DNA from: Modestobacter versicolor
GTDB taxonomy: Bacteria; Actinomycetota; Actinomycetes; Mycobacteriales; Geodermatophilaceae
Length of the DNA: 64,000 nt
Assembly (NCBI RefSeq): GCF_014195485.1
Contig: NZ_JACIBU010000001.1
Location: 1,178,001-1,242,000, forward strand
Reading direction: 5' to 3'
Shown here in pieces: positions 1-64,000 of the stretch (positions are counted from its first letter, which is position 1; each line of letters opens with the position of its first letter). The position numbers and the translations under genes were made by a program. The notes under the pieces were generated by a model that did not search any database, was not told the origin of the DNA, and was given only the letters and a program-made list of their open reading frames with translations.

Positions 1-385
1 GCCGCGGCCGCTGACCGGCAACGAGCGGGCGTTCACCGCGATGGTGCGCAACGCGCTGTTCCGCCGGGTCGAGCTGTTCGCGCTGCGCCGCTGGTACGAC
101 CTGGGCCAGCTCGACCAGGGTTCGGGCTGGGACGCCGACCGCTGGGGCGAGGTCGTGCAGGCGTACTTCGCCGAGCACGGCGAGCTGAACACCGGCGGCG
201 ACGCCCGGGGGCCGGCGCTGCTCATCGTCGACAAGTCGGAGCCGCGGGTCTGGCGGGTGCGGCAGATCCTCGACGACCCGGCCGGCGACCACGACTGGGG
301 CTTCGACGTCGAGGTCGACCTGGACGCCTCGGACGAGGAGGGCGTCGTCGTCATGCAGCTGGTGGCGGCCGGCCGCAAGGACTAG
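1..385 (+). CDS. C-terminal end of DEAD/DEAH-box helicase with DUF3516 domain (partial)
   Basis: The reading frame is open from base 2 and ends at the TAG at 383-385, so this is the 3' end of a larger gene that starts outside the window; 127 residues are visible. The text around NALFRRVELFALRRWYDLGQLD, followed by an acidic stretch ending in VVVMQLVAAGRKD, matches my knowledge of DUF3516, the C-terminal domain of actinobacterial DEAD/DEAH RNA helicases. None of the helicase motifs lie inside the window, so the enzyme activity is inferred from the family only. Its last 4 nt overlap the stop of the convergent gene at 382-906. The ATG at 41 is an internal methionine, not a start. Confidence 0.7.
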   Translation, partial: PRPLTGNERAFTAMVRNALFRRVELFALRRWYDLGQLDQGSGWDADRWGEVVQAYFAEHGELNTGGDARGPALLIVDKSEPRVWRVRQILDDPAGDHDWGFDVEVDLDASDEEGVVVMQLVAAGRKD

Positions 386-906
386 CGGCGGAAGGTGGGG
401 CCCGGCGGGGGCGGGACGACGGCGGCCGGGTCGCGGCGGCGGCGCAGCTCCAGCGCCAGGCTCTGCTCGCCGCGGGCCATCGCCCAGCGGTGGTTGGCCT
501 CGAACACCGGGCGGAGCAGCCAGCTCAGCCGAGCCAGCAGCGGCTTGGTCGCCGCGACCCGCCAGTCGTAGCTGATCACCACCTCCGGCCCGTCCTGGGC
601 GAAGGTCCAGCGCCCGGTGCCGGCCAGGTCACCGCTCGCGGCGAGCGCGAAGCCGGCGTCGGTCATCGTCTCGGTGATCCGCAGCGTCCAGCGCAGCGTG
701 TACGGCAGCCAGCCCTTGGTGAACACCTCGACCGTGCGGCCCACGCCGTCCGGGTCGCCGTCCGCGACCGGTACGACGTCGAGGTACACCGCCGGCCACC
801 ACCGCGGCAGCGCCGCGCTGTCGCTGAGCACCGCGCGGACCTCGGCGATCGTGCCCGGCACCCGCCAGACGGTCAGGAAGCAGTAGGACGGCGCGGGGCG
901 GGGCAC
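382..906 (-). CDS. SRPBCC (polyketide cyclase/START-like) family protein
   Basis: About 174 residues. The pattern SYCFLTVWRVPGTIAEVRAVL, then LPRWWPAVYLDV near residues 30-40 and TYDWRV-like strands later, is typical of the SRPBCC/polyketide-cyclase fold, a hydrophobic ligand-binding helix-grip barrel. No catalytic function can be assigned. The open frame extends far upstream, but that extension is arginine-rich and reads like shadow translation. I chose the GTG at 904-906 because family members begin just before this point and because a -10-like CAGAGT (914-919) ends 7 nt before it, consistent with a leaderless transcript. A second GTG at 913-915 is possible. It converges with the helicase gene, overlapping by 4 nt. 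Confidence 0.72.
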   Translation of the reverse strand: MPRPAPSYCFLTVWRVPGTIAEVRAVLSDSAALPRWWPAVYLDVVPVADGDPDGVGRTVEVFTKGWLPYTLRWTLRITETMTDAGFALAASGDLAGTGRWTFAQDGPEVVISYDWRVAATKPLLARLSWLLRPVFEANHRWAMARGEQSLALELRRRRDPAAVVPPPPGPTFRR

Positions 907-1072
907 ACCCGGCACTCTGCCCACCCGCGCGGGGGCTGTCCACGCCGACCGCAGGAGCAGCGGGACCGAGCGGGAGTTGCCCCGGACGGGTGATCCAGGT
1001 CTCAGCGCCGGACGCCGATGACCTCGGTGGACGCACCGGCGGGCAGTGCCGGGGCCACGGACGAGGAACGAC

Positions 1073-2602
1073 ATGCCCTCACCCCCGGCGACGCGGCCGG
1101 CCACCCGCCGGTCGCCCTTCCGCCGCCCCACCGACCTGGTCGAACGCACCCGGTGGCTGTTCGGCGTCTGCGCCGTGGTCTCCCTCGTCCTCACCTCCTC
1201 CGGAGCGGCGGCCGAGGCGGGCACCGGGCGGCTGACCGCCATCGCGCTGTCCGGCGCGGCGCTGATCGCCTCCTGGCTGCACCGCTACCAGGCCCGCCGC
1301 GGCACGGTCCCCCTCGACCTCCTCGACGCCGTGGCCGTGTGCGTCCTCGCCCTCGCCTCGCCGGTGCCGGCGGTCGCCCTGGGCGTCACCTTCTCCGCGC
1401 TGTGGTTCCGCGCCGTCTACGGCCGCACCTGGGAGATCTGGTTCTACGCCACCGCCCAGTGCGCCGGCCTGGTCGCCGCGCTCGCGCTGTGGCAGGTGGT
1501 GCCCGGTCACGCCGCCGCGGCCCCGGCAGCCCCGCTGCTCGGCGCCCTGCCGATCGCCCCGCTGCTCGCCGTCGTCGCGCGCCACCTCGCGGCGGTGCTG
1601 CAGGAGCACCAGCTCGCGCAGGCCTGGGACGCCACGCTCGCCCGGCTGGTCACCCAGCTGCTCGGTGTCACCGACGTCGGGCAGATCCGGCAGCGCGGCT
1701 GGGAGGCCGCCGACCAGATCTGCCGGCTCACCCCCGGGCTGGTCGTGGTCGTCGTCGAGGACGACGGCGAGCGGCTGCTCGTGCAGGGAACCGTCGGCCC
1801 GGTGCAGCACCTGCCCGCCACCCTGGACCGGGCACCGGTCGGCACGGACCTGGCCTCCGCCGCGGCGAGCCAGCGACCCGGGCGGATCACCGCCCCGGAC
1901 GAGCTGGTGGCGTCGGCGGGCGGCGTGACCAGCTGGGTGGCGATCCCGCTGCCGGACGAGCCGGGCAGGTTCCTGCTGCTCGGGGGCAAGGTGCTGCACC
2001 CCGAGGGCGTGGTGCTGGTCCAGTCGTTGGTGAACCAGGTGGCGCTGGCCATCCGGGCGACCAGCGCGCACCGGGAGCTGCAGGTGCAGGCGCGCACCGA
2101 CGCGCTCACCGGGCTGGCCAACCGCAGCACCTTCTCCGCCGCCCTCGAGGCCGCGGCCCTCGAGGCCGCCGCACCCGCGGCTGCCGACTCCCCGTGGGTG
2201 CTGTTCGTCGACCTCGACGACTTCAAGCTGGTCAACGACCGGCTCGGCCACGCCGCGGGCGACGAGCTGCTGCGCGCCGTGGGCGCCCGGCTGGCCGGCG
2301 CGGTGCGCGAGCCGGGGCTGTGCGCCCGGCTGGGCGGCGACGAGTTCGCCGTCCTGGTGCACGCCGCCGACGCGGCGGAGGCCGAGGCGCTGGGCCGGCG
2401 GCTGGTCGAGGTGGCCTCCTCGCCGGTGCGGCTGGGCACCGGGACCGCCCGGGTGGGCGCCAGCGTGGGAGCGGCGCGCGTGCTGCCCGGCACCTCGTGG
2501 ACCACCACCCTGCAGCAGGCCGACCTGGCCATGTACGCGGCCAAGGCCGCGGGCAAGAACCGCGTCGTGGTGGCCGACGAGGGAGCGCTCGCCTCGGCCT
2601 GA
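1073..2602 (+). CDS. Membrane-anchored GGDEF protein (diguanylate cyclase)
   Basis: A protein of 509 residues predicted to make cyclic di-GMP from two GTP at the membrane. Residues of roughly 28-175 contain about five hydrophobic segments, residues of about 190-330 look like a GAF-type sensor region, and the C-terminal third is a GGDEF domain with intact GGDEF at about residues 421-425 and the upstream FVDLDDFKLVNDRLGH block. The inhibitory RxxD site expected just before it reads REPG, so the aspartate is missing and product inhibition may be lost. The ATG at 1073 is preceded by GAGGAA 5 nt upstream; the GTG at 1046 lacks such a site. No EAL domain is present and no c-di-GMP effector lies nearby. 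Confidence 0.85.
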   Translation: MPSPPATRPATRRSPFRRPTDLVERTRWLFGVCAVVSLVLTSSGAAAEAGTGRLTAIALSGAALIASWLHRYQARRGTVPLDLLDAVAVCVLALASPVPAVALGVTFSALWFRAVYGRTWEIWFYATAQCAGLVAALALWQVVPGHAAAAPAAPLLGALPIAPLLAVVARHLAAVLQEHQLAQAWDATLARLVTQLLGVTDVGQIRQRGWEAADQICRLTPGLVVVVVEDDGERLLVQGTVGPVQHLPATLDRAPVGTDLASAAASQRPGRITAPDELVASAGGVTSWVAIPLPDEPGRFLLLGGKVLHPEGVVLVQSLVNQVALAIRATSAHRELQVQARTDALTGLANRSTFSAALEAAALEAAAPAAADSPWVLFVDLDDFKLVNDRLGHAAGDELLRAVGARLAGAVREPGLCARLGGDEFAVLVHAADAAEAEALGRRLVEVASSPVRLGTGTARVGASVGAARVLPGTSWTTTLQQADLAMYAAKAAGKNRVVVADEGALASA

Positions 2603-2617
2603 CCGCGGTGTGCGGGC

Positions 2618-2636
2618 TCACAGCGACCGGCTGTGA
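2618..2636. repeat. 7-bp inverted repeat between GGDEF gene and TSUP pair
   Basis: TCACAGC and GCTGTGA are separated by GACCG in the 55-nt gap after the GGDEF gene and 22 nt before the first TSUP start. It could be a short hairpin that ends the upstream transcript or an operator for the permease pair. The arms face the wrong way for a CRP box. Confidence 0.4.
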
Positions 2637-2657
2637 CACCCTCGCCGCGATGCGGGC

Positions 2658-3443
2658 ATGACGGCGTGGGAGATGGTCGCGGTCGCCCTCGCCGGGCTCG
2701 CCGCCGGGTCGATCAACGCCGTCGTCGGCTCGGGCACCCTGGTCACCTTCCCGGTGCTGCTGGCCGTCGGGCTGCCCCCGGTGACCGCGACCATCTCCAA
2801 CTCCCTGGGGCTCGTGCCGGGCAACCTGACCGGCGCCATCGGCTACCGCCGCGAGCTGGCCGGGCAGCGCCGGCTGCTGCTGCGGCTGATGCCCGCGTCG
2901 GTGCTCGGCGCGCTGACCGGGTCGTTCCTGCTGCTGCACCTGCCGGCCTCGGCGTTCGAGGCGATCGTGCCCGGGTTGGTCGGCCTGGCCGTCGTCCTGG
3001 TCGCCGTCCAGCCGCTGCTGCAGCGCCGGCTGGCCGCCCGCCGGGCCCGGGCCGGCGATGACGGGGACACCACGGTCGGCGGCGGCCGGCTGGCCGCGCT
3101 CTTCGCCGGCGCCTACGCCACCGGCACCTACGGCGGCTACTTCGCCGCGAGCCAGGGCGTGCTGCAGATCGGCATCTTCGGGCTGCTGCTGCGCGAGCCG
3201 CTGCAGCGGCTCAACGCGATCAAGAACGTGCTCACCCTCGGCGTCAACGCCGTCGCCGCGCTGGCCTACGTGGTGGTCGCGACCGACCGCATCGACTGGC
3301 GGGCCGCCGGGCTGGTGGCCGGGGGGTCGCTGGTGGGCGGCTTCGTCGGCTCGACGCTGGGCCGGCGGCTGCCCGCCCCGGTGCTGCGGACGGCGATCGT
3401 GGCCCTCGGCCTGGTCGCGATCGTGGTGCTGCTGACCCGATGA
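2658..3443 (+). CDS. TSUP (TauE/SafE) family permease, first of a tandem pair
   Basis: 261 residues with two repeats of hydrophobic helices, the usual TauE/SafE layout. The repeat signatures are visible: GSINAVVGSGTLVTFPVLL near residue 17 and GTYGGYFAASQGVLQ near residue 155, both with the conserved G-x-G-G elements of the family. TSUP proteins move sulfite, sulfonates or other organic anions across the cytoplasmic membrane; the substrate here cannot be read from sequence. Its TGA overlaps the ATG of the next TSUP gene (ATGA at 3440-3443), so the two are translationally coupled and may work as a pair. Confidence 0.85.
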   Translation: MTAWEMVAVALAGLAAGSINAVVGSGTLVTFPVLLAVGLPPVTATISNSLGLVPGNLTGAIGYRRELAGQRRLLLRLMPASVLGALTGSFLLLHLPASAFEAIVPGLVGLAVVLVAVQPLLQRRLAARRARAGDDGDTTVGGGRLAALFAGAYATGTYGGYFAASQGVLQIGIFGLLLREPLQRLNAIKNVLTLGVNAVAALAYVVVATDRIDWRAAGLVAGGSLVGGFVGSTLGRRLPAPVLRTAIVALGLVAIVVLLTR

Positions 3444-4201
3444 GCGTGCTGGAGTTCGTGCTGCTGGTGCTGGCCGGGGTGGCCGCCGGGCTGGTCGGCA
3501 GCGTCGCCGGGCTGGCCTCGCTGTTCAGCTACCCCGCGCTGCTGGCCACCGGCATCCCGCCGCTGACGGCCAACGTCACCAACACCGTCGCGCTCGCCTT
3601 CAGCAGCATCGGCTCGGTCAGCGCGTCCCGCCCGGAGCTGGTCGGGCAGCGCCGCCGGCTGGTGCCGCTGTGCGTCGCCGGGCTGCTGGGCGGCGTGACC
3701 GGCGCGGTCCTGCTGCTGCTCACCCCGTCGTCGTCGTTCGAGAGGCTCGTCCCGTTCCTCATCGCCGGGGCGTCGGCGGCGATCCTGGTGCAGCGGCCGC
3801 CGCGGGAGCTGGCGGCCGAGGGCGCCGCGCACCCGCAGCGCGACTCGCGGTGGCTGGTCGTCGGCACGTACCTGGTCTCGATCTACGGCGGCTACTTCGG
3901 CGCGGCCGCCGGCGTGCTGATGCTCGCCATGCTGCTGCTGGTCACCGGCGAGGGGGTGCCGCGCAGCAACGCGGCGAAGAACGTCGTCCTCGGGGTGGCG
4001 AACTCGGTGGCCGCCCTCGGCTACGCGTTCTTCGCCGACGTCGACTGGCTCGCTGCGCTGCCACTGGCGATCGGCTTCCTGGTCGGCGGCTCGCTCGGCC
4101 CATGGGTGGTGCGCCGGGCCCCGCAGCAGCTGCTCCGCCGGCTGATCGCCGTGGCCGGGCTGGGGCTGGCCGTGCACCTGGGCCTGGACGCCTTCGGGTG
4201 A
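3440..4201 (+). CDS. TSUP (TauE/SafE) family permease, second of a tandem pair
   Basis: 253 residues, again mostly hydrophobic, with GLVGSVAGLASLFSYPALL near residue 18 and SIYGGYFGAAAGVLMLAML near residue 150 marking the two TSUP repeats. It is clearly paralogous to its upstream neighbour (same order of motifs, same length) but diverged, which suggests an old duplication or a heteromeric transporter. The ATG overlaps the preceding stop by 4 nt. No sulfur-assimilation or taurine genes are adjacent, so the substrate remains open. Confidence 0.85.
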   Translation: MSVLEFVLLVLAGVAAGLVGSVAGLASLFSYPALLATGIPPLTANVTNTVALAFSSIGSVSASRPELVGQRRRLVPLCVAGLLGGVTGAVLLLLTPSSSFERLVPFLIAGASAAILVQRPPRELAAEGAAHPQRDSRWLVVGTYLVSIYGGYFGAAAGVLMLAMLLLVTGEGVPRSNAAKNVVLGVANSVAALGYAFFADVDWLAALPLAIGFLVGGSLGPWVVRRAPQQLLRRLIAVAGLGLAVHLGLDAFG

Positions 4202-4280
4202 TGATCTCCGGTGGTGCCGACCGGCCACGACCGGCAGGCTGGTGCAGGCGCCGCCCGGCGCTCGGACGACAGGAGCAGGG

Positions 4281-5021
4281 ATGACCAGCCCGGGACCAGC
4301 GGCGCAGCGCTTCGTGCAGGAGCTGGACCAGCTGCCGCCGCCGGAGCTGCGCGGGCCGGAGATGCTCGCCGCCCGGCTGTCCCGGGCCTGCGTGGCCGCG
4401 CTGCCCGTCGACGGCGCGGGGCTGAGCATCCACGACATGAACGGGCTGCGGACGCCGATCGGCGCCAGCGACCCGGTCGCCTCCCAGGCCGAGCGGCTGC
4501 AGTTCACCCACGGCGAGGGCCCCTGCCTGCGGGCGCACGACGACGGCGTGGCGATCGCCTTCGACGAGTCGGCGATCGCCCGCAACTGGCCGGGCCTGCA
4601 CGCCTCGCTGATCGGCGAGACGCCGTTCCACGGTGTGCTCTCGGTGCCGCTGCTCCCGCCGCTGGGGCCGCTGGTCGTGCTCGACCTCTACGTGCGCGAG
4701 GCCGACGCGCTGCCGGCGACCGACCGGGACGACGTCGAGGACGTCACCATCGCGCTCACCCGCGCCATGGTCGCCGCCGCGCTCGGTGCGCCGATGCAGG
4801 AGGGCCGCCGCGGTTGGTGGGACGGCCCGGACGCGCTGCGCCGGGCCCGGGTCTGGCAGGCGACCGGCATGGTCAACGTCGCCCTCGGGCTGGACACCCC
4901 GGACGCGCTGTCGGTGCTGCGGGCGCACGCCTTCGCCGCCGGCCGGGTGGTCGACGACGTGGCCGACGACCTGGTCGAGGGCCGGCTCTCCCTCGCCGAG
5001 CTCAGCTCCTCCGACAACTGA
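4281..5021 (+). CDS. GAF and ANTAR domain-containing regulator
   Basis: 246 residues. An N-terminal GAF domain (about 25-160) includes the usual FTHGEGPCLRAHDDG block and LSVPLLPPLGPLVVLDLY strand. The C-terminal 60 residues, RRARVWQATGMVNVALGLD onward, have the ANTAR pattern that binds dual-hexaloop RNA hairpins and prevents transcription termination. Such proteins are common one-component regulators in actinobacteria. The ATG at 4281 is preceded by AGGAGCAGGG; the GTG 39 nt upstream is less likely. I see no obvious ANTAR target hairpin in the window. Confidence 0.8.
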   Translation: MTSPGPAAQRFVQELDQLPPPELRGPEMLAARLSRACVAALPVDGAGLSIHDMNGLRTPIGASDPVASQAERLQFTHGEGPCLRAHDDGVAIAFDESAIARNWPGLHASLIGETPFHGVLSVPLLPPLGPLVVLDLYVREADALPATDRDDVEDVTIALTRAMVAAALGAPMQEGRRGWWDGPDALRRARVWQATGMVNVALGLDTPDALSVLRAHAFAAGRVVDDVADDLVEGRLSLAELSSSDN

Positions 5022-5030
5022 GCAGCTTCC

Positions 5031-5093
5031 TCAACTGAACGGTTGACAACACTCCCGCCGGAGGCCTAGCTTCTTCATCAACCAAACGGTTGA
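5031..5093. promoter_or_regulatory. Promoter and twin operators of the ArsR-AHSA1-DoxX operon
   Basis: Two related 16-mers are present: TCAACTGAACGGTTGA at 5031-5046 and TCAACCAAACGGTTGA at 5078-5093, 47 bp apart. The second is the core of a perfect inverted repeat with 11-bp arms at 5073-5083 and 5088-5098. Between and overlapping them lies a promoter: TTGACA (5043-5048), 18 bp, TAGCTT (5067-5072). The first site overlaps the -35 and the second covers the expected transcription start, an arrangement suited to autorepression by the ArsR-family product encoded just downstream. Confidence 0.72.
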
Positions 5094-5110
5094 TGAAGAG
5101 AGGAGGCCGA

Positions 5111-5473
5111 GTGGCGGCAGATGCCCTGTCCCGGGTGTTCTCGGCGCTGGCCGACCCCACCCGGCGCGACATGGTGGCCCGGCTCGCCGTCGGCGACGCC
5201 ACCGTGAACGAGCTCGCCGCGCCCTACGACGTGAGCCTGCAGGCGGTGTCCAAGCACCTCAAGGTGCTCGAGGACGCCGGCCTGGTCAGCCGCAGCCGGG
5301 AGGCCCAGCGCCGCCCGGTGCACCTGGAAGCGCAGGTCTTCGACCTGATGACGAAGTGGATCGAGCGCTACCGGCGCGAGGCCGAGCAGCGCTACCGCCG
5401 GCTCGACGACGTCCTGGCCGCGATGCCGGACGACGTCTCCCCCACCCCACCCCCGAAGGGCAGCCCGTCATGA
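5111..5473 (+). CDS. ArsR-family winged-helix regulator (SRPBCC-associated type)
   Basis: 120 residues. The winged-helix core is clear: FSALADPTRRDMVARL, then the recognition region VNELAAPYDVSLQAVSKHLKVLEDAGLV near residues 40-65. There are no cysteine pairs, so this is unlikely to be a metal sensor. It belongs to the ArsR group encoded directly before AHSA1/SRPBCC genes. The GTG at 5111 follows AGGAGG by 4 nt. The ATGs at 5090 and 5093 fall inside the operator and are rejected. It overlaps the downstream gene by 4 nt (ATGA), making a three-gene operon. It probably represses its own promoter at the twin sites upstream. Confidence 0.85.
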   Translation: MAADALSRVFSALADPTRRDMVARLAVGDATVNELAAPYDVSLQAVSKHLKVLEDAGLVSRSREAQRRPVHLEAQVFDLMTKWIERYRREAEQRYRRLDDVLAAMPDDVSPTPPPKGSPS

Positions 5474-5952
5474 CCAGCACCGGCACCGCCGAGACCCAGA
5501 TCGTCGCCGACCCCGACGTCCCCCTGGTCCGGATCACCCGCGAGTTCGACGCCCCGCGCGAGAAGGTCTTCCGCGCCCACACCGACCCCGAGCTGGTCGT
5601 GCAGTGGCAGGGCCCGAACGGGATGGAGGCCCGGGTCGAGCACTTCGACTGCCGCACCGGCGGCTCGTACCGCTACGTGCACACCCAGGACGGCCAGGAG
5701 TACGGCTTCCACGGCTGCTTCCACGAGGTGCGGCCGTCGGAGCTGATCGTCCAGACGTTCACCTACGAGGGCTTCCCGGACGGCGTGGCGCTGGAGCGGC
5801 TGGTGCTGGAGGAGCTGCCCGGCAACCGCACCCGGCTCACCGCCACCTCGCTGGTCGACTCCTTCGAGGGCCGCGACGCCTTCCTGGCCAGCGGCATGGA
5901 CACCGGCGTCCGCGAGGGCTACCAGCGCCTCGACGCGCTGCTGGCCCGGTGA
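5470..5952 (+). CDS. AHSA1/SRPBCC family protein
   Basis: 160 residues with the AHSA1-type START-like fold: VRITREFDAPREKVFRAHTDPELVVQW at the N terminus, FDCRTGGSYRYVH and a C-terminal GVREGYQRLDALL helix. Family members bind hydrophobic ligands; many sit behind an ArsR gene as here, forming a ligand-binding/regulator pair whose effector is generally unknown. The start ATG overlaps the TGA of the regulator. The stop overlaps the GTG of the DoxX gene, so all three products are likely made from one transcript. Confidence 0.85.
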   Translation: MTSTGTAETQIVADPDVPLVRITREFDAPREKVFRAHTDPELVVQWQGPNGMEARVEHFDCRTGGSYRYVHTQDGQEYGFHGCFHEVRPSELIVQTFTYEGFPDGVALERLVLEELPGNRTRLTATSLVDSFEGRDAFLASGMDTGVREGYQRLDALLAR

Positions 5953-6332
5953 GCACCACCGCCGCACCGGTCCGTACCGGGCCGCGGCCGCAGCGGGTGC
6001 TCGGCCGGGTGCTCCGGATCGGGCTGGCCGTGGTGTTCCTCGCGGCCGGGCTGTCCAAGCTCGCCGGTGCACCCGAGCTCGTCGACCTGTTCGACGACAT
6101 CGGCGCCGGCCAGTGGCTGCGCTACCTGGTCGGGGTCTGCGAGGTCGCCGGCGCCGTGGGGCTGCTCGTCCCCCGGCTCACCCGACCCGCGGCGCTCGGG
6201 CTGACCGCCCTGATGGTCGGCGCCACGGTGGTGAACGTCGCGGTGCTGCAGGTCAGCCCGCTGGTGACGGTCGTGCTCGCGCTGGCCGCGGGCACGACCG
6301 CCGCGCTCAGCCCCGGGTCACGTAGGCGCTGA
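5949..6332 (+). CDS. DoxX family membrane protein
   Basis: 127 residues with about four transmembrane helices. The N-terminal RIGLAVVFLAAGLSKLAG and the later VGVCEVAGAVGLLVPRLTRPAALGLTALM are DoxX signatures. DoxX-like proteins are small quinone- or redox-linked membrane proteins of poorly defined role. GTG overlaps the preceding TGA (GTGA). Its position as third gene of the ArsR-AHSA1 operon is common for this family. Its 3' end overlaps the convergent gene at 6307 by 26 nt. Confidence 0.82.
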   Translation: MSTTAAPVRTGPRPQRVLGRVLRIGLAVVFLAAGLSKLAGAPELVDLFDDIGAGQWLRYLVGVCEVAGAVGLLVPRLTRPAALGLTALMVGATVVNVAVLQVSPLVTVVLALAAGTTAALSPGSRRR

Positions 6333-6957
6333 GCAGCAGGGAGAACGCGCTCGCGGTGATCAGCAGGCGGGCCGGGGTGAGGCCGTTGAGCAGTCCGGCG
6401 ATCGCGCCGACGTCGGCGGACCGCACCTCGGCCGCCTGCGTCCCGCGGCGCAGCAGCCGCACCTCGTCGGCCAGCAGGGTGCCGCCGGCTCCGAGCAGCG
6501 CCAGGCCCAGGACGACGAAGACCAGCGACAGCCGCTGGGCGAAGGTGTCCACCGCCGGCGCGAGCAGCAGCACCACGACCACGCCGAGCAGCAGCCCCAC
6601 GGCGGCACCGGCGACCGGCGCCCACGGGCCCATCCGGGTCAGCGGGTCACGCCGGGGCAGCCGCGGCCGCGGTCGCGGCCGGGCCGCCACGTCGACCGGG
6701 GTCGTCGGGTGCGCGGTCGGGCCGGGGTCCCCGGCCGGTGCCGGAGCTGGGGCGGCCGGCGCCTCGACCTCCGGACCCGGGACCGGCGCCGCCGCGGGCA
6801 CCTGGTCCGGCGGTGGCGCCGGCTCGCCCTCGGTCCGCTGCCCGGGCACCACCGCTGCCGTCGCCCCCGTCTCGCCCTGTCGTCCGCCCTGCCGCCCACC
6901 GCGTGGGTCGACCCACCCGGCAGCCACCAGGTCCTGCTCCTCGCCCACTGCGATCAC
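6307..6957 (-). CDS. Hypothetical protein, proline/alanine-rich with C-terminal membrane segments
   Basis: 216 residues that I do not recognise. The first 110 residues are low complexity (Pro, Ala, Gly, Glu, Arg), likely disordered and cytoplasmic. Residues of about 112-135 and 140-165 form two strong hydrophobic segments, and a third weaker one ends the protein at LITASAFSLLLSAYV. It resembles the small actinobacterial membrane proteins with a long disordered head. The GTG at 6957 is the most upstream reasonable start; the true start could be further in. It converges with the DoxX gene, with 26 nt of shared coding. Confidence 0.6.
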   Translation of the reverse strand: MIAVGEEQDLVAAGWVDPRGGRQGGRQGETGATAAVVPGQRTEGEPAPPPDQVPAAAPVPGPEVEAPAAPAPAPAGDPGPTAHPTTPVDVAARPRPRPRLPRRDPLTRMGPWAPVAGAAVGLLLGVVVVLLLAPAVDTFAQRLSLVFVVLGLALLGAGGTLLADEVRLLRRGTQAAEVRSADVGAIAGLLNGLTPARLLITASAFSLLLSAYVTRG

Positions 6958-7033
6958 CTCGGTGCGCGACGCTAGGTGGGTGCACCCACGGACCCGGTCA
7001 GGTCACCGGGTGTGGCGGACGGGACGGGTGGGA

Positions 7034-7069
7034 CCCCGGCGCGGGCTCACCCTGCGTGCCGCGCCGGGG
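7034..7069 (-). terminator. Hairpin downstream of the GH13 gene
   Basis: CCCCGGCGCGG (7034-7044) and CCGCGCCGGGG (7059-7069) form an 11-bp GC stem with a 14-nt loop, 9 nt beyond the GH13 stop. A weaker pair, ACCCGGT/ACCGGGT, lies at 6992-7011. There is no T-tract, as is usual in this GC range. Confidence 0.55.
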
Positions 7070-7077
7070 CCTCAGAG

Positions 7078-8757
7078 TCAGACCAGCCGGCGACTGTCCT
7101 CGGCGACCACCCGCAGCCAGCGGTACCCGTAGCCCTCCAGCGCCAGCTCGACCGAGCCGTCGTCGGCCAGCGCCGTGCTGCCGGTCTGCAGCAGGTCCTC
7201 CAGCCGGTGCGTGGCGCCGCAGCCGGGCAGCACCAGCGGCACGGTGCGCGGCTCGGAGCCCAGGTTGTGCAGGGCCACCAGCGCGCCGTCGTCCCAGCTG
7301 GTGAGGTGGGCGAGCACCTGCGGGTGCGGCTGCCCGAGCACCTCGAAGGTGCCCCAGCCCAGCTCCGGCGACTCCCGGTAGCGGCGGATCAGCAGCTTCA
7401 TGAACGACAGCAGCGAGTCCGGGTCGCGCCGCTGGTCGGCGACGTTGACGAACTCCGGGGAGAACCCGCCCTCGACCACCGGACCGGGCAGCTTCCCCGG
7501 CGCGGCGGTGGAGAACCCACCGTTGCGCCCCGCCGTCCACTGCATCGGCGTGCGCACGGCCAGCCGCCCCTCGGCGGCCAGGCTCTCCCCCATGCCGATC
7601 TCCTCGCCGTAGAAGAGCACCGGGGTGCCGGGCAGGGAGAACATCAGGCTGTAGACCATCCGCACCCGCCGTGGGTCGCCGGACAGCATCGGCGGCAGCC
7701 GGCGGGTGAGGCCGCGGCCGTAGACCTGCATCCGCTCCTCGGGGCCGAACGCGGCGAACACCTCGGCGCGCTCGTCCTCGCTGAGCTTGTCCAGGGTCAG
7801 CTCGTCGTGGTTGCGCACGAACATCCCCCACTGGGCGTCCGGGGAGATGGCCGGCCGGCTGGTCAGCGCGTCGACCAGCGGGGTGACGTCGCACCGGGCC
7901 AGCGACAGGTACATCGCCTGCATCGCGATGAAGTCGAACTGCATGGTCAGCTCGTCGCCGTCGGTGCCGCCGAAGAACTCCGCCTGCTGGTCGTGCGGCA
8001 GGTTCACCTCACCGAGCAGCACGCCGGCTCCGGCGCGGCGGTTGAGCAGCTGGCGCAGCGCGCGCAGGTACTGGTGCGGGTCGGGGAAGCGCTCGGCCTC
8101 CTCCTCCGGGATGCCGGAGGTCTCCAGCAGGAACGGGACGGCGTCCACCCGGAAGCCGTCGAGGCCCAGCTGGAGCCAGAACCCCATGACCTTGGCGATC
8201 TCGTCCCGGACCTCGGGGTTGGCGACGTTGAGGTCGGGCTGCTCCTTGTAGAACTTGTGCAGGTACCACTCCCCCGTCTTCTCCTCCAGCTCCCAGATGC
8301 TGTCCTCCTGGTCGGGGAAGACGACGTCGGCGGAGGTGTCCGGCGGCGGGTCGGCGCGCCAGACGTACCAGTCGCGGTACGGGGAGTCCTTCGACGACCG
8401 GGCCGACCGGAACCACGGGTGCTTGGCCGAGGTGTGGTTGACCACCAGGTCGACGATGACCCGCATGCCGCGGTCCTTCGCCGTCCGGATGACCTCGACC
8501 AGGTCGCCGTGGGTGCCCAGCCGCGGGTCGACGCCGTAGAAGTCGGTGATGTCGTAGCCGTCGTCGCGCTCGGCGGTCGGGTAGAAGGGCATCAGCCACA
8601 GGCAGGTGACGCCCAGGTCGGCGAGGTGGTCCAGCCGCTGGGCGAGGCCGGCGAAGTCGCCGCACCCGTCGCCGTCCCAGTCCATGAACGTCTCGACGTC
8701 CAGGCAGTAGACGACGGCGTTCTTCCACCACAGGTCGGCGGTGTCGGTGATCCGCAT
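7078..8757 (-). CDS. GH13 alpha-amylase family enzyme (trehalose synthase/alpha-glucosidase-like)
   Basis: 559 residues. The order of GH13 regions is intact: DLVVNHTSAKHPWF near residue 100, the nucleophile in DGFRVDAVPF near 205, the acid/base in LLGEVN near 250, and FVRNHDELTL near 315. The N terminus (WWKNAVVYCLDVETFMDWDGDGCGDFAGL) is like the trehalose synthase (GH13_16) catalytic domain, so it may interconvert maltose and trehalose or hydrolyse small alpha-glucosides in the cytoplasm. It lacks the maltokinase-like extension found in some TreS proteins. RBS AGGAG precedes the ATG. It is 28 nt downstream of the LLM oxidoreductase gene on the same strand, probably in one operon. Confidence 0.85.
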   Translation of the reverse strand: MRITDTADLWWKNAVVYCLDVETFMDWDGDGCGDFAGLAQRLDHLADLGVTCLWLMPFYPTAERDDGYDITDFYGVDPRLGTHGDLVEVIRTAKDRGMRVIVDLVVNHTSAKHPWFRSARSSKDSPYRDWYVWRADPPPDTSADVVFPDQEDSIWELEEKTGEWYLHKFYKEQPDLNVANPEVRDEIAKVMGFWLQLGLDGFRVDAVPFLLETSGIPEEEAERFPDPHQYLRALRQLLNRRAGAGVLLGEVNLPHDQQAEFFGGTDGDELTMQFDFIAMQAMYLSLARCDVTPLVDALTSRPAISPDAQWGMFVRNHDELTLDKLSEDERAEVFAAFGPEERMQVYGRGLTRRLPPMLSGDPRRVRMVYSLMFSLPGTPVLFYGEEIGMGESLAAEGRLAVRTPMQWTAGRNGGFSTAAPGKLPGPVVEGGFSPEFVNVADQRRDPDSLLSFMKLLIRRYRESPELGWGTFEVLGQPHPQVLAHLTSWDDGALVALHNLGSEPRTVPLVLPGCGATHRLEDLLQTGSTALADDGSVELALEGYGYRWLRVVAEDSRRLV

Positions 8758-8785
8758 GGTTGCTCCTCTGCTCGGAACGGTCGGA

Positions 8786-9835
8786 TCAGGGCAGGACGGC
8801 GGGCTGCGGCGTCTGCTCGGGGCGCAGCGGCTCGGCCGGGCCCGGCGGGTCGATGGCGACCGCGGGAGCCGGTGAGGTGACGTCGAGCTGCGGCAGCACG
8901 TGCTCGCCGAAGGCGTCCAGGAACGGGATCTGGTCCTTGGGCACGTGGTGCAGGTAGACCTGGTCGAAGCCGAGGTCGACGTACTCCTGGATCCAGGCGG
9001 CGTGCTGGGCCAGGTCGCTGGAGATGCGCACCGCGTCGTGCATGTCCTCGGGCCGGACGTGCGTGCTGGCCTGGTCGAAGGCGCGGGTGGTGTCCAGGTC
9101 CCAGCACAGCGGCGGCGGGAAGACGTTGCTGCGCCACTGGTCGTGGGCCAGGGCGAGCGCCCGGTCCGGGTCGGGGTCCCAGGAGACGTGCACCTGGATC
9201 GTCAGCGTGCCCCGCCCGCCGGCGCCGCGGTAGGCGTCGATGACCTCGCGCAGGGTGTCGTGCGGCTGGTTGATGGTGACCAGGCCGTCGGCCCACTCGG
9301 CGTGCCGGGCCGCGGTCCTCGCCGTCACGGCCGGGGCGATCAGCGCGGGCTGCTGCTCGGGCAGCGTCCAGATCCGGGCGCGGTCGACGGTGACCAGCCC
9401 CTCGTGGCTCACCTCCTCACCGGCCAGCAGCGCGCGGATGACGTCGACGCACTCGCGCAGCCGGGCGTCGCGCAGCTCCTTGTTCGGCCAGACGTGCCCG
9501 GTGACGTGCTCGTTCATCGCCTCGCCGGAGCCCAGCGCGACCCAGAACCGGCCGGGGAACATCGAGCCGAGGGTGGCGATGGCCTGGGCGACGATCACCG
9601 GGTGGTACCGCTGACCGGGGGCGTTCACCGCGCCGAACGGCAGCCCGGTGGTGGCCAGCGCGGCGCCGAGCCAGGACCAGGCGAAGCCCGAGTGCCCCTG
9701 CCGCTCGTTCCACGGCTCGAGGTGGTCCGAGCACATGGCCGCGGTGAAGCCCACCTGCTCGGCGTGCTGGACGGCCCGCAGCAGGTCGCTGGGGTGGACC
9801 TGCTCGTGGGAGTTGTGGAAGCCGATCACGGTCAT
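8786..9835 (-). CDS. LLM-class flavin-dependent oxidoreductase (TIGR03885-type)
   Basis: 349 residues with the luciferase-like TIM-barrel pattern: VGFTAAMCSDHLEPWNERQGHSG at residues 28-50, LGSMFPGRFWVALGSGEAMNEH near 90-110, and a C-terminal VDLGFDQVYLHHV strand. The WNERQG signature fits the TIGR03885 group of bacterial-luciferase relatives proposed not to use F420, but the cofactor (FMN or F420) cannot be settled by eye. It is the first gene of a likely two-gene unit with the GH13 enzyme. The last 25 residues are Pro-rich and probably disordered. The ATG at 9835 lacks a strong Shine-Dalgarno. Confidence 0.8.
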   Translation of the reverse strand: MTVIGFHNSHEQVHPSDLLRAVQHAEQVGFTAAMCSDHLEPWNERQGHSGFAWSWLGAALATTGLPFGAVNAPGQRYHPVIVAQAIATLGSMFPGRFWVALGSGEAMNEHVTGHVWPNKELRDARLRECVDVIRALLAGEEVSHEGLVTVDRARIWTLPEQQPALIAPAVTARTAARHAEWADGLVTINQPHDTLREVIDAYRGAGGRGTLTIQVHVSWDPDPDRALALAHDQWRSNVFPPPLCWDLDTTRAFDQASTHVRPEDMHDAVRISSDLAQHAAWIQEYVDLGFDQVYLHHVPKDQIPFLDAFGEHVLPQLDVTSPAPAVAIDPPGPAEPLRPEQTPQPAVLP

Positions 9836-9997
9836 GCCCCATGCCTACCGATGATCACGATCACCTGCAGGGCGGGTGCAGCTCGCAACGAGTCGCCGGC
9901 ATGACCTGGCAGGTCATCGACGCCCCGCGCGCGGCCGCCCAGGCTCGACGGCGACGGCCCGGTGCGGGCCGCTCCACCCCGATCCCGAGGAGACGCC

Positions 9998-10363
9998 ATG
10001 AGCAGCTTCGACGACCTGGCCCGGCGCTACATCGCCGCCTGGAACGAGACCGACCCGGAGGCCCGCCGGACGGCGGTGGCCGCGCTCTACGCCGAGGACG
10101 CCCGCTACGTCGACCCGCTGGTCGACGCCGAGGGCCGGGAGGCGATCGCGGCCACCATCGGCGCGGTGCAGGAGCAGTTCCCCGGCTTCGTGTTCCGGCT
10201 GGCCGGGCCGGTCGACGCCCACCACGACCAGGCGCGGTTCCACTGGGAGCTCGGGCCGGCCGACGCCGCCGAGGCCCCCGTGGTCGGGTTCGACGTCGCG
10301 GTGCGGGACGACGCGGGGCGGCTGCGCAGCGTGTACGGCTTCCTGGACCGGGTGCCGGGCTGA
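9998..10363 (+). CDS. SnoaL-like/NTF2-fold protein
   Basis: 121 residues matching the NTF2-like SnoaL pattern: an N-terminal helix with RRYIAAWNETDPEARRTAVAALYAEDARYVDPLVDAEGREAI split over residues 9-50, then FVFRLAGPVDAHHDQARFHWEL and a final FLDRVPG strand. Such small proteins act as isomerases, hydratases or simple ligand binders; nothing nearby tells which. The ATG at 9998 follows GAGGAG with 5 nt spacing. Single gene, convergent with the alpha/beta hydrolase. Confidence 0.82.
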   Translation: MSSFDDLARRYIAAWNETDPEARRTAVAALYAEDARYVDPLVDAEGREAIAATIGAVQEQFPGFVFRLAGPVDAHHDQARFHWELGPADAAEAPVVGFDVAVRDDAGRLRSVYGFLDRVPG

Positions 10364-10373
10364 CCGGGCCGGT

Positions 10374-10434
10374 GATCACCTCCCGCTGGGCGGGGTCTCC
10401 GCGCTCGCGAGACCCCGCTCAGCCCGAGGTGATC
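10374..10434. terminator. Two-tier bidirectional hairpin between convergent genes
   Basis: GATCACCTC (10374-10382) pairs with GAGGTGATC (10426-10434), and inside it GGGGTCTC (10392-10399) pairs with GAGACCCC (10409-10416). It starts 11 nt after the NTF2-like stop and overlaps the last codons of the minus-strand hydrolase, so it can serve both transcripts. Confidence 0.65.
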
Positions 10435-11075
10435 GACGCTGCCACCCCGCCCGCCCGGGCGGCGACGTCCAGGTGGCTGCCCCGGCCGTCGCCCAGGACC
10501 GGCCAGCCGCGTGCCCGCGCCTCGGCGGCGTCGCGGTCGTAGCCGGGCGACAGCTGCACGTAGCGGACGTCGTCGTCGGGCCAGGACGCGGGCACCGGGA
10601 CGGCGACGGAGTAGAAGTCGGCGGGCAGCTCGGGGGCCTCGGCGGCGACGGCGGCGCGCAGCGCCGGGTCGGGCAGCTCCGCGGCGAGCACCTCCGGCGG
10701 CCACCAGGTCGGCCAGGGGGCGAAACGGTCGCCGCGGACGAGCCCGGCCAGCTGGGCGAGCCGCTCCGGCGGCGTCACGGTGAGCCCCACGACGGCCGGC
10801 ACGAGCGCATCGAGCCAGACCACCCGGTGCGCCCGCACCGCAGCGGCCACCGACGGCAGCACGACACCGGCGCCGGAGAACCCGAGGACGACGTCGGCCG
10901 GCCCGCCCGCGGCGGCCAGGGCGGTGCACCGGTCGGGCCAGCCGGCCGCCGTCCGCACCGCGTCGCGCAGGTCGGGCACCCGGACGGCGTTCCCGCGGGA
11001 ACGCAGCTCGGCGGCCAGCGGCCCGAGCACCGCCGGCCCGAGCAGCGGCGGGTGCACCAGCAGCCAGGAGGTCAC
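10419..11075 (-). CDS. Alpha/beta hydrolase-like protein
   Basis: 218 residues. LLVHPPLLGPAVLGPLAAELRSRG opens the protein in the manner of an alpha/beta hydrolase with an oxyanion-hole strand. VVLGFSGAGVVLP near residue 70 is a G-x-S-x-G nucleophile elbow (FSGAG), and GRGSHLDV near the C terminus offers the catalytic histidine. Substrate unknown. The GTG at 11075 gives a start just before the first strand. It lies 23 nt downstream of EF-G2 on the same strand, so it may share that transcript. Confidence 0.68.
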   Translation of the reverse strand: MTSWLLVHPPLLGPAVLGPLAAELRSRGNAVRVPDLRDAVRTAAGWPDRCTALAAAGGPADVVLGFSGAGVVLPSVAAAVRAHRVVWLDALVPAVVGLTVTPPERLAQLAGLVRGDRFAPWPTWWPPEVLAAELPDPALRAAVAAEAPELPADFYSVAVPVPASWPDDDVRYVQLSPGYDRDAAEARARGWPVLGDGRGSHLDVAARAGGVAASITSG

Positions 11076-11098
11076 GCCGCCGGCCTGCTCGACGCCCG

Positions 11099-13189
11099 TC
11101 AGGCGGGCTGCAGGTCGGCGACGACGGCGGCCGGGGCGGGCTCGTGGCGCAGCGGGCGGCGGGTGAACCGGCCGGTGCCGTGCGACACCGAGCGCAGCGC
11201 CCCGGCGTAGCTGAGCAGCTCCCGCTCCGGCACCTCGGCCTGCACCGTGGTGGCGTCGCGGTCGGGCTCGGCGACGCTGCCGGTGACCCTCCCCCGCCGT
11301 CCGGCGAGGTCGCTGAGCACCGGGCCGACGTGCTCGGCCGGCACCGTCACCTCGACCGCGCACCACGGCTCGAGCACCTGGGTGCCGGCGGCGGCCGCCA
11401 GCTCCCGCACCCCGAGAGCGCCGGCGGCCTGGAAGGCGGCATCGGAGGAGTCGACCGAGTGCGCCTTGCCGTCGACCAGGGTGACCTCGACGTCGACCAG
11501 CGGCCGGTCGTGCGCCACGCCCCGGGCGGCCTGGGCGCGCACGCCCTTCTCCACGCTGCCGTGGAACTGCGTCGGCACCGCGCCGCCGACGACCCGCTGG
11601 CCGAAGGTGATCCCCGACCCGGGCGGCCCGGGTCGCCCCTCCAGCACGACGACGGCGTACTGCCCGTGCCCGCCGGACTGCTTGACGTGCCGGGCGGTGA
11701 CCGTCGCCGGTCCGGCCAGCGTCTCGACCATCGGCACCCGCACCGGCGGGGTGTGCAGGCTCACGCCGTACCGGGTGCGCAGCCGGTCCAGCAGCACCTC
11801 GGCGTGCGCGTCGCCGACGGTCCACAGCAGCAGCTGCCCGGTGTCGACCCGCCGGTCGACCCGCACGGTCGGGTCCTCGGCGGCCAGCCGGGTGAGCGCC
11901 GCGGCCAGCCGGTCCTCGTCGCTGCGCGAGGCGGCGGCCACCGCCACCGGCTGCTGCGGCACCGGCAGCGGCCAGGGCGTGACCACCAGCGGGCGGGCCG
12001 GGTCGGAGAGCGTGTCGCCGGTCTCCGCGGTGGTCAGCCGGGCCACCGCGCAGACGTCGCCGGCCGGGCACTCGGCGACCGGCCGCAGCACGCTGCCCAG
12101 CACGCTGGAGATCGTGCCGACCCGCTCGTCGGCGTCGTGGTCGGGGTGCTGCTCGCCCCAGCCGTGGCCGGTGCCGTGCCCGCAGACGTGCACCGCGGCG
12201 TCCGGGCGCAGCGTGCCGGAGAAGACCCGGACCAGCGAGATCCGGCCCAGGTAGGGGTCGGTCGTCGTCTTCACGACCTCGGCGACCAGCGGCCCGGCGG
12301 GGTCGCAGCCGACCGCGCCGGCCGGGGTGCCGTCGGGCCGGGCGACCTCCGGGCAGGGCCGCTCCAGCGGCGAGGGGAACCCGCTGACCAGCAGGTCGAG
12401 CAGCTCGGCTACGCCCAGCCCGGTGAGCGGGGCGGTGCACAGCACCGGGTGGAACGCGCCGCGCGCCACCGCGGTCTCCAGGTCGGGCACCAGCTCGGGC
12501 ACCGAGACCGGCTCGCCGGCCAGGTAGGACTCCATCAGCGCCTCGTCCTCGCTCTCGGCGATCACCGCCTCGATGAGCTCGGCGCGCAGCCGGTCGGCCT
12601 CCGGGTCGCCCTGCTCGGGCTCCAGCAGCGAGGTGACCGCGCCGGCCGTCACGACCTGCAGCGGGTGCACCCCGAGCCCCAGCTGCTCCTGGCAGGCGTG
12701 GACGACGGCCGGCACGTCGGCGCGCGGCCGGTCGACCTGGGTGACGACGACGGCGCGCGGCAGCCCGACCGCGGCGCACTCGTCCCACAGCTGCACGGTG
12801 CCGGCGTCGACGCCGGTGACCGCGGAGACCACGAACAGCGCCGCGTCGGCCGCCCGCAGCGCGGCCCGCAGCTCACCGAGGAAGTCCGGCGCCCCGGGGG
12901 TGTCCAGCAGCGTGACCCGGTGGCCGGCGTGCTCGACGGTGGCGGCGTGCAGCGTGACCGAGTGCTGCAGCCGCACCTCGACGTCGTCGGTGTCCAGGCA
13001 GGTGGTGCCGTCCTCGACCCGGCCGGCCCGGGGCAGCGCGCCGGTGGCGACCACCAGGGCCTCGGCCAGCGTCGTCTTCCCCGCCCCCGGCCGACCGACG
13101 AGGGCGACGTTGCGCACCCGTTCCGGTGACCGGGGCGCGGGCGCCCCGGAGGCCTCCCGGCCGTTGTCCTTGCTCCCGTGTGCAGCCAC
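11099..13189 (-). CDS. Elongation factor G-like protein EF-G2 (FusA2 type)
   Basis: 696 residues, the usual length for the actinobacterial EF-G paralogue. The G domain has GRPGAGKTT (about 32-40), DTPG (96-99) and a variant G4 element TQVD near residue 150 where canonical EF-G has NKMD. Domains II-V follow, with SVEKGVRAQAARG and a final RSVSHGTGRFTRR resembling the EF-G domain IV/V region. Whether it translocates ribosomes is unknown; mycobacterial FusA2 is dispensable. GTG at 13189 is preceded by GGAGG 5 nt upstream. The open frame runs on to 16045, but that part is antisense to hrpB. It is divergent from hrpB. Confidence 0.88.
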   Translation of the reverse strand: MAAHGSKDNGREASGAPAPRSPERVRNVALVGRPGAGKTTLAEALVVATGALPRAGRVEDGTTCLDTDDVEVRLQHSVTLHAATVEHAGHRVTLLDTPGAPDFLGELRAALRAADAALFVVSAVTGVDAGTVQLWDECAAVGLPRAVVVTQVDRPRADVPAVVHACQEQLGLGVHPLQVVTAGAVTSLLEPEQGDPEADRLRAELIEAVIAESEDEALMESYLAGEPVSVPELVPDLETAVARGAFHPVLCTAPLTGLGVAELLDLLVSGFPSPLERPCPEVARPDGTPAGAVGCDPAGPLVAEVVKTTTDPYLGRISLVRVFSGTLRPDAAVHVCGHGTGHGWGEQHPDHDADERVGTISSVLGSVLRPVAECPAGDVCAVARLTTAETGDTLSDPARPLVVTPWPLPVPQQPVAVAAASRSDEDRLAAALTRLAAEDPTVRVDRRVDTGQLLLWTVGDAHAEVLLDRLRTRYGVSLHTPPVRVPMVETLAGPATVTARHVKQSGGHGQYAVVVLEGRPGPPGSGITFGQRVVGGAVPTQFHGSVEKGVRAQAARGVAHDRPLVDVEVTLVDGKAHSVDSSDAAFQAAGALGVRELAAAAGTQVLEPWCAVEVTVPAEHVGPVLSDLAGRRGRVTGSVAEPDRDATTVQAEVPERELLSYAGALRSVSHGTGRFTRRPLRHEPAPAAVVADLQPA

Positions 13190-13276
13190 GCGGACCTCCG
13201 GTGAGACGTCGTCGTCCCCAGTGGTGCCAGCGTGGCCCCGCGGGGGCGCCGGGACAAGGGGCGACAGACTGGCCGG

Positions 13277-15757
13277 GTGCTGCCACCGACCGGGACGCCG
13301 GGCACCGACCTCCCGGTGCGGTCGGCGCTGCCCGGTCTGGCGGCCGCACTGGACCGGGCCGGGGCGGCGGTGCTGGTCGCCCCGCCGGGCACCGGCAAGA
13401 CGACGCTGGTGCCGCTCGCGCTGGCCGGCCGGGTGCCCGGGCGGGTGCTGGTGGCCGAGCCCCGCCGGGTCGCCGCCCGGGCCGCGGCCCGCCGGATGGC
13501 CGCCCTGCTGGGCGAGCCGGTGGGCGGGTCGGTCGGGTACAGCGTGCGCGGCGACAGCCGGCGCAGCGCCGCCACCCGGGTCGAGGTGGTCACCACCGGC
13601 CTGCTGGTGCGCCGGCTGCAGGCCGACCCGGAGCTCCCCGGCGTCTCGGCCGTCGTGCTCGACGAGTGCCACGAGCGGCAGCTGGACACCGACCTGGCGC
13701 TCGCCTTCAGCCTCGACGTCCGGACGGCGCTGCGCCCGGAGCTGCAGCTGCTGGCGATGTCGGCGACCGCGCAGGCCGGCCGGCTGGCCGAGCTGATGGG
13801 CGGCGACGACGGGCCGGCACCGGTGGTCGAGGCGACCGGGGCGCTGCACGACGTCGAGCCGGTGTGGTGCCCGCCCAGCCCGCCGGTGGCCCCGCCGCAC
13901 GGCACGAGCGTCGACCCCCGGCTGCTCGCCGCGGTGGCCGCCGCGGTCGTCCGGGCGCTGGCCGAGACCACCGGCGACGTGCTCGTCTTCCTCCCCGGCG
14001 CCGCGGAGATCGCCCGGGTCGGTGGCCTGCTGCACGGGGTGGACGCCGACGTCCGGCCGCTGCACGGGCGGCTGCCCGCCGCCCAGCAGGACGCCGCGCT
14101 CACCGCGGGCCCGCGCCGCCGCGTCGTGCTCTCCACCGACGTCGCCGAGACCAGCCTGACCGTGCCCGGCGTGCGCACCGTGGTGGACGCCGGCCTGGCG
14201 CGGGTGCCGCGCTTCGACGTGGCCCGCGGCATGGGGGCGCTCAGCACCGTCCGGGTGTCCCGGGCCTCGGCGGTGCAGCGCGCCGGGCGGGCCGGCCGCG
14301 AGGCGCCGGGCCGGGTGTACCGGCTGTGGTCGCAGGCCGAGCACGACCGGCTGCCGGCCGCGGCCGAGCCGGAGATCAGCGGCGCCGACCTCACCGGGCT
14401 GGCCCTGGAGCTGGCCTGCTGGGGCGCCCCGGACGGCGCCGGGCTGGCGCTCCCCGACCCGCCACCGGCCGCGGCGTTCACCGTTGCCCGGGAGACGCTC
14501 CGCCGGCTCGGCGCGGTCGACGACGCCGGCCGGGTCACCCCGCGCGGCCGGTCGCTGACCGCGGTGGGCGCCCACCCGCGGTTGGCCCGCGCGCTGCTCG
14601 ACGGCGCTCCGCTGGTCGGCCGCCGGCGGGCCGCGGAGGTGGTGGCGCTGCTGTCCGGCGACGTCCCCGCCCGGACCGACGACCTGGTCGCCGGGTGGCG
14701 CGAGGTCCGCCGCAGCCGCGACGGCCGGTGGACCGACGAGGTCGCCCGGCTGTCCCGGGCAGCCCCGGCCGCACCGGACACCGGTGTGCCCGACGACGCC
14801 GCGGCCGGGCTGGTCGTCGGCCTGGCGCACCCGGAGTGGCTGGCCCGCCGCCGGCCGGACGCCGAGCGCACCTACCTGCTGGCCGCCGGCACCGGCGCCG
14901 AGCTGCCGCCGGGCACCGCGCTCGGCGGGGCGGACTGGCTCGCGGTCGCCGCGGCGGACCGGTCGCCGGGCCGCCGTGACGCCCGGGTCCGGTCGGCGGT
15001 CGCCATCGACCAGGCGACCGCGCTGGAGGCCGGGGCGGTCGCGCACACCGACGGGCCGGAGGTGGCCTGGCGGGACGGCGACGTCGCCGCGGCCCGGGTC
15101 GAGCGGCTCGGCGCGATCGTGCTCGCCGAGCGCCCGCTGCCCGACCCCGACCCGGCCGCGCTGGCCGCGGCGGTCGCCGAGGGGCTGCGCACCGAGGGGC
15201 TCGGCCTGCTGAGCTGGACGCCGGCCGCGGTGTCGCTGCGCGAGCGGCTGGCCGCCGCCCGGGCCGGCCTCGGCGAGCCGTGGCCGGCGGTCGACGACGA
15301 CTCCCTGCTCGCCGCGCTGTCCGGGAGCCCCGCGCTCACCGGGGCCAGGCGCCGGCGCGACCTGGCCCGGGTCGACGTCGTCGCCGCGCTGCGCGCGCTG
15401 CTGCCCTGGCAGCTGGCCGGCCGGCTCGACGAGCTGGTGCCCGAGCGGGTCGAGGTGCCGACCGGCTCCCGGGTCCGCGTCGACTACGGCGACCCGGCGG
15501 TGCCGACGCTGTCGGTGCGGGTGCAGGAGGTGTTCGGCTGGGCGGCGGCGCCGGTGGTCGCCGGCCGGCCGCTGCGGCTGCAGCTGCTGTCCCCCGCGTC
15601 CCGGGTGGTCGCGACGACCGCGGACCTGGCCGGGTTCTGGGTCACCGGCTACCCCGCCGTCCGCAGCGAGCTGCGCGGCCGGTACCCGCGCCACCCGTGG
15701 CCCGAGGACCCGGCCGCCGCCGTCCCGACCCGCCGGGCGAAGCCACGCGGGAGCTGA
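13277..15757 (+). CDS. hrpB: ATP-dependent RNA helicase HrpB
   Basis: 826 residues, DEAH-family SF2 helicase. Motif I PPGTGKTT (about 36-43), motif II DECH, motif III SAT, motif V STDVAETSLTVPGV and motif VI QRAGRAGR are all in order. They are followed by HA2-type helices and the HrpB C-terminal domain (HPWPEDP near the end). HrpB proteins act on RNA, but their substrate in actinobacteria is not established. I chose GTG 13277 because a -10-like CAGACT (13265-13270) ends 6 nt before it; the GTG at 13232 is an alternative. The stop precedes the twin operators of the next operon by 1 nt. Confidence 0.88.
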   Translation: MLPPTGTPGTDLPVRSALPGLAAALDRAGAAVLVAPPGTGKTTLVPLALAGRVPGRVLVAEPRRVAARAAARRMAALLGEPVGGSVGYSVRGDSRRSAATRVEVVTTGLLVRRLQADPELPGVSAVVLDECHERQLDTDLALAFSLDVRTALRPELQLLAMSATAQAGRLAELMGGDDGPAPVVEATGALHDVEPVWCPPSPPVAPPHGTSVDPRLLAAVAAAVVRALAETTGDVLVFLPGAAEIARVGGLLHGVDADVRPLHGRLPAAQQDAALTAGPRRRVVLSTDVAETSLTVPGVRTVVDAGLARVPRFDVARGMGALSTVRVSRASAVQRAGRAGREAPGRVYRLWSQAEHDRLPAAAEPEISGADLTGLALELACWGAPDGAGLALPDPPPAAAFTVARETLRRLGAVDDAGRVTPRGRSLTAVGAHPRLARALLDGAPLVGRRRAAEVVALLSGDVPARTDDLVAGWREVRRSRDGRWTDEVARLSRAAPAAPDTGVPDDAAAGLVVGLAHPEWLARRRPDAERTYLLAAGTGAELPPGTALGGADWLAVAAADRSPGRRDARVRSAVAIDQATALEAGAVAHTDGPEVAWRDGDVAAARVERLGAIVLAERPLPDPDPAALAAAVAEGLRTEGLGLLSWTPAAVSLRERLAAARAGLGEPWPAVDDDSLLAALSGSPALTGARRRRDLARVDVVAALRALLPWQLAGRLDELVPERVEVPTGSRVRVDYGDPAVPTLSVRVQEVFGWAAAPVVAGRPLRLQLLSPASRVVATTADLAGFWVTGYPAVRSELRGRYPRHPWPEDPAAAVPTRRAKPRGS

Positions 15758-15758
15758 T

Positions 15759-15795
15759 GTGTACGGACGTACACCCGTTGTGTACGGTCGTACAC
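15759..15795. promoter_or_regulatory. Twin TetR-type operators
   Basis: Two 16-bp inverted repeats, GTGTACGGACGTACAC (15759-15774) and GTGTACGGTCGTACAC (15780-15795), differ at one central base and are spaced exactly 21 bp centre to centre, so both lie on the same face of the helix. The second ends directly at the ATG of the acetyltransferase gene. The likely binder is the TetR-family product of the second gene in the operon. Confidence 0.8.
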
Positions 15796-16365
15796 ATGGC
15801 CGAGGACCAGCGCTCGATGCGCGACCGCATGCTCGCCGGTGACCCCTACATCGCCGACGACCCCCAGCTGGCCGCGGAGAGCACCCGCGCCCGCCAGCTG
15901 CAGCACCGGTACAACACCATGGACCCCACCGACGGCGCCGCCCGCCGTGCCGTGCTCGAGGAGCTGCTGGGCGCCTTCGGCCCGGGCAGCGAGCTGCGCG
16001 CCCCGTTCCACTGCGACTACGGCTACCGGACGACGGTCGGCGCACGCGCCTTCGCCAACTTCGGGCTGGTCTGCCTGGACGTCGCGACGATCACCATCGG
16101 CGACGACGTGCAGATGGGGCCCAACGTCCAGCTGCTCACCGCCACCCACCCGGTCGAGCCCGGCCCGCGGCGGGACAAGTGGGAGTCCGCCGAGCCGATC
16201 GTGCTGGAGGACAACGTCTGGCTCGGTGGCGGCGTGATCGTCTGCCCCGGCGTCACGATCGGGGCGAACGCCGTGGTCGGCGCCGGCTCGGTGGTCGTCC
16301 GCGACCTGCCGGCCGACGTGGTCGCGGTGGGCAACCCGGCCCGCGTCGTCCGGTCGATCGGGTGA
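15796..16365 (+). CDS. Sugar O-acetyltransferase (maltose/galactoside acetyltransferase family)
   Basis: 189 residues with a left-handed beta-helix of hexapeptide repeats. The N-terminal MRDRMLAGDPYIADDPQL and RYNTMDPTD region is the Mac domain of maltose/galactoside acetyltransferases. TATHPVEPGPR near 120 carries the catalytic histidine. It is predicted to move an acetyl group from acetyl-CoA to a sugar hydroxyl in the cytoplasm. The ATG abuts the second operator, with no Shine-Dalgarno. First gene of an acetyltransferase-TetR-MFS operon, overlapping the next gene by 4 nt (GTGA). The MFS partner suggests acetylated sugars or drugs are exported, a detoxification idea that is inference. Confidence 0.87.
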   Translation: MAEDQRSMRDRMLAGDPYIADDPQLAAESTRARQLQHRYNTMDPTDGAARRAVLEELLGAFGPGSELRAPFHCDYGYRTTVGARAFANFGLVCLDVATITIGDDVQMGPNVQLLTATHPVEPGPRRDKWESAEPIVLEDNVWLGGGVIVCPGVTIGANAVVGAGSVVVRDLPADVVAVGNPARVVRSIG

Positions 16366-16946
16366 CGGCCGCCGCCGACCGCCCGGCCCGCCGGCACGAC
16401 CCCGACCGCGCCTCGCGGATCGTCGACGCGGCCATCGAGGTCATCGCCGAGCACGGCGTCGCGGGCACCACGCACCGGCTGATCGCCGCCGCCGCCGACG
16501 TCCCGCTGGGCTCGCTGACCTACCACTTCACCGGCCTCGACGACCTCCTCACCCAGGCCTTCACCCGGCACGCCGAGCGGATGGCGGCCGACTACGAGGC
16601 CCGCTTCGCCGACGTCCGGAGCACCGAGGACTTCGTCGAGGCGGTCACCGGGCTGGTCCACGCCGACGCCGACGCCGACGACCGCGACTGGGCCGTCGCC
16701 TACGAGCTGAACCTCGCCGCGGTGCGCGACCCGGCGCTGCGCGCGGTGACCGAGTCCTGGATGCGCCGCAGCCGCAGCGTGCTGGAGCGGTTCGTCGACC
16801 CCACCACCTCCCGCGGCGTCGACGCGCTCATCGAGGGCCTGGTCATGCACAAGGTCCTCTCCACCCGGCCGGTCTCCCGCGCCGAGACCCACGAGATCAT
16901 CGCCCGGGCCGTGCGGCCCACGGGCTCAGGACAGGAGCACCCGTGA
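16362..16946 (+). CDS. TetR-family transcriptional regulator
   Basis: 194 residues. The N-terminal HTH is clear: SRIVDAAIEVIAEHGVAGTTHRLIAAAADVPLGSLTYHF, spread over residues 17-55, with the conserved Tyr-His-Phe at its end. The C-terminal ligand domain is short and helical. GTG overlaps the upstream TGA. Its own operon begins with two perfect palindromes, which it is the obvious candidate to bind, giving autorepression relieved by a sugar or drug ligand. It overlaps the MFS gene by 4 nt. Confidence 0.87.
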   Translation: MTAAADRPARRHDPDRASRIVDAAIEVIAEHGVAGTTHRLIAAAADVPLGSLTYHFTGLDDLLTQAFTRHAERMAADYEARFADVRSTEDFVEAVTGLVHADADADDRDWAVAYELNLAAVRDPALRAVTESWMRRSRSVLERFVDPTTSRGVDALIEGLVMHKVLSTRPVSRAETHEIIARAVRPTGSGQEHP

Positions 16947-18151
16947 CCACCACCGACGCCCGACGCGCACCGGGCCCGGCCCAGGTGACGGCGGCGATGC
17001 GCGCCGTCTACGTGGCCTTCATCGGTGCCGGCTTCGCCTTCGCCAGCTGGGCCTCGCGCATCCCGCAGGTCCGCGACCGGCTCGACCTCGACCCGGCCGC
17101 CCTCGGGCTGGTGCTGCTGGCGCTGGCCGCCGGGTCGGTGATCGCCCTGCCGCTGGCGGGCACGCTGATCGGCCGGATCGGCTCGCAGCGGACGGTCGTG
17201 GTCATGGCCCTCACGCTTGCCGCGGCGCTGGGCGTGATCGCGCTCGGCTCGGTCAGCACGGTCGCCGTCCTGGCGGTCGGGCTGTTCGTGATGGGGTTCG
17301 CCAACGGCGCCTGGGACGTCGCGATGAACGTGCAGGGCGCGGTGGTCGAGCGGCACCTGGGCCGGGTGGTCATGTCCCGCTTCCACGCCGGGTTCAGCTT
17401 CGGCACCGTCGCCGGCGCGCTGCTGGGCGCCGCGATGGTCGCCCTCGGCGTCCCGGTGCCCGCGCACCTGACCGGTGTCGCCGTCCTGGTCGCCGTCGCG
17501 GTGCCGCTCGCCGCCCGGGCGTTCGTCCCCGACGTGGACACCGGCACCGACGGCGAGCCCGCCCCGCAGGGCAGCGCGCTGGCCGCCTGGCGGGAGCCGC
17601 GCACCCTGCTCGTCGGCGTCGTCGTGCTCGCCTTCTCCTTCGCCGAGGGCACCGCCAACGACTGGCTCGGCGTCGCGCTCATCGACGACCACGGCACCTC
17701 GGAGACGGTGGGCACGCTCGGCTTCGCGCTGTTCCTCACCGCGATGACCCTGGCCCGCTGGTTCGGCGGCTCGCTGCTGGACCGGTACGGCCGCGTGCCG
17801 GTGGTGCGGCTGCTGGCCGGGCTCGCCGTCGTCGGACTGCTGCTGTTCGTGTTCGGCTCCCCCACCGTCGCCTTCCTCGGCGCGCTGCTCTGGGGGGCCG
17901 GTGCCTCGCTGGGGTTCCCGACCGGGATGAGCGCCGCCGCCGACGACCCGGCCCGGGCCGCCGCCCGGGTGAGCGTGGTGGCCAGCATCGGCTACTGCGC
18001 CTTCCTGGCCGGCCCGCCGCTGATCGGGCTGCTCGGGCAGCAGGTGACGGTGCTGCGCGCGCTCACCGTCGTCGCCGTCCTGCTCGGCATCGCGGTGCTG
18101 GTCGCGGGCTCGCTGCGGCCGCTCCCGGCGGAGCCGCGCGCGGAGGTGTGA
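16943..18151 (+). CDS. MFS transporter
   Basis: 402 residues with about 12 transmembrane helices. AFASWASRIPQVRDRLDLDPAALGLVLLALAAG at the N terminus and the loop GRIGSQRTVV between helices 2 and 3 fit the MFS group resembling fucose/multidrug permeases. It ends the acetyltransferase-TetR operon, starting with a GTG overlapping the TetR stop. The direction of transport is unknown; control by a dedicated TetR favours efflux. Confidence 0.85.
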   Translation: MTTTDARRAPGPAQVTAAMRAVYVAFIGAGFAFASWASRIPQVRDRLDLDPAALGLVLLALAAGSVIALPLAGTLIGRIGSQRTVVVMALTLAAALGVIALGSVSTVAVLAVGLFVMGFANGAWDVAMNVQGAVVERHLGRVVMSRFHAGFSFGTVAGALLGAAMVALGVPVPAHLTGVAVLVAVAVPLAARAFVPDVDTGTDGEPAPQGSALAAWREPRTLLVGVVVLAFSFAEGTANDWLGVALIDDHGTSETVGTLGFALFLTAMTLARWFGGSLLDRYGRVPVVRLLAGLAVVGLLLFVFGSPTVAFLGALLWGAGASLGFPTGMSAAADDPARAAARVSVVASIGYCAFLAGPPLIGLLGQQVTVLRALTVVAVLLGIAVLVAGSLRPLPAEPRAEV

Positions 18152-18208
18152 CCGCCCGCGCACCGGCCCCACCGGGCAGGCCGGGCGCCGACCGGAGAGG
18201 ATCGGTGC

Positions 18209-20122
18209 GTGACGAGCACCGCCCACCCGCCGAAGCCCACCACCGACGCGTGGGGCATCGACGCCAGCTGGCTCGACGCCCTCGACGAGGAGCACACCGT
18301 CGCGCCCGCGACGATCGAGCGCCTGCGGGAGGTCATCGGCACCCCGCCGGACGACCTCGCCGAGCGGGCGCCGATCGTCGCGCGCCCCGGTGACCCGCTC
18401 GAGGTCGACGAGGCCGAGGTGGCGTGCGAGGACGGCACCACCCGGCACGTCGACGGCGAGCTGCCCGAGGACTTCCCGCTGGGCTACCACCGGCTGCGCA
18501 CCCCCGACGGCCGCGACCGCCGGCTGATCGTCTCCCCGGGCCGCTGCTGGCTGCCCGAGGGCTGGCGTGCCTGGGGCTGGGCGGTGCAGCTCTACGCCAG
18601 CCGCGGGGCGGGCAGCTGGGGCATCGGCGACCTGGGCGACCTGCGCACCATCCGCGAGTTCGCCCAGCAGCAGGGCGCCGGCTACGTGCTGGTCAACCCG
18701 CTGCACGCGGTCGCCCCGACGGCGGGCCAGGAGGACAGCCCCTACCTGCCGGCCACCCGCCGCTTCCGCAACCCGGTCTACCTGCGGATCGCCGACGTGC
18801 CCGGCGCCGACTCCGTCGACACCGAGGCCGACGCCGGGCGGGCGCTCAACGACGGCGAGCTCATCGACCGGGACGCGATCTGGGCGCTCAAGCGCCGGGT
18901 GCTGCAGCGTGTCTTCGACGCCGGCTCCGCCACCCCCGAGGCCGAGCAGCCCTTCCGCGACTGGTGGTGGCACCAGGGGCAGCCGCTGATGGACTGGGCC
19001 ACCTGGTGCGCGCTCGCCGACGAGCACGGCCCCGACTGGCACGAGTGGCCGGCGGAGCTGCGCGACCCCCGCGGCGCGGCCGTCGCCGCCTTCGCCGCCG
19101 CGCACGACCGCGAGGTCGCCTTCCACGCCTGGCTGCAGTGGCTGCTCGACGTCCAGCTGCGGGCGGCCACCGAGGGCATCACCGTCATCCAGGACCTGCC
19201 GATCGGGGTCGCCGGCGGCGGCGCCGACGCGTGGGCCTGGCAGGACGTGCTGGCCCAGGGCGTGAGCGTGGGCGCCCCGCCGGACGCGTTCAACAGCCTC
19301 GGCCAGGACTGGGGCTCGCCGCCGCTGGTGCCGTGGCGGCTGCAGGCCGCCGACTACGAGCCGTTCGTCCAGTCGATCCGGGCCACCATGGCCGGCGCCG
19401 GCGGGCTGCGGGTCGACCACGTGATGGGCCTGTTCCGGCTGTGGTGGGTGCCCTCGGACGGCAGCGCCGCGGACGGCGCCTACGTCCGCTACCCCTACGA
19501 GGACCTGCTGGACATCGTCGCGCTGGAGAGCCACCGGGCGCAGGCGATCGTCGTCGGCGAGGACCTGGGCACCGTCGAGGACGGCGTCCGCGAGGCGATG
19601 GCCGAGCACGGCATCCTGTCCTACAAGCTGCTGTGGTTCGAGGACGACGACCCGGCGCAGTGGCCGGCCGAGGCGATGGCCGCGGTGACCACCCACGACC
19701 TGCCCACCATCCCGGGGCTGTGGACCGGGTCGGACCTGGCCGAGCAGCGCGAGCACGGGCTGGGCACCGACGAGGAGCTCGAGCGCGGGCGCGCGTCCCT
19801 GCTGGCGCACCTGGGCAAGGTGGCCAAGCGCGCCACCCCCGCCCAGGCGGTGGAGGCGGCCTACCGGCGGCTGGCCGGGGCGCCGTGCACGCTGCTGTCG
19901 GCGACCCTGGACGACGCCTTGGCCGAGGAGCGGCGGCCGAACATGCCCGGCGCGAACGAGCGGCCCAACTGGCGCCTGCCGCTGCCGGTGCCGACCGAGG
20001 AGCTGGCCGCCCACGCCGGCGTCCAGGCCGTGGCCGGGGTGCTGGCCGAGGGGCTGCAGCCGGCCAAGACCCCGGCGAAGAAGAAGCCGTCGGCCAAGGG
20101 CCGCACCAGCAAGAAGAAGTGA
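18209..20122 (+). CDS. malQ: 4-alpha-glucanotransferase (amylomaltase, GH77)
   Basis: 637 residues. GH77 landmarks are present: GWAVQLYASRGAGSWGIGDLGD near residue 125, EDSPYLPATRRFRNPVYL near 175, the nucleophile in GLRVDHVMGLFRLWW near 400, the acid/base in VVGEDLGTV near 450, and TTHDLPTIPG near 495. It transfers maltodextrin segments in cytoplasmic glycogen/maltose metabolism. The last 20 or so residues, KTPAKKKPSAKGRTSKKK, form a histone-like Lys/Ala/Pro tail that is not part of the GH77 fold. GTG 18209 follows a -10-like GAGGAT (18197-18202) by 6 nt. It stands alone between an MFS gene and a terminator. Confidence 0.9.
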   Translation: MTSTAHPPKPTTDAWGIDASWLDALDEEHTVAPATIERLREVIGTPPDDLAERAPIVARPGDPLEVDEAEVACEDGTTRHVDGELPEDFPLGYHRLRTPDGRDRRLIVSPGRCWLPEGWRAWGWAVQLYASRGAGSWGIGDLGDLRTIREFAQQQGAGYVLVNPLHAVAPTAGQEDSPYLPATRRFRNPVYLRIADVPGADSVDTEADAGRALNDGELIDRDAIWALKRRVLQRVFDAGSATPEAEQPFRDWWWHQGQPLMDWATWCALADEHGPDWHEWPAELRDPRGAAVAAFAAAHDREVAFHAWLQWLLDVQLRAATEGITVIQDLPIGVAGGGADAWAWQDVLAQGVSVGAPPDAFNSLGQDWGSPPLVPWRLQAADYEPFVQSIRATMAGAGGLRVDHVMGLFRLWWVPSDGSAADGAYVRYPYEDLLDIVALESHRAQAIVVGEDLGTVEDGVREAMAEHGILSYKLLWFEDDDPAQWPAEAMAAVTTHDLPTIPGLWTGSDLAEQREHGLGTDEELERGRASLLAHLGKVAKRATPAQAVEAAYRRLAGAPCTLLSATLDDALAEERRPNMPGANERPNWRLPLPVPTEELAAHAGVQAVAGVLAEGLQPAKTPAKKKPSAKGRTSKKK

Positions 20123-20161
20123 CCCGGTGGGGTCAGGCCGGGCGGCCGGACCCCACCGGGT
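20122..20161. terminator. Perfect 13-bp bidirectional hairpin
   Basis: ACCCGGTGGGGTC (20122-20134) and GACCCCACCGGGT (20149-20161) pair perfectly around a 14-nt loop. It sits exactly between the convergent malQ and hydrolase genes, 5 nt before the stop of the latter. Confidence 0.75.
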
Positions 20162-20166
20162 GACCG

Positions 20167-20991
20167 TCAGGAGCGGATGAACTCCAGCAGGTCGGCGTTG
20201 ATCGTCGCGGCCTCCGTGGTGGGCATGCCGTGCGGGAAGCCGGCGTAGGTCTTCAGCGTCCCGTTCGGCAGCAGCTCCGCCGAGAGCGGCCCGGAGTCGG
20301 CGTAGGGCACGACCTGGTCGTCGTCGCCGTGCATGACCAGCACCGGCACCGTGATCTTCTTCAGGTCGTCGGTGAAGTCGGTCTGGGAGAAGGCGACGAC
20401 GCCGTCGTAGTGGGCCTTGGCGCCGCCCATCATCCCCTGCCGCCACCAGTTCTGGATCACGGCCTCCTGCGGCTCCACGCCGGGCCGGTTGAAGCCGTAG
20501 AACGCGGTCGCGGGCAGCTCCCGGTAGAAGTTCGACCGGTTGGTGGCGACCTGCTCCTGGATGCCGTCGAAGACGCTCTTGGGCAGCCCGCCCGGGTTGG
20601 CCTCGGTCTGCACCATGATCGGCGGCACGGCGCTGATCAGCACCGCCTTGGCGACCCGGTCCTGACCGTGCCGGGCGATGTGGTGGGCGACCTCGCCGCC
20701 GCCGGTCGAGTGGCCGACGTGCACGGCGTCGTGCAGGTCCAGGTGCGCGACGACGGCGGCGAGGTCGTCGGCGTAGTGGTCCATGTCGTGGCCGTCGCCG
20801 GTCTGGGTCGAGCGGCCGTGGCCCCGCCGGTCGTGGGCGACCACGCGGTAGCCGTGCTGGACGAAGAACATCAGCTGGGCGTCCCAGTCGTCCGAGGACA
20901 GCGGCCAGCCGTGGCTGAACACGATCGGCTGCCCGGTGCCCCAGTCCTTGTAGAAGATCTCGACGCCGTCGGTGGTGGTGACGATGGGCAT
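20167..20991 (-). CDS. Alpha/beta hydrolase (non-haem haloperoxidase/esterase type)
   Basis: 274 residues. The N-terminal TTDGVEIFYKDWGTGQPIVFSHGWPLSSDDWD holds the HG oxyanion motif, VHVGHSTGGGEV near residue 97 the nucleophile elbow (GHSTGG), MHGDDDQVVP near 225 the acid, and GFPHGMPTT near 250 the histidine. This is the cofactor-free chloroperoxidase/arylesterase group. ATG 20991 follows AGGAGGAGC. The much longer upstream frame is rejected because it has no conserved content. It is divergent from an AraC gene with 251 bp between them, which may link their control. Confidence 0.87.
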   Translation of the reverse strand: MPIVTTTDGVEIFYKDWGTGQPIVFSHGWPLSSDDWDAQLMFFVQHGYRVVAHDRRGHGRSTQTGDGHDMDHYADDLAAVVAHLDLHDAVHVGHSTGGGEVAHHIARHGQDRVAKAVLISAVPPIMVQTEANPGGLPKSVFDGIQEQVATNRSNFYRELPATAFYGFNRPGVEPQEAVIQNWWRQGMMGGAKAHYDGVVAFSQTDFTDDLKKITVPVLVMHGDDDQVVPYADSGPLSAELLPNGTLKTYAGFPHGMPTTEAATINADLLEFIRS

Positions 20992-21242
20992 GGTGCTCCT
21001 CCTGGGTTCGGAGTCGTGCGGGACGGTTCGGTCGGCGCTGACCCGGCCGCGGCCGGTCCGACCGCGGGCCGCCCCGGACGTTAGGTCGGGGGCCCGCCGC
21101 CGGGTGTGCTGTGCGTGCCGGGCTCCGGACCGTGGCTGCCACTCCGCGGCTCCGTGAGATCCTTTACACGGCCGCTCGCCGGCCAGCAGGATCCCCACCG
21201 TCAGGGCAGCGCCGCCGTGGAAACACCCCCCAGGAGCGCCCC

Positions 21243-22250
21243 GTGGTGACCGTGCTCGACACCGACCGGCTCGCGCCGCCCGACCGCCGGCCCGCCGAGG
21301 TCGCCGCCCGGCTCGAGGCCGCGATGGTCTCCACGGTCCGGATCAGCAGCTCCCCGCTGCCGGTGCGCGCCCGGCTGGACACCTGGGACCTCGGTGGCAT
21401 CTCGGTGCTCCGCGCCGACCTCACCGGCGAGCTGGCGTTCCGGCGCTCGCCGCGCCAGGCGCGGGAGGACACCGTGCCGACCGTGTCCTTCACCGTCCAG
21501 GAGGTCGGCGAGGGGCTGCACGACCACCTGGACCGGCGGCAGGTGGTGCCGTGCGGCGGGCTGGCGCTCACCGAGGTCTCGACCGCCTACGACTACGCCT
21601 GGACCGGCCGCGGGGTGTGCCGGGCGCTGACGATCCCCGTGCACCGGCTGGGCCTGCCGGTCGACGTCGTGCGCCGCGCGGTGCCGCTGGCCCACCGCAG
21701 CCCGTTCCACCCGCTGGTCGCCGCCCACCTGGACCAGGTCACCCGGGACGTCGCCCAGCTCGCCGGCCGGCCGCTGGTCGACGCGCTCGCCGCGGCGACG
21801 ATCGACCTGACCCGCACCCTGCTCGCCTCCGCCGCCGCCGGCGACCGCGCGCGGGCGGACGTGGCGGCGGAGACCCTGCTGACCCGGGTGCGCGCGTACG
21901 TGCGCCGGCACCTGGACGAGCCGGGGCTGGACGCCGAGCGGATCGCCGCCGCGCACGCCATCTCGGTCCGCCAGCTGTACCGGCTCTGCGCCGCGGGCGG
22001 GTTCAGCCTCGAGCAGTGGATCATCGAGGAACGGCTGGAGGGAGCCCGGGCCGAGCTCGCCTCCGCGCCCGGCCGCCAGGGTCCGGTCGCCGTGGTCGCC
22101 CGCCGGTGGGGCTTCTCCGACCCCTCGTACTTCAGCCGCCGCTTCCGGCGGGCCTTCGGCCTGACCCCGCGCGAGTGGCGGCAGGCGTCGGCCGCGCCGT
22201 CGGCCCCGCCTCCGCAGCTGCCCCGGCCACGCCCCCGCGACGACGGCTGA
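21243..22250 (+). CDS. AraC-family regulator with AraC-binding-2 domain
   Basis: 335 residues. Residues of roughly 30-200 resemble the AraC_binding_2 sensor domain (SPLPVRARLDTWDLGGISVLRADL). The C-terminal 100 hold two HTH units, ERIAAAHAISVRQLYRLCAAGGFSLEQWI and VARRWGFSDPSYFSRRFRRAFGLTPREWR, the latter the AraC signature. GTG 21243 is preceded by AGGAGCGCC. It is transcribed away from the alpha/beta hydrolase gene, a layout in which AraC activators often control the divergent enzyme. The 251-bp intergenic region shows no strong palindrome. Confidence 0.85.
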   Translation: MVTVLDTDRLAPPDRRPAEVAARLEAAMVSTVRISSSPLPVRARLDTWDLGGISVLRADLTGELAFRRSPRQAREDTVPTVSFTVQEVGEGLHDHLDRRQVVPCGGLALTEVSTAYDYAWTGRGVCRALTIPVHRLGLPVDVVRRAVPLAHRSPFHPLVAAHLDQVTRDVAQLAGRPLVDALAAATIDLTRTLLASAAAGDRARADVAAETLLTRVRAYVRRHLDEPGLDAERIAAAHAISVRQLYRLCAAGGFSLEQWIIEERLEGARAELASAPGRQGPVAVVARRWGFSDPSYFSRRFRRAFGLTPREWRQASAAPSAPPPQLPRPRPRDDG

Positions 22251-22284
22251 CGCCGGGCAGCCGGCGCGGTACGACGCGCCGGTG

Positions 22285-22300
22285 TCGAACAGGTGTTCGA
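22285..22300. promoter_or_regulatory. Perfect actinobacterial SOS (LexA) box
   Basis: TCGAACAGGTGTTCGA fits the actinobacterial/Bacillus LexA consensus TCGAAC-N4-GTTCGA with no mismatch. It overlaps the expected -35 of a promoter whose -10-like GAGCAT (22310-22315) ends 6 nt before the GTG of the gene at 22322, so bound LexA would block RNA polymerase. Confidence 0.8.
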
Positions 22301-22321
22301 TCCGCGTGAGAGCATCACCGG

Positions 22322-22657
22322 GTGGCAGGTGGGATGAGCCGGGGGCGGCACGGCGGGTCGCTGGCCGACCGGGCCGCCCGGTCCGGGGTCCCCGCCCCAC
22401 CGCCGCCAGCACCCACACCCCCGGCACCCCCGCCGTCCGGCCGGCCGCCGGTGCGCCGGCCCGCCGGCGAGGGGCACGGCCGGCACTGCTGGGTGCACGA
22501 CCCGCCGGACGCCCCGGGCACCTGGCCGGGCCTGCTGGTGGAGTGGCGCCAGCGGGAGGACGGCTGGCACGGCCGGGTGGCCTACACCGTCGTCGGCGAC
22601 CACGGCCCGGTGCTGGTGGAGGCCTGGCTGCCCGCCGAGCAGCTCAAGCAGGGCTGA
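22322..22657 (+). CDS. Small conserved hypothetical protein behind an SOS box
   Basis: 111 residues. The first 50 are Pro/Arg-rich and probably disordered; the rest is a compact domain with GRHCWVHDPPDAPGTWPGLL, VEWRQREDGWHGRVAYTVV and VEAWLPAEQL. I recall similar small proteins encoded beside mutasome genes (imuB, dnaE2) in actinobacteria, but cannot verify it here, and no such gene lies in the window. The perfect SOS box 22 nt upstream makes DNA-damage induction likely. GTG 22322 fits the -10 spacing; ATG 22334 is an alternative. The catalytic or binding role is unknown. Confidence 0.72.
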   Translation: MAGGMSRGRHGGSLADRAARSGVPAPPPPAPTPPAPPPSGRPPVRRPAGEGHGRHCWVHDPPDAPGTWPGLLVEWRQREDGWHGRVAYTVVGDHGPVLVEAWLPAEQLKQG

Positions 22658-22743
22658 TCTCCGCGCGGGCCCGCCCGGCGTCCGGAGCCGGGGGTGTGGC
22701 AGGGCCCCCGCTGAACGCTCCGGCGCGACCTAGGTTGGCGTTC

Positions 22744-23433
22744 GTGAGCACCCTCGGGATCATCGGCGCCGGCCAGGCGGGGAGCACGCTCGCCCGGGTG
22801 TCGATCGCGGCCGGCTACGACGTCGTGATCGCCAACTCGCGGGACCCCCGGACGCTGGCCGGGCTCGTCGGCGAGCTGGGCCCGCGGGCGCGCGCCGCCT
22901 CCGCCGCCGAGGCCGCGGCTGCGGCGGACTTCGCGTTCCTCGCGTACCCCTACGCACCCACCGACCACCTCCCGGTCGAGGAGCTCGCCGGGAAGGTGGT
23001 GATCGACAACAACAACTACATGGCCTGGCGGGACGGCCACCTCCCCGAGGTCGACTCCGGCCGGACGACCGTCCACGAGCTGCGCCAGCAGCAGCTGCCC
23101 ACCTCGAAGGTGGTCAAGGCCTTCACGCACGTCCAGTTCCACGAGCGCTCGCCCGTGCGGGTGCCCAGCGACCTGCTGCCCGCCGTCGTCCGGTTGGCCC
23201 GGCCGGCCGGAGCACCGGACCGGAAGGCGCTGGTCGTCTCCAGCGACCACGCGGACGCGGTCGAGCTGGTGACCCGCTTCTACGACGACCTGGGGTTCGA
23301 CGCGGTGGACAACAGCCCGCTGAGCGAGTCGTGGCGCAGCGCGCCCGGCACGCCGATGTGGCGCCACCACGTCGACGGGCAGAGCCGCGAGGAGCTGGTC
23401 CGCAACCTGCGGCTCGCCCGGCGCCCCGGCTGA
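22744..23433 (+). CDS. NAD(P)-binding oxidoreductase (F420-dependent NADP reductase-like fold)
   Basis: 229 residues. The N-terminal Rossmann motif LGIIGAGQAGSTLARVSIAAGYDVVIANSRDP includes the GxGxxG and the N-S-R-D-P cofactor-specificity loop seen in FNO-like and ProC-like proteins. VVIDNNNYMAWRDG and VVKAFTHVQFHE follow, as in the F420-reductase-like group. It probably reduces or binds a cofactor using NADP. GTG 22744 has a -10-like TAGGTT 7 nt upstream. Monocistronic by position. Confidence 0.8.
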   Translation: MSTLGIIGAGQAGSTLARVSIAAGYDVVIANSRDPRTLAGLVGELGPRARAASAAEAAAAADFAFLAYPYAPTDHLPVEELAGKVVIDNNNYMAWRDGHLPEVDSGRTTVHELRQQQLPTSKVVKAFTHVQFHERSPVRVPSDLLPAVVRLARPAGAPDRKALVVSSDHADAVELVTRFYDDLGFDAVDNSPLSESWRSAPGTPMWRHHVDGQSREELVRNLRLARRPG

Positions 23434-23519
23434 GCCGGTCGGTTTGGGCGGACCCCGTCGCGGGATACCGCAGGACCAGCACGCCCGGAACCGCTGGGCG
23501 GCGAGAGCGGAGGACGAGG

Positions 23520-23723
23520 ATGACCAGCCCGCACGACGAACCGACGCTCGACGACGTGATCCTCCCCGAGGAGCCGGTCACCCGGGACCGCACCCAGCAC
23601 GCCAAGGACCCGCACCCGTCCGACGAGGTGCTCGAGCACCGCACCGAGCTGGAGCGGCAGGCCGTGGGCTCCGACGACGCCGACCCCGCGGGCGCCTACG
23701 AGCACGACGCGACCGAGGCCTGA
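23520..23723 (+). CDS. Small acidic hypothetical protein
   Basis: 67 residues, rich in Asp, Glu, His and Pro, with no hydrophobic core, so probably disordered. ATG 23520 is preceded by GCGGAGGACGAGG. It ends 6 nt before a strong terminator. I do not recognise the family; the good RBS, terminator and codon use support it being real. Confidence 0.6.
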   Translation: MTSPHDEPTLDDVILPEEPVTRDRTQHAKDPHPSDEVLEHRTELERQAVGSDDADPAGAYEHDATEA

Positions 23724-23729
23724 GACCCG

Positions 23730-23770
23730 CGGTCCCTGGGCGCGGCGGGTCAGCCGCGCTCCAGGGACCG
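23730..23770. terminator. Strong 17-bp bidirectional terminator hairpin
   Basis: CGGTCCCTGG (23730-23739) plus GCGCGGC (23740-23746) pair with GCCGCGC (23753-23759) and CCAGGGACCG (23761-23770), giving a 17-bp stem with one bulged base and a 6-nt loop. It lies between the acidic peptide and the convergent MFS gene, overlapping the last codons of the latter. Confidence 0.75.
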
Positions 23771-24961
23771 GGTCCGGCCCAGCAGCACGGTGAGCAGCAG
23801 CGCGGCCAGCGTGGACCCGCCGGCCAGCAGCGCCACCCCGGTCCAGCCGGCGTCGGACCAGGCACGGCCGGCCAGCGTGCCGCCCACCGAGGAACCGACG
23901 TAGTACCAGAACGAGTAGAGCGACGAGGCCTGCCCGACGGCCCGCCCGCCCAGCTGCGCGCGCACCGCCACCCAGCCGCTGGCCACCCCGTGCGCGGCGA
24001 AGAAGCCGGTGGTCAGCACGCACAGGCCCAGCACGACGCACCACAGCGGCGTGGGCAGGGTGAGGGCGATGCCGGCGCCCATCACCAGCACCGCGCCGGG
24101 CACCACCAGCCGCCGGCCGAACCGGTCGGCCAGCGCACCGGCGGTCGGCGAGCTCGCCGAGCCCAGCAGGTAGGCCAGGAACACCAGCCCGGCCAGCGCC
24201 GGCGTCAGCGAGTAGGGCTCGGACTCCAGCCGGAAGGTACCGGCGTTGTAGACGGCGACGAAGCCGCCCATCAGCAGCGCCGCGATCCCGTACAGCGCGA
24301 GCAGCGCGGGGTCGGTGAACGCCCCGGCGAGCTGGCGGAGCAGCGGCCCCTGCCGGAGCACCGGGGCGAACCGCCGGGACGGCGGCAGCAGCAGCCGGAC
24401 GGCGACCGCGCAGCCGACCGCGAGCACGGCCGCGCCGCCCAGCGCCGCCCGCCAGCCGCCCAGCTCGGTGAGGAACCCGCTGAGCAGCCGGCCGGTGAGC
24501 CCACCGATCGCCGTGCCGCTGACGTACAGGCCGATCGCCCGGGAGCTGACCGCCGGGTGCAGCTCCTCCCGCAGGTAGGCGACGGCGACCGCGGGCAGCC
24601 CGGCGAGCGCGAAGCCCTGCAGCCCGCGCAGCACCAGCAGCACCCACCACGACGGGGCGAGCGCGATGAGGACGGCGAGCAGCGCGGCGGCGGCGAGGCT
24701 GGCGTGCAGGATGCCGGTGCGGCCCCGCCGGTCGGAGACGGGTCCGAGCACCAGCAGCCCGACGGCGAGCGCGCCCGTGCTGGTCGAGATGGCCAGGGTC
24801 GAGGACGCCGGGGAGACGCCGAAGGACCGGGTGAGCTCGGGCAGCAGCGCCTGCGGGGCGTAGAGCGTGGCGAAGACGGCGACCCCGGCGAGGAAGACCG
24901 CGAGCGCCGCCCGCCGGAACGCCGGTTCACCGACCTGGTGCCCCGGCCACGCCTCCGTCAC
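23750..24961 (-). CDS. MFS transporter (drug/arabinose-efflux type)
   Basis: 403 residues with about 12 hydrophobic helices. AVFATLYAPQALLPELTRSFGVSPASSTLAIS and the loop GPVSDRRGRTGILHASL carry the MFS motif A of the drug:H+ antiporter group related to YnfM/arabinose efflux permeases. GTG 24961 starts just before helix 1. The open frame continues upstream but is antisense to the Mur ligase. No dedicated regulator is adjacent. Confidence 0.83.
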   Translation of the reverse strand: MTEAWPGHQVGEPAFRRAALAVFLAGVAVFATLYAPQALLPELTRSFGVSPASSTLAISTSTGALAVGLLVLGPVSDRRGRTGILHASLAAAALLAVLIALAPSWWVLLVLRGLQGFALAGLPAVAVAYLREELHPAVSSRAIGLYVSGTAIGGLTGRLLSGFLTELGGWRAALGGAAVLAVGCAVAVRLLLPPSRRFAPVLRQGPLLRQLAGAFTDPALLALYGIAALLMGGFVAVYNAGTFRLESEPYSLTPALAGLVFLAYLLGSASSPTAGALADRFGRRLVVPGAVLVMGAGIALTLPTPLWCVVLGLCVLTTGFFAAHGVASGWVAVRAQLGGRAVGQASSLYSFWYYVGSSVGGTLAGRAWSDAGWTGVALLAGGSTLAALLLTVLLGRTRSLERG

Positions 24962-25005
24962 CCGGTGCAGCCTGCCCCTGTGAGCGCGGGCACCCCGCGC
25001 AGGGG

Positions 25006-26523
25006 TCAGGAGGCCTGCTCGGCCACCAACGCCTCGGCGAGGGAGTCCAGCGCCTCGCGGGCCACCTCGGCGTCGTCGAAGGCCACCGGGGCGCCGTCGT
25101 CGGTGAGCGTCTTCTCGTGACCGCGCCCGACGACGAGCACGACGTCCCGCTCCCCGGCCGCCTGCACCGCCTCGGTGATGGCCTCCCGCCGGTCCAGCAC
25201 GGTGTGCACCACGCCGCTGCCGCCGATCAGCCCGACCCGCAGCTCCTCGACGATCGCCTCGGGCCGCTCGCCGTGGCTGCCCTCGTTGGTCAGCCAGACG
25301 GCGTCGGCGGCGCGCGCCGACACCCCCAGCCCCTGCCGCTTGTAGCGGTCCCGGCGGCCCCGGGCCCCGAGCACCAGGTGCACCCGGCCGGCCGGGCCGG
25401 TGAGCCCGCGCGCGGTCTGCAGCGCCTCGGCCAGCGCGCGGGGGGTGTGCGCGTAGTCGACGACCACCAGCGGGCCGCCCGCACCGCGCAGCAGGGTGTT
25501 GCGGCCGGCCGGTGGTGCGGTCGCGGCCAGCCCGGCGGCGACGGTGTCCGGGGACAGCCCCAGCGAGCGGCCGGTGGCCCAGGCGGCAGCGAGGTTGCTG
25601 ACGTGCACCCGACCCACCAGCGGTGAGCAGATCCAGTGCCGGCCGTCGGGGTCCTCGAGCACGAGGCTGGTGCCCTCGGCCCCGGTGCGCCAGCTGATGA
25701 CCCGCACGTCGGCGTCGGCGTCCGCGCGGGTGGAGACCCGGGTGACCGGCACCCGGGTCTGGTCGGCCAGCCGCCGGCCCCACGGCTCGTCGACGACGAC
25801 GACCGCGCTGTCGGAGCGCTCGGGGCTGAACAGCAGCGCCTTGCTGGCCCAGTACTGCTCGATGGTGCCGTGGTGGTCGAGGTGGTCCTCCTCGAAGCCG
25901 GTGAAGACCGCCACCTCGACGTGCACGCCGTCGACCCGGCCGACGTCCAGCGCGATCGAGGACGCCTCGACCACCGCGCTGGTGGCCCCGGCGTCGCGCA
26001 TCCAGCGGAGCAGGCCGTGCAGCTCCGGGGCCTCGGGCGTGGTCAGCCGGGTGCCGCGCTCCTGCCCGGCGACCCGGGCACCCAGCGTGGTGACCACCCC
26101 GGCGCACTCCCCCGCGGCCTCGAGCACCCCGCGCACCAGCGTGCTCGTCGTCGTCTTGCCGTTGCTGCCGGTGACGCCGACCAGCCGGAGCTCGTCGGCG
26201 GGGTCACCGGCGAGCAGGGCGCCCAGCGGGCCGAGCAGGGCGCGCACCGAGGGCACCTGCAGCCGGGGCGCGTCCCCGGGCACCGGGCGGTCGGTGAGCA
26301 GGGCGGCCGCCCCGGCGGCCACGGCGGCCTCGGCGAAGCGGTGACCGTCGCTGCTGCCGCCGCGCACGCAGGCGAACAGCGACCCCGGCGTGACCGCGCG
26401 GGAGTCGGTGACCAGCCCGCGCAGCAGGAGGTCGTCAGCACCCCCGGAGCGGGCGACCGGGCCGGTGGCGACGGCGCGAGCCCGGTGTTCGACGGCTGAC
26501 CAGGTCACGGGCGGGAGCGACAC
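25006..26523 (-). CDS. MurE-like Mur ligase, divergent orphan copy
   Basis: 505 residues. Mur ligase features are clear: ATP loop TGSNGKTTT near residue 118, EEDHLDHHGTIEQYWASKALLF near 210-235 with the carbamylated-lysine position, and a C-terminal VVGRGHEKT. The usual DNPR motif that reads meso-diaminopimelate is replaced by a stretch around LTNEGSHGERPEAI, and the common SSHAL reads SSIAL. It therefore probably ligates a different amino acid, or acts on a precursor other than the main wall tripeptide. No dcw genes are nearby, so the essential murE should be elsewhere. GTG 26523 has a -10-like TAGCGT 7 nt upstream. Confidence 0.8.
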   Translation of the reverse strand: MSLPPVTWSAVEHRARAVATGPVARSGGADDLLLRGLVTDSRAVTPGSLFACVRGGSSDGHRFAEAAVAAGAAALLTDRPVPGDAPRLQVPSVRALLGPLGALLAGDPADELRLVGVTGSNGKTTTSTLVRGVLEAAGECAGVVTTLGARVAGQERGTRLTTPEAPELHGLLRWMRDAGATSAVVEASSIALDVGRVDGVHVEVAVFTGFEEDHLDHHGTIEQYWASKALLFSPERSDSAVVVVDEPWGRRLADQTRVPVTRVSTRADADADVRVISWRTGAEGTSLVLEDPDGRHWICSPLVGRVHVSNLAAAWATGRSLGLSPDTVAAGLAATAPPAGRNTLLRGAGGPLVVVDYAHTPRALAEALQTARGLTGPAGRVHLVLGARGRRDRYKRQGLGVSARAADAVWLTNEGSHGERPEAIVEELRVGLIGGSGVVHTVLDRREAITEAVQAAGERDVVLVVGRGHEKTLTDDGAPVAFDDAEVAREALDSLAEALVAEQAS

Positions 26524-26631
26524 CCAGGGAACGCTAAGGCCGAACGGCCAGGTCGGCAGCGCGAGACCGGAATGCGCGGCACCGAACGGGCTCCGGCGGC
26601 GGCCCGGTGCAGCCGCTGGTTGGCTGGGGGC

Positions 26632-27072
26632 GTGCCGCGACTGGAGCCGGGCGACGTCGCCTGCTGGGTGGTCAAGAGCAGTTCCCCGCTGGACGTCGTG
26701 GCCCCGGGATGGGCACCGGGGACCACCCGGGAGCTGGTCCGCTGCCTGCGTCGCTCCTACCGGCTGGACCTGATGGGCCCGGGCCAGCCGTGCCTGCTGT
26801 GGGTCAGCGGCCGCGACCGGCCGGGCGTGCACGCGGTGGGCGAGCTGACCGCGGTCCCCGCGGCAGGCGGGAGCGGGCCGGAGGTCGCCGTCCGGCTGAC
26901 CCGGCTGGCGGAGCCGGTCGACCGCGCCGACCTGCTGGCCGACCCGGGGGCGCGCGCGGCGGAGGTGCTGCGGATGCCGGCCGGCAGCAACCCCTCGTGG
27001 CTGTCGCCGGCCCAGTACGCGGCCGTGCTCGCCCAGCTGGCGCCGGTCAGGAGCCCCGCGGCGCGTACATGA
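26632..27072 (+). CDS. EVE-like small protein
   Basis: 146 residues. [18 protein letters not shown] at the start, [18 protein letters not shown] near residue 45 and GVHAVGELT near 70 resemble the EVE (PUA-like) fold, which binds modified bases in nucleic acids. The resemblance is by pattern only. The GTG at 26632 has a purine-rich stretch upstream. It diverges from the Mur ligase and its 3' end overlaps the YnfA gene by 26 nt. Confidence 0.58.
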
Positions 27073-27379
27073 GGATCCCCACGCCGACCAGGCAGACCAG
27101 GGCGCCGGCGGCGTCCCAGCGGTCCGGCCGGAAGCCGTCGGCGACCGCGGCCCACAGCAGCGACCCGACGATGAAGACCCCGCCGTAGGCCGCCAGCACC
27201 CGGCCGAACGCCGCGTCCGGCTGCAGGGTCGCCACCACCCCGTACAGCGCGAGGGCCACCGCGCCGGCGCCGACCCACGCCCAGCCGCGGTGCTCGCGCA
27301 GGCCCTGCCAGACCAGCCAGGCGCCGCCGATCTCCAGCAGCGCGGCGAGCACGAACAGGGCGATGGAGCGGGCGGTCAC
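27047..27379 (-). CDS. YnfA family small membrane protein
   Basis: 110 residues, matching the family length. Four transmembrane helices are visible, with the family blocks [51 protein letters not shown] and [22 protein letters not shown] (given here in parts). YnfA proteins belong near the small multidrug resistance fold, though transport is not proven for most. GTG 27379 is preceded by a -10-like CAGAGT at 27387-27392, 7 nt away. Divergent from the DUF998 gene. Confidence 0.85.
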
Positions 27380-27428
27380 GGCGCCCACTCTGCCGCCTCC
27401 CCGGCCGGGGCTGGGACCATGGCTCCTC

Positions 27429-28235
27429 GTGACGGACAGCCGGTACCGCTGGGGCGGGCTCGCGTGGGCACTCACGCTGCAGTTCTTCGTCGTCGAGGCG
27501 ATCGCCGCATCGCAGTTCGGCGGCTACTCCTACTCGGGGGACGTGATCAGCGACCTGGGGACGGCGGACTCGGCCGCCCGGGTGCTGATGAACGCCTCGT
27601 TCGTCGTCCAGGGGCTGCTGATCGCCGCGGGCGCGCTGCTGCTCGGCCCCGGGCTCGCCGGCACCGGCGGGCGGCTGGCCCGGGTGCTGCTGGTGGTCGC
27701 CGGCCTCGGGGTGCTGGTGGTGGGCCTCTTCCCCTCCGACGGCAACGCCACGGTGCACGGGATCGGCGCCACCGCGCACCTGCTGGGCGGTGGGCTCGGG
27801 CTCATCGCGCTGGCGTACGGGGTGCGCCCCCGGTCCGAGGAGCTCGGCACCACGCTGGCGGTGCTCGGGCTGGTCGGGGTCATCGGCACGATCTTCTTCG
27901 GCTCGGCCGTCTTCCTGCTGCTGGGCGAGGGCGGCATGGAGCGGGTGGCCGGCTACGTCATCCCGCTCGGCCTCACCGCGGCCGGCATCGCGCTGTGGCG
28001 GCAGAAGGACGACTGGCTGGCGCTGACCAACCCCGACGGCACGCCCAGCCGGCGGCAGCTGCGCGAGGACGCCCGGCTCGAGCGGCTGCAGCGCGCCGCC
28101 GAGCGCGACGCCGCCCTGGAGGCCGCGGCCCGTCGGCCGGCGGAGCGCCCGGCGCCGCCGGCCGCTGCACCGCGGGCGGCCGACGAGGACGACGACTTCG
28201 ACCCCGAGGACCCCTGGGCGCCACGCCGCCGCTGA
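27429..28235 (+). CDS. DUF998 membrane protein with acidic C-terminal tail
   Basis: 268 residues. About six helices occupy residues 8-195, with [16 protein letters not shown] and [23 protein letters not shown], both DUF998 marks; the two conserved acidic/His positions are present. The last 70 residues are charged (RR-rich then [11 protein letters not shown]) and likely cytoplasmic and disordered. Function of DUF998 is not established. GTG 27429 is the start closest to the first helix. Confidence 0.78.
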
Positions 28236-28256
28236 ACGCGCCCGGCCCGAGAGGCG

Positions 28257-28306
28257 GGGACGGCCACCCCCGCCCGCTCGGTCACCGCCCTCGGGATGGC
28301 CGTCCC
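28257..28306. terminator. Inverted repeat between DUF998 gene and MerR unit
   Basis: GGGACGGCCA (28257-28266) and TGGCCGTCCC (28297-28306) are perfect complements separated by 30 nt. It lies between two convergent units and may end both transcripts. Confidence 0.5.
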
Positions 28307-28329
28307 GGAGCGGTGTCGGCGTCACCGGT

Positions 28330-28377
28330 TCAGCAGCAGCCGGTGTCCGTGCACTCGCAGCCGCAGTCGCAGGTCAT
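28330..28377 (-). CDS. 15-residue cysteine-rich peptide coupled to MerR gene (metallothionein-like candidate)
   Basis: The reading frame encodes MTCDCGCECTDTGCC and then TGA, six cysteines in 15 residues with CxCxCxC and a terminal CC. Its ATG (28375-28377) overlaps the TGA of the MerR gene as ATGA, the same coupling used by annotated pairs in this window. An in-frame ATG at 28384-28386 would add MPT. It is too short for gene finders. The thiol density suggests a soft-metal chelator or chaperone for the metal sensed by MerR, but no family is known to me and expression is unproven. An inverted repeat at 28257-28306 follows. Confidence 0.55.
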   Translation of the reverse strand: MTCDCGCECTDTGCC

Positions 28378-28823
28378 CGTGGGCATGCGCGGTCCCCTCC
28401 CTCCGGTTCCTCGGTCGGCGGGCACCAGGTGCCCGGGGCCGGTGGCGGGCAGTCGGCCTGCGGCAGCGCGGCGGCCATGGCGGCCATCTCCGTGCGCAGG
28501 GCGACCAGCCGGGCGATCTCCGCGTCGACCTCGGCGAGGCGGCGGCCGAGCAGCTCACCGGCGGGTTCGCAGGGGCACTCCCCGGTGTCCCGGACGGCGA
28601 GCAGGTGCCCGATGTCGACCAGCCGGAGGCCCAGCCGCTGGGCGCCCTGGATGAACCGCAGCCGGTCGACCGCGCCGGCGTCGTAGTCGCGGTAGCCGCC
28701 CGCGGTGCGCCGGGGCGGCGGGAGCAGGCCGACCCGCTCGTAGTAGCGGACGGTGTCGGTGGGCACGCCCACGGACCGGGCGAGCTCGGCGACCCGGAGC
28801 CCGCGGGCGGTCGTCGTCGTCAT
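28374..28823 (-). CDS. MerR-family metal-responsive regulator
   Basis: 149 residues. The N-terminal MerR HTH is typical: [40 protein letters not shown], residues 9-48. A dimerisation helix follows, with LAEVDAEIARLVALRTEMAAM. Cysteines at 83 and 85 (ECPCEP), 125, 134 and 147 form a likely binding site for Cd, Zn, Pb or a related soft metal, as in the CadR/ZntR group. Its promoter has the 20-bp spacer and spacer palindrome of MerR-controlled promoters, and the ATG is 6 nt after the -10, so the message is probably leaderless. The only other gene in this unit is the cysteine-rich peptide. Confidence 0.85.
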   Translation of the reverse strand: MTTTTARGLRVAELARSVGVPTDTVRYYERVGLLPPPRRTAGGYRDYDAGAVDRLRFIQGAQRLGLRLVDIGHLLAVRDTGECPCEPAGELLGRRLAEVDAEIARLVALRTEMAAMAAALPQADCPPPAPGTWCPPTEEPEGGDRACPR

Positions 28824-28829
28824 GCCGCC

Positions 28830-28861
28830 ATCGTCGACCCTGGACCCGGGTCCGGGGTCAA
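28830..28861 (-). promoter_or_regulatory. MerR-type promoter with 20-bp spacer
   Basis: On the minus strand, -35 TTGACC (28861-28856) and -10 GACGAT (28835-28830) are 20 bp apart. The spacer is largely a 24-bp near-perfect palindrome at 28836-28859 with one mismatched pair. Long spacers bridged by a dyad are the hallmark of promoters that MerR proteins untwist when metal is bound. Confidence 0.72.
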
Positions 28862-28874
28862 GCCCGCTCGCCGG

Positions 28875-29234
28875 TCAGGAGCAGCAGGCGTCGGCGCCCT
28901 CGGGGGTGAGCGCGGCGAGGGTGGCCAGCGCCTTCACCGGGCCGGCGAGGGCCTCGCAGCACAACGCGTACACGTTGCTGCGGCCCTTGGGGGTGATGGT
29001 GACCAGCCCCTGCTCGCGCAGCGGGGCGAGGTGGTGGCTGACCAGGGTCTGGCTCATCCCGGCCGCGTCGGTGAGCTCGCGGACGGTGCGCGGGCCCTCG
29101 GCGAGCAGCAGCAGCAGGTGCAGCCGGTTCGGGTCCGACAGCGCCTTCAGCTGGGGGGCGAGCAGCCGGGCGCGGTCGGCCGGCGAGGTCTGCTCGTCGA
29201 CGTCGAGGAGGCGGACGTCCAGGGCCTGCGTCAT
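28875..29234 (-). CDS. ArsR/SmtB-family metal(loid) sensor
   Basis: 119 residues. The HTH reads LKALSDPNRLHLLLLL, then VRELTDAAGMSQTLVSHHLAPLREQGLV. Cysteine pairs are in ALCCEAL near residue 88 and at the C terminus (ACCS, residues 117-118), a layout like CmtR-type or C-terminal-site sensors rather than the CxC of classical ArsR. ATG 29234 has a -10-like CAGACT (29241-29246) 6 nt upstream. It is divergent from the flavoprotein gene, with an inverted repeat between them that it probably binds. Confidence 0.84.
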   Translation of the reverse strand: MTQALDVRLLDVDEQTSPADRARLLAPQLKALSDPNRLHLLLLLAEGPRTVRELTDAAGMSQTLVSHHLAPLREQGLVTITPKGRSNVYALCCEALAGPVKALATLAALTPEGADACCS

Positions 29235-29240
29235 GCGGCC

Positions 29241-29281
29241 AGTCTGCCACATCGCCGTTGCTGTCAACAGCATCCGCTGTT
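29241..29281. promoter_or_regulatory. Operator in the ArsR/flavoprotein divergent promoter
   Basis: AACAGC (29266-29271) and GCTGTT (29276-29281) flank ATCC as a perfect inverted repeat; an overlapping GCTGT-CA-ACAGC dyad starts a few bases before. The minus-strand -10-like CAGACT for arsR is at 29241-29246. One repressor site here can control both directions. Confidence 0.6.
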
Positions 29282-29323
29282 AATGTCCCTCGACGTTGGT
29301 GGACGACGAGGACGGAGCACGCC

Positions 29324-30712
29324 ATGAGCGCAGACACGACGGACGACCTGCCGGTCGTGGTGATCGGGGCGGGGCCGGTCGGCCTGGCCGCCGCCGCCCA
29401 CCTGCTCGAGCGCGGCCTGGAGCCGCTCGTGCTGGAGGCCGGGCCCACGCCCGGGGCCGCGGTGCGCGCCTGGGGGCACGTCCGGCTGTTCTCGCCCTGG
29501 GAGTACGACGTCGACGCCGCGGCCGCCCGGCTGCTGGCCGCCGAGGGCTGGACGGCGCCCGACCCGGACGCGCTGCCCACCGGCGCCGAGCTGGTCGAGG
29601 GCTACCTCGCCCCGCTCGCGGCGACCGCAGCCCTGGCGCCGCGGATCCGCACCGGCGTGCGGGTGACCGCCGTGTCCCGGGCCGGGGTGGACAAGACCCG
29701 CACGGTGGGCCGCGAGGGCCGGCCCTACCTGGTGCGGACCGTCGTCGACGGCCGGGTCGAGGACCTCCCCGCGCGAGCGGTCGTCGACGCCTCGGGCACC
29801 TGGGGCCAGCGCAACCCGCTGGGCACCGCCGGGCTCCCCGCCGTCGGCGAGCCGGAGGCCGCACCGTGGCTGACCGGCCCGCTCCCCGACGTGCTCGGCG
29901 CCGACCGGGCCCGGTTCGCCGGGAAGCACACCCTGGTCATCGGCATGGGGCACTCCGCCGCCAACACGCTGCTCGCCCTGGTCGCCCTCCGGGAGACCGT
30001 GCCCGGCACGGAGATCAGCTGGGCCATCCGCGGCCGCTCCCCCGCCCGGCTCTACGGCGGCGGCGACGACGACGGCCTCCCGGCCCGCGGCCTGCTGGGC
30101 TCGCGGCTCGAGGAGGCGGTGCAGGCCGGCGCCGTCACCCTGCACCGCGAGGTGGCGGTCACCGCCCTGACGCCGTCCGCCGGCGGCCGGCTGAGGGTCA
30201 CCGGCACCGCCCGCGACGGCGCGGCCCTCGCGCTCGACGTCGACGCGGTCGCCGCGGCGACCGGTTTCCGCCCCGACCTCGCGATGCTCCGCGAGGTGCG
30301 GCTGGACCTCGACCCGGCGCTGGAGGCGCCGGTTCGGCTGGCGCCGCTGATCGACCCGAACTCCCACTCCTGCGGCACCGTCCCGCCGCACGGGCACCGC
30401 GAGCTGGCCCACCCCGACGAGGGCCTCTACCTGGTCGGGATGAAGTCCTACGGCCGGGCGCCGACGTTCCTGCTGGCCACCGGCTACGAGCAGGTCCGCT
30501 CGGTCGCCGCGGCCCTCGCCGGCGACACCGCCGGCGCCGACCAGGTGCAGCTGCACCTGCCCTCCACCGGCGTCTGCAGCACCGACCTCGGCGCCCGCGA
30601 GGACGCCGAGACGTCTGCGGCGAGCTGCGCGACGCCGGTCGGCTTCAGCACCGGACGGGAGCACGGCTGGTCCGCGGAGCACGACGACGAGGTCGCCGTC
30701 GCCGGCGCGTGA
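29324..30712 (+). CDS. FAD-dependent oxidoreductase of arsenic-operon type (ArsO-like flavoprotein)
   Basis: 462 residues with two dinucleotide-binding sites: VVVIGAGPVGLAAAAHLLERG at residues 11-31 for FAD and HTLVIGMGHSAANTL near 205 for NADPH. The aromatic block WGHVRLFSPWEYDVD near 50 and the C-terminal LPSTGVCS are features I associate with flavoproteins found in actinobacterial arsenic loci. It likely oxidises or reduces an arsenic or thiol compound, but the reaction is not proven. ATG 29324 follows GGACGGAG. It is divergent from an ArsR gene and precedes a degraded stretch where a transporter might be expected. Confidence 0.78.
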   Translation: MSADTTDDLPVVVIGAGPVGLAAAAHLLERGLEPLVLEAGPTPGAAVRAWGHVRLFSPWEYDVDAAAARLLAAEGWTAPDPDALPTGAELVEGYLAPLAATAALAPRIRTGVRVTAVSRAGVDKTRTVGREGRPYLVRTVVDGRVEDLPARAVVDASGTWGQRNPLGTAGLPAVGEPEAAPWLTGPLPDVLGADRARFAGKHTLVIGMGHSAANTLLALVALRETVPGTEISWAIRGRSPARLYGGGDDDGLPARGLLGSRLEEAVQAGAVTLHREVAVTALTPSAGGRLRVTGTARDGAALALDVDAVAAATGFRPDLAMLREVRLDLDPALEAPVRLAPLIDPNSHSCGTVPPHGHRELAHPDEGLYLVGMKSYGRAPTFLLATGYEQVRSVAAALAGDTAGADQVQLHLPSTGVCSTDLGAREDAETSAASCATPVGFSTGREHGWSAEHDDEVAVAGA

Positions 30713-30943
30713 GCCCGCCACGCGAGCAGATCGCTCCCCCGCTGGTGCTCTTCGCGCTCTGCGCGACGCCCGCACCACCCCGGCCGGCCGGACGGTGGCG
30801 ATCGTCGCCGCCCCGGCGGCCGCCCTCGCCCTGCTGGCGGGCCGTGCCCGGACCGGGTGCCGCTGCTGATCGGACTGGCCGGGCTGGTCGCCGCCGCGGC
30901 GGGCGCGGCGGCGCTCAGCTCGTCCCGGTGACCGCCGTGCCGG
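30713..30943 (+). pseudogene. Possible remnant of a membrane protein gene
   Basis: This 231-nt gap has no intact gene. In one frame it reads GRTVAIVAAPAAALALLAGRA, and after a shift of one base it reads VPLLIGLAGLVAAAAGAA followed by a stop near 30931. The two hydrophobic pieces in neighbouring frames look like the last helices of a transporter damaged by indels. In related arsenic loci an MFS gene can follow the flavoprotein. Alanine-rich readings are common in GC-rich DNA, so chance is a real alternative. Confidence 0.3.
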
Positions 30944-31441
30944 TCAGTGGTGGGCGTGGACGACGGCGTGCCCCTTGCCGCGGCCCATCAGCCACCGGTT
31001 GACCGGCGTCGTGATCACGAAGGCCAGCGCCAGCGATGCCGCGAGCGCGCCCCAGAAGAAACCGCTGGCCAGGCCGGCGTCCATGGCCCCCGGGATGAGC
31101 AGCATCGCCGAGTTGTCGATGACCTCCATGACGGCGATCGAGATCGTGTCCGCGGCCAGCGCGACGCCCAGCGCCTGCCGGAGCGGGAGGCCGGCGCGCA
31201 GCACCCCGCGCATGGTCAGCGCGTAGCCGAACACGAACGCCAGCGCGATCGCGAGGGCCACGGTGGCCAGCTCGTGCAGGCCCAGCGAGGTGCCGATCAC
31301 CATGCCCAGCACCTCACCGATCGCACAGCCGGTGAGGCAGTGCAGCGTGGCCTGGGCGGCCATCGCCCAGCTGACCGGGCCGCGGTGCCCGACGTGCCCC
31401 GCGGGTCGGTCGTGCAGGGACGGGGCGGGGTGCTGGTGCAT
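30944..31441 (-). CDS. DUF4396 membrane protein, histidine-rich termini
   Basis: 165 residues. Four helices span roughly residues 25-150, with CLTGCAIGEVLGMVIG, ALTMRGVLRAGLPLRQALGVALAADTISI and VMEVIDNSAMLLIPGAM, the DUF4396 pattern (shown in parts). The N terminus (MHQHPAPSLHD, GHVGHRG) and the C terminus (VVHAHH) are rich in His, suggesting metal contact. RBS GAGGAGG precedes the ATG. It has its own promoter with a CsoR-like palindrome, pointing to copper or another soft metal; this is inference. It lies downstream of arsC on the same strand but 62 nt away. Confidence 0.8.
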   Translation of the reverse strand: MHQHPAPSLHDRPAGHVGHRGPVSWAMAAQATLHCLTGCAIGEVLGMVIGTSLGLHELATVALAIALAFVFGYALTMRGVLRAGLPLRQALGVALAADTISIAVMEVIDNSAMLLIPGAMDAGLASGFFWGALAASLALAFVITTPVNRWLMGRGKGHAVVHAHH

Positions 31442-31470
31442 CGGTCCTCCTCGGGTCGGCCGGTGCGACC

Positions 31471-31499
31471 TTTATACCCCCCGGGGGTATCCGTGTCAC
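31471..31499 (-). promoter_or_regulatory. Promoter with CsoR-like G-tract palindrome
   Basis: On the minus strand, GTGACA (31499-31494), 17 bp, TATAAA (31476-31471) is the best promoter match in the window. A perfect palindrome, ATACCCCC-C-GGGGGTAT (31474-31490), covers the spacer and edge of the -10. Such G/C-tract dyads are typical of CsoR-family copper repressors. No csoR gene is in the window. Confidence 0.72.
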
Positions 31500-31503
31500 C
31501 CCC

Positions 31504-31917
31504 TCAGCGCCCGGCGGCGGGCACCTGCAGCTCGGCGAGCAGGCCGCGGACGCGGCCCTCGATCTCGTCGCGGATCGGGCGCACCGACTCCACGCCCTTG
31601 CCGGCCGGGTCCTCGAGCACCCAGTCCAGGTACCGCTTGCCGGGGAAGACCGGGCAGGCGTCACCGCAGCCCATGGTGATGACCACGTCGGAGGCCTCGA
31701 CCGCGTCGGTGGTGAGCACCTTGGGCTGCTGGTCGGAGATGTCGATGCCGACCTCGGCCATGGCGACGACGGCCGAGGGGTTGACCTGGTCGCCCGGGAC
31801 CGACCCGGCCGAGCGGACCTCGACGGCGTCGCCGGCCAGGTGGCGCAGCCACCCTGCGGCCATCTGGGACCGGCCGGCGTTGTGCACGCAGACGAACAGG
31901 ACACTGGGGGTGCTCAT
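31504..31917 (-). CDS. arsC: Arsenate reductase, low-molecular-weight phosphatase type
   Basis: 137 residues. The P-loop CVHNAGRSQ (C-x5-R) is at residues 10-18, and a second cysteine is in GCGDACPVFPGKRYLDWVLEDPAG near 82-86, where the catalytic Cys relay is expected. It reduces arsenate to arsenite using thioredoxin or mycoredoxin so that the Acr3 pump can export it. The ATG overlaps the stop of acr3 (ATGA at 31914-31917), so it is the second gene of an acr3-arsC operon controlled by the divergent ArsR. Confidence 0.92.
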   Translation of the reverse strand: MSTPSVLFVCVHNAGRSQMAAGWLRHLAGDAVEVRSAGSVPGDQVNPSAVVAMAEVGIDISDQQPKVLTTDAVEASDVVITMGCGDACPVFPGKRYLDWVLEDPAGKGVESVRPIRDEIEGRVRGLLAELQVPAAGR

Positions 31918-33047
31918 GCGCTCCTCCGGGAGGGCTCGGTGGTGGTGGGGACGGTCGGGTCGCCGGGGAACCAGCGGCGGGCGGCCCGGAGCGAGACGTG
32001 GACGAGCGCGACGAGCACCGGCACCTCGATCAGCGGGCCGACGACGCCGGCGAGGGCCTGGCCGGAGGTGACGCCGAAGGTGCCGATCGCCACGGCGATG
32101 GCCAGCTCGAAGTTGTTGCCGGCGGCGGTGAAGGCGAGCGTGGCGGTCTTCGCGTAGCCCAGCCGCAGCCGCATGCCGAGCAGGAACGAACCGCCGAACA
32201 TCAGCGCGAAGTAGGCCAGCAGCGGCAGCGCGATCCGGACGACGTCCCAGGGGTTCGACGTGATGGCGTCGCCCTGCAGGGCGAACAGCATGACGATGGT
32301 GAACAGCAGCCCGTAGAGCGCCACCGGGCCGATCCGCGGCAGGAACCGGCCCTCGTACCAGTCGCGGCCCTTGCTGCGCTCGCCGATCGTGCGGGTGAGG
32401 AACCCGGCGACCAGCGGGATGCCGAGGAAGACCAGCACCGAGACGACGATGGCCCACACGCTGAACTCCGCCGAGGTGGTCGGCAGGCCCAGCCAGCCGG
32501 GGAGCACCTGCAGGTAGAACCAGCCGAGCGCGCCGAAGGCGAGGATCTGGAACACGGAGTTGATCGCGACCAGGACGGCGGCGGCCTCCCGGTCACCGCA
32601 GGACAGGTCGTTCCAGATCAGCACCATGGCGATGCACCGGGCCAGGCCGACGATGACCAGGCCGGTGCGGTACTCGGGCAGGTCGGGCAGCAGCACCCAG
32701 GCCAGGCCGAACATCAGCGCCGGCCCGATCAGCCAGTTCAGCACCAGCGAGGCGGCCAGCAGCCTGCGGTCGCCGGTGACCCGGTCCAGCTCGGAGTACC
32801 GGACCTTGGCCAGCACCGGGTACATCATCAGCAGCAGCCCGACCGCGATCGGCAGGCTCACCTCGCCGACCCGGACGGCGTCCAGCGCGTCGTCGAGGCC
32901 CGGCACCAGCCGGCCGAGCAGCAGACCGGCGACCATCGCCACCAGGATCCACACCGGCAGGAACCGGTCCAGCGTCGACAGCCGGGCCAGCACCGGGGTC
33001 TCCACGTCGGTGGCCGGCCGGGGGGTCTCGGCGACGGTGTCGCTCAT
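31914..33047 (-). CDS. acr3: Arsenite efflux permease Acr3
   Basis: 377 residues with ten hydrophobic helices. The family marks are clear: LARCIAMVLIWNDLSCGD near residue 140 holding the essential cysteine, LAFTAAGNNFELAIAVAIGTFG near 300, and VGPLIEVPVLVALVHVSL near 335. It exports arsenite (and perhaps antimonite) across the cytoplasmic membrane. ATG 33047 is preceded by GGAGCAG. First gene of the acr3-arsC operon, with two ArsR sites just upstream. Confidence 0.92.
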   Translation of the reverse strand: MSDTVAETPRPATDVETPVLARLSTLDRFLPVWILVAMVAGLLLGRLVPGLDDALDAVRVGEVSLPIAVGLLLMMYPVLAKVRYSELDRVTGDRRLLAASLVLNWLIGPALMFGLAWVLLPDLPEYRTGLVIVGLARCIAMVLIWNDLSCGDREAAAVLVAINSVFQILAFGALGWFYLQVLPGWLGLPTTSAEFSVWAIVVSVLVFLGIPLVAGFLTRTIGERSKGRDWYEGRFLPRIGPVALYGLLFTIVMLFALQGDAITSNPWDVVRIALPLLAYFALMFGGSFLLGMRLRLGYAKTATLAFTAAGNNFELAIAVAIGTFGVTSGQALAGVVGPLIEVPVLVALVHVSLRAARRWFPGDPTVPTTTEPSRRSA

Positions 33048-33069
33048 GCGGGGGCTGCTCCTCGGGTTC

Positions 33070-33139
33070 ATCGACACCGGTCGATGTCCGTGGTGAGGAT
33101 GCCCGGGGTATCGACAGCCGTCAATGTCCGGCCGATACT
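33070..33139. promoter_or_regulatory. Paired ArsR operators and arsR promoter
   Basis: ATCGACACCGGTCGAT (33070-33085) and ATCGACAGCCGTCAAT (33110-33125) are related inverted repeats 40 bp apart in the acr3/arsR divergent region. The plus-strand promoter TCGACA (33111-33116), 17 bp, GATACT (33134-33139) lies over the second site, and arsR starts 6 nt later. The first site is placed to control acr3. Confidence 0.78.
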
Positions 33140-33145
33140 GGCCCG

Positions 33146-33502
33146 GTGGACACCGCGCGGACGCAGCTGCTGGAGCTGGTCGACGTCGGCTGCACGCCCG
33201 CGGCGCTCGCCGACGCCATGAGCGCCGAGGCCGCCACCGAGCTCGCCCGCACGCTCAAGGCGCTCGCCGACCCGGCCCGGCTGCGGGTGCTCTCCCTGGT
33301 CGCCGGCGCCGAGGGCCGCGAGGTCTGCGCCTGCGACCTGACCACCCCGCTGGGGCTCTCCCAGCCGACGGTGTCGCACCACCTGAAGGTGCTCGTCGAC
33401 GCCGGCTTCCTGCAGCGCGACAAGCGCGGCGTCTGGGCGTACTACTCGCTGGTGCCCGGCGCGCTGGACCGGGTCACCGGCGCGCTGCCCGGCGCGCGCT
33501 GA
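33146..33502 (+). CDS. arsR: ArsR arsenite-responsive repressor
   Basis: 118 residues. The winged helix has LKALADPARLRVLSLV and LSQPTVSHHLKVLVDAGFL. Cys61 and Cys63 (EVCACDL) with Cys16 near the N terminus form a three-thiol site like that of Corynebacterium ArsR for As(III)/Sb(III). GTG 33146 lies 6 nt after the -10, so the message is probably leaderless. It represses itself and the divergent acr3-arsC operon through the two operators. Confidence 0.9.
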   Translation: MDTARTQLLELVDVGCTPAALADAMSAEAATELARTLKALADPARLRVLSLVAGAEGREVCACDLTTPLGLSQPTVSHHLKVLVDAGFLQRDKRGVWAYYSLVPGALDRVTGALPGAR

Positions 33503-33518
33503 CCCCGCCCGCGCCTGC

Positions 33519-34730
33519 TCAGCCCAGCAGCACTCCCCCGCGCACCACGACCCGCGGCGCGGCGTGCCGGGCCAGCAGGTCGACGGTGCGGGTCGCGTCG
33601 TGCACCAGCAGGTCGGCCGGCCCGCCGACCCGCAGGCCGTACCCGCCCAGCCCGAGCACCCGGGCCGCCGACGTGGTCACCAGGTCGACGAGCACCTCCT
33701 GCTGCGGCCCGGTGCGCATGTCGAGCAGGTGCGCGGCGAGGAAGGCCACCTCCAGCAGGGAGTGCCGGCCGAACGGGTAGTAGGCGTCCTCGATGTCGTC
33801 CTGGCCCAGCGCCACCGCCACGCCCATCGCGACCGCCCGCTCCACCGGGAGCGCGACCGACCCGGTGTGCGGGTCGCTGACCAGCCCCAGGCCGACCTCG
33901 CGGGCCAGCGCGAGCACCGCGGCCTGCCGCTCGGCGTCGTAGTGCCCCAGCGCGCGGGCGTGGCAGGCGACCCCGCGGCCCGCCAGCCCGTGCCGGCGCA
34001 TCGCCTCGGCCAGCATCCGGGTGGTGTCGTAGCCGGGGTCCGGGGCGTCGTCGGTGAGCATCGCCACCCGCCGGCCCAGCCGGGCGGCCAGCGCGCAGGC
34101 CCACTCGACGTGCGCCTCCTGGTCGGCGGCCGACTCCTCGATCCACGGGATGCCGCCCACCACGTCGGCACCGGTGGCCAGCGCCTCCTCGACCAGCTCG
34201 GCGGCGCCCGGGTCGCGCAGCACGCCGTCCTGCGGGAAGGCGACGACCGAGACGTCGACCCGGCCGCGGAACTCCTCCCGGGCGGCCAGCACCGCCTGCA
34301 CCCCCACCAGCCCGGCCGCGGTGTCGACGTCGGCGAAGGCCTGGACGTGCAGCACCCCGTGCCGTTCGCCGTCGGCCAGCGCCTGCCGGACCGAGGGCAG
34401 CAGCCGCTCGAGCGTGTACTGCTCCTTGACCGCCCGGGCCAGGTCGATGCCCCGCGCGGAGTCGGCCATCCCGTCGCCGGTGTAGGCCTGCAGCGCCGCG
34501 TCGCCGATCCAGGGCAGCGTGCGCACCTTGTCCAGGTGCAGGTGCGCGTCGACGAAGGGCTCGGTGACCAGGCCGCCGTCGGCCGCGACGACCACCGCGC
34601 CCGCCGGGACCGGTTGCGCGCCGGCCGGCGGCAGGGCGGTCACCACGCCGCCGGCGCAGTGCACGTCGACGACCGCACCGCTGCGCAACCGCGCACCGGT
34701 GACGACGAGGTCAGCTGGGTCGGTGGTCAC
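33519..34730 (-). CDS. Amidohydrolase, cytosine deaminase-like
   Basis: 403 residues, TIM-barrel amidohydrolase. FVDAHLHLDKVRTLPW near residue 60 gives the HxH metal pair, HVQAFADVD near 125 and VACHARALGHYD near 215 further histidines, and LGQDDIEDAYYPFGRHSLLEVA near 295 the metal aspartate region. The closest pattern is CodA-type cytosine/creatinine/N-acyl deaminases; the substrate is undetermined. GTG 34730 lies 6 nt after a -10-like TACGAC inside an 11-bp inverted repeat, so its transcription is probably controlled there. Adjacent to a DMT permease on the same strand. Confidence 0.82.
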   Translation of the reverse strand: MTTDPADLVVTGARLRSGAVVDVHCAGGVVTALPPAGAQPVPAGAVVVAADGGLVTEPFVDAHLHLDKVRTLPWIGDAALQAYTGDGMADSARGIDLARAVKEQYTLERLLPSVRQALADGERHGVLHVQAFADVDTAAGLVGVQAVLAAREEFRGRVDVSVVAFPQDGVLRDPGAAELVEEALATGADVVGGIPWIEESAADQEAHVEWACALAARLGRRVAMLTDDAPDPGYDTTRMLAEAMRRHGLAGRGVACHARALGHYDAERQAAVLALAREVGLGLVSDPHTGSVALPVERAVAMGVAVALGQDDIEDAYYPFGRHSLLEVAFLAAHLLDMRTGPQQEVLVDLVTTSAARVLGLGGYGLRVGGPADLLVHDATRTVDLLARHAAPRVVVRGGVLLG

Positions 34731-34736
34731 GGCAGA

Positions 34737-34771
34737 GTCGTAGCAGGCGCAGATGTCGGCCCTGCTACGAC
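34737..34771 (-). promoter_or_regulatory. 11-bp inverted repeat over the amidohydrolase promoter
   Basis: GTCGTAGCAGG (34737-34747) and CCTGCTACGAC (34761-34771) are perfect complements around 13 nt, between the DMT permease stop and the amidohydrolase GTG. Because the left arm carries the likely -10, it looks like an operator; it could also act as a hairpin ending the permease transcript. Confidence 0.55.
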
Positions 34772-34774
34772 GGC

Positions 34775-35692
34775 TCAGGTGGCGGAGCCGGCCTCCTGCG
34801 GCACGGGCACCGGCGGGCGCGGCCGGTCGCGGCGGCGGGACAGCGCCACCCCGGCCAGGCAGACCGCCCCGCCGACGAAGGCCAGCCCCGGCGGCACCTC
34901 GTCCAGCAGCAGCCAGCCCAGCAGCACGACGATCGGCGGCACCAGGTAGGTGGTGGCGCCCAGCCGGCCGGCGTCCATCCGGGACAGCGCGTACGCCCAG
35001 GTGCTGAAGGCGATCGCCGTCGGGACCACGCCGAGGTAGACCATCCCGGCGATCGAGGAGCCCGGGGCGTCGGCGAGCTCGCCGGTCAGCACGCCCGCCC
35101 AGGGCAGGCAGCAGACCGCCCCCATCGCGCACGCGGTGAAGGTGACCTGCAGCGGCGGGAGCCTGCGCAGCAGCGGCTTCTGCGCCACCACGCCGCCGGC
35201 GTAGGTGACCGCGGCGACCACGCACAGCGCGACGCCGAGCAGGTCGGCCCCGGCGCTGCGGGTGGCGACCCCGATGAGCAGCACCCCGCAGAAGGCGACG
35301 CCCAGCCCGATCACCAGCCAGCGCGGGAAGCCCTCGCCCAGCAGCAGCCCCGCGAACACCGCGATCAGCACCGGGCCGATGTTCACCAGCATCGCCGTCG
35401 TCCCGGCGTCCAGGTGCTGCTCGGCGGCGTTGAGCGCGACGTTGTAGATGCCGAACCAGCCCACCCCGCAGACCACCAGCAGCCGCCACTCACCGGCGGT
35501 GGGCCGCACCCAGCCGCGCGGGGCCAGCAGCACGCCGAGCACCAGGGTGCCGACGACGAGCCGGCCCAGCGCCAGGGCCCCGGGCGACAGGTCCTCCCCC
35601 ACCGCGCGGATGCCGATGAAGGCCGACGCCCAGGCCAGCACGGTGACCACCACGGCCAGCAGGGTCAGCGGAGCTCGCGTCGCGGTGGGCAC
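34775..35692 (-). CDS. EamA/DMT-superfamily permease
   Basis: 305 residues with ten helices in two EamA repeats: AWASAFIGIRAVGEDLSPGALALGRL at the N terminus and GMVYLGVVPTAIAFSTWAYALSRM near 215, followed by LVPPIVVLLGWLLLDEVPPGL (shown in part). It probably exports or imports a small metabolite. GTG 35692 has a -10-like TAGGTT (35700-35705) 7 nt upstream. The downstream amidohydrolase is 44 nt away, so they may be co-transcribed. Confidence 0.83.
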   Translation of the reverse strand: MPTATRAPLTLLAVVVTVLAWASAFIGIRAVGEDLSPGALALGRLVVGTLVLGVLLAPRGWVRPTAGEWRLLVVCGVGWFGIYNVALNAAEQHLDAGTTAMLVNIGPVLIAVFAGLLLGEGFPRWLVIGLGVAFCGVLLIGVATRSAGADLLGVALCVVAAVTYAGGVVAQKPLLRRLPPLQVTFTACAMGAVCCLPWAGVLTGELADAPGSSIAGMVYLGVVPTAIAFSTWAYALSRMDAGRLGATTYLVPPIVVLLGWLLLDEVPPGLAFVGGAVCLAGVALSRRRDRPRPPVPVPQEAGSAT

Positions 35693-35823
35693 GACCGAGA
35701 ACCTACGGACGCCGGACGGCGGGGTCTCGCGGGTTCCGGACGCGGCATCCGGGCTGGCCGTCGACCGGCGGTCTCTGGCGGGATGGGTGCGGTCCGGTCG
35801 GTGCGGCAGGGCACGATGCGCAC

Positions 35824-36222
35824 ATGACCGAGTCCCGCCACCTCACCGTCTCGATCGACCGGCCCGCCGCAGCCGTCTACGCCTACGTCCGCGACCCCGC
35901 CCACCTGCCGGAGTGGGCCGCCGGGCTGGCCGGCGGCATCCGGCGCGAGCGCGGCGAGTGGGTGGCCGACTCCCCGATGGGCCGGGTGCTCGTGCGGTTC
36001 GTCCCGGTCAACGAGTACGGCGTGCTCGACCACGACGTGGTGCTGCCCGACGGGACTACCACCACGAACCCGCTGCGCGTGCTGGCCGACGGCCCGGATC
36101 GCAGTGACGTGGTGTTCACCGCGCGCCGGCAGCCGGCGATGACCGACGAGGAGTGGGCCGCCGACACCGACGCGATCACCGCCGACCTCGGCACCCTCAA
36201 GCGGGTGCTCGAGGCCGGCTGA
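35824..36222 (+). CDS. SRPBCC family protein
   Basis: 132 residues: LTVSIDRPAAAVYAYVRDPAHLPEWAAGL at the start (given in part), a central beta-rich region and a C-terminal helix DEEWAADTDAITADLGTLKRVLEAG. This is the SRPBCC helix-grip fold with an unknown ligand. ATG 35824 follows a -10-like CACGAT (35812-35817) by 6 nt. It converges on the SDR gene with 1 nt between stops. Confidence 0.8.
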   Translation: MTESRHLTVSIDRPAAAVYAYVRDPAHLPEWAAGLAGGIRRERGEWVADSPMGRVLVRFVPVNEYGVLDHDVVLPDGTTTTNPLRVLADGPDRSDVVFTARRQPAMTDEEWAADTDAITADLGTLKRVLEAG

Positions 36223-36223
36223 C

Positions 36224-36982
36224 TCAGCGCTCCTGGTCGGTGGGGCGCACCAGCACCTCGTTGACCGCGACGTGCGGTGGCTGGGTGACCAGGAAGAGCA
36301 CGGCGCGGGCGATGTCCTCGGCCTGCAGCGGCGTCATCGCCTGCGCCATCTCCTTCGACGCGCGCTTGGCCTCGGGCTGGGTGATGTGGTCGGTCAGCTC
36401 GGTCGCCACCGCACCGGGCTCGACCAGGCCGATCCGCACCCCGCGGCCGGTCACCTCCTGGCGCAGCGACTCGCTGAAGGCGTTCACCGCCCACTTGCTG
36501 GCGTTGTAGACCCCGGCGCCCTTGCGGGCCACCCGCCCGGCCACGCTGGACACGTTGACCACGTCGCCGGAGCCCTGCTCGACCATGCCCTCGATGGCGG
36601 CGTGGGTCATGTAGAGCACGCCCATGACGTTGGTCTGCAGCATCCGGCGCCAGTCCTCGGTGTCGGCGCCGACGATCGTGCCCAGCAGCATCACCCCGGC
36701 GTTGTTGACCAGGACGTCGAGCCCGCCCAGCTCTTCCCGGGTGCGGGCCACGGCGGCGGTGCAGGCCTGCTCGTCGGTGACGTCGAGGTCCAGCTGCAGC
36801 AGCCGGGCCCCGCCGTCGCGCAGCTTGCCGGCCAGCGCGTCCAGCCGGTCCCGGCGCCGCGCGCCGATCGCGACGGCGGCACCGGCCTCGGCCAGCGCGA
36901 TCGCCGTCGCCTCCCCGATGCCCGAGGACGCCCCGGTCACCAGGGCGACCTTCCCGGCCAGTGGCTGCGTGCTCCCGCTCAT
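36224..36982 (-). CDS. SDR-family NADP-dependent oxidoreductase
   Basis: 252 residues, classical short-chain dehydrogenase. Cofactor loop TGASSGIGEA at about 16-25, NNAG near 92, catalytic SSVAG with YNASKWA near 145-160. The specificity loop GARRRDR suggests NADP. The YdfG/serine dehydrogenase-like group fits best, but the substrate is unknown. ATG 36982 follows GGAGGAGGGG. Upstream on the same strand, 81 nt away, is the NUDIX gene. Confidence 0.87.
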   Translation of the reverse strand: MSGSTQPLAGKVALVTGASSGIGEATAIALAEAGAAVAIGARRRDRLDALAGKLRDGGARLLQLDLDVTDEQACTAAVARTREELGGLDVLVNNAGVMLLGTIVGADTEDWRRMLQTNVMGVLYMTHAAIEGMVEQGSGDVVNVSSVAGRVARKGAGVYNASKWAVNAFSESLRQEVTGRGVRIGLVEPGAVATELTDHITQPEAKRASKEMAQAMTPLQAEDIARAVLFLVTQPPHVAVNEVLVRPTDQER

Positions 36983-37063
36983 GCGTGCCCCTCCTCCGGG
37001 CCGCCGGTGCGACCCCTCGCCGAGGCCTGTGCCCCGCCGGGGCGGGCGCCACGCGCCCGCGGT

Positions 37064-37717
37064 TCAGCGGGCGAACGGCCCGGCCAGCACCGCCCACTGC
37101 AGCAGCAGGACGGTCTTGGCGTCGACGATCCCGGTGCCCACCTGCGCGAGCGCCTCGTCGATGCCCAGCTCGACGACCTCGATGTCCTCGCCCTCGTCGG
37201 CCAGCCCGCCGCCGTCGGTCTGCCGGGTGCCGCTGCCGTACGGGCCGGCGAAGAAGTGCAGCCGCTCGGTGACCGAGCCCGGGCTCATGAACAGGTCGAA
37301 GACGTGGGTGAGCTCGCCGACCCGGTGCCCGGTCTCCTCCTCGGCCTCCCGGCGCACCGCGGTCGCCGGGTCGTCGTCGTCCAGCAGGCCGGCGGCGGCC
37401 TCCAGCAGCAGGCCGTCGGGGTGGCCGTTGACGTAGGCGGGGAACCGGAACTGGCGGGTGAGCAGCACCGTCCGGCGGTCCGGGTCGTAGAGCAGCACGG
37501 TGGCGCCGTTCCCGCGGTCGTAGGTCTCCCGCTGCTCGGTGCTCCAGTGCCCGTCGCGGTGCCGCATGTCGAACGTCGTCCGGCGGAGCACGTACCAGTC
37601 GCTGCTCAGCAGCTCGACCTCGCGCACCCGGACGTCGTCGTTGCCGGTCAGGTCGCGGCCCACCCGGTCCAGGCCGGTGCGGCCCCGCCGGTCCGGCTCG
37701 TCGATCCCCGCGGTCAT
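37064..37717 (-). CDS. NUDIX hydrolase, NudK/GDP-mannose pyrophosphatase-like
   Basis: 217 residues. Near residues 110-135 the NUDIX box reads AGLLDDDDPATAVRREAEEETG, with the spacing of NudK rather than the strict Nudix consensus; one acidic position is Asp instead of Glu. GNGATVLLYDPDRRTVLLTRQFR before it and ERLHFFAG after it also fit NudK. It should hydrolyse a nucleotide sugar or ADP-ribose-type substrate. ATG 37717 follows GGGAGAA. Confidence 0.84.
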   Translation of the reverse strand: MTAGIDEPDRRGRTGLDRVGRDLTGNDDVRVREVELLSSDWYVLRRTTFDMRHRDGHWSTEQRETYDRGNGATVLLYDPDRRTVLLTRQFRFPAYVNGHPDGLLLEAAAGLLDDDDPATAVRREAEEETGHRVGELTHVFDLFMSPGSVTERLHFFAGPYGSGTRQTDGGGLADEGEDIEVVELGIDEALAQVGTGIVDAKTVLLLQWAVLAGPFAR

Positions 37718-37750
37718 GCCAGTTCTCCCTGCTCGGTGCGGACACGGTGC

Positions 37751-37780
37751 GGCCCGGCTCCTCCGCGGAGGAGCCGGGCC
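37751..37780 (-). terminator. Perfect 30-nt palindrome after the NCS2 permease
   Basis: A fully self-complementary 30-mer (15-bp arms, no fixed loop, core CTCCGCGGAG) starts 22 nt past the permease stop and ends 34 nt before the NUDIX start. Position and strength suggest a terminator. Confidence 0.7.
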
Positions 37781-37801
37781 GGTCGATCGGTGTGCTGGCG
37801 G

Positions 37802-39247
37802 TCAGCGCGGTGGGTTGGCCCGGTCGACGTCGGACGGGTCGGCCCCGCCGGCGCCGGCCCGGTGGCCACCGGTGGCGCCCAGCGCCGGGCCGGTGCCGCC
37901 GGCGAAACCGCCCTCGTCGTAGAGCGCCGCCTTCATCTCCGCCGGTGCCAGTGCCCGGGCGAGGTGCCAGCCGGCCACGGCCACGATCGTGCCCAGGGCG
38001 ATGCCCCCGAGGGAGAAGTTGTCGGTGAACGTCAGGTTGACGTTGCCGATCCCGATGATGATCCCGGCGGCCAGCGGCACCAGGTTGATCGGGTTGGCGA
38101 AGTCGACCCGGTTCTCCTTCCAGATCTTGGCGCCCAGCAGACCGATCATCCCGTAGAGGACGACGGTGATCCCGCCGAGCACGCCGCCCGGGGTGGCGTT
38201 GACGATCGCGCCGAACTTGGGCACCAGGCCGAGCAGGATCGCCACCAGCGCCGCGACGTAGTAGGCCGCGGTCGAGTAGACCCGGGTCGCGGCCATGACG
38301 CCGATGTTCTCCGCGTAGGTGGTCGTGGGCGAGCCGCCGACGGAGCTGGCGACCACGGTGCCGACGCCGTCGGCGAAGACCGCCCGGCCGAGCACCGGGT
38401 CGAGGTTGCGCTTGGTCATCTCGCCGACCGCCTTGACGTGCCCGGCGTTCTCCGCGACCAGCGCGATCACGGCCGGCAGCACCAGCAGCGAGAAGTTGAC
38501 CGAGAACGACGGCGCGGTGAGGTCGGGCAGGCCGAACCAGTCGGCCTGGCCGACCGCGTCGAGGTTGACCCGGTCGCGGGTGACCACCGCGCCGGTGCCG
38601 TCGGGGGAGGTGATCTGCCCGGCGGTGGCGTCCAGCAGCAGCGAGAGCAGGTAGCCGAACACCAGCCCGAGCAGGATCGAGATGCGGGCCCAGAAGCCGC
38701 GCAGCGCCAGCGAGACGACGATGACGAAGGTCATCGTGGCCAGCGCCGCCCACTGGTCCTGCGGCCAGTACGTGGCCGCGGCGACCGGGGCGAGGTTGAA
38801 GCCGATCAGCAGGACGACCGCGCCGGTGACGGCCGGCGGCAAAACCTTGTTGACCACGACGGTGCCGGCCCGCTGGATCAGCAGCCCGACCAGGGCCAGC
38901 ACGATGCCGGAGACCAGGATCGCGCCGACGACGTCGCCGCTGTCACCGCCCTGCGCCCGCACCGCGGCGACGCCGCCGACGAACGAGGCGCTGGTGCCCA
39001 GGTAGGACGGGACCTTCCCCTGCACGATGAGCAGGAAGATGATCGTCGCGATGCCGCTCATCATGATCGCGAGGTTCGCGTCCAGCCCCATGATGAGCGG
39101 GAAGACGAACGTCGCGCCGAACATGGCGACGACGTGCTGCGCGCCGATGCCGACGGTCAGCGGCCACGACAGCCGTTCGTCGGGCGCCACCGCCTCACCC
39201 AGCGGCGGGGTCTTCCCGTCCCCGTAGAGCTTCCAGCCGAACGCCAT
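37802..39247 (-). CDS. NCS2-family uracil/xanthine permease
   Basis: 481 residues with 12-14 hydrophobic segments. GAQHVVAMFGATFVFPLIMG near residue 35, VALVAENAGHVKAVGEM near 260 and SSVGGSPTTTYAENIGVMAATRVYS near 300 (shown in part) are NCS2 hallmarks; the Glu of AENAGH is the substrate-binding residue. UraA/PyrP-like rather than strict xanthine type, but the base carried is unsure. The C-terminal 40 residues are Gly-rich and disordered. It is downstream of a PucR regulator, suggesting purine or allantoin metabolism. Confidence 0.88.
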   Translation of the reverse strand: MAFGWKLYGDGKTPPLGEAVAPDERLSWPLTVGIGAQHVVAMFGATFVFPLIMGLDANLAIMMSGIATIIFLLIVQGKVPSYLGTSASFVGGVAAVRAQGGDSGDVVGAILVSGIVLALVGLLIQRAGTVVVNKVLPPAVTGAVVLLIGFNLAPVAAATYWPQDQWAALATMTFVIVVSLALRGFWARISILLGLVFGYLLSLLLDATAGQITSPDGTGAVVTRDRVNLDAVGQADWFGLPDLTAPSFSVNFSLLVLPAVIALVAENAGHVKAVGEMTKRNLDPVLGRAVFADGVGTVVASSVGGSPTTTYAENIGVMAATRVYSTAAYYVAALVAILLGLVPKFGAIVNATPGGVLGGITVVLYGMIGLLGAKIWKENRVDFANPINLVPLAAGIIIGIGNVNLTFTDNFSLGGIALGTIVAVAGWHLARALAPAEMKAALYDEGGFAGGTGPALGATGGHRAGAGGADPSDVDRANPPR

Positions 39248-39283
39248 CAGGTCCTCCTCGAGCAGCCCGCCGAGCGAAGTAGC

Positions 39284-39358
39284 TCAGCGCTGAGGGATCG
39301 CACAATGACAGCCGAACAGCCCGCGCACCAGAGGGCTGGAGGACACGTTCACGTCACG
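39284..39358 (-). promoter_or_regulatory. Candidate control region of the NCS2 permease
   Basis: The 145-nt gap before the permease holds a 12-bp palindrome CTCAGCGCTGAG (39284-39295) and ACACGTTCACGTCAC (39344-39358). The latter resembles CTCACGTTCAGTCAC (41338-41351) beside the PucR start, making it a candidate PucR site. Confidence 0.4.
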
Positions 39359-39392
39359 GCGAACGCGTGCGACGGGGCGTAACACCACCGAC

Positions 39393-41330
39393 TCACCCGA
39401 GTGACTCGAGCCCGTCGTCGAGGACCACGGAGGCCAGGCTCTCCAGCGGCGGGCGGTGCGGCTGGTCGAGCCCGCGCATCCGGGCGGCGTGCAGCGCGAG
39501 CAGCAGGTTCAGCCGCAGCGTCGGGTCGGTGGTGAAGGGCCCGAGCAGCCGCTCCAGCTTGCCGATCCGGTACCGCATCGTGTTGTAGTGGAAGTGCAGC
39601 CGGCGGGCGGACTCGGCGACGTTGAGGTTGGTCTCCAGCAGCACCCGCAGGGTGTCGCGGAGGTCGGTGGAGTCGACGTCCGAGGAGTCGGCCAGCGGGC
39701 CGAGCACCTCGTCGACGTAGGACCGCAGCTCGTTGCTGTCCGGGATGAGCGACAGCAACCGGAAGACGCCGAGCTGGTCGAAGTGGGTGACCGCGTGCCC
39801 GCCGTGGATCTCCTGGCCGACGACGAGGGCCCGCTGCGCCTGCTGGTAGGCCTCCGACAGCGCCGACAGCGACTCGGCCGGGCGGCCGATGCCGGTGCCC
39901 AGCAGCCGGCCGACCCGCCGCAGCCGGGCGTTGACCCGGGCGGTGACGGCCGCGACCAGCGCGGAGAGCTCCTCGGGGGTGCGCCCGTCCAGCGGCAGCA
40001 CGGTGACGATCTCGGTGGCGAGGCCCGCGACGGCGGCCCCGGCCACCTCGGCGTCGATCGCGGCCCGCCAGCCGTCGGCGAGCCGGTCGAGCACGTCGAG
40101 CGCGCGGGTCGGGTCGGCGCTGGCGTCGGCGACCGTCTCGGTGCCGCTCACCAGGACCACGACCGGCCCGTCGAGCCGCCAGCCGAAGGAGCGGGTGTAG
40201 GCCAGCGTCCGCTCGGTGTGGCCGACCACCCCGCCGACCAGCCGGCGCACCAGGTCGCCCTGGAACCGGAGCTCGACGGAGTGCACGGCCTGGGAGCGGA
40301 TCTCCGACAGCGCGGCGATGACCGCCGCCTGCTCGAGCACCGCACCGGCGCCGAGCAGCATCGGCCCGTGCCGGTTGACCGCGACGAGCCAGCCGTGGCG
40401 CTGCTCGCCGGCCATGATCGGGGCGACGGCGTACTCGCCGACCCCGCCGGGCAGCTCGTGGTGACCGGGCACCAGCAGGATGCCGTCGGCCGGGGAGAGG
40501 TCGGCGTCGGCGAGCACCTCGGCCGGGGTGACCACGCTCTGGTCGGCGCGGTTGCCCGACAGCCGCCGGGCCGGGGTGAGGTCACCGAAGGCGTCGTCGG
40601 CCGCGGCGTCGAGCAGCCACAGCCAGTCGCGGATCTCGGTGACCTCCTCCGGCGGGCCGGCGCTGGTCGCGACCTCGCGGTCGGGACCCAGGCCCAGCAC
40701 CGCGGCGCCCGCCAGGAAGGTGGACACCTGGGTGGTGACCTCCGCCAGCCCACCGCCGGAGAGCGCGACGTCGATGAACTGGTTGTGCATCCGGTTGGCG
40801 AGCGACAGCGCCTGGGTCTGCTTGTCGATGATCGCGCCGAGCACCTCGGCGACGACCTCGTCCAGCCGGGTGGAGCTGGGCAGCGCCAGCACCGGGAAGC
40901 CGCGCCGGTCGGCCTCGGCGAGCACCTCGGCGGGCATCTCCCCCGCCGCGTTGCCGACCCCGGCCTCGGACCGGTAGGCCAGCGCGCCGTTGCCGCCGCG
41001 GTGCAGCCGCTCGATCAGCGCCCGGCTCTGGGCCGGGTCGGCCTGCGGGAGCCGTGAGGCGAGGATGACCAGGACGTCGGGCCCACCGGCGAGCGGGTCG
41101 GCCGGGTCGTCGACGGCGACGTGCCGGACGATCCGCCGGGTGCCGGTGGCGCCACCGACGACGATGGTGCCCTCGAGTCCAGGGAGCTGCAGCAGCTGGT
41201 CGACGGTGAGCCCCATGCTGTCCTGCATCGCGGTGCGGTCAGCCGGCGGGAGCTGCGAGAGGACCGGTTCCAGCGAGGCCGGGACGGTACTGAACGTAGC
41301 CGCCCGATCGCTGTGTGCAGCGTATGTCAC
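39393..41330 (-). CDS. PucR-family transcriptional regulator
   Basis: 645 residues. The N-terminal PucR sensor domain begins MGLTVDQLLQLPGLEGTIVVGG near residue 38. A GAF-like middle follows, and the C-terminal HTH reads LRDTLRVLLETNLNVAESARRLHFHYNTMRYRIGKLERLLG in parts, the PucR/CdaR signature. Such proteins control purine, allantoin or GABA use. Starts at 41216, 41228 and 41330 are possible; I prefer GTG 41330 since GAGG sits 5 nt upstream. The downstream NCS2 permease and the divergent DUF2877 gene make a plausible regulon. Confidence 0.85.
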   Translation of the reverse strand: MTYAAHSDRAATFSTVPASLEPVLSQLPPADRTAMQDSMGLTVDQLLQLPGLEGTIVVGGATGTRRIVRHVAVDDPADPLAGGPDVLVILASRLPQADPAQSRALIERLHRGGNGALAYRSEAGVGNAAGEMPAEVLAEADRRGFPVLALPSSTRLDEVVAEVLGAIIDKQTQALSLANRMHNQFIDVALSGGGLAEVTTQVSTFLAGAAVLGLGPDREVATSAGPPEEVTEIRDWLWLLDAAADDAFGDLTPARRLSGNRADQSVVTPAEVLADADLSPADGILLVPGHHELPGGVGEYAVAPIMAGEQRHGWLVAVNRHGPMLLGAGAVLEQAAVIAALSEIRSQAVHSVELRFQGDLVRRLVGGVVGHTERTLAYTRSFGWRLDGPVVVLVSGTETVADASADPTRALDVLDRLADGWRAAIDAEVAGAAVAGLATEIVTVLPLDGRTPEELSALVAAVTARVNARLRRVGRLLGTGIGRPAESLSALSEAYQQAQRALVVGQEIHGGHAVTHFDQLGVFRLLSLIPDSNELRSYVDEVLGPLADSSDVDSTDLRDTLRVLLETNLNVAESARRLHFHYNTMRYRIGKLERLLGPFTTDPTLRLNLLLALHAARMRGLDQPHRPPLESLASVVLDDGLESLG

Positions 41331-41618
41331 GGATGCCTCACGTTCAGTCACTGTACGTACCCCCAAAACGCCGTGCCCGAGACATCTGCCCGAGATTCTG
41401 TCAGACGTCTCTGGACGGCGACAGCAACGCTTGGCGAGAATCGCCATACAGGCCCGGGGGACGCGCCACTTAGGTTCGTGACCCGGACACCTGTGCCTGG
41501 CACGGATGGTAGGTCGCTCCCGGCTGCGGACCGGGCGCGGGCTCCCGTCCGTCCGGGGAGCAGAGCCGGGACGGCGCCACACGGGGCGGCCGCCGTCGAC
41601 CGCACGGGTGGAGGGCAC
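41331..41618. promoter_or_regulatory. Divergent PucR / DUF2877 promoter region
   Basis: This 288-nt gap holds ACGTTCA (41340-41346), inverted to TGAACGT at 41291-41297 inside the pucR start, and an imperfect dyad AGACATCTG (41380-41388) with CAGACGTCT (41402-41410). These are the best regulator-site candidates; no gene is seen. Confidence 0.4.
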
Positions 41619-42626
41619 ATGCGCACCATCGACGAGAGCGCCGGCGGCCAGACCGCTGGCACTCACCACACCACGACCCACCGCACGACGCACCCCGGGC
41701 GCGCAGCCCGCGCCGGCGTGCCCACCCTGCACCTGCCCCGCAACTCGCCGGAGAACGGCGCCGCGGGCAACCGCGCCTCCGTCCCGGCGCAGGCCAGCAC
41801 CGGTGTGGCAGACCTGCTGCGCGGGCCGGTGCGCTCCGCCCGCGTGCTGCTCAGCGTCCCGGCCGCGGTGTACCTCACGGTGCAGACGCCGCAGGGCCCC
41901 GACGTCGTCGGCGTGCTCACCTCCGACGCCGCCCGGCTGCCGCTGGGCTGCGTCCTCTTCCGCCCCTCCAACGGCCGGCCGCTGGTCTCGGTCCCCAGCG
42001 GGGCGCCGGCGCGGGTGGGCGGCGGCCGGCTGGTGGTCGGCGACCTCACCGTGAGCGCCGCTGCCTGGTGGGACCCGCGGCCCAAGCTGCCCACGGCCCG
42101 CCCGGCGCTGCTCCCCGAGGGCGTCCGCCAGCTCCGCGCGGCGCTCTACGGCGAGGGTGTGCCGCACAGCGCCTTCGTCCTGCCCGGCCTGCCCAGCGGG
42201 CCCAGCGGTCCGCTCGCCGCCCTGCGCGGCGCCGTCCGCCGGGCCGACCTGGACGCCGCGCTGCGCACCGCGACCCGGCTGGTCGGGCTCGGGCCCGGCC
42301 TGACCCCCGCCGGTGACGACGTGCTCGCCGGCACCACCGCCGGACTGGTGCTGCTCGGCCACCCGGCCGCGGAGCGCTTCGGCGCCGGGGTCACCGCCCT
42401 GGCCGCGGGCCGCACCACCGAGCTCTCCCGGGCGCTGCTGCGGCACGCCGCCGCCGGGCGGGTCAGCGGTGAGTTCGCCGCCGTCCTGCGCGGTCTGGTC
42501 GGCGACGGCGCGCTGGCCCCGGCGATCCAGGCCCTGCTGGCCACCGGCTCGACCAGCGGCCGGGCGCTCGCGCTGGGCCTGTGCACCGCGATCGACCTGG
42601 TCGACCGCACCACACGGCCGCGCTGA
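41619..42626 (+). CDS. DUF2877 protein, AllH-like (oxamate carbamoyltransferase component)
   Basis: 335 residues. After a variable head, VRSARVLLSVPAAVYLTV and later LRTATRLVGLGPGLTPAGDDVLAGTTAGL near residue 215 carry the DUF2877 signature GxGxGLTPxGDD. DUF2877 includes AllH, a part of the AllFGH oxamate carbamoyltransferase of allantoin catabolism. No AllF or AllG partner is seen here, so its activity is uncertain. ATG 41619 follows GGTGGAGG. It is divergent from pucR. Confidence 0.78.
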   Translation: MRTIDESAGGQTAGTHHTTTHRTTHPGRAARAGVPTLHLPRNSPENGAAGNRASVPAQASTGVADLLRGPVRSARVLLSVPAAVYLTVQTPQGPDVVGVLTSDAARLPLGCVLFRPSNGRPLVSVPSGAPARVGGGRLVVGDLTVSAAAWWDPRPKLPTARPALLPEGVRQLRAALYGEGVPHSAFVLPGLPSGPSGPLAALRGAVRRADLDAALRTATRLVGLGPGLTPAGDDVLAGTTAGLVLLGHPAAERFGAGVTALAAGRTTELSRALLRHAAAGRVSGEFAAVLRGLVGDGALAPAIQALLATGSTSGRALALGLCTAIDLVDRTTRPR

Positions 42627-42638
42627 GCCGCCGGCGGG

Positions 42639-43064
42639 TCAGCCGAGGTCGACGGGGAGCAGCGGGGCCAGCCGGTTCCACTGGTCGATGGTGCAGCCGT
42701 TGGTGCGGGCGAGCTCCAGGCTGACGTCCTCCCCGGCCCACCGGCCGGTGACCCGGGCGGTCTGCGGGCCGCCGTACTGCTCGGTGCACACCTGGTCGGC
42801 CGGCAGCGGCGCGAGCGGGTCGGCCGTGGCCTCGAGCTGGTCGCAGACCGCCGCCGGGTCGGGGTAGGTGCCGCTGGGCTCGGGCTGGCAGACCAGGGTG
42901 TGCGCGACGGCCGGCGTGCCGTCGCCCGGGTCGACCTCGACCTGGAGGAACGACTCGGCCGGCCCGGCGGAGGACGGCTCGGGCGGCCCGGGGAACGCCG
43001 TGTCGTCCTGCGCGGCGCAGCCGGCGAGCAGCAACGGCAGCAGGCAGAGGACGGCGCGCCGCAC
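42639..43064 (-). CDS. SSI-family protease inhibitor-like lipoprotein
   Basis: 141 residues. A short signal peptide ends in the lipobox LAGC with Cys16, so it is probably anchored on the outer face of the membrane. The rest has subtilisin inhibitor (SSI) features: TLVCQPEPSGTYPDPAAVCDQL, VCTEQYGGPQTARVTGRW and RTNGCTIDQWNRL, with paired cysteines. Whether it inhibits a protease is not shown. It starts 12 nt downstream of hisG on the same strand and may ride on the rib-his transcript, though it has no biosynthetic link to it. Confidence 0.78.
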   Translation of the reverse strand: MRRAVLCLLPLLLAGCAAQDDTAFPGPPEPSSAGPAESFLQVEVDPGDGTPAVAHTLVCQPEPSGTYPDPAAVCDQLEATADPLAPLPADQVCTEQYGGPQTARVTGRWAGEDVSLELARTNGCTIDQWNRLAPLLPVDLG

Positions 43065-43075
43065 GGTCGTGCCCG

Positions 43076-43942
43076 CTACAGCCGGGACGCCGCGATGGTG
43101 GTGACCAGGATCGCCCGGGCACCGAGCTCCCAGAGCTCGTCCATCACCCGGTTGGTGTCGTCCTTGGCCACCATCGCCCGCACCGCGGACCAGTTCTCGG
43201 TCTGCAGCGGGCTGACCGTGGGGCCTTCGAGGCCGGGGGTGATCGCGGTGGCCCGGGCCAGCAGGTCGTTGGGGCAGTCGTAGTCGAGCATCACGTAGCG
43301 GCGGGCGACCAGGACGCCCTGCAGCCGGCGGCGCAGCTGCGCCACGGCGGGCACCTCCTCGGCACCGGCGCGGCCGACCAGCACCGCCTCGCTGGCCAGC
43401 ACCGGGTCGCCGATGATCCGCAGCCCGGCCGCGCGCAGCGTCGTCCCGGTCTCGACCACGTCGCAGACGGCGTCGGCGACACCGAGCCGGCAGGCGGTCT
43501 CGACCGCGCCGTCGAGCTTGACGACGGATGCCTTCATGCCGGTCTCGTCGAGGAAGCGCTGCAGCAGCCCCGGGTAGGCGGTGGCGATGCGCCGCCCCTC
43601 GAGCTTGGCGACCTCGTCGACCGGTGAGTCGGCGGGGCTGGCGAAGCGGAAGGACGAGCGGCCGAAGCCCAGGGGCATGACCTCGGCGGCCACCGCGCCC
43701 TCGCCGTCGCTCGGGGTGGTCTCCAGCAGCATGTCGCGGCCGGTGATCCCGACGTCCAGCGTGCCGGCGGCGACGTAGATCGCGATGTCGCGCGGGCGGA
43801 GGTAGAAGAACTCGGTGTCGTTCTCCGGGTCGTAGACCGCCAGCTCGCTGGTGGTCCGGCGCTGCCGGTACCCGCTCTCGGCGAGCATCGCGGCCGCGGG
43901 CTCGCTCAGGACGCCCTTGTTGGGCACAGCGACGCGCAGCAC
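43076..43942 (-). CDS. hisG: ATP phosphoribosyltransferase, long form
   Basis: 288 residues. VAVPNKGVLSEPAAAML at the start, LDVGITGRDML near 62 and DAVCDVVETGTTLRAAGL near 155 (PRPP loop) are typical, and the extra C-terminal 70 residues are the allosteric His-binding domain of the long form. It makes the first intermediate of histidine synthesis from ATP and PRPP. GTG 43942 follows GGGAG. It is separated from hisE by a 90-nt gap holding a hairpin. Confidence 0.92.
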   Translation of the reverse strand: MLRVAVPNKGVLSEPAAAMLAESGYRQRRTTSELAVYDPENDTEFFYLRPRDIAIYVAAGTLDVGITGRDMLLETTPSDGEGAVAAEVMPLGFGRSSFRFASPADSPVDEVAKLEGRRIATAYPGLLQRFLDETGMKASVVKLDGAVETACRLGVADAVCDVVETGTTLRAAGLRIIGDPVLASEAVLVGRAGAEEVPAVAQLRRRLQGVLVARRYVMLDYDCPNDLLARATAITPGLEGPTVSPLQTENWSAVRAMVAKDDTNRVMDELWELGARAILVTTIAASRL

Positions 43943-43972
43943 GGCAGGACTCCCGGTGAGGTGATGGAACGG

Positions 43973-44024
43973 CCCCGTCCCCGGGCCCCGCGGCGTGCGA
44001 AGCGCGTCGTGGGGAGGGACGGGG
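43973..44024 (-). terminator. Hairpin between hisE and hisG
   Basis: CCCCGTCCC (43973-43981) and GGGACGGGG (44016-44024) can pair around 34 nt that hold a further GCG/CGC stem. Located between two his genes, it could be a partial terminator or attenuator for hisG expression. Confidence 0.42.
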
Positions 44025-44032
44025 TCCTTCTT

Positions 44033-46090
<2,058 letters not shown>

Positions 46091-46094
<4 letters not shown>

Positions 46095-46708
46095 CGACGT
46101 GCTCCCAACAGTCGTTCGACGTACTTGGCGATGACGTCCACCTCCAGGTTGACGGGGTCACCGGGAGCGCGGTCGCCCAGGGTGGTCTCCCGCAGGGTGG
46201 TCGGGATGAGGCTGACCTCGAACCACGGCTCCGGCTCGTCCGCCAGCGCGCTGACCGTCAGCGAGACCCCGTCGACGGTGATCGACCCCTTCTCGACCAC
46301 GTAGCGCGCCAGGTCGGCCGGGACGGCGATCCGCACGACCTCCCAGTCGTCGCCGGGCGTGCGGGACACCACGGTGCCCACGCCGTCGACGTGGCCCTGC
46401 ACGATGTGCCCGCCCAGCCGGGTGGTCGGGGTGACGGCGCGCTCCAGGTTCACCGGGTCGCCGGCGCCCACCTCCCCCAGGCTGCTGCGCCGCAGCGTCT
46501 CGGCCATCACGTCGGTGCTCCAGACGCCGCTGCCGTCGGCGTCGGGCTCGACGGCGGTGACGGTCAGGCACACGCCGTTGACCGAGATCGAGTCGCCCAG
46601 CGCGACGTCCTGCACGGCCTTGCGGGCACGGATGCGGAGCACGGCGCTGTCCGCGCCGTCCTCCCGCGCGACCAGGGTGCCGAGCTCTTCCACGATGCCG
46701 GTGAACAC
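46091..46708 (-). CDS. ribE: Riboflavin synthase alpha subunit
   Basis: 205 residues made of two lumazine-binding repeats: [11 protein letters not shown] and [10 protein letters not shown] in the first, [11 protein letters not shown] and [12 protein letters not shown] in the second. It dismutates two lumazines to riboflavin. GTG 46708 with GGAG upstream matches the family N terminus VFTGIVEE; the longer frame is rejected. One nucleotide separates it from ribD. Confidence 0.94.
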
Positions 46709-46709
46709 G

Positions 46710-47765
46710 TCAGCTCCCTCCGCCGGTCGTCCCCGGCCCACCAGTGTGCCGGGTGGGCCGCAACCGGATCTGCACGTCCCCGCCCGTGCGGGTGACGTCG
46801 GTGACGTGCAGGTGCAGCGCGTCGGTGATCGTGCTGATTCCCAGCGCCCCCACCATGGGGGTGCCGGCCCCCAGCAGCTGCGGGGCGAGGTGCACCACGG
46901 CCTCGTCGACCAGGCCGGCGGCGAGGAAGGCGGCGGCCAGCGTCGGGCCGCCCTCCAGCAGCACCCGGCGGACGTCGCGGGCGAACAGCTCGGTCAGCAG
47001 CGCGGCCGGGGTCGCGGCGGTGCTGACCAGGGTGGGGGCGGCGTCGTCGTGCACCCGGGCGCTGGCCGGCACCCGGCCGCGGCGGTCCAGCACCACCCGC
47101 AGCGGCTGCCGCTCGGCGTTGCGGCCCTCGGCGTCGCGGACGGTGAGCTGCGGGTCGTCGGCGAGCGCCGTCCCGGAGCCGACGAGCACCGCGTCGCAGC
47201 CGGCCCGCAGCCGGTGCACCTCGGCGCGGGCCTCCGGGCCGGTGATCCAGCGGCTGGTGCCGTCGGCGGCGGCCACCCGTCCGTCGAGGGTGGTGGCCAC
47301 CTTCCACACCACGTGCGGGCGCTGCTCGCGGACCCCGGTGAGCCAGGCCGCGAGCGCGCCCTCAGCCGCCTCGTCCTGCTCGGCGCCGAGCTCGACGTCG
47401 ACGCCGGCCGCCCGCAGCCGGGCGGCACCGCCGGTGGCCAGCCGGGTCGGCTCGGGGACGGCGACGACGACCCGGGCGACGCCCGCGGCGACCAGCGCGT
47501 CGGCGCACGGCCCGGTGCGGCCGGTGTGCGCGCACGGCTCCAGGGTGACGACGGCGGTGCCGCCGCGGGCCCGCGCACCGGCCTGGGCCAGCGCGTGCAC
47601 CTCGGCGTGCGGGCCGCCGGGGGGCGAGGTCGCGCCCTCCCCCACCACCGCGCCGCCGGCGTCCAGCACCACGGCGCCGACCGGCGGGTTGGGGCTGGTC
47701 GTGCCCAGCACCCGCAGTCCGAGCTCGCGGGCCCGGGCCATCGCCGCGTGCTCGGCGGCGTTCAC
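46710..47765 (-). CDS. ribD: Bifunctional pyrimidine deaminase/reductase
   Basis: 351 residues. The deaminase has [12 protein letters not shown] and [18 protein letters not shown], the zinc ligands, near residues 50-90. The reductase has [22 protein letters not shown] near 155 and [13 protein letters not shown] near 285. It performs two steps of riboflavin synthesis. GTG 47765 overlaps the rpe stop. Confidence 0.93.
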
Positions 47766-48427
47766 CGGGCGCCGGCGGCCAGGGCGCGCAGCGCGGCGAT
47801 CGCCTTGGCGGGGTCGTCGGCGCCGTAGACCGCGGAGCCCGCGACGAAGACGTCGGCGCCGGCCGCGGCGGCCTGCTCGATGGTGTCGGCGTTGATGCCG
47901 CCGTCGACCTCGAGGAACAGCTGCAGGTGCCCGGTCTCCACCAGCCGTCGCGCCTCGGTGACCTTGGGCAGCACCTCGGGCATGAACGACTGACCGCCGA
48001 AGCCGGGCTCCACGGTCATCACCAGCAGCGTGTCGAACTCCGGCAGCACGTCGAGGTAGGCCTCCAGCGGCGTGCCCGGCTTGATCGCCAGCCCGGCCAG
48101 CGCACCGGCGGCCCGGAGGTCGCGGGCGACCGCGCGCGGGTCGGTGCAGGCCTCGGCGTGCACCGTGACGTTGCGGGCGCCGGCCTCGGCGTACCCGGGC
48201 GCCCAGCGCTCGGGGTCCTCGATCATCAGGTGGCAGTCCAGCGGCACCGGGCTCACCGCCTGGATCGCCTGCACGACCGGCAGGCCCAGGGTCAGGTTGG
48301 GCACGAAGTGGGCGTCCATGACGTCGACGTGCACCCAGTCGGCGTCGGCGATGCGCTGCACCTCGTCGGCGAGCCGGGCGAAGTCCGCGGACAGCAGGCT
48401 GGGCGCGATCATCGGTTCCCGGGACAC
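47762..48427 (-). CDS. rpe: Ribulose-phosphate 3-epimerase
   Basis: 221 residues. [51 protein letters not shown] and EVDGGIN mark the TIM barrel in order. It interconverts ribulose and xylulose 5-phosphates in the pentose pathway and heads the rpe-rib-his transcript. GTG 48427 lies 6 nt after a -10-like TACGAT (48434-48439), so it is probably leaderless; the ATG five codons later is an alternative. Confidence 0.93.
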
Positions 48428-48433
48428 GCGTAG

Positions 48434-48503
48434 ATCGTAGGTGGGCCGGCCCGGGCCCTCGCCGGTGCTCGAACCTGCAGGTCCTGGCCATGATCACTAC
48501 GGT
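48434..48503. promoter_or_regulatory. Back-to-back leaderless promoters for rpe and the 48510 gene
   Basis: TACGAT on the minus strand (48439-48434) ends 6 nt before the rpe GTG, and TACGGT on the plus strand (48498-48503) ends 6 nt before the ATG at 48510. The same spacing in both directions supports each start. No clear -35 is seen. Confidence 0.6.
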
Positions 48504-48509
48504 CGACCC

Positions 48510-49007
48510 ATGAGGTCCGACGCCCTGCTCCGAGCCGGGCTGGCGTGCGCCTGGTGGAGCTGCCTGGTCTGGGCCGGCTGGTCGGTGGTGAGCGCCTGGC
48601 TGCCCGGGGACGTCGTGGTCATCATCGTCGTCGCCAGCCTCCCGTTGAGCTGCTGGGAGGCCTGGCACGAGTGGAAGGCGGAGCCGGGCCGCCCGCCCAC
48701 CGCCGACGCCCTCCGCCTGCACCGGGACCCGGGGCCCGACCTGCGCACCGCCGTCGACGAACGCGCCCGCGACCTCCTGCGCCCCTCCCCGGAGGCGTGG
48801 TGGATCGGCGGGCTCTCCGTCGCGCTGGCCGCGGGCTCCACGACTGCCGCCGTGCTGCGCGACCAGCCGGTGCTCGGCCTCCCTGCGGTGCTGCTCCTCG
48901 CCCTGGCGGCCTGGATGGCCGCCCGGGTCACCGTGATGCGCAGCCGGGCCAGGCGCTGGCTGACCGACCCGCCGTACCCGGTCGACGCAACCCCGGCGGA
49001 GAGCTGA
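48510..49007 (+). CDS. Hypothetical membrane protein
   Basis: 165 residues with two pairs of hydrophobic helices, about 8-50 and 105-145, separated by a charged soluble stretch. No family recognised. ATG 48510 is supported by the -10 spacing and its stop overlaps the next ATG. First gene of the block inserted between rsmB and rpe. Confidence 0.65.
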   Translation: MRSDALLRAGLACAWWSCLVWAGWSVVSAWLPGDVVVIIVVASLPLSCWEAWHEWKAEPGRPPTADALRLHRDPGPDLRTAVDERARDLLRPSPEAWWIGGLSVALAAGSTTAAVLRDQPVLGLPAVLLLALAAWMAARVTVMRSRARRWLTDPPYPVDATPAES

Positions 49008-49534
49008 TGGCGCAGGTCGAGGCGGAGGTCGTCGTCCCGGTCGAGCCGGCGCTGGCCTTCGCGGTGTCGCAGACCACCGGCGAGGCCCGGTACCGCTGGG
49101 ACCCGTTCGTGCGCGAGCAGCACTTCCTCGACGGCAGCACCCGGCCGGCCAAGGGGGTGCGCACCTCGACCCGCTCCCGGCACGGGCTGGGCATGGTCAG
49201 CGAGTACGTCTCCTTCGTGCCGCCGTCGCACGTGGGCATGCGCATGACCAGCGGGCCGTGGTTCTTCGCCGTCTTCGCCGGCAGCTGGCGGTTCACCCCG
49301 ACCGCGGACGGCGGCACCCGGGCGGTGTGGCGGTACGTGTTCCGCTGCCGCCCGGGCTGGCTGGCCCCGCTGGCCGAGCGGATCGGCACGCGGGTGCTGG
49401 GCCGGGACATCGAGCGCCGGATCGCCGGGTTCGCCCGCGGCTGCAGCGACCCGGTCGTGCTCGCCGCGGCCCGCCAGGCCCTCGACCGGCCCGCCGACCG
49501 CCCCGGCCAGGAACCGCCGCACCGCGACGGATGA
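49007..49534 (+). CDS. SRPBCC family protein
   Basis: 175 residues. AEVVVPVEPALAFAVSQTTGEARYRWDP and later VWRYVFRCRPGWLAPLAERIG (in part) give the SRPBCC pattern, near the polyketide-cyclase/RatA group. Ligand unknown. Its ATG overlaps the preceding TGA by 1 nt, so it is coupled to the membrane protein and may work with it. Confidence 0.78.
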   Translation: MAQVEAEVVVPVEPALAFAVSQTTGEARYRWDPFVREQHFLDGSTRPAKGVRTSTRSRHGLGMVSEYVSFVPPSHVGMRMTSGPWFFAVFAGSWRFTPTADGGTRAVWRYVFRCRPGWLAPLAERIGTRVLGRDIERRIAGFARGCSDPVVLAAARQALDRPADRPGQEPPHRDG

Positions 49535-49650
49535 CGTAGCCCGGCCGGGACAGCCGCCGACGTGGTGCACATCACATCTGTGTGAGGCTGCTGTGGGCGG
49601 ACGCCCCGGCGTGCCGCGCGACCCGGACCACGGACGGAAGCGAGACCCGG

Positions 49651-51270
49651 ATGCGACTCCCTGCGTTCCTGCGCACGCTCCTCACCGCGACGGCGGCCGG
49701 CGCACTGCTGGTGACCGTCGCCGTCAGCCTGCCCACCGCCGGCGCCACTCCCCCGTCGCCGGCCGGACCACCGACCGGACCACCGGCCGGCGGTCCACCG
49801 GTGGCCTCCTGCGAGAGCCTGCTCGCCCTGGACCTGCCGGACACCACCGTCGACTCCGCCGTCGAGGACCCCGGTGACGCGACCACCCCGCCGTCCTGCC
49901 GGGTGCAGCTCACCGTCACCCACCCGCCCGCCGGCGATGCCGTCACGGTCTGGGTGCACCTGCCCAGGGACTCGTGGAACGGCCGCTTCCAGGCCATGGG
50001 CGGCGGCGGGTTCAGCGGCGGCTCACCGGACTCGCTGCTCGAGCCGCTGCAGGCCGGGTACGCGACCGCGGCCACGGACGCCGGCCACGTGGGCCCGACC
50101 GCCGACTTCGCCCTGGACCCGGACGGCACGCTGAACTGGCAGCGGATCCGCGACTTCGGGCACGTCGGGGTGCACGACATGACCGTCACGGCCAAGGCGG
50201 TCATCGAGGCCTACTACGGCCGCGGCCCCGCCTACTCGTACTGGAACGGCTGCTCCACCGGCGGGCGCCAGGGCCTGATGGAGGCCCAGCGGTACCCCGA
50301 CGACTACGACGGCGTCCTCGCCGGCGCACCGGTCATCAACTTCCCGCAGATGCAGACCGGCCAGATCTGGGGCCAGGTCGTCATGCTCGACCGGCAGAAC
50401 CCGGTGCCGCCGTGCAAGTTCGAGGCCGCGCTGGCCGCCGTCGTCTCCGCCTGCGACCTGGTCGGTGACGGCGTCGCCGACGGGGTGATCGGCGACCCGC
50501 TCGGCTGCGACTTCGACCTGACCACGCTGATCGGCCAGCAGACCCCGTGCGGGGAGATCACCGCCGCCGACGTCGAGGTGATGCAGCGGATCGGCGAGGG
50601 TCCGCGCACCGCCGAGGGCGAGTTCCTCTGGTACGGGCTGCCCCCGGGCGCGCCGTTCGCCGGGCTCAACGACACCGTCGAGGTGGACGGCCGCTGGGAG
50701 GGCAGCCCGTTCGTGTTCGACCTCTGGTGGATCAGCCTCTTCCTGGAGCAGGACCCGAGCTGGGACTGGCGGACCCTGACGCCCGAGGCGTTCGAGGCGT
50801 ACTTCGCCCAGGCCGTCGAGATGTACTCCGACGTGCTCGGCGCCGACGACCCGGACCTGTCGGCCTTCCGCGACCAGGGCGGCAAGGCGCTGCTCTGGCA
50901 CGGCGCAGCCGACTTCGGCGTCCCCGTCCAGGGCACGATCGACTACTACGAGCGGGTGCGCGACCTGATGGGCCGCGGGCAGACCCAGGACTTCCTGCGG
51001 CTGTTCGTCGCCCCCGGCGTCGGGCACTGCGGCGGCGGGGCCGGGCTCCAGCCCACCGGTCAGTTCGAGGCGCTGGTGGAGTGGGTCGAGCACGGCCGGG
51101 CGCCGCAGACGCTGCAGTCCCAGCGGGTGGACGACGCGGGCACCGTGACCGCGACCCGGCCGATCTGCCAGTACCCGGAGGTCGCCCGGTGGACCGGGCG
51201 CGGTGACCCCGACGACGGGAGCACCTACCGCTGCCGCAAGGGCACCCGGCTGGAGGTGCCCGCCCGCTGA
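49651..51270 (+). CDS. Secreted tannase/feruloyl esterase family protein
   Basis: 539 residues. A signal peptide covers about 1-33, followed by a Pro/Gly linker. WNGCSTGGRQGLMEAQRYPDDYDG near 190 contains the nucleophile serine of the tannase family, and APGVGHCGGG near 455 the catalytic histidine; many cysteines fit a secreted enzyme. It probably hydrolyses aromatic esters from plant matter outside the cell. ATG 49651 precedes a normal signal peptide. Followed by a terminator. Confidence 0.86.
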   Translation: MRLPAFLRTLLTATAAGALLVTVAVSLPTAGATPPSPAGPPTGPPAGGPPVASCESLLALDLPDTTVDSAVEDPGDATTPPSCRVQLTVTHPPAGDAVTVWVHLPRDSWNGRFQAMGGGGFSGGSPDSLLEPLQAGYATAATDAGHVGPTADFALDPDGTLNWQRIRDFGHVGVHDMTVTAKAVIEAYYGRGPAYSYWNGCSTGGRQGLMEAQRYPDDYDGVLAGAPVINFPQMQTGQIWGQVVMLDRQNPVPPCKFEAALAAVVSACDLVGDGVADGVIGDPLGCDFDLTTLIGQQTPCGEITAADVEVMQRIGEGPRTAEGEFLWYGLPPGAPFAGLNDTVEVDGRWEGSPFVFDLWWISLFLEQDPSWDWRTLTPEAFEAYFAQAVEMYSDVLGADDPDLSAFRDQGGKALLWHGAADFGVPVQGTIDYYERVRDLMGRGQTQDFLRLFVAPGVGHCGGGAGLQPTGQFEALVEWVEHGRAPQTLQSQRVDDAGTVTATRPICQYPEVARWTGRGDPDDGSTYRCRKGTRLEVPAR

Positions 51271-51275
51271 ACGGT

Positions 51276-51310
51276 TCCCGGCGGGTCCGCCCTGCGCGGG
51301 CCCGCCGGGA
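51276..51310. terminator. Hairpin between esterase and convergent GNAT gene
   Basis: TCCCGGCGGG (51276-51285) and CCCGCCGGGA (51301-51310) form a 10-bp stem with a 15-nt loop, located exactly between the two convergent stops. Confidence 0.7.
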
Positions 51311-51811
51311 TCAGCGGTCCAGCTCCGGCAACGCCAGCCACTCCGCCCAGCTGAGGTCACGACCGACGAAGCGGGGCGCGGTCAACGGCCACTCGGCCGC
51401 CAGCCACCGGGGCACGAAGTCGTCGAACGCGCGCTCGACCTCGGTGCCGACCAGCCCGTCGACCACCCACCAGGAGACCTCGGCGTCCGCGCCGCCCACC
51501 CGCTCCGGCGGGTCGACGTAGAGGCAGCCGAGCAGCTCGGCCTCGTCCTCGGCGAACAGCCCGTACAGGAAGCTCTGGTGGGTGGCGATCTCCCGCGCGT
51601 GCCGGGCGAGGTCCTCCCGGTCCTGCGCCACGGTCATCGTCGCCGGCGGCCACCCCCAGGCCTGGCCGTAGACCGACCACAGCCGCTCCCGCGACCCCAT
51701 CACGGCCGGGAAGTCGATCTCGGTGTCGGCGTCGCTCATCGGCCGGAGGTGGTGCCCGGTCGGCAGGTCGGCGCGGAGCGGGTGGGCGAAGTCGTCAGGC
51801 AGCCACGGCAC
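51311..51811 (-). CDS. GNAT-like acetyltransferase family protein
   Basis: 166 residues. LPDDFAHPLRADLPTGHHLRP opens it, then SRERLWSVYGQAWGWPPATMT, LFAEDEAELLGCLYVDPPER and SWWVVDGLVGTEVERAFDDFVPRWL. I recall this as a conserved actinobacterial GNAT-like group, but the acetyl-CoA loop is poorly conserved, so activity is uncertain. GTG 51811 gives the family N terminus and lies 8 nt after a -10-like TACCCT. Confidence 0.68.
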   Translation of the reverse strand: MPWLPDDFAHPLRADLPTGHHLRPMSDADTEIDFPAVMGSRERLWSVYGQAWGWPPATMTVAQDREDLARHAREIATHQSFLYGLFAEDEAELLGCLYVDPPERVGGADAEVSWWVVDGLVGTEVERAFDDFVPRWLAAEWPLTAPRFVGRDLSWAEWLALPELDR

Positions 51812-51876
51812 GGAGCGGGAGGGTAGCGGCGGGGCGCCCGTCCGGTCACCGGGTTTCCGGAGCGGGTCCCGACGGG

Positions 51877-52248
51877 TCAGGCGTCGGCGTCGTACCTGGC
51901 CCGGGCCCGCTCGACGTCGGCCATGTTCTCCATCGACCACAGGAACAGCGCGTCGACGAGGTCCTGCAGGGTGCGGCCGAGCGGCGCGATGCGGTACTCG
52001 ACGGCGATCGGCCGCGAGCTGGTGACCACCCGTTCGACCATGCCGTTGCGCTCCAGCCGCCGGAGCGCCGCGGTGAGCGACTTCTGCGTCACGACCGGGA
52101 GCGCCCGGCGCAGCTCGTTGAAGCGCAGCGGCCGCTCGCACAGCTCGTCGAGCACCTGCAACGACCACTTGTCCAGCACCTGGTCGAGCAGTTCGCGGTG
52201 GTGTGCGAGCAGCGGCAGCCGCTCGGCGTGCGCGGTGGTCTCCGTCAT
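51877..52248 (-). CDS. HxlR-family transcriptional regulator
   Basis: 123 residues. The winged helix has LDKWSLQVLDELCERPLRFNELRRALPVVTQKSLTAALRRLERNGMV, with the HxlR mark of a run of this kind and the later EYRIAPLGRTLQDLVDAL. No cysteine is placed for redox sensing. It is divergent from ridA across an 81-bp gap holding a palindrome. Confidence 0.86.
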   Translation of the reverse strand: MTETTAHAERLPLLAHHRELLDQVLDKWSLQVLDELCERPLRFNELRRALPVVTQKSLTAALRRLERNGMVERVVTSSRPIAVEYRIAPLGRTLQDLVDALFLWSMENMADVERARARYDADA

Positions 52249-52281
52249 GACACCTGGTCTCGTTGAAGTTGCCTCTGTGTA

Positions 52282-52295
52282 CCAGGTAGACCTGG
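52282..52295. promoter_or_regulatory. Palindrome in the HxlR/RidA divergent region
   Basis: CCAGGTAGACCTGG is a perfect dyad (6-bp arms, AG centre) flanked by GTA on the left and ATAC on the right. It is 33 nt from the HxlR start and 34 nt from the RidA start, a natural HxlR operator. Confidence 0.55.
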
Positions 52296-52329
52296 GATAC
52301 CGCAGTGACCGACCACCGAGAGGCCTCCC

Positions 52330-52740
52330 GTGACCGTGCAGCTGTCCAGCCCCGACGGCATGCTCCAGCCCGTCCCCTACCAGCACGTCTCGGTCGCCAG
52401 CGGCACCCGGCAGGTGCACGTGGCCGGCCAGATCGCCCGCGACGCAGCCGGCCGGCCGGTGGCGACCGGCGACCTGACCGGCCAGGTCGCCCAGGCGCTG
52501 CGCAACACCGCGCTCGGTCTCGCCGGCGCGGGCGCGACCTTCGCCGACGTCGTCCGGCTGCGGTTCTTCGTGACGCAGTGGACGCCGGACCGGATCGGGG
52601 CGTTCCTGGCCGGCGTCGAGGAGGTCGCGGACGAGCTGGGGCTGCCCCGGCCGCTGCCCCCGGCGTCGCTCATCGGCGTCGACGTCCTCTTCGAGAGCGA
52701 CGTGCTGGTCGAGGTGGAGGCCGACGCCGTCCTCGACTGA
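52330..52740 (+). CDS. RidA family protein
   Basis: 136 residues. YQHVSVASGTRQVHVAGQIARDAAGRP near 18 and VDVLFESDVLVEVEADAVLD at the end follow the RidA/YjgF fold, which deaminates reactive enamines or imines in its classical form. The usual C-terminal arginine that binds the carboxylate is not obvious, so the substrate may differ. GTG 52330 follows GAGAGG. Confidence 0.82.
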   Translation: MTVQLSSPDGMLQPVPYQHVSVASGTRQVHVAGQIARDAAGRPVATGDLTGQVAQALRNTALGLAGAGATFADVVRLRFFVTQWTPDRIGAFLAGVEEVADELGLPRPLPPASLIGVDVLFESDVLVEVEADAVLD

Positions 52741-52767
52741 CCGCCCGCGTGCCGGGGGCTGCGTCCC

Positions 52768-54183
52768 TCAGCGGGTGCGGCGGAGCAGCGCCATGAACAT
52801 CGCGTCGGTGCCGTGCCGGTGCGGCCAGAGCTGGGCCGCGTCGCCGCGGGCGAGGTCGGGGACCTCGGGGAACAGCGGCGCCACGGGCAGCACCTCGACG
52901 TCGTCCCGCCGGGCGGCCGCGGCGACCACGTCGACGGTCTCGGCGGTGTGCGGCGAGCAGGTCACGTACGCGACCACCCCGCCCGGCCGGACCGAGGCCA
53001 GCGCGCTGTCGAGCAGCCGGCGCTGCAGGTCGGCCAGCGGCGCGACGTCCTCGGCGGTCCGCCGCCAGCGCACCTCGGGCCGGCGGCGCAGCGCCCCCAG
53101 GCCGGTGCAGGGGGCGTCCAGCAGCACCCGGTCGAACGAGCCGGCCGGCCAGCCGGGCTCGGTGCCGTCGGCGACCAGCACCTCGACGTCGTCCTCGCCG
53201 GCCAGGGCGCCGCGGACCAGCTCGGCCCGGTGCTCGCTGCGGTCGGCAGCGGTCAGCCGCACGCCGGCCGGCCGGACGGCGGCGAGCAGCCCGGCCTTGC
53301 CGCCGGGGCCGGCGCACATGTCCAGCCAGGCGGCGTCCGGGCCCTCCAGCGGTGCCCGGACCAGGGCCAGGGCGGCCAGCTGGCTGCCCTCGTCCTGCAC
53401 CGCGGCGGCGCCGGAGCGGACGGCGGCCAGCTTGCCGGGGTCGCCGCTGGGCAGCCGGACGGCGAAGGGCGACCACGGCCCGGCAGCCCCGCCGCTCTCG
53501 GTGGCCAGCTCGTCGCGGTCGACGTGCCGGGCGACCAGGTGCACCTCGGGCGCGGTGTCGTCGGCCAGCAGCGCCGGCTCGACCTCGGCCTCGTCGGCCA
53601 GCGCATCCCGCCACGCCTCGACGATCCAGCGCGGGTGGTCGGTGCTCAGCGACAGCCGCTCGTCCTCGTCGGCGGGGGCCAGCGCGGCCAGCCAGGCCGC
53701 CCGGTCACCGCCGGCGGAGACCTTGCGCAGCACCGCGTTGACCAGACCGGAGGCGCCGGTACCGACGATCGCCCGGGTGAGCGCCACCGTGGTGTCGACG
53801 GCGGCGTGCGCCGGCACCCGGAGGTCGATCAGCTGGTAGGCGCCCAGCCGCAGCAGGTCCAGCACCTTGGGGTCGAGCTCGGCCAGCGGCCGGGAGACCA
53901 GGGTGGTGAGCACCGCGTCCAGCGTGCCGGTGGCGCGCAACGTGCCGTAGGCGAGCTGGGTGGCGAAGGCCGCGTCGCGGGGCTCCAGCTGCCGCTCGCG
54001 CAGCAGCTGGGGCAGCAGCAGGTTGGCGTAGGCGGCGCGGCTGGAGACGCCGTCCAGCACGTCGTAGGCGGTCAGCCGGGCGCCGTCGAGCACCGGCCGG
54101 TGCCGCCGGGACTGGGGTCGCTGGTTGCCCGTGCCCGGGTCGTTGCGCCGCTTGTGGCCGGCCCGCCGGGCCGGGCCGGTCAC
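52768..54183 (-). CDS. rsmB: 16S rRNA m5C967 methyltransferase
   Basis: 471 residues. An N-terminal NusB-like domain (about 35-165) precedes the Rossmann methyltransferase with [16 protein letters not shown] near 280, [18 protein letters not shown] near 348 and [14 protein letters not shown] near 405. The PC and TC cysteines give the RsmB/NSUN mechanism. Its first codon overlaps the fmt stop, as in many actinobacteria. Confidence 0.92.
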
Positions 54184-55121
54184 GCGCCCACCTGCTCGCC
54201 GAGCCGCTCGCCGGGCTCGGGCCGGGCGCCGCGCGCCCAGTCCGCCGCGGGCAGCATCTTCTTGCCGGCCGGCTGCACCTCGGTGAGCCGGACGGCGCCG
54301 CGACCGGTGCCCACGAGCACCCCGGTCGTGCCGAGCGACAGCTCGCCGGGCGCCAGGGCGAGCGACGAGCCGAGCGGCTCCACCGGGGCCAGCCGGAGCC
54401 GGTTGCCGCGCCAGGTCGTCCAGGCACCGGGGGCCGGGGTGACCCCGCGGACCCGGCGGTCGACGACGTGCGCCGGCAGCGTCCAGTCGACCTGGGCGTC
54501 GGCGGTCTCGATCCGCGGCGCGAGGCTCACGCCCTCGGCCGGCTGGGGCTCGGCGCGCAGCGAACCGTCGGCGATGCCGTCCAGGGTCGCGACGAGCAGC
54601 CCGGCGCCGCTCACCGCGAGCCGCTGCAGCAGGTCGCCGGCCGTGTCCCGCGGGCCGATCGGCTCGGTGACGACCCCGAACACCGGGCCGGTGTCCAGCC
54701 CGGCCTCGAGCTGGAAGGTCGCGGCCCCGGTGACCTCGTCACCGGCCATGACCGCGTGCTGCACCGGCGCCGCACCGCGCCAGGCGGGCAGCAGCGAGAA
54801 GTGCAGGTTGACCCAGCCGTGCCGCGGCAGCTGCAGGGCCGCCGGCGGCACCAGCGCGCCGTAGGCGACCACCGGGGCGCAGTCGACGGCGAGGTCGCGG
54901 AGGGCGTCGAGGAACTCGGGCTCGCGCGGCGACCGGGGCTGCAGCACCGGGATCCCGGCGGCGTCGGCACGCCCGGCGACCGGGGAGCGGCTGGTGCGGC
55001 GGCCCCGCCCGGACGGTGCGTCCGGGCGGGTGAGCACGGCGACGACCTCGTGCGACGACCCCAGCAGCGCGTCGAGCGCCACCACGGCCGGTGCGGGGGT
55101 GCCGGCGAACAGGAGCCTCAG
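54180..55121 (-). CDS. fmt: Methionyl-tRNA formyltransferase with apparent CTG start
   Basis: 313 residues. [19 protein letters not shown] at the N terminus, [36 protein letters not shown] with the catalytic Asn-x-His near 107, and a C-terminal RNA-binding domain. It formylates initiator Met-tRNA. The family N terminus is reached only at the CTG (55119-55121), which overlaps the def TGA as CTGA; no ATG, GTG or TTG lies between it and the upstream def-coding frame. AAGGTGAG is 7 nt upstream. Confidence 0.9.
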
Positions 55122-55675
55122 TGGGGGCTCACCTTCACGATGGGCGGGACGACGGGCTCGCCGTTGGGCAGGTAGGACTGCTCGCCCTGCCACGCCGCCT
55201 CGCTGAGCACGGCCAGCGCGGCCTCGCGGGCCTCGGCGTCCAGCCGGTCGACGAACAGCACGCCGTCCAGGTGGTCGGTCTCGTGCTGGATGGCGCGGGC
55301 GAGCTTGTGCGAGCCCTCGACCCGGATCGGCTCGCCGTGCATGTCCCAGCCGGTCGCGGCCACGTACAGGTGCCGGCGGCAGTCGAAGCGGAAGCCGGGG
55401 ATCGAGAGGCAGCCCTCGGCGTCCTCCTCGGTCTCCTCCCCCACCGGCGTGACGTCGGGGTTGACCAGGTGGCCCACCTCGCCGTCGACGTACCAGGTGA
55501 ACACCCGCAGGCCCACGCCGATCTGCGGCGCGGCGATGCCGGCCCCGCCGGCGGCGTGCATGGTGTCGGTCAGGTCGGCGACGAGCTGCCGCAGCTCGGC
55601 GTCGAAGTCGACGACGGGGGCGGCGGGGGTGCGCAGCACCGGGTCGCCCATGATCCGGATCGGGGTGACGCTCAC
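55118..55675 (-). CDS. def: Peptide deformylase
   Basis: 185 residues. The three motifs are in order: [11 protein letters not shown] near residue 44, EGCLSIPG near 87 with the metal Cys, and HETDHLDG near 130. It removes the formyl group from nascent chains. GTG 55675 lies 6 nt after a -10-like TAGGAT, so it may be leaderless. It is directly coupled to fmt. Confidence 0.93.
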
Positions 55676-55681
55676 CGGACG

Positions 55682-55687
55682 ATCCTA
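55682..55687 (-). promoter_or_regulatory. -10 element of def-fmt-rsmB
   Basis: TAGGAT on the minus strand, 6 nt before the def GTG, in the 47-nt gap after priA. It implies a leaderless message; the -35 is weak. Confidence 0.55.
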
Positions 55688-55722
55688 GGCGGCCGACGCG
55701 GACCGCTGCGCCGCCGGGACGG

Positions 55723-57669
55723 CTACGCGAGCTCCAGCGGGTCGAGCTGCACCCGCACGTGCTCGGTGACCTTCCGGGCGCTGCGCACCCCCTGCACGTC
55801 GTGCAGCGCCCGGGCCAGCGCGACGCCGTCGCTGCGCCGCACCCGCACCAGGTACCGCTCCCGCTCGCCCTCCTGGCCCGGCCGCGGCAGCTCGGGCACG
55901 GGCCCCAGGACGTCGGCGCCCTCCGGCAGCCGCAGGGCGGCCAGGAAGTCGGCGAGCGCGGCCGGGGACGCCGACAGCGACGCCATCCGGGTCACCGGGG
56001 GGAAGCCCAGCGCCCGGCGGTCGGCCAGCTCGCGCTCCGCCAGCCCGGCCGGGTCCCAGCGCACCAGCGCCTGCACCACCGGGTGCGCCGCGTCGGCGGC
56101 CACCACCACCTGGCCGCCGGGGCGCACCAGGGCCGCCGCGTTCACCCAGCGGCGCATCGTCTCCTCGCCGGCCCGCAGGTCGGCCCGGCCGAGCAGCGCC
56201 CAGGCGTCCAGCAGCAGCGCGGCCCCGTAACCACCCTCGGCCACCGGCTCGGCGCCGGGGGTGGCGACCACGATCGCCGGGTCGGCGGGGACGGTGGCCA
56301 GCACGCCGGAGGTTCGGCCGGACACCCGCACGGCCGCGCCCGGGAAGGCCCGGCCCAGCTCCTCGGCGGTGCGGGAGGCGCCGATGACGGCCGCCCGCAG
56401 CTTGGTGCCGTGGCAGTGCGGGCAGTCGAAGGTCGCCGCCGGCCGCGCGCACCACCGGCAGGCGGCGATCCGCACCCCGCCCTGACCCGGCGACGGGGCG
56501 ATGCCCAGCGGCCCGGCGCAGTGCCCGCACCGTGCCGGGGCGCGGCACCGGTCGCAGACCAGCGAGGGCACGTACCCGGACCGGGGCACCTGGATGAGCA
56601 CCGGCGCCCCCGCGTCCAGCGCCCGCCGGGCGGCGGCGAACCCCAGGGTGGGCAGCCGCGCGGACCGGGCGGCCGGGTCGCGGGCCAGCTCGAAGTCGCT
56701 GCCCAGCGCCTCCACCCGGGGCGCCGCGGCCCGCAGGGTGGCCCGGTCGGCGACCAGCTCGTGCGCCCAGCCGGACTCCACGAGCAGCGCGGCCTCGGCG
56801 GTGCGCGCGGTGCCGGCCACCACCGCGGCGCAGGAGGCGAGGTGGGCGCGGTGCACCAGCACGTCGCGGGCGTGCGGGTAGGGCGCCCGCGGCTCGGCGT
56901 GCAGGTCGTCGCCGTCGTCCCAGATCGCCACCAGGCCGAGGTCGCGGACCGGGGCGAACACCGCACCCCGGGTGCCGAGCACCACCTGGGCGCTGCCGCG
57001 CGCCGCGGCGAGGAAGCGGCCGTAGCGGGTGTCCGGGGAGGAGTCGGCGCGCAGCACCGCCACCGAGCCGGCGGGCAGCGACCGCTCGGCGGCGGCCGCC
57101 AGCCGGTCGAGGTCCTTGCCGTCCGGGACGACGACCAGGGCGCCGCGCCCGCCGGACAGCGCCGCCTGGCAGAGCTCCACGAGCCGGGCCGGCCAGTCCT
57201 CACCGGGCAGCGCCGTCCACACGGCGCGGGCGGGGCGGCCCTCGGCGACGGCGGCCAGCAGCTGCGGGCCGGTCGGGTACCGCGCGAAGCCGGCCGGGTC
57301 GGGCGCGGCCGGCGCCGACGGCGGGTCGAGCCGTGGCCGCTTCTCCGGTGCGCCCCGGCGGGGCGGGAGCGCCAGCCGGAGCACGTCGGTCAGCGACCCG
57401 GCGTAGCGGTCGGCGACCGACCGGGCCAGCTCGGCGACCTCCGGGGTGAGCACCGGTTCGGGTGACACGACCTTGGCCAGCGGCGCCAGCTTGCCGGTGT
57501 GGTCGGTGCTGCCGGCGAGCTCCAGGACGACGCCGTCCACCAGCTTGCCGGCGAACCGGACCCGCACCCGGCAGCCGGCCACGACCTGCTCGGCGAGCTC
57601 GTCGGGGACGGCGTAGTCGAACGGCCGGTCCAGGTGCGCCAGGGGCACGTCGACGACGACCCGGGCCAC
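55723..57669 (-). CDS. priA: PriA-like primosomal protein lacking helicase motifs
   Basis: About 648 residues. The N-terminal DNA-binding domain [22 protein letters not shown] and the two zinc-binding clusters, [13 protein letters not shown] and [16 protein letters not shown] near 420-460, are intact. Walker A, normally GxxGSGKTE, reads [12 protein letters not shown], and the DEEH box reads DDGDDLH, so ATPase/helicase activity should be lost. This is known for actinobacterial PriA-like proteins. GTG 57669 is the first good start. Confidence 0.85.
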
Positions 57670-57724
57670 CCGTTGCGCACGGGTGCCCGGGTCGTCGAGG
57701 GCGGGGGCCGGTCCGCTCAGCGGG

Positions 57725-58936
57725 TTATACGGAGAGGGTCGACTTGAGCGCGTCGACCCGGTCCAGCCGCTCCCACGGCAGGTCGAGGTCGGCGCGGCCG
57801 AAGTGGCCGTAGGCGGCGGTCGGCGCGTAGATGGGCCGCAGCAGGTCCAGGTCGCGCACGATGGCGCCCGGGCGCAGGTCGAACACCGAGGCGATCGCCT
57901 TCTCCAGCGCCTCCTCGGGCACCGTGTTGGTGCCGAAGGTCTCGACGAACAGGCCGACCGGGTGCGCGGCGCCGATCGCGTAGGCGACCTGCACCTCGCA
58001 GCGGCGGGCCAGCCCGGCGGCGACGACGTTCTTGGCGACCCAGCGCATCGCGTAGGCCCCGGAGCGGTCGACCTTCGACGGGTCCTTGCCGGAGAAGGCG
58101 CCGCCACCGTGCCGGGCCATGCCGCCGTAGGTGTCCACGATGATCTTCCGGCCGGTCAGGCCGGCGTCGCCCATCGGGCCACCGATGACGAACTTGCCCG
58201 TCGGGTTGACCAGCAGCCGGTAGTCGGTGGTGGGCAGGCCCAGCGCGGCGAGCTCGGGCTCGACGACGAGCTCCTGCACGTCGGGGGCGAGCAGGGTGTC
58301 GATGGAGATGTCCTCGGCGTGCTGCGAGGAGACGACCACGGTGTCCACGGCGACCGGGCGGTCGTCCTCGTAGACCACGGTGACCTGGGTCTTCCCGTCG
58401 GGCCGCAGGTAGGGCACCGACCCGTCCTTGCGGACGGCCGCGAGCCGCCGGGAGAGCCGGTGGGCCAGCGCGATCGGCAGCGGCATCAGCTCGGGGGTCT
58501 CGTCGGTGGCGTACCCGAACATCAGGCCCTGGTCGCCGGCGCCCTGGCGCTCGATGAGGTCGTCGGCCGCGGCGGCCCGGTGCTCGGCACCGGTGCGCGC
58601 CTCGTAGGCGGTGTCGACGCCCTGCGCGATGTCCGGCGACTGGGCACCCAGCGAGACGCTCACGCCGCACGAGGCGCCGTCGAAGCCCTTGCGGGAGGAG
58701 TCGTAGCCGATGCCCAGCACCGTGCGCCGGACGATGTCGGCGATGTCGACGTAGCCGGAGGTGGTGACCTCACCGGCGATGTGCACCTGACCGGTGGTGA
58801 TGAGGGTCTCGACGGCCACCCGGCTGCGGGGGTCCTGCTCCAGCATCGCGTCCAGGATCGAGTCGCTGATCTGGTCGGCGATCTTGTCGGGGTGGCCCTC
58901 GGTCACCGACTCGGAGGTGAACAGACGGCGTGGCAC
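57725..58936 (-). CDS. metK: S-adenosylmethionine synthetase
   Basis: 403 residues. [27 protein letters not shown] at the N terminus, [12 protein letters not shown] near 130 and [23 protein letters not shown] near 270 (in part) are signature motifs. It makes SAM from methionine and ATP. GTG 58936 is preceded by AGGGAG. Confidence 0.95.
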
Positions 58937-59072
58937 TCGGTACTCCCTGCGGTCGGCTGCCGCACGCGGTCGCGTCCGGTAGGCGGGTGGCCCTGGCGGC
59001 TGAGGCTACCGGGGCGCGACGACGTGCGTTCGATCCGGCGGGTGGGTGGGGACGGCGGGACGGGAGGGGCGG

Positions 59073-60308
59073 TCAGCCGGCCGGCAGCGCGGCGGCGACG
59101 GCGTCCCAGATCCCGGCGGCGACGGCGTCCTTGCGGCCGGACAGCAGCGGGGTCGCGCTGCCGTCGGCGGCCAGCACGGTGACCTCGTTGTCGGCCCGCC
59201 CGAACACCCGACCGGCGGAGACGTCGTTGACCACGAGCAGGTCGACGCCCTTGCGCACCAGCTTCGCCCGGGCGTGGGTGAGCACGTCGCCCTCGGCGTC
59301 CCCGGTCTCGGCGGCGAAGCCGACCACGAGCTGACCGGCCGGGCGCCGCTCGACCAGCTCGACCAGGACGTCGGCGTTGCGCACCAGCTCGACCGCGGTC
59401 GGCTCGCCGGCGCTGCCCTTCTTCAGCTTGCTGGTCGCCACCGTGCCAGGTCGGAAGTCGGCGACGGCCGCGGCCATGACCACCACGTCGGCCGGGCGGT
59501 CGGCCCCGTCGCCGGCGGACTCGGCGTGCATCGCGGCGCGCAGCTCCTCGGCGGACTCCACCGGGACGACGCGGACGCCGAACGGCGCGGGGGCCTCCAC
59601 GTTCGCCGCGACCAGCACCACCTCGGCGCCGCGGGCGGCGGCGACCCGGGCCAGCGCCCAGCCCTGCATGCCCGAGGAGCGGTTGCCCAGGAAGCGCACC
59701 GGGTCCAGCGGCTCGCGGGTGCCGCCGGCGCTGACCACCACCCGACGTCCGGCGAGGTCCGGGCGCAGCGCCGCGGCACCACCGGTGAGCACCAGCTCGG
59801 CCAGCGCGGCGACGTCGGCGGGCTCGGGCAGCCGGCCGGGGCCGGAGTCCGGGCCGGTGAGCCGGCCGACCGCCGGGGGCAGCACGACCGCACCGCGGCG
59901 GCGCAGCGTGGCCACGTTGTCCTGGGTGGCCGGGTGCAGCCACATCTCGGTGTGCATCGCCGGCACGAACACCACCGGGCAGTGCGCGGTGAGCAGGGTC
60001 GCGGTGAGCAGGTCGTCGGCCCGCCCGGCAGCCGCGCGGGCCAGCAGGTCGGCGGTGGCGGGGTTGACCAGGACGAGAGCTGCGGACTGCCCGATCCGCA
60101 CGTGGGCGACCTCGGGGACGTCGTCCCACACCTCGGTGGAGACGGGGTTGCCGCTCAGCGCCTCGAAGGTCGCCGCACCGACGAAGCGCAGCGCCGACGC
60201 GGTCGGCACCACCCGCACGTCGTGCCCGGCCTCGGTCAGGGCGCGCAGCAGCAGCGCCGACTTGTAGGCGGCCACGCCGCCGCCCACCCCCAGCACGATC
60301 TTGCTCAT
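59073..60308 (-). CDS. coaBC: Bifunctional CoA biosynthesis protein CoaBC
   Basis: 411 residues. The CoaC flavoprotein domain has GVGGGVAAYKSALLLRALTEAGHDV near 8, and PAMHTEMWLHPATQDN near 115. The CoaB domain begins near 180 with VVVSAGGTREPLDPVRFLGNRSSG and ends with FVVxND-like LLVVNDVSAG. It adds cysteine to phosphopantothenate and decarboxylates it. ATG 60308 follows GGGGAGG. Confidence 0.93.
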   Translation of the reverse strand: MSKIVLGVGGGVAAYKSALLLRALTEAGHDVRVVPTASALRFVGAATFEALSGNPVSTEVWDDVPEVAHVRIGQSAALVLVNPATADLLARAAAGRADDLLTATLLTAHCPVVFVPAMHTEMWLHPATQDNVATLRRRGAVVLPPAVGRLTGPDSGPGRLPEPADVAALAELVLTGGAAALRPDLAGRRVVVSAGGTREPLDPVRFLGNRSSGMQGWALARVAAARGAEVVLVAANVEAPAPFGVRVVPVESAEELRAAMHAESAGDGADRPADVVVMAAAVADFRPGTVATSKLKKGSAGEPTAVELVRNADVLVELVERRPAGQLVVGFAAETGDAEGDVLTHARAKLVRKGVDLLVVNDVSAGRVFGRADNEVTVLAADGSATPLLSGRKDAVAAGIWDAVAAALPAG

Positions 60309-60335
60309 GCCGCCCATCCTCCCCCAGGCACGACG

Positions 60336-60364
60336 AAGCCCCCGGTACCGAGTACCGGGGGCTT
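60336..60364. terminator. 13-bp hairpin upstream of coaBC
   Basis: AAGCCCCCGGTAC (60336-60348), loop CGA, GTACCGGGGGCTT (60352-60364): a perfect stem with a 3-nt loop between rpoZ and coaBC. It probably ends the gmk-rpoZ transcript. Confidence 0.75.
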
Positions 60365-60411
60365 CACCACAACGGGTCGTGACGGCCGGGCGGACCGCCA
60401 CCAGCCGTCGG

Positions 60412-60464
60412 CCCCGGTCCAGAGGCTCACCCCCGAGCCTGCGAGGGGGTGAGGAGGACCGGGG
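60412..60464. terminator. Two-tier hairpin just past rpoZ
   Basis: CCCCGGTCC (60412-60420) pairs with GGACCGGGG (60456-60464), and inside CTCACCCCC (60426-60434) pairs with GGGGGTGAG (60445-60453). It begins 8 nt beyond the rpoZ stop, so together with the next hairpin it forms a tandem terminator. Confidence 0.68.
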
Positions 60465-60471
60465 TCCTTCG

Positions 60472-60735
60472 TCAGTTCTCGCCGGCGGTGTGGGTGAGCA
60501 GGCCCTCGTTGATCTCGCGCAGCGCGATCGAGAGCGGCTTCTCCTGGGGCGCGGTGTCGACCAGCGGGCCGACGTACTCCAGCAGGCCCTCGGAGAGCTG
60601 GCTGTAGTAGGCGTTGATCTGGCGGGCCCGCTTGGCGGCGTAGATGACCAGCCCGTACTTGCTGCTGGTGCGCTCGAGCAGCTCGTCGATGGGCGGGTTG
60701 GTGATGCCCTCAGGGGCGGGTGCGACTCCGGACAC
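60472..60735 (-). CDS. rpoZ: RNA polymerase omega subunit
   Basis: 87 residues. [34 protein letters not shown] and [15 protein letters not shown] are the omega signature. It helps assemble RNA polymerase. GTG 60735 follows AAGGAG with 11 nt spacing. Downstream of gmk, a usual pairing. Confidence 0.94.
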
Positions 60736-60801
60736 GGGCGAGCGTGCTCCTTCTTCGTTTGCGGGAGTGGACCTGGCCGGCTGGACGCAACCGGACCGCT
60801 C

Positions 60802-61407
60802 TCACTCGGGGGCGCTGCCGTCCGGCGGTCCCTCGAGGGGCCTGGACGGTGGCGCAGTCAGCAATCGTACCAACTCGTCCGCTGCCCGGGCCACGTCGTC
60901 GTTGACGACCACCACGTCGAACTCCCCGGCGGCGTCCAGCTCGGCCTGCGCGAGGGCCAGCCGGCGCTCCTGCACCTCGGGGTGCTCGGTGCCCCGGCCG
61001 GCCAGCCGGCTGACCAGCTCGGCCCACGACGGCGGCGCCAGGAAGACCAGCTGGGCCTCGGGAGCGCGGGCGCGCACCTGCCGGGCGCCCTGCAGCTCGA
61101 TCTCCAGCAGCGCCGGGGACCCGGAGGCCAGCTGCTCCTGCACCGGGGCCACCGGCGTCCCGTAGCGGTTGCCGGCGTACTCGGCCCACTCCAGCAGGCC
61201 GTCGTTGGCGATCAGCCAGTCGAAGTACTCGCCGTCGACGAACCAGTAGTGCTCGCCGTCCACCTCGCCCGGCCGGGGCTTGCGCGTGGTGACCGACACC
61301 GACACCCACACCTCGGGGTGCCGGCGCCGGACCTCGGCCACGACGGTGCCCTTGCCCACCCCGGACGGACCCGACAGCACCGTCAGGCGAGCAGACGGTC
61401 GGGCCAC
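60802..61407 (-). CDS. gmk: Guanylate kinase
   Basis: 201 residues. P-loop [12 protein letters not shown] near 12, [21 protein letters not shown] near 37 and [27 protein letters not shown] near 95 identify GMP kinase. It makes GDP from GMP. GTG start; 44 nt downstream of mihF, same strand. Confidence 0.94.
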
Positions 61408-61451
61408 TCCGGGAGTCCTCGGGGCAGGGGTCGGTCGGGAGAGCGAGGTGC

Positions 61452-61808
61452 TCAGGCGAGGCCCTCGGTGGGGACCTGGTCGGGCTGGACCTGCTCACCG
61501 GCGAACTCGGCCTCCAGCGCCTTGCGCTGGTTGGCACCCAGACCACGGACGCGCCGGGTCGGGGAGATCTCCAGGCGCTCCATGATCTTGGCCGCGCGGG
61601 CCTTGCCGACGCCCGGGAGGGACTCGAGGACGGCGGACACCCGCATCTTGCCGATGACCTCGTCGGTCTCGCCCTGCTTGAGGACGTCGCCGACCGTGGT
61701 GCCCTTGCTCTTCAGCCGCTCGCGGAGCTCGGCACGGGCCTTGCGGGCCGCGGCGGCCTTCTCCAGGGCTGCGGCGCGCTGTTCGGGGGACAACTCGGGA
61801 AGGGGCAC
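61452..61808 (-). CDS. mihF: Actinobacterial integration host factor mIHF
   Basis: 118 residues. [36 protein letters not shown]-like [26 protein letters not shown] and [21 protein letters not shown] are typical of mIHF, a nucleoid-associated DNA-bending protein specific to actinobacteria. GTG 61808 gives the family N terminus; a TTG 12 nt upstream would add MGCS. It heads mihF-gmk-rpoZ. Confidence 0.92.
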
Positions 61809-61906
61809 GGAGCAACCCAATCGTGTTCATGCCGGCGTGGTGCCCGGCGGTGTTGTTCGGTGTGTACTTCGACTGCGGTGCGGCCCGCGTTGTGAGCCTG
61901 GCGGCG

Positions 61907-61935
61907 ACCCTAGTCACTGCGAACCGGCTGGTCAC
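61907..61935 (-). promoter_or_regulatory. mihF: mihF promoter
   Basis: On the minus strand, GTGACC (61935-61930), 17 bp, TAGGGT (61912-61907) fits a sigma-A-type promoter. It lies about 100 nt before the start, so this message has a leader. The rest of the 208-nt gap up to 62016 shows nothing else clear. Confidence 0.65.
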
Positions 61936-62016
61936 CCGGGACCCCGGTGCGACTTCGGGCCGACCGGTGTGCTGCACCACCGGGCGACCGGACCGAACGG
62001 TGCCGTAACTGGTGCG

Positions 62017-62532
62017 TCACTGCTGGTCAGACCGCCGGTCACCGGCCGGCCACCTCCCGGCCACCGCACCGACGACCAGCCCACCGGCCAGCGCGGAGGC
62101 CGCGCCCGGCCAGCGCCCGTCGCCCCGCGCCGGGTCGCCCACCTGCTCGCACGCCGGCCAGCCGGGGCAGCCCAGCGGTTCGTAGCTGCCGCCGTGGGCG
62201 GTCACCCGGGTGCCGTCGGCGGCGCGGAGCAGCAGCAGCCCGGCGACGACCAGGCCCGCGGCGGCGACGCCGACCAGGCACGCGACCCGGGTCGCGTGCC
62301 GGGCTCCCCCGGTCAGCAGCCGGCCGGCCAGCGCGCCCAGCAGGGCGGCGCCGGCGACGAGCAGCAGCCGGCCGGCCGCGGCCCGCCGCCGGGCGCCCCG
62401 CAGCTGGTCGAACTGCTCGGGCGAGAGGAACTCCAGCCCGCCCCCGGCGTCCCCGCCCCGGACGACGAGCACGACGCCCAGGACCAGCAGCGCCGCGCCG
62501 ACGGCGAGGAGCCAGGGCGCCGCCCGCCTCAC
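62017..62532 (-). CDS. Small membrane protein of the pyrDF unit
   Basis: 171 residues with four helices: APWLLAVGAALLVLGVVLVV at the N terminus, one near 55-75, one near 85-105 and one near the end. The loop near 65 has GLEFLSPEQFDQLRGARRR just before it, and a late loop has CPGWPACEQVGDP, with two cysteines. No function known. GTG overlaps the pyrF stop by 4 nt. Confidence 0.7.
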   Translation of the reverse strand: MRRAAPWLLAVGAALLVLGVVLVVRGGDAGGGLEFLSPEQFDQLRGARRRAAAGRLLLVAGAALLGALAGRLLTGGARHATRVACLVGVAAAGLVVAGLLLLRAADGTRVTAHGGSYEPLGCPGWPACEQVGDPARGDGRWPGAASALAGGLVVGAVAGRWPAGDRRSDQQ

Positions 62533-63419
62533 GCGCCGAGCTCGGCCGTCCAGCGGTCGGCCGCGGCGCGCAGGGCGGCGACGTCCGGGCCGGCGTTCAG
62601 CACGTCTCGCGAGACGGTGGGGACGACGGCGCGGCCGGACCCGAACAGCCGGCGCAGGTCGGCCACCGAGCCGCCCTGCGCGCCCAGGCCCGGGGCGAGC
62701 ACCGGCCCGCGCAGGCCCGCGAGGTCGACGTCCAGCTCGGGCAGCGTCGCGCCGACGACCACACCGAAGGAGCCGGTGAACGCCCCCCAGCGCCCCTGCT
62801 GGTCGGCGAAGGCGGCCGGGTCGGGCGCCGGGTCGCCCACCAGCCAGTCGGGGGTGTTCCAGCGGCCCACGGCGTCCACCACGTGCTGGGCGACGCTGCG
62901 GCCGCCGGCCGTCGCGTGCTGCACCTCGCCGCCCTCCGGGTTGGAGGTGCGGGCCAGCACGAACAGCCCGCCGCCGGAGGCCCGGGCGGTGCGCGCGGCG
63001 GGGTCGAGCGAGCCCGGGCCGAGGAACGGGCTCACGGTGAGCGCGTCGACGGCCATCGGGTGCTCGGGGCGCAGGTAGTCGGCGTAGGCGTCCATCGTGG
63101 AGCCGATGTCGCCGCGCTTGGCGTCCAGCAGCACCAGTGCCCCGGCAGCCCTGGCCCGCACGACCGCCTCCTCCAGCACGGCGATGCCGCGGGAACCGTG
63201 CCGCTCGTAGAACGCCGACTGCGGCTTGAGCAGCGCCACCCGCCCGGCCAGCGCCTCGACGACCAGGTCGGTGAACCGGCGCAGCCCGTCGACGTCGTCG
63301 GTCAGGCCCCAGTCGAGCAGCAGCGAGCGGTGCGGGTCGATGCCGACGCACAGCGGGCCGCGGTCGGCGACCGCCTCGGCCAGCCGGCGGCCGAAGGGGA
63401 CGGCGTCCGGTGCGGTCAC
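62529..63419 (-). CDS. pyrF: Orotidine 5'-phosphate decarboxylase, subfamily 2
   Basis: 296 residues. LCVGIDPHRSLL near 25, VALLKPQSAFYERHG near 62, and VLLDAKRGDIGSTM near 90 with the catalytic Asp-x-Lys-x-x-Asp set identify the type 2 form. It makes UMP. GTG overlaps the pyrD stop by 4 nt. Confidence 0.93.
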   Translation of the reverse strand: MTAPDAVPFGRRLAEAVADRGPLCVGIDPHRSLLLDWGLTDDVDGLRRFTDLVVEALAGRVALLKPQSAFYERHGSRGIAVLEEAVVRARAAGALVLLDAKRGDIGSTMDAYADYLRPEHPMAVDALTVSPFLGPGSLDPAARTARASGGGLFVLARTSNPEGGEVQHATAGGRSVAQHVVDAVGRWNTPDWLVGDPAPDPAAFADQQGRWGAFTGSFGVVVGATLPELDVDLAGLRGPVLAPGLGAQGGSVADLRRLFGSGRAVVPTVSRDVLNAGPDVAALRAAADRWTAELGA

Positions 63420-64000
63420 TGCAGGCCCCGCGAGTGCCGGCCGGCCGGCGGGTCGGGACGGCGGTGGGCGTAGCCGATGGCGTCGGCGAGCCGGCCGAAG
63501 CCCCGCTCCCCCAGCGCGTCGGCGAGCTCGGCGTGGATCCGGGCGGGGGCCGACGGGTCGTTGAAGACCGCCGTCCCCACCGAGACGGCGCTGGCGCCGG
63601 CGAGCACGAACTGCAGCGCGTCCAGCCCGCTGCGGATGCCGCCCATGCCGAGGATCGGCACGTTGGGCAGCGCCTGGTGCACCTGCCACACGCAGCGCAG
63701 CGCCACCGGGCGGATCGCCGGGCCGGAGAGGCCGCCGGTGACCCCGCCCAGCACCGGGCGCATGGTGTCCGGGTCGATGACCAGCCCGAGCAGGGTGTTG
63801 ATCATCGACAGGCCGTTCGCCCCGGCCTCGGCGCAGGCGGCGGCCACCGAGACGATGTCGGTGACGTCCGGGCTGAGCTTGGCGTAGACCGGCTGGGCCG
63901 GGTCGGCGACCTCGCGCACCGCGGCGACGACGTCGGCCGCGGCCACCGGGTCGCAGGCGAACACCTCGCCGCGGCTCTCGACGTTCGGGCAGGAGATGTT
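63416..64000 (-). CDS. pyrD: Dihydroorotate dehydrogenase, class 1B (partial)
   Basis: The C-terminal 194 residues are visible; the gene continues past 64000. NISCPNVESRGEVFACDP opens the visible part with the catalytic cysteine, then VYAKLSPDVTDIVSVA, NTLLGLVIDPDTMRPVLGGVTGGLSGPAIRPVALR and GMGGIRSGLDALQFVLAGASAVSVGTAVF follow in order. Class 1B forms use NAD through a PyrK partner. It heads pyrD-pyrF. Confidence 0.92.
   Translation of the reverse strand, partial: NISCPNVESRGEVFACDPVAAADVVAAVREVADPAQPVYAKLSPDVTDIVSVAAACAEAGANGLSMINTLLGLVIDPDTMRPVLGGVTGGLSGPAIRPVALRCVWQVHQALPNVPILGMGGIRSGLDALQFVLAGASAVSVGTAVFNDPSAPARIHAELADALGERGFGRLADAIGYAHRRPDPPAGRHSRGLQ

Follow-up and report, generated by a model that had tools for sequence, protein, structure and literature searches.

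A MerR-Linked Cysteine-Rich Peptide Gene in Modestobacter versicolor and Other Actinomycetota: A Candidate Micro-Metallothionein

Introduction

Metal-responsive regulators such as MerR, CadR, PbrR and ZntR, which are found with P-type ATPase or mer genes, have a common MerR fold, an operator dyad between the -35 and -10 elements, and metal-binding Cys residues. Bacterial metallothioneins, including SmtA, the Pseudomonas metallothioneins and mycobacterial MymT, are small, Cys-rich proteins of about 50-80 aa that contain few aromatic residues and are tied to metal handling. Short fungal metallothioneins and phytochelatins are peptides of about 25 aa or less, which are rich in CxC and bind metals through thiolates.

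According to the available part of PMC7387436, Pseudomonas metallothioneins are His-rich, and an in silico survey of actinobacterial metallothioneins (Schmidt 2010) is cited in the available part of PMC4531530. As far as the accessible text of PMC12301328 goes, the closest precedent for the locus described here is Zrd of Pseudomonas aeruginosa, an unannotated small Cys-containing protein under CadR, which has two predicted zinc-ribbon domains, has been likened to metallothioneins, and is associated with a second CadR site between converging genes. Among the full-text literature matches listed, the available passages held no description of a MerR and Cys-rich peptide pair.

The peptides reported here share the small size, Cys-richness and scarcity of aromatic residues of the bacterial metallothioneins, which are larger (the peptides have 11-38 aa) and, in the case of Pseudomonas as described in that source, His-rich, whereas His occurs in only 8 of 69 peptides. 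Similar to Zrd, a formerly unannotated small Cys protein would be driven by a MerR-family metal regulator; compared with Zrd as described there, the peptide is much smaller, lacks any recognised domain and is encoded within the regulator's own unit. Unlike fungal metallothioneins and the enzyme-made phytochelatins, the peptides are bacterial, gene-encoded and provided with a dedicated sensor. The regulator also differs from MerR, CadR, PbrR and ZntR in that its operator faces merR and the peptide and in an extra Cys83 within a CPC motif, although three close relatives appear to drive a P-type ATPase.

Results

The gene pair in the window

The window, which is the whole stretch of 64,000 nucleotides analysed here, contains the following features.

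28824..28861, minus strand: predicted MerR-type operator-promoter (TTGACC, 20 nt with dyad, weak -10 GACGAT, 6 nt to the merR ATG)
28374..28823, minus strand: merR, MerR-family regulator of 149 aa, TGA at 28376-28374
28394..28404, minus strand: Shine-Dalgarno (SD)-like purine stretch GGAGGGAGGGG, inside the merR 3' end
28330..28386, minus strand: predicted Cys-rich peptide gene, 18 codons and TGA, product MPTMTCDCGCECTDTGCC, start where the start of relatives is conserved
28330..28377, minus strand: shorter 15-aa form MTCDCGCECTDTGCC from an inner ATG, with ATGA overlap at the merR TGA
28258..28305, minus strand: inverted repeat 3' of the peptide frame, arms GGACGGCCA (28305-28297) and TGGCCGTCC (28266-28258)
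27363-28235, plus strand: DUF998 protein, the next gene after the peptide, convergent
28875..29273, minus strand: arsR, ArsR/SmtB-family regulator, context upstream of merR and outside the core unit
29324-30712, plus strand: flavoprotein in the ars cluster
31504-31917, minus strand: ArsC
31914-33077, minus strand: Acr3 (437.7 bits, TIGR00832)

The merR product carries the motif RDTGECPCEPA and Cys at 83, 85, 124 and 134, and its winged-helix and dimer-helix domains score above gathering in Pfam (PF13411, PF09278, PF00376). It stays below the cut-off of every NCBIfam MerR-type model listed, including the MerR(Hg), CadR/PbrR, ZntR and CueR equivalogs, with best scores of 89.5 bits against a cut-off of 150.85 (TIGR02051) and 84.4 against 151.45 (TIGR02047), and its best PDB match is 4ua1, titled 'Regulatory protein'.

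As the sequence-only reading had described, the merR TGA overlaps the ATG of a 15-aa frame in which 6 of 15 residues are Cys and which is closed by TGA. That reading took the inner ATG as the start, which is found at the same place also in L003 and L015; relatives instead conserve an in-frame ATG at 28386, 9 nt upstream of it and 10 nt before the merR stop, a position used in most Geodermatophilaceae relatives, and therefore the window peptide is probably the 18-aa form. The ATGA coupling exists in the window but is not the conserved feature, as relatives range from overlap through gap to fusion. Most relatives have a stronger SD than the window copy, which scored 5, and both this SD and the -10 element are weaker than consensus. 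The inverted repeat reported behind the peptide is present, and L002 and L004 have a similar one, but the predicted fold pairs other bases into two adjacent hairpins (z = -2.05; 7 of 200 shuffles as stable); it is possibly a terminator without a U tract. Among 686 short ATG/GTG frames of 8-45 aa on both strands of the window, only three reach 4 Cys together with a Cys content of 20%, and the peptide frame, read from its two starts, accounts for two of them.

The suggestion that the unit contains nothing else did not hold for its surroundings, since arsR ends 51 nt before merR and the ars cluster adjoins. The flavoprotein of this cluster is ArsO-like, yet it reaches 54.3 bits against an NCBIfam cut-off of 425.

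Conservation of the pair in Geodermatophilaceae and Actinomycetota

In 112 Geodermatophilaceae genomes, 22 merR copies at 59% identity or more were found in 20 genomes. At the merR stop, each of the 20 first-copy loci (L001-L020) carries a Cys-rich frame of only 16-23 aa with 5-8 Cys. Loss of the frame in relatives, or of its Cys, which the sequence-only reading had named as grounds against its proposal, was looked for, and the outcome did not refute the proposal. One of the two second copies also has the frame: in L130 the merR tail is frameshifted and the peptide frame intact, and in L129 a related MerR and an SD-like stretch are kept and the peptide is lost. In Geodermatophilus obscurus (L020/L090), merR is frameshifted and the peptide frame kept; L020/L090, L129 and L130 are decaying copies. 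Behind ten more distant family MerRs that lack the CPC motif (L021-L030), no convincing frame was seen; the script picked a single candidate, in L030, which begins at +52 and is not preceded by an SD.

Species genomes were searched with 18 aligned MerRs as query, which gave at least 558 MerR relatives; the best 80 of these were analysed (68 loci from Actinomycetota and 12 from other phyla; L031-L090 partly repeat genomes of L002-L020). With a start no more than 30 nt from the stop, 8-45 aa, at least 4 Cys and at least 20% Cys as criteria, a script found a Cys-rich frame after MerR in 60 of the 68 actinomycetotal loci among these best 80, and in 61 once the early stop of L058 is used (11-32 aa, 4-10 Cys). 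The same script found a frame in 0 of 624 other genes of those loci, as defined by a GC3 heuristic that was also used to call the neighbour genes discussed below, and in 0 of the 12 non-actinomycetotal MerRs. An SD match of at least 6 nt precedes 57 of the 60 scripted actinomycetotal frames, and in the phylum set 56 of 59 scripted picks have one of 7-8 nt. Among the remaining loci, L048, L074 and L075 have a related MerR and no peptide frame, L095 has a frame with only 2 Cys as read by eye, and longer frames follow in L096 (59 aa), L097 (38 aa, 16% Cys) and L101 (Cys-containing). The named hosts include Geodermatophilaceae, Micromonosporaceae, Pseudonocardiaceae, Glycomycetaceae, Propionibacteriaceae, Ornithinimicrobiaceae, Intrasporangiaceae, Jiangellaceae, Thermomonosporaceae, Nocardiopsidaceae and Egibacteraceae.

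In a second phylum sample, 46 of 396 genomes gave a MerR match at 1e-30. The 29 further loci listed from it, among which L134, L137 and L138 seem to duplicate L059, L094 and L095, comprise 12 with a short Cys-rich frame (L150 with a TTG start and weak SD), 3 with an in-frame fusion, 2 with a longer Cys-rich frame and 12 with none, 7 of these last being MerRs without the CPC motif. The spread of the frame over the phylum thus extends the result in the family; MerR and the Cys-rich peptide are, by these comparisons, almost certainly a conserved gene pair, and the predicted peptide gene is overlooked and present in many actinobacteria.

Several variants were observed beside this pattern. In L139 and L152, which are distant relatives without the frame, the place behind MerR is taken by a small thioredoxin-like gene that contains a CPVCEPA stretch. 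A nearly identical second Cys-rich peptide of MTDGGCPCCGCPCGDCGGSGSR type is present in L136, L137, L142 and L149, and L094 has two peptides in a row, one of this type at +53 from the merR stop behind the first frame MSSVPCDCPPECCPPDCC. The 59- and 63-aa variants in L096 and L156 have a Cys-rich N-terminal half and a charged coiled-coil-like tail, with the same kind of MerR upstream.

The pair also occurs on a plasmid (L162), and Rhodococcus plasmid pGA1 has the peptide MHDCCEDPMCPPELCGCGC in a stretch without a listed gene, its gene table being incomplete. A phage element was rejected as an explanation, since 19 pattern matches in viral contigs included 0 relatives and a plasmid copy exists.

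The peptide frame as a protein gene

Codons were compared in 69 distinct frames (1462 codons; 11-38 aa, median 21), which include the 38-aa frame of L097 that is below the 20% Cys criterion and leave out L030 and L094 (unrelated or not the first frame); for L009, L011, L031 and L033, where the script had picked a GTG at -4, the start at -10 was used. Cys accounts for 483 of the 1462 codons (33%), and the TGC/TGT triplets are distributed over the three frames as 483:46:6. By chance, about 1/9 of the changes in a Cys codon would be silent. Between near relatives, 45 silent and 43 other changes were counted in Cys codons, compared with 94 and 261 in the remaining codons, and therefore the Cys codons appear to be held; the counts were made pairwise, and the pairs are not independent events. 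All three frame relations between peptide and merR occur, at offsets of -29 to +35, with and without overlap. This variable relation to MerR, together with the held Cys codons, argues for an independent gene.

The peptides are acidic (K+R 36, D+E 325) and nearly free of aromatic residues (F+Y+W 9 of 1462), and CC is present in 65 and CxC in 62 of the 69 frames. The shortest are MDDCCTCCDCC, MDDCCTSCDCC, MLDDCCCGGCC and MTDDCCGTGCC. The sequence hallmarks of metallothioneins, namely short length, Cys-richness with CC/CxC and few aromatics, are present; Cys spacing and length vary too much to demonstrate a common fold, and residues other than Cys vary strongly. Seven peptides or longer variants had 0 matches in Pfam and six had 0 in NCBIfam, and the window peptide, too short alone and hence searched in Pfam as an artificial tandem, had no match.

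Operator and regulon

The predicted site before merR has the arrangement of metal-MerR operators, a dyad between -35 and -10 with a 19-20 nt spacer. Among the best 80 of at least 558 relatives, a dyad with the consensus CTTGACCTTGGAGtCgGcTCCAAGGTtTAcCGTC precedes merR with a score of at least 12 bits in 63 of 68 actinomycetotal loci, a count from a matrix trained on 42 of the loci scored and including L048, which scores better in reverse. The dyad is not specific to peptide units: in the forward direction it also reaches 12 bits in 10 of 12 non-actinomycetotal MerRs, two of which score clearly higher in reverse, and this is what metal MerRs would be expected to show. A spacer of 20 nt separates TTGACC from a TAnnnT-like -10, and in 40 of 43 regex-matched loci the merR start codon lies 38-40 nt after TTG; this spacing suggests that the promoter is of MerR type and that merR is transcribed as a leaderless mRNA.

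Exact matches to the pattern TTGACCYNGGANNNNNNTCCNRGGYN number 17 across the 112 family genomes and fall in 16 of them. Each stands directly before a merR of this clade (within about 50 nt), and the reversed pattern, used as a control, gave 0 sites throughout. With one mismatch allowed, the only other match in the window genome is the reverse strand of the same dyad. Since all 17 sites are at merR of this clade, MerR and the peptide would be the whole regulon as far as this stringent pattern, which could miss weaker targets, can see; to that extent the search bears out the proposal that the peptide is the only output of the MerR promoter besides MerR itself.

A possible exchange of the peptide for a P-type ATPase

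Three relatives without the peptide have a divergent P-type ATPase, namely Mycobacterium sp. ENV421 (L048), Streptomyces pFRL4 (L163) and Mycobacteroides abscessus pGD22-1 (L164), and their operators point to the ATPase (reverse 35.9, 40.0 and 35.9 bits vs forward 17.9, 14.5 and 17.9). Their MerRs, two of which are identical proteins, form one branch (support 100/98) inside the CPCEPA clade. The L163 ATPase scores above the cut-offs of heavy-metal and cadmium-family models and, by a narrow margin, also above that for copper. Heavy-metal ATPases usually carry a CPC motif; the L163 protein (2817-4826, minus) reads CSC (VVACSCSFAMATP) at that place, and its metal may be unusual. Within the best 80 of at least 558 relatives, a relative of this ATPase is nearby in 4 of 68 actinomycetotal loci (L047 with the peptide; L048, L075 and L101 without) vs 11 of 12 non-actinomycetotal ones. 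The ATPase in place of the peptide is the best indication that the peptide serves metal resistance in some other way.

The metal

In alignment with the sequences of solved MerR and CadR proteins, Cys85 is at the canonical ligand position and Cys83 is extra, and Cys124 and Cys134 are probably the other canonical ligands; Cys134 is missing from the sensors of L060 and L162, which keep the peptide. Within about 6 kb, ars genes are present at 11 of 68 loci of the best 80 of at least 558, a raw frequency uncorrected for background, and 6 of these 11 are from Geodermatophilaceae and not independent. Metal genes other than ars were not found recurring beside the unit in the 68 loci. The ars linkage hints at As/Sb and the ATPase at Cd/Zn/Pb. 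As/Sb and the Cd/Pb/Hg/Zn class are rated about equally likely as the bound metal.

Discussion

Sequence comparison provides the operator before merR, the peptide's own start and SD, the held Cys codons and the conserved pairing, and the best explanation, to which we give a probability of roughly 0.7, is an autoregulated sense-and-sequester module with a gene-encoded micro-metallothionein, the peptide being, with equal probability, the metal-binding effector. A soft thiophilic metal or metalloid would bind the Cys pocket of MerR, which would then distort the long-spacer promoter, and a leaderless mRNA of merR and the peptide would be made. Translation of the peptide would begin from its own SD at the merR stop, and the metal might be held as a small cluster by the 4-10 thiolates that the peptide offers within 11-32 residues. 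By lowering the free metal, it would also switch off MerR, and it would in effect be a gene-encoded analogue of phytochelatin or of a minimal metallothionein.

Alternatively, the peptide might act less as a bulk sink than as a feedback or delivery factor that removes metal from MerR or passes it on to an exporter or to thiols. Its apparent presence on the same mRNA as the sensor, its very small size and the ars genes near 11 of 68 loci would fit such a role, which we nevertheless consider unlikely, given that non-Cys residues vary strongly and that no partner gene is common to most loci, the largest neighbour cluster (oxidoreductase-like by eye, probably mixed) occurring in only 19. A precursor of a RiPP or other peptide was also rejected, since no gene for a modifying enzyme is shared by most of the loci.

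Polycysteine short ORFs of mycobacteria have been reported as attenuators that sense cysteine supply and control downstream genes (Canestrari 2020, as cited in the available part of PMC9094748). The frame described here is likewise short, Cys-rich and actinobacterial, and a same-strand gene follows within 150 nt in 13 of 60 loci (L094 left out). Such an attenuator is held very improbable mainly because of gene order: it would lie upstream of, and in one unit with, the genes it regulates, whereas a convergent gene comes next in the window and in 34 of the 60 loci, as called by a GC3 heuristic. Moreover, the frame has an SD and follows a metal-type MerR.

Programmed frameshifting or read-through could give MerR a Cys-rich C-terminal tail, with the separate peptide as a by-product, and in-frame MerR-peptide fusions do exist in three relatives (L133, L145, L153). 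This possibility, which is just as improbable as the attenuator, was rejected on account of the varied frame relation and the separate SD and start, an SD-like purine stretch and ATG being present just before the Cys stretch even in the fusions. A chance product of the GC-rich 3' end, where TGC is common and the frame short, is hardly credible and was dismissed on 60 of 68 loci vs 0 of 624 genes by the same script and on the crowding of Cys triplets in one frame.

Taking the micro-metallothionein reading further, we consider it likely, with somewhat less confidence than for the module itself, that these comparisons point to phylum-wide unannotated micro-metallothioneins (down to 11 residues with 4-6 Cys), each with its own MerR and a one-operon regulon, in which sequestration is an evolutionary alternative to the MerR-driven export ATPase. 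Gene callers seldom consider frames this short, which would explain why these peptides have escaped annotation. Because forms of 11 to 18 aa are accessible by synthesis, their metal specificity and cluster structure can be tested directly, and the MerR-operator pair could be used as it stands in a biosensor. If true, one regulator lineage swapping its output between export and sequestration would be a clean case of its kind, and a bacterial metal-binding protein could work at only 11-20 residues; the peptides would then be among the smallest metal-binding proteins known and widespread in Actinomycetota.
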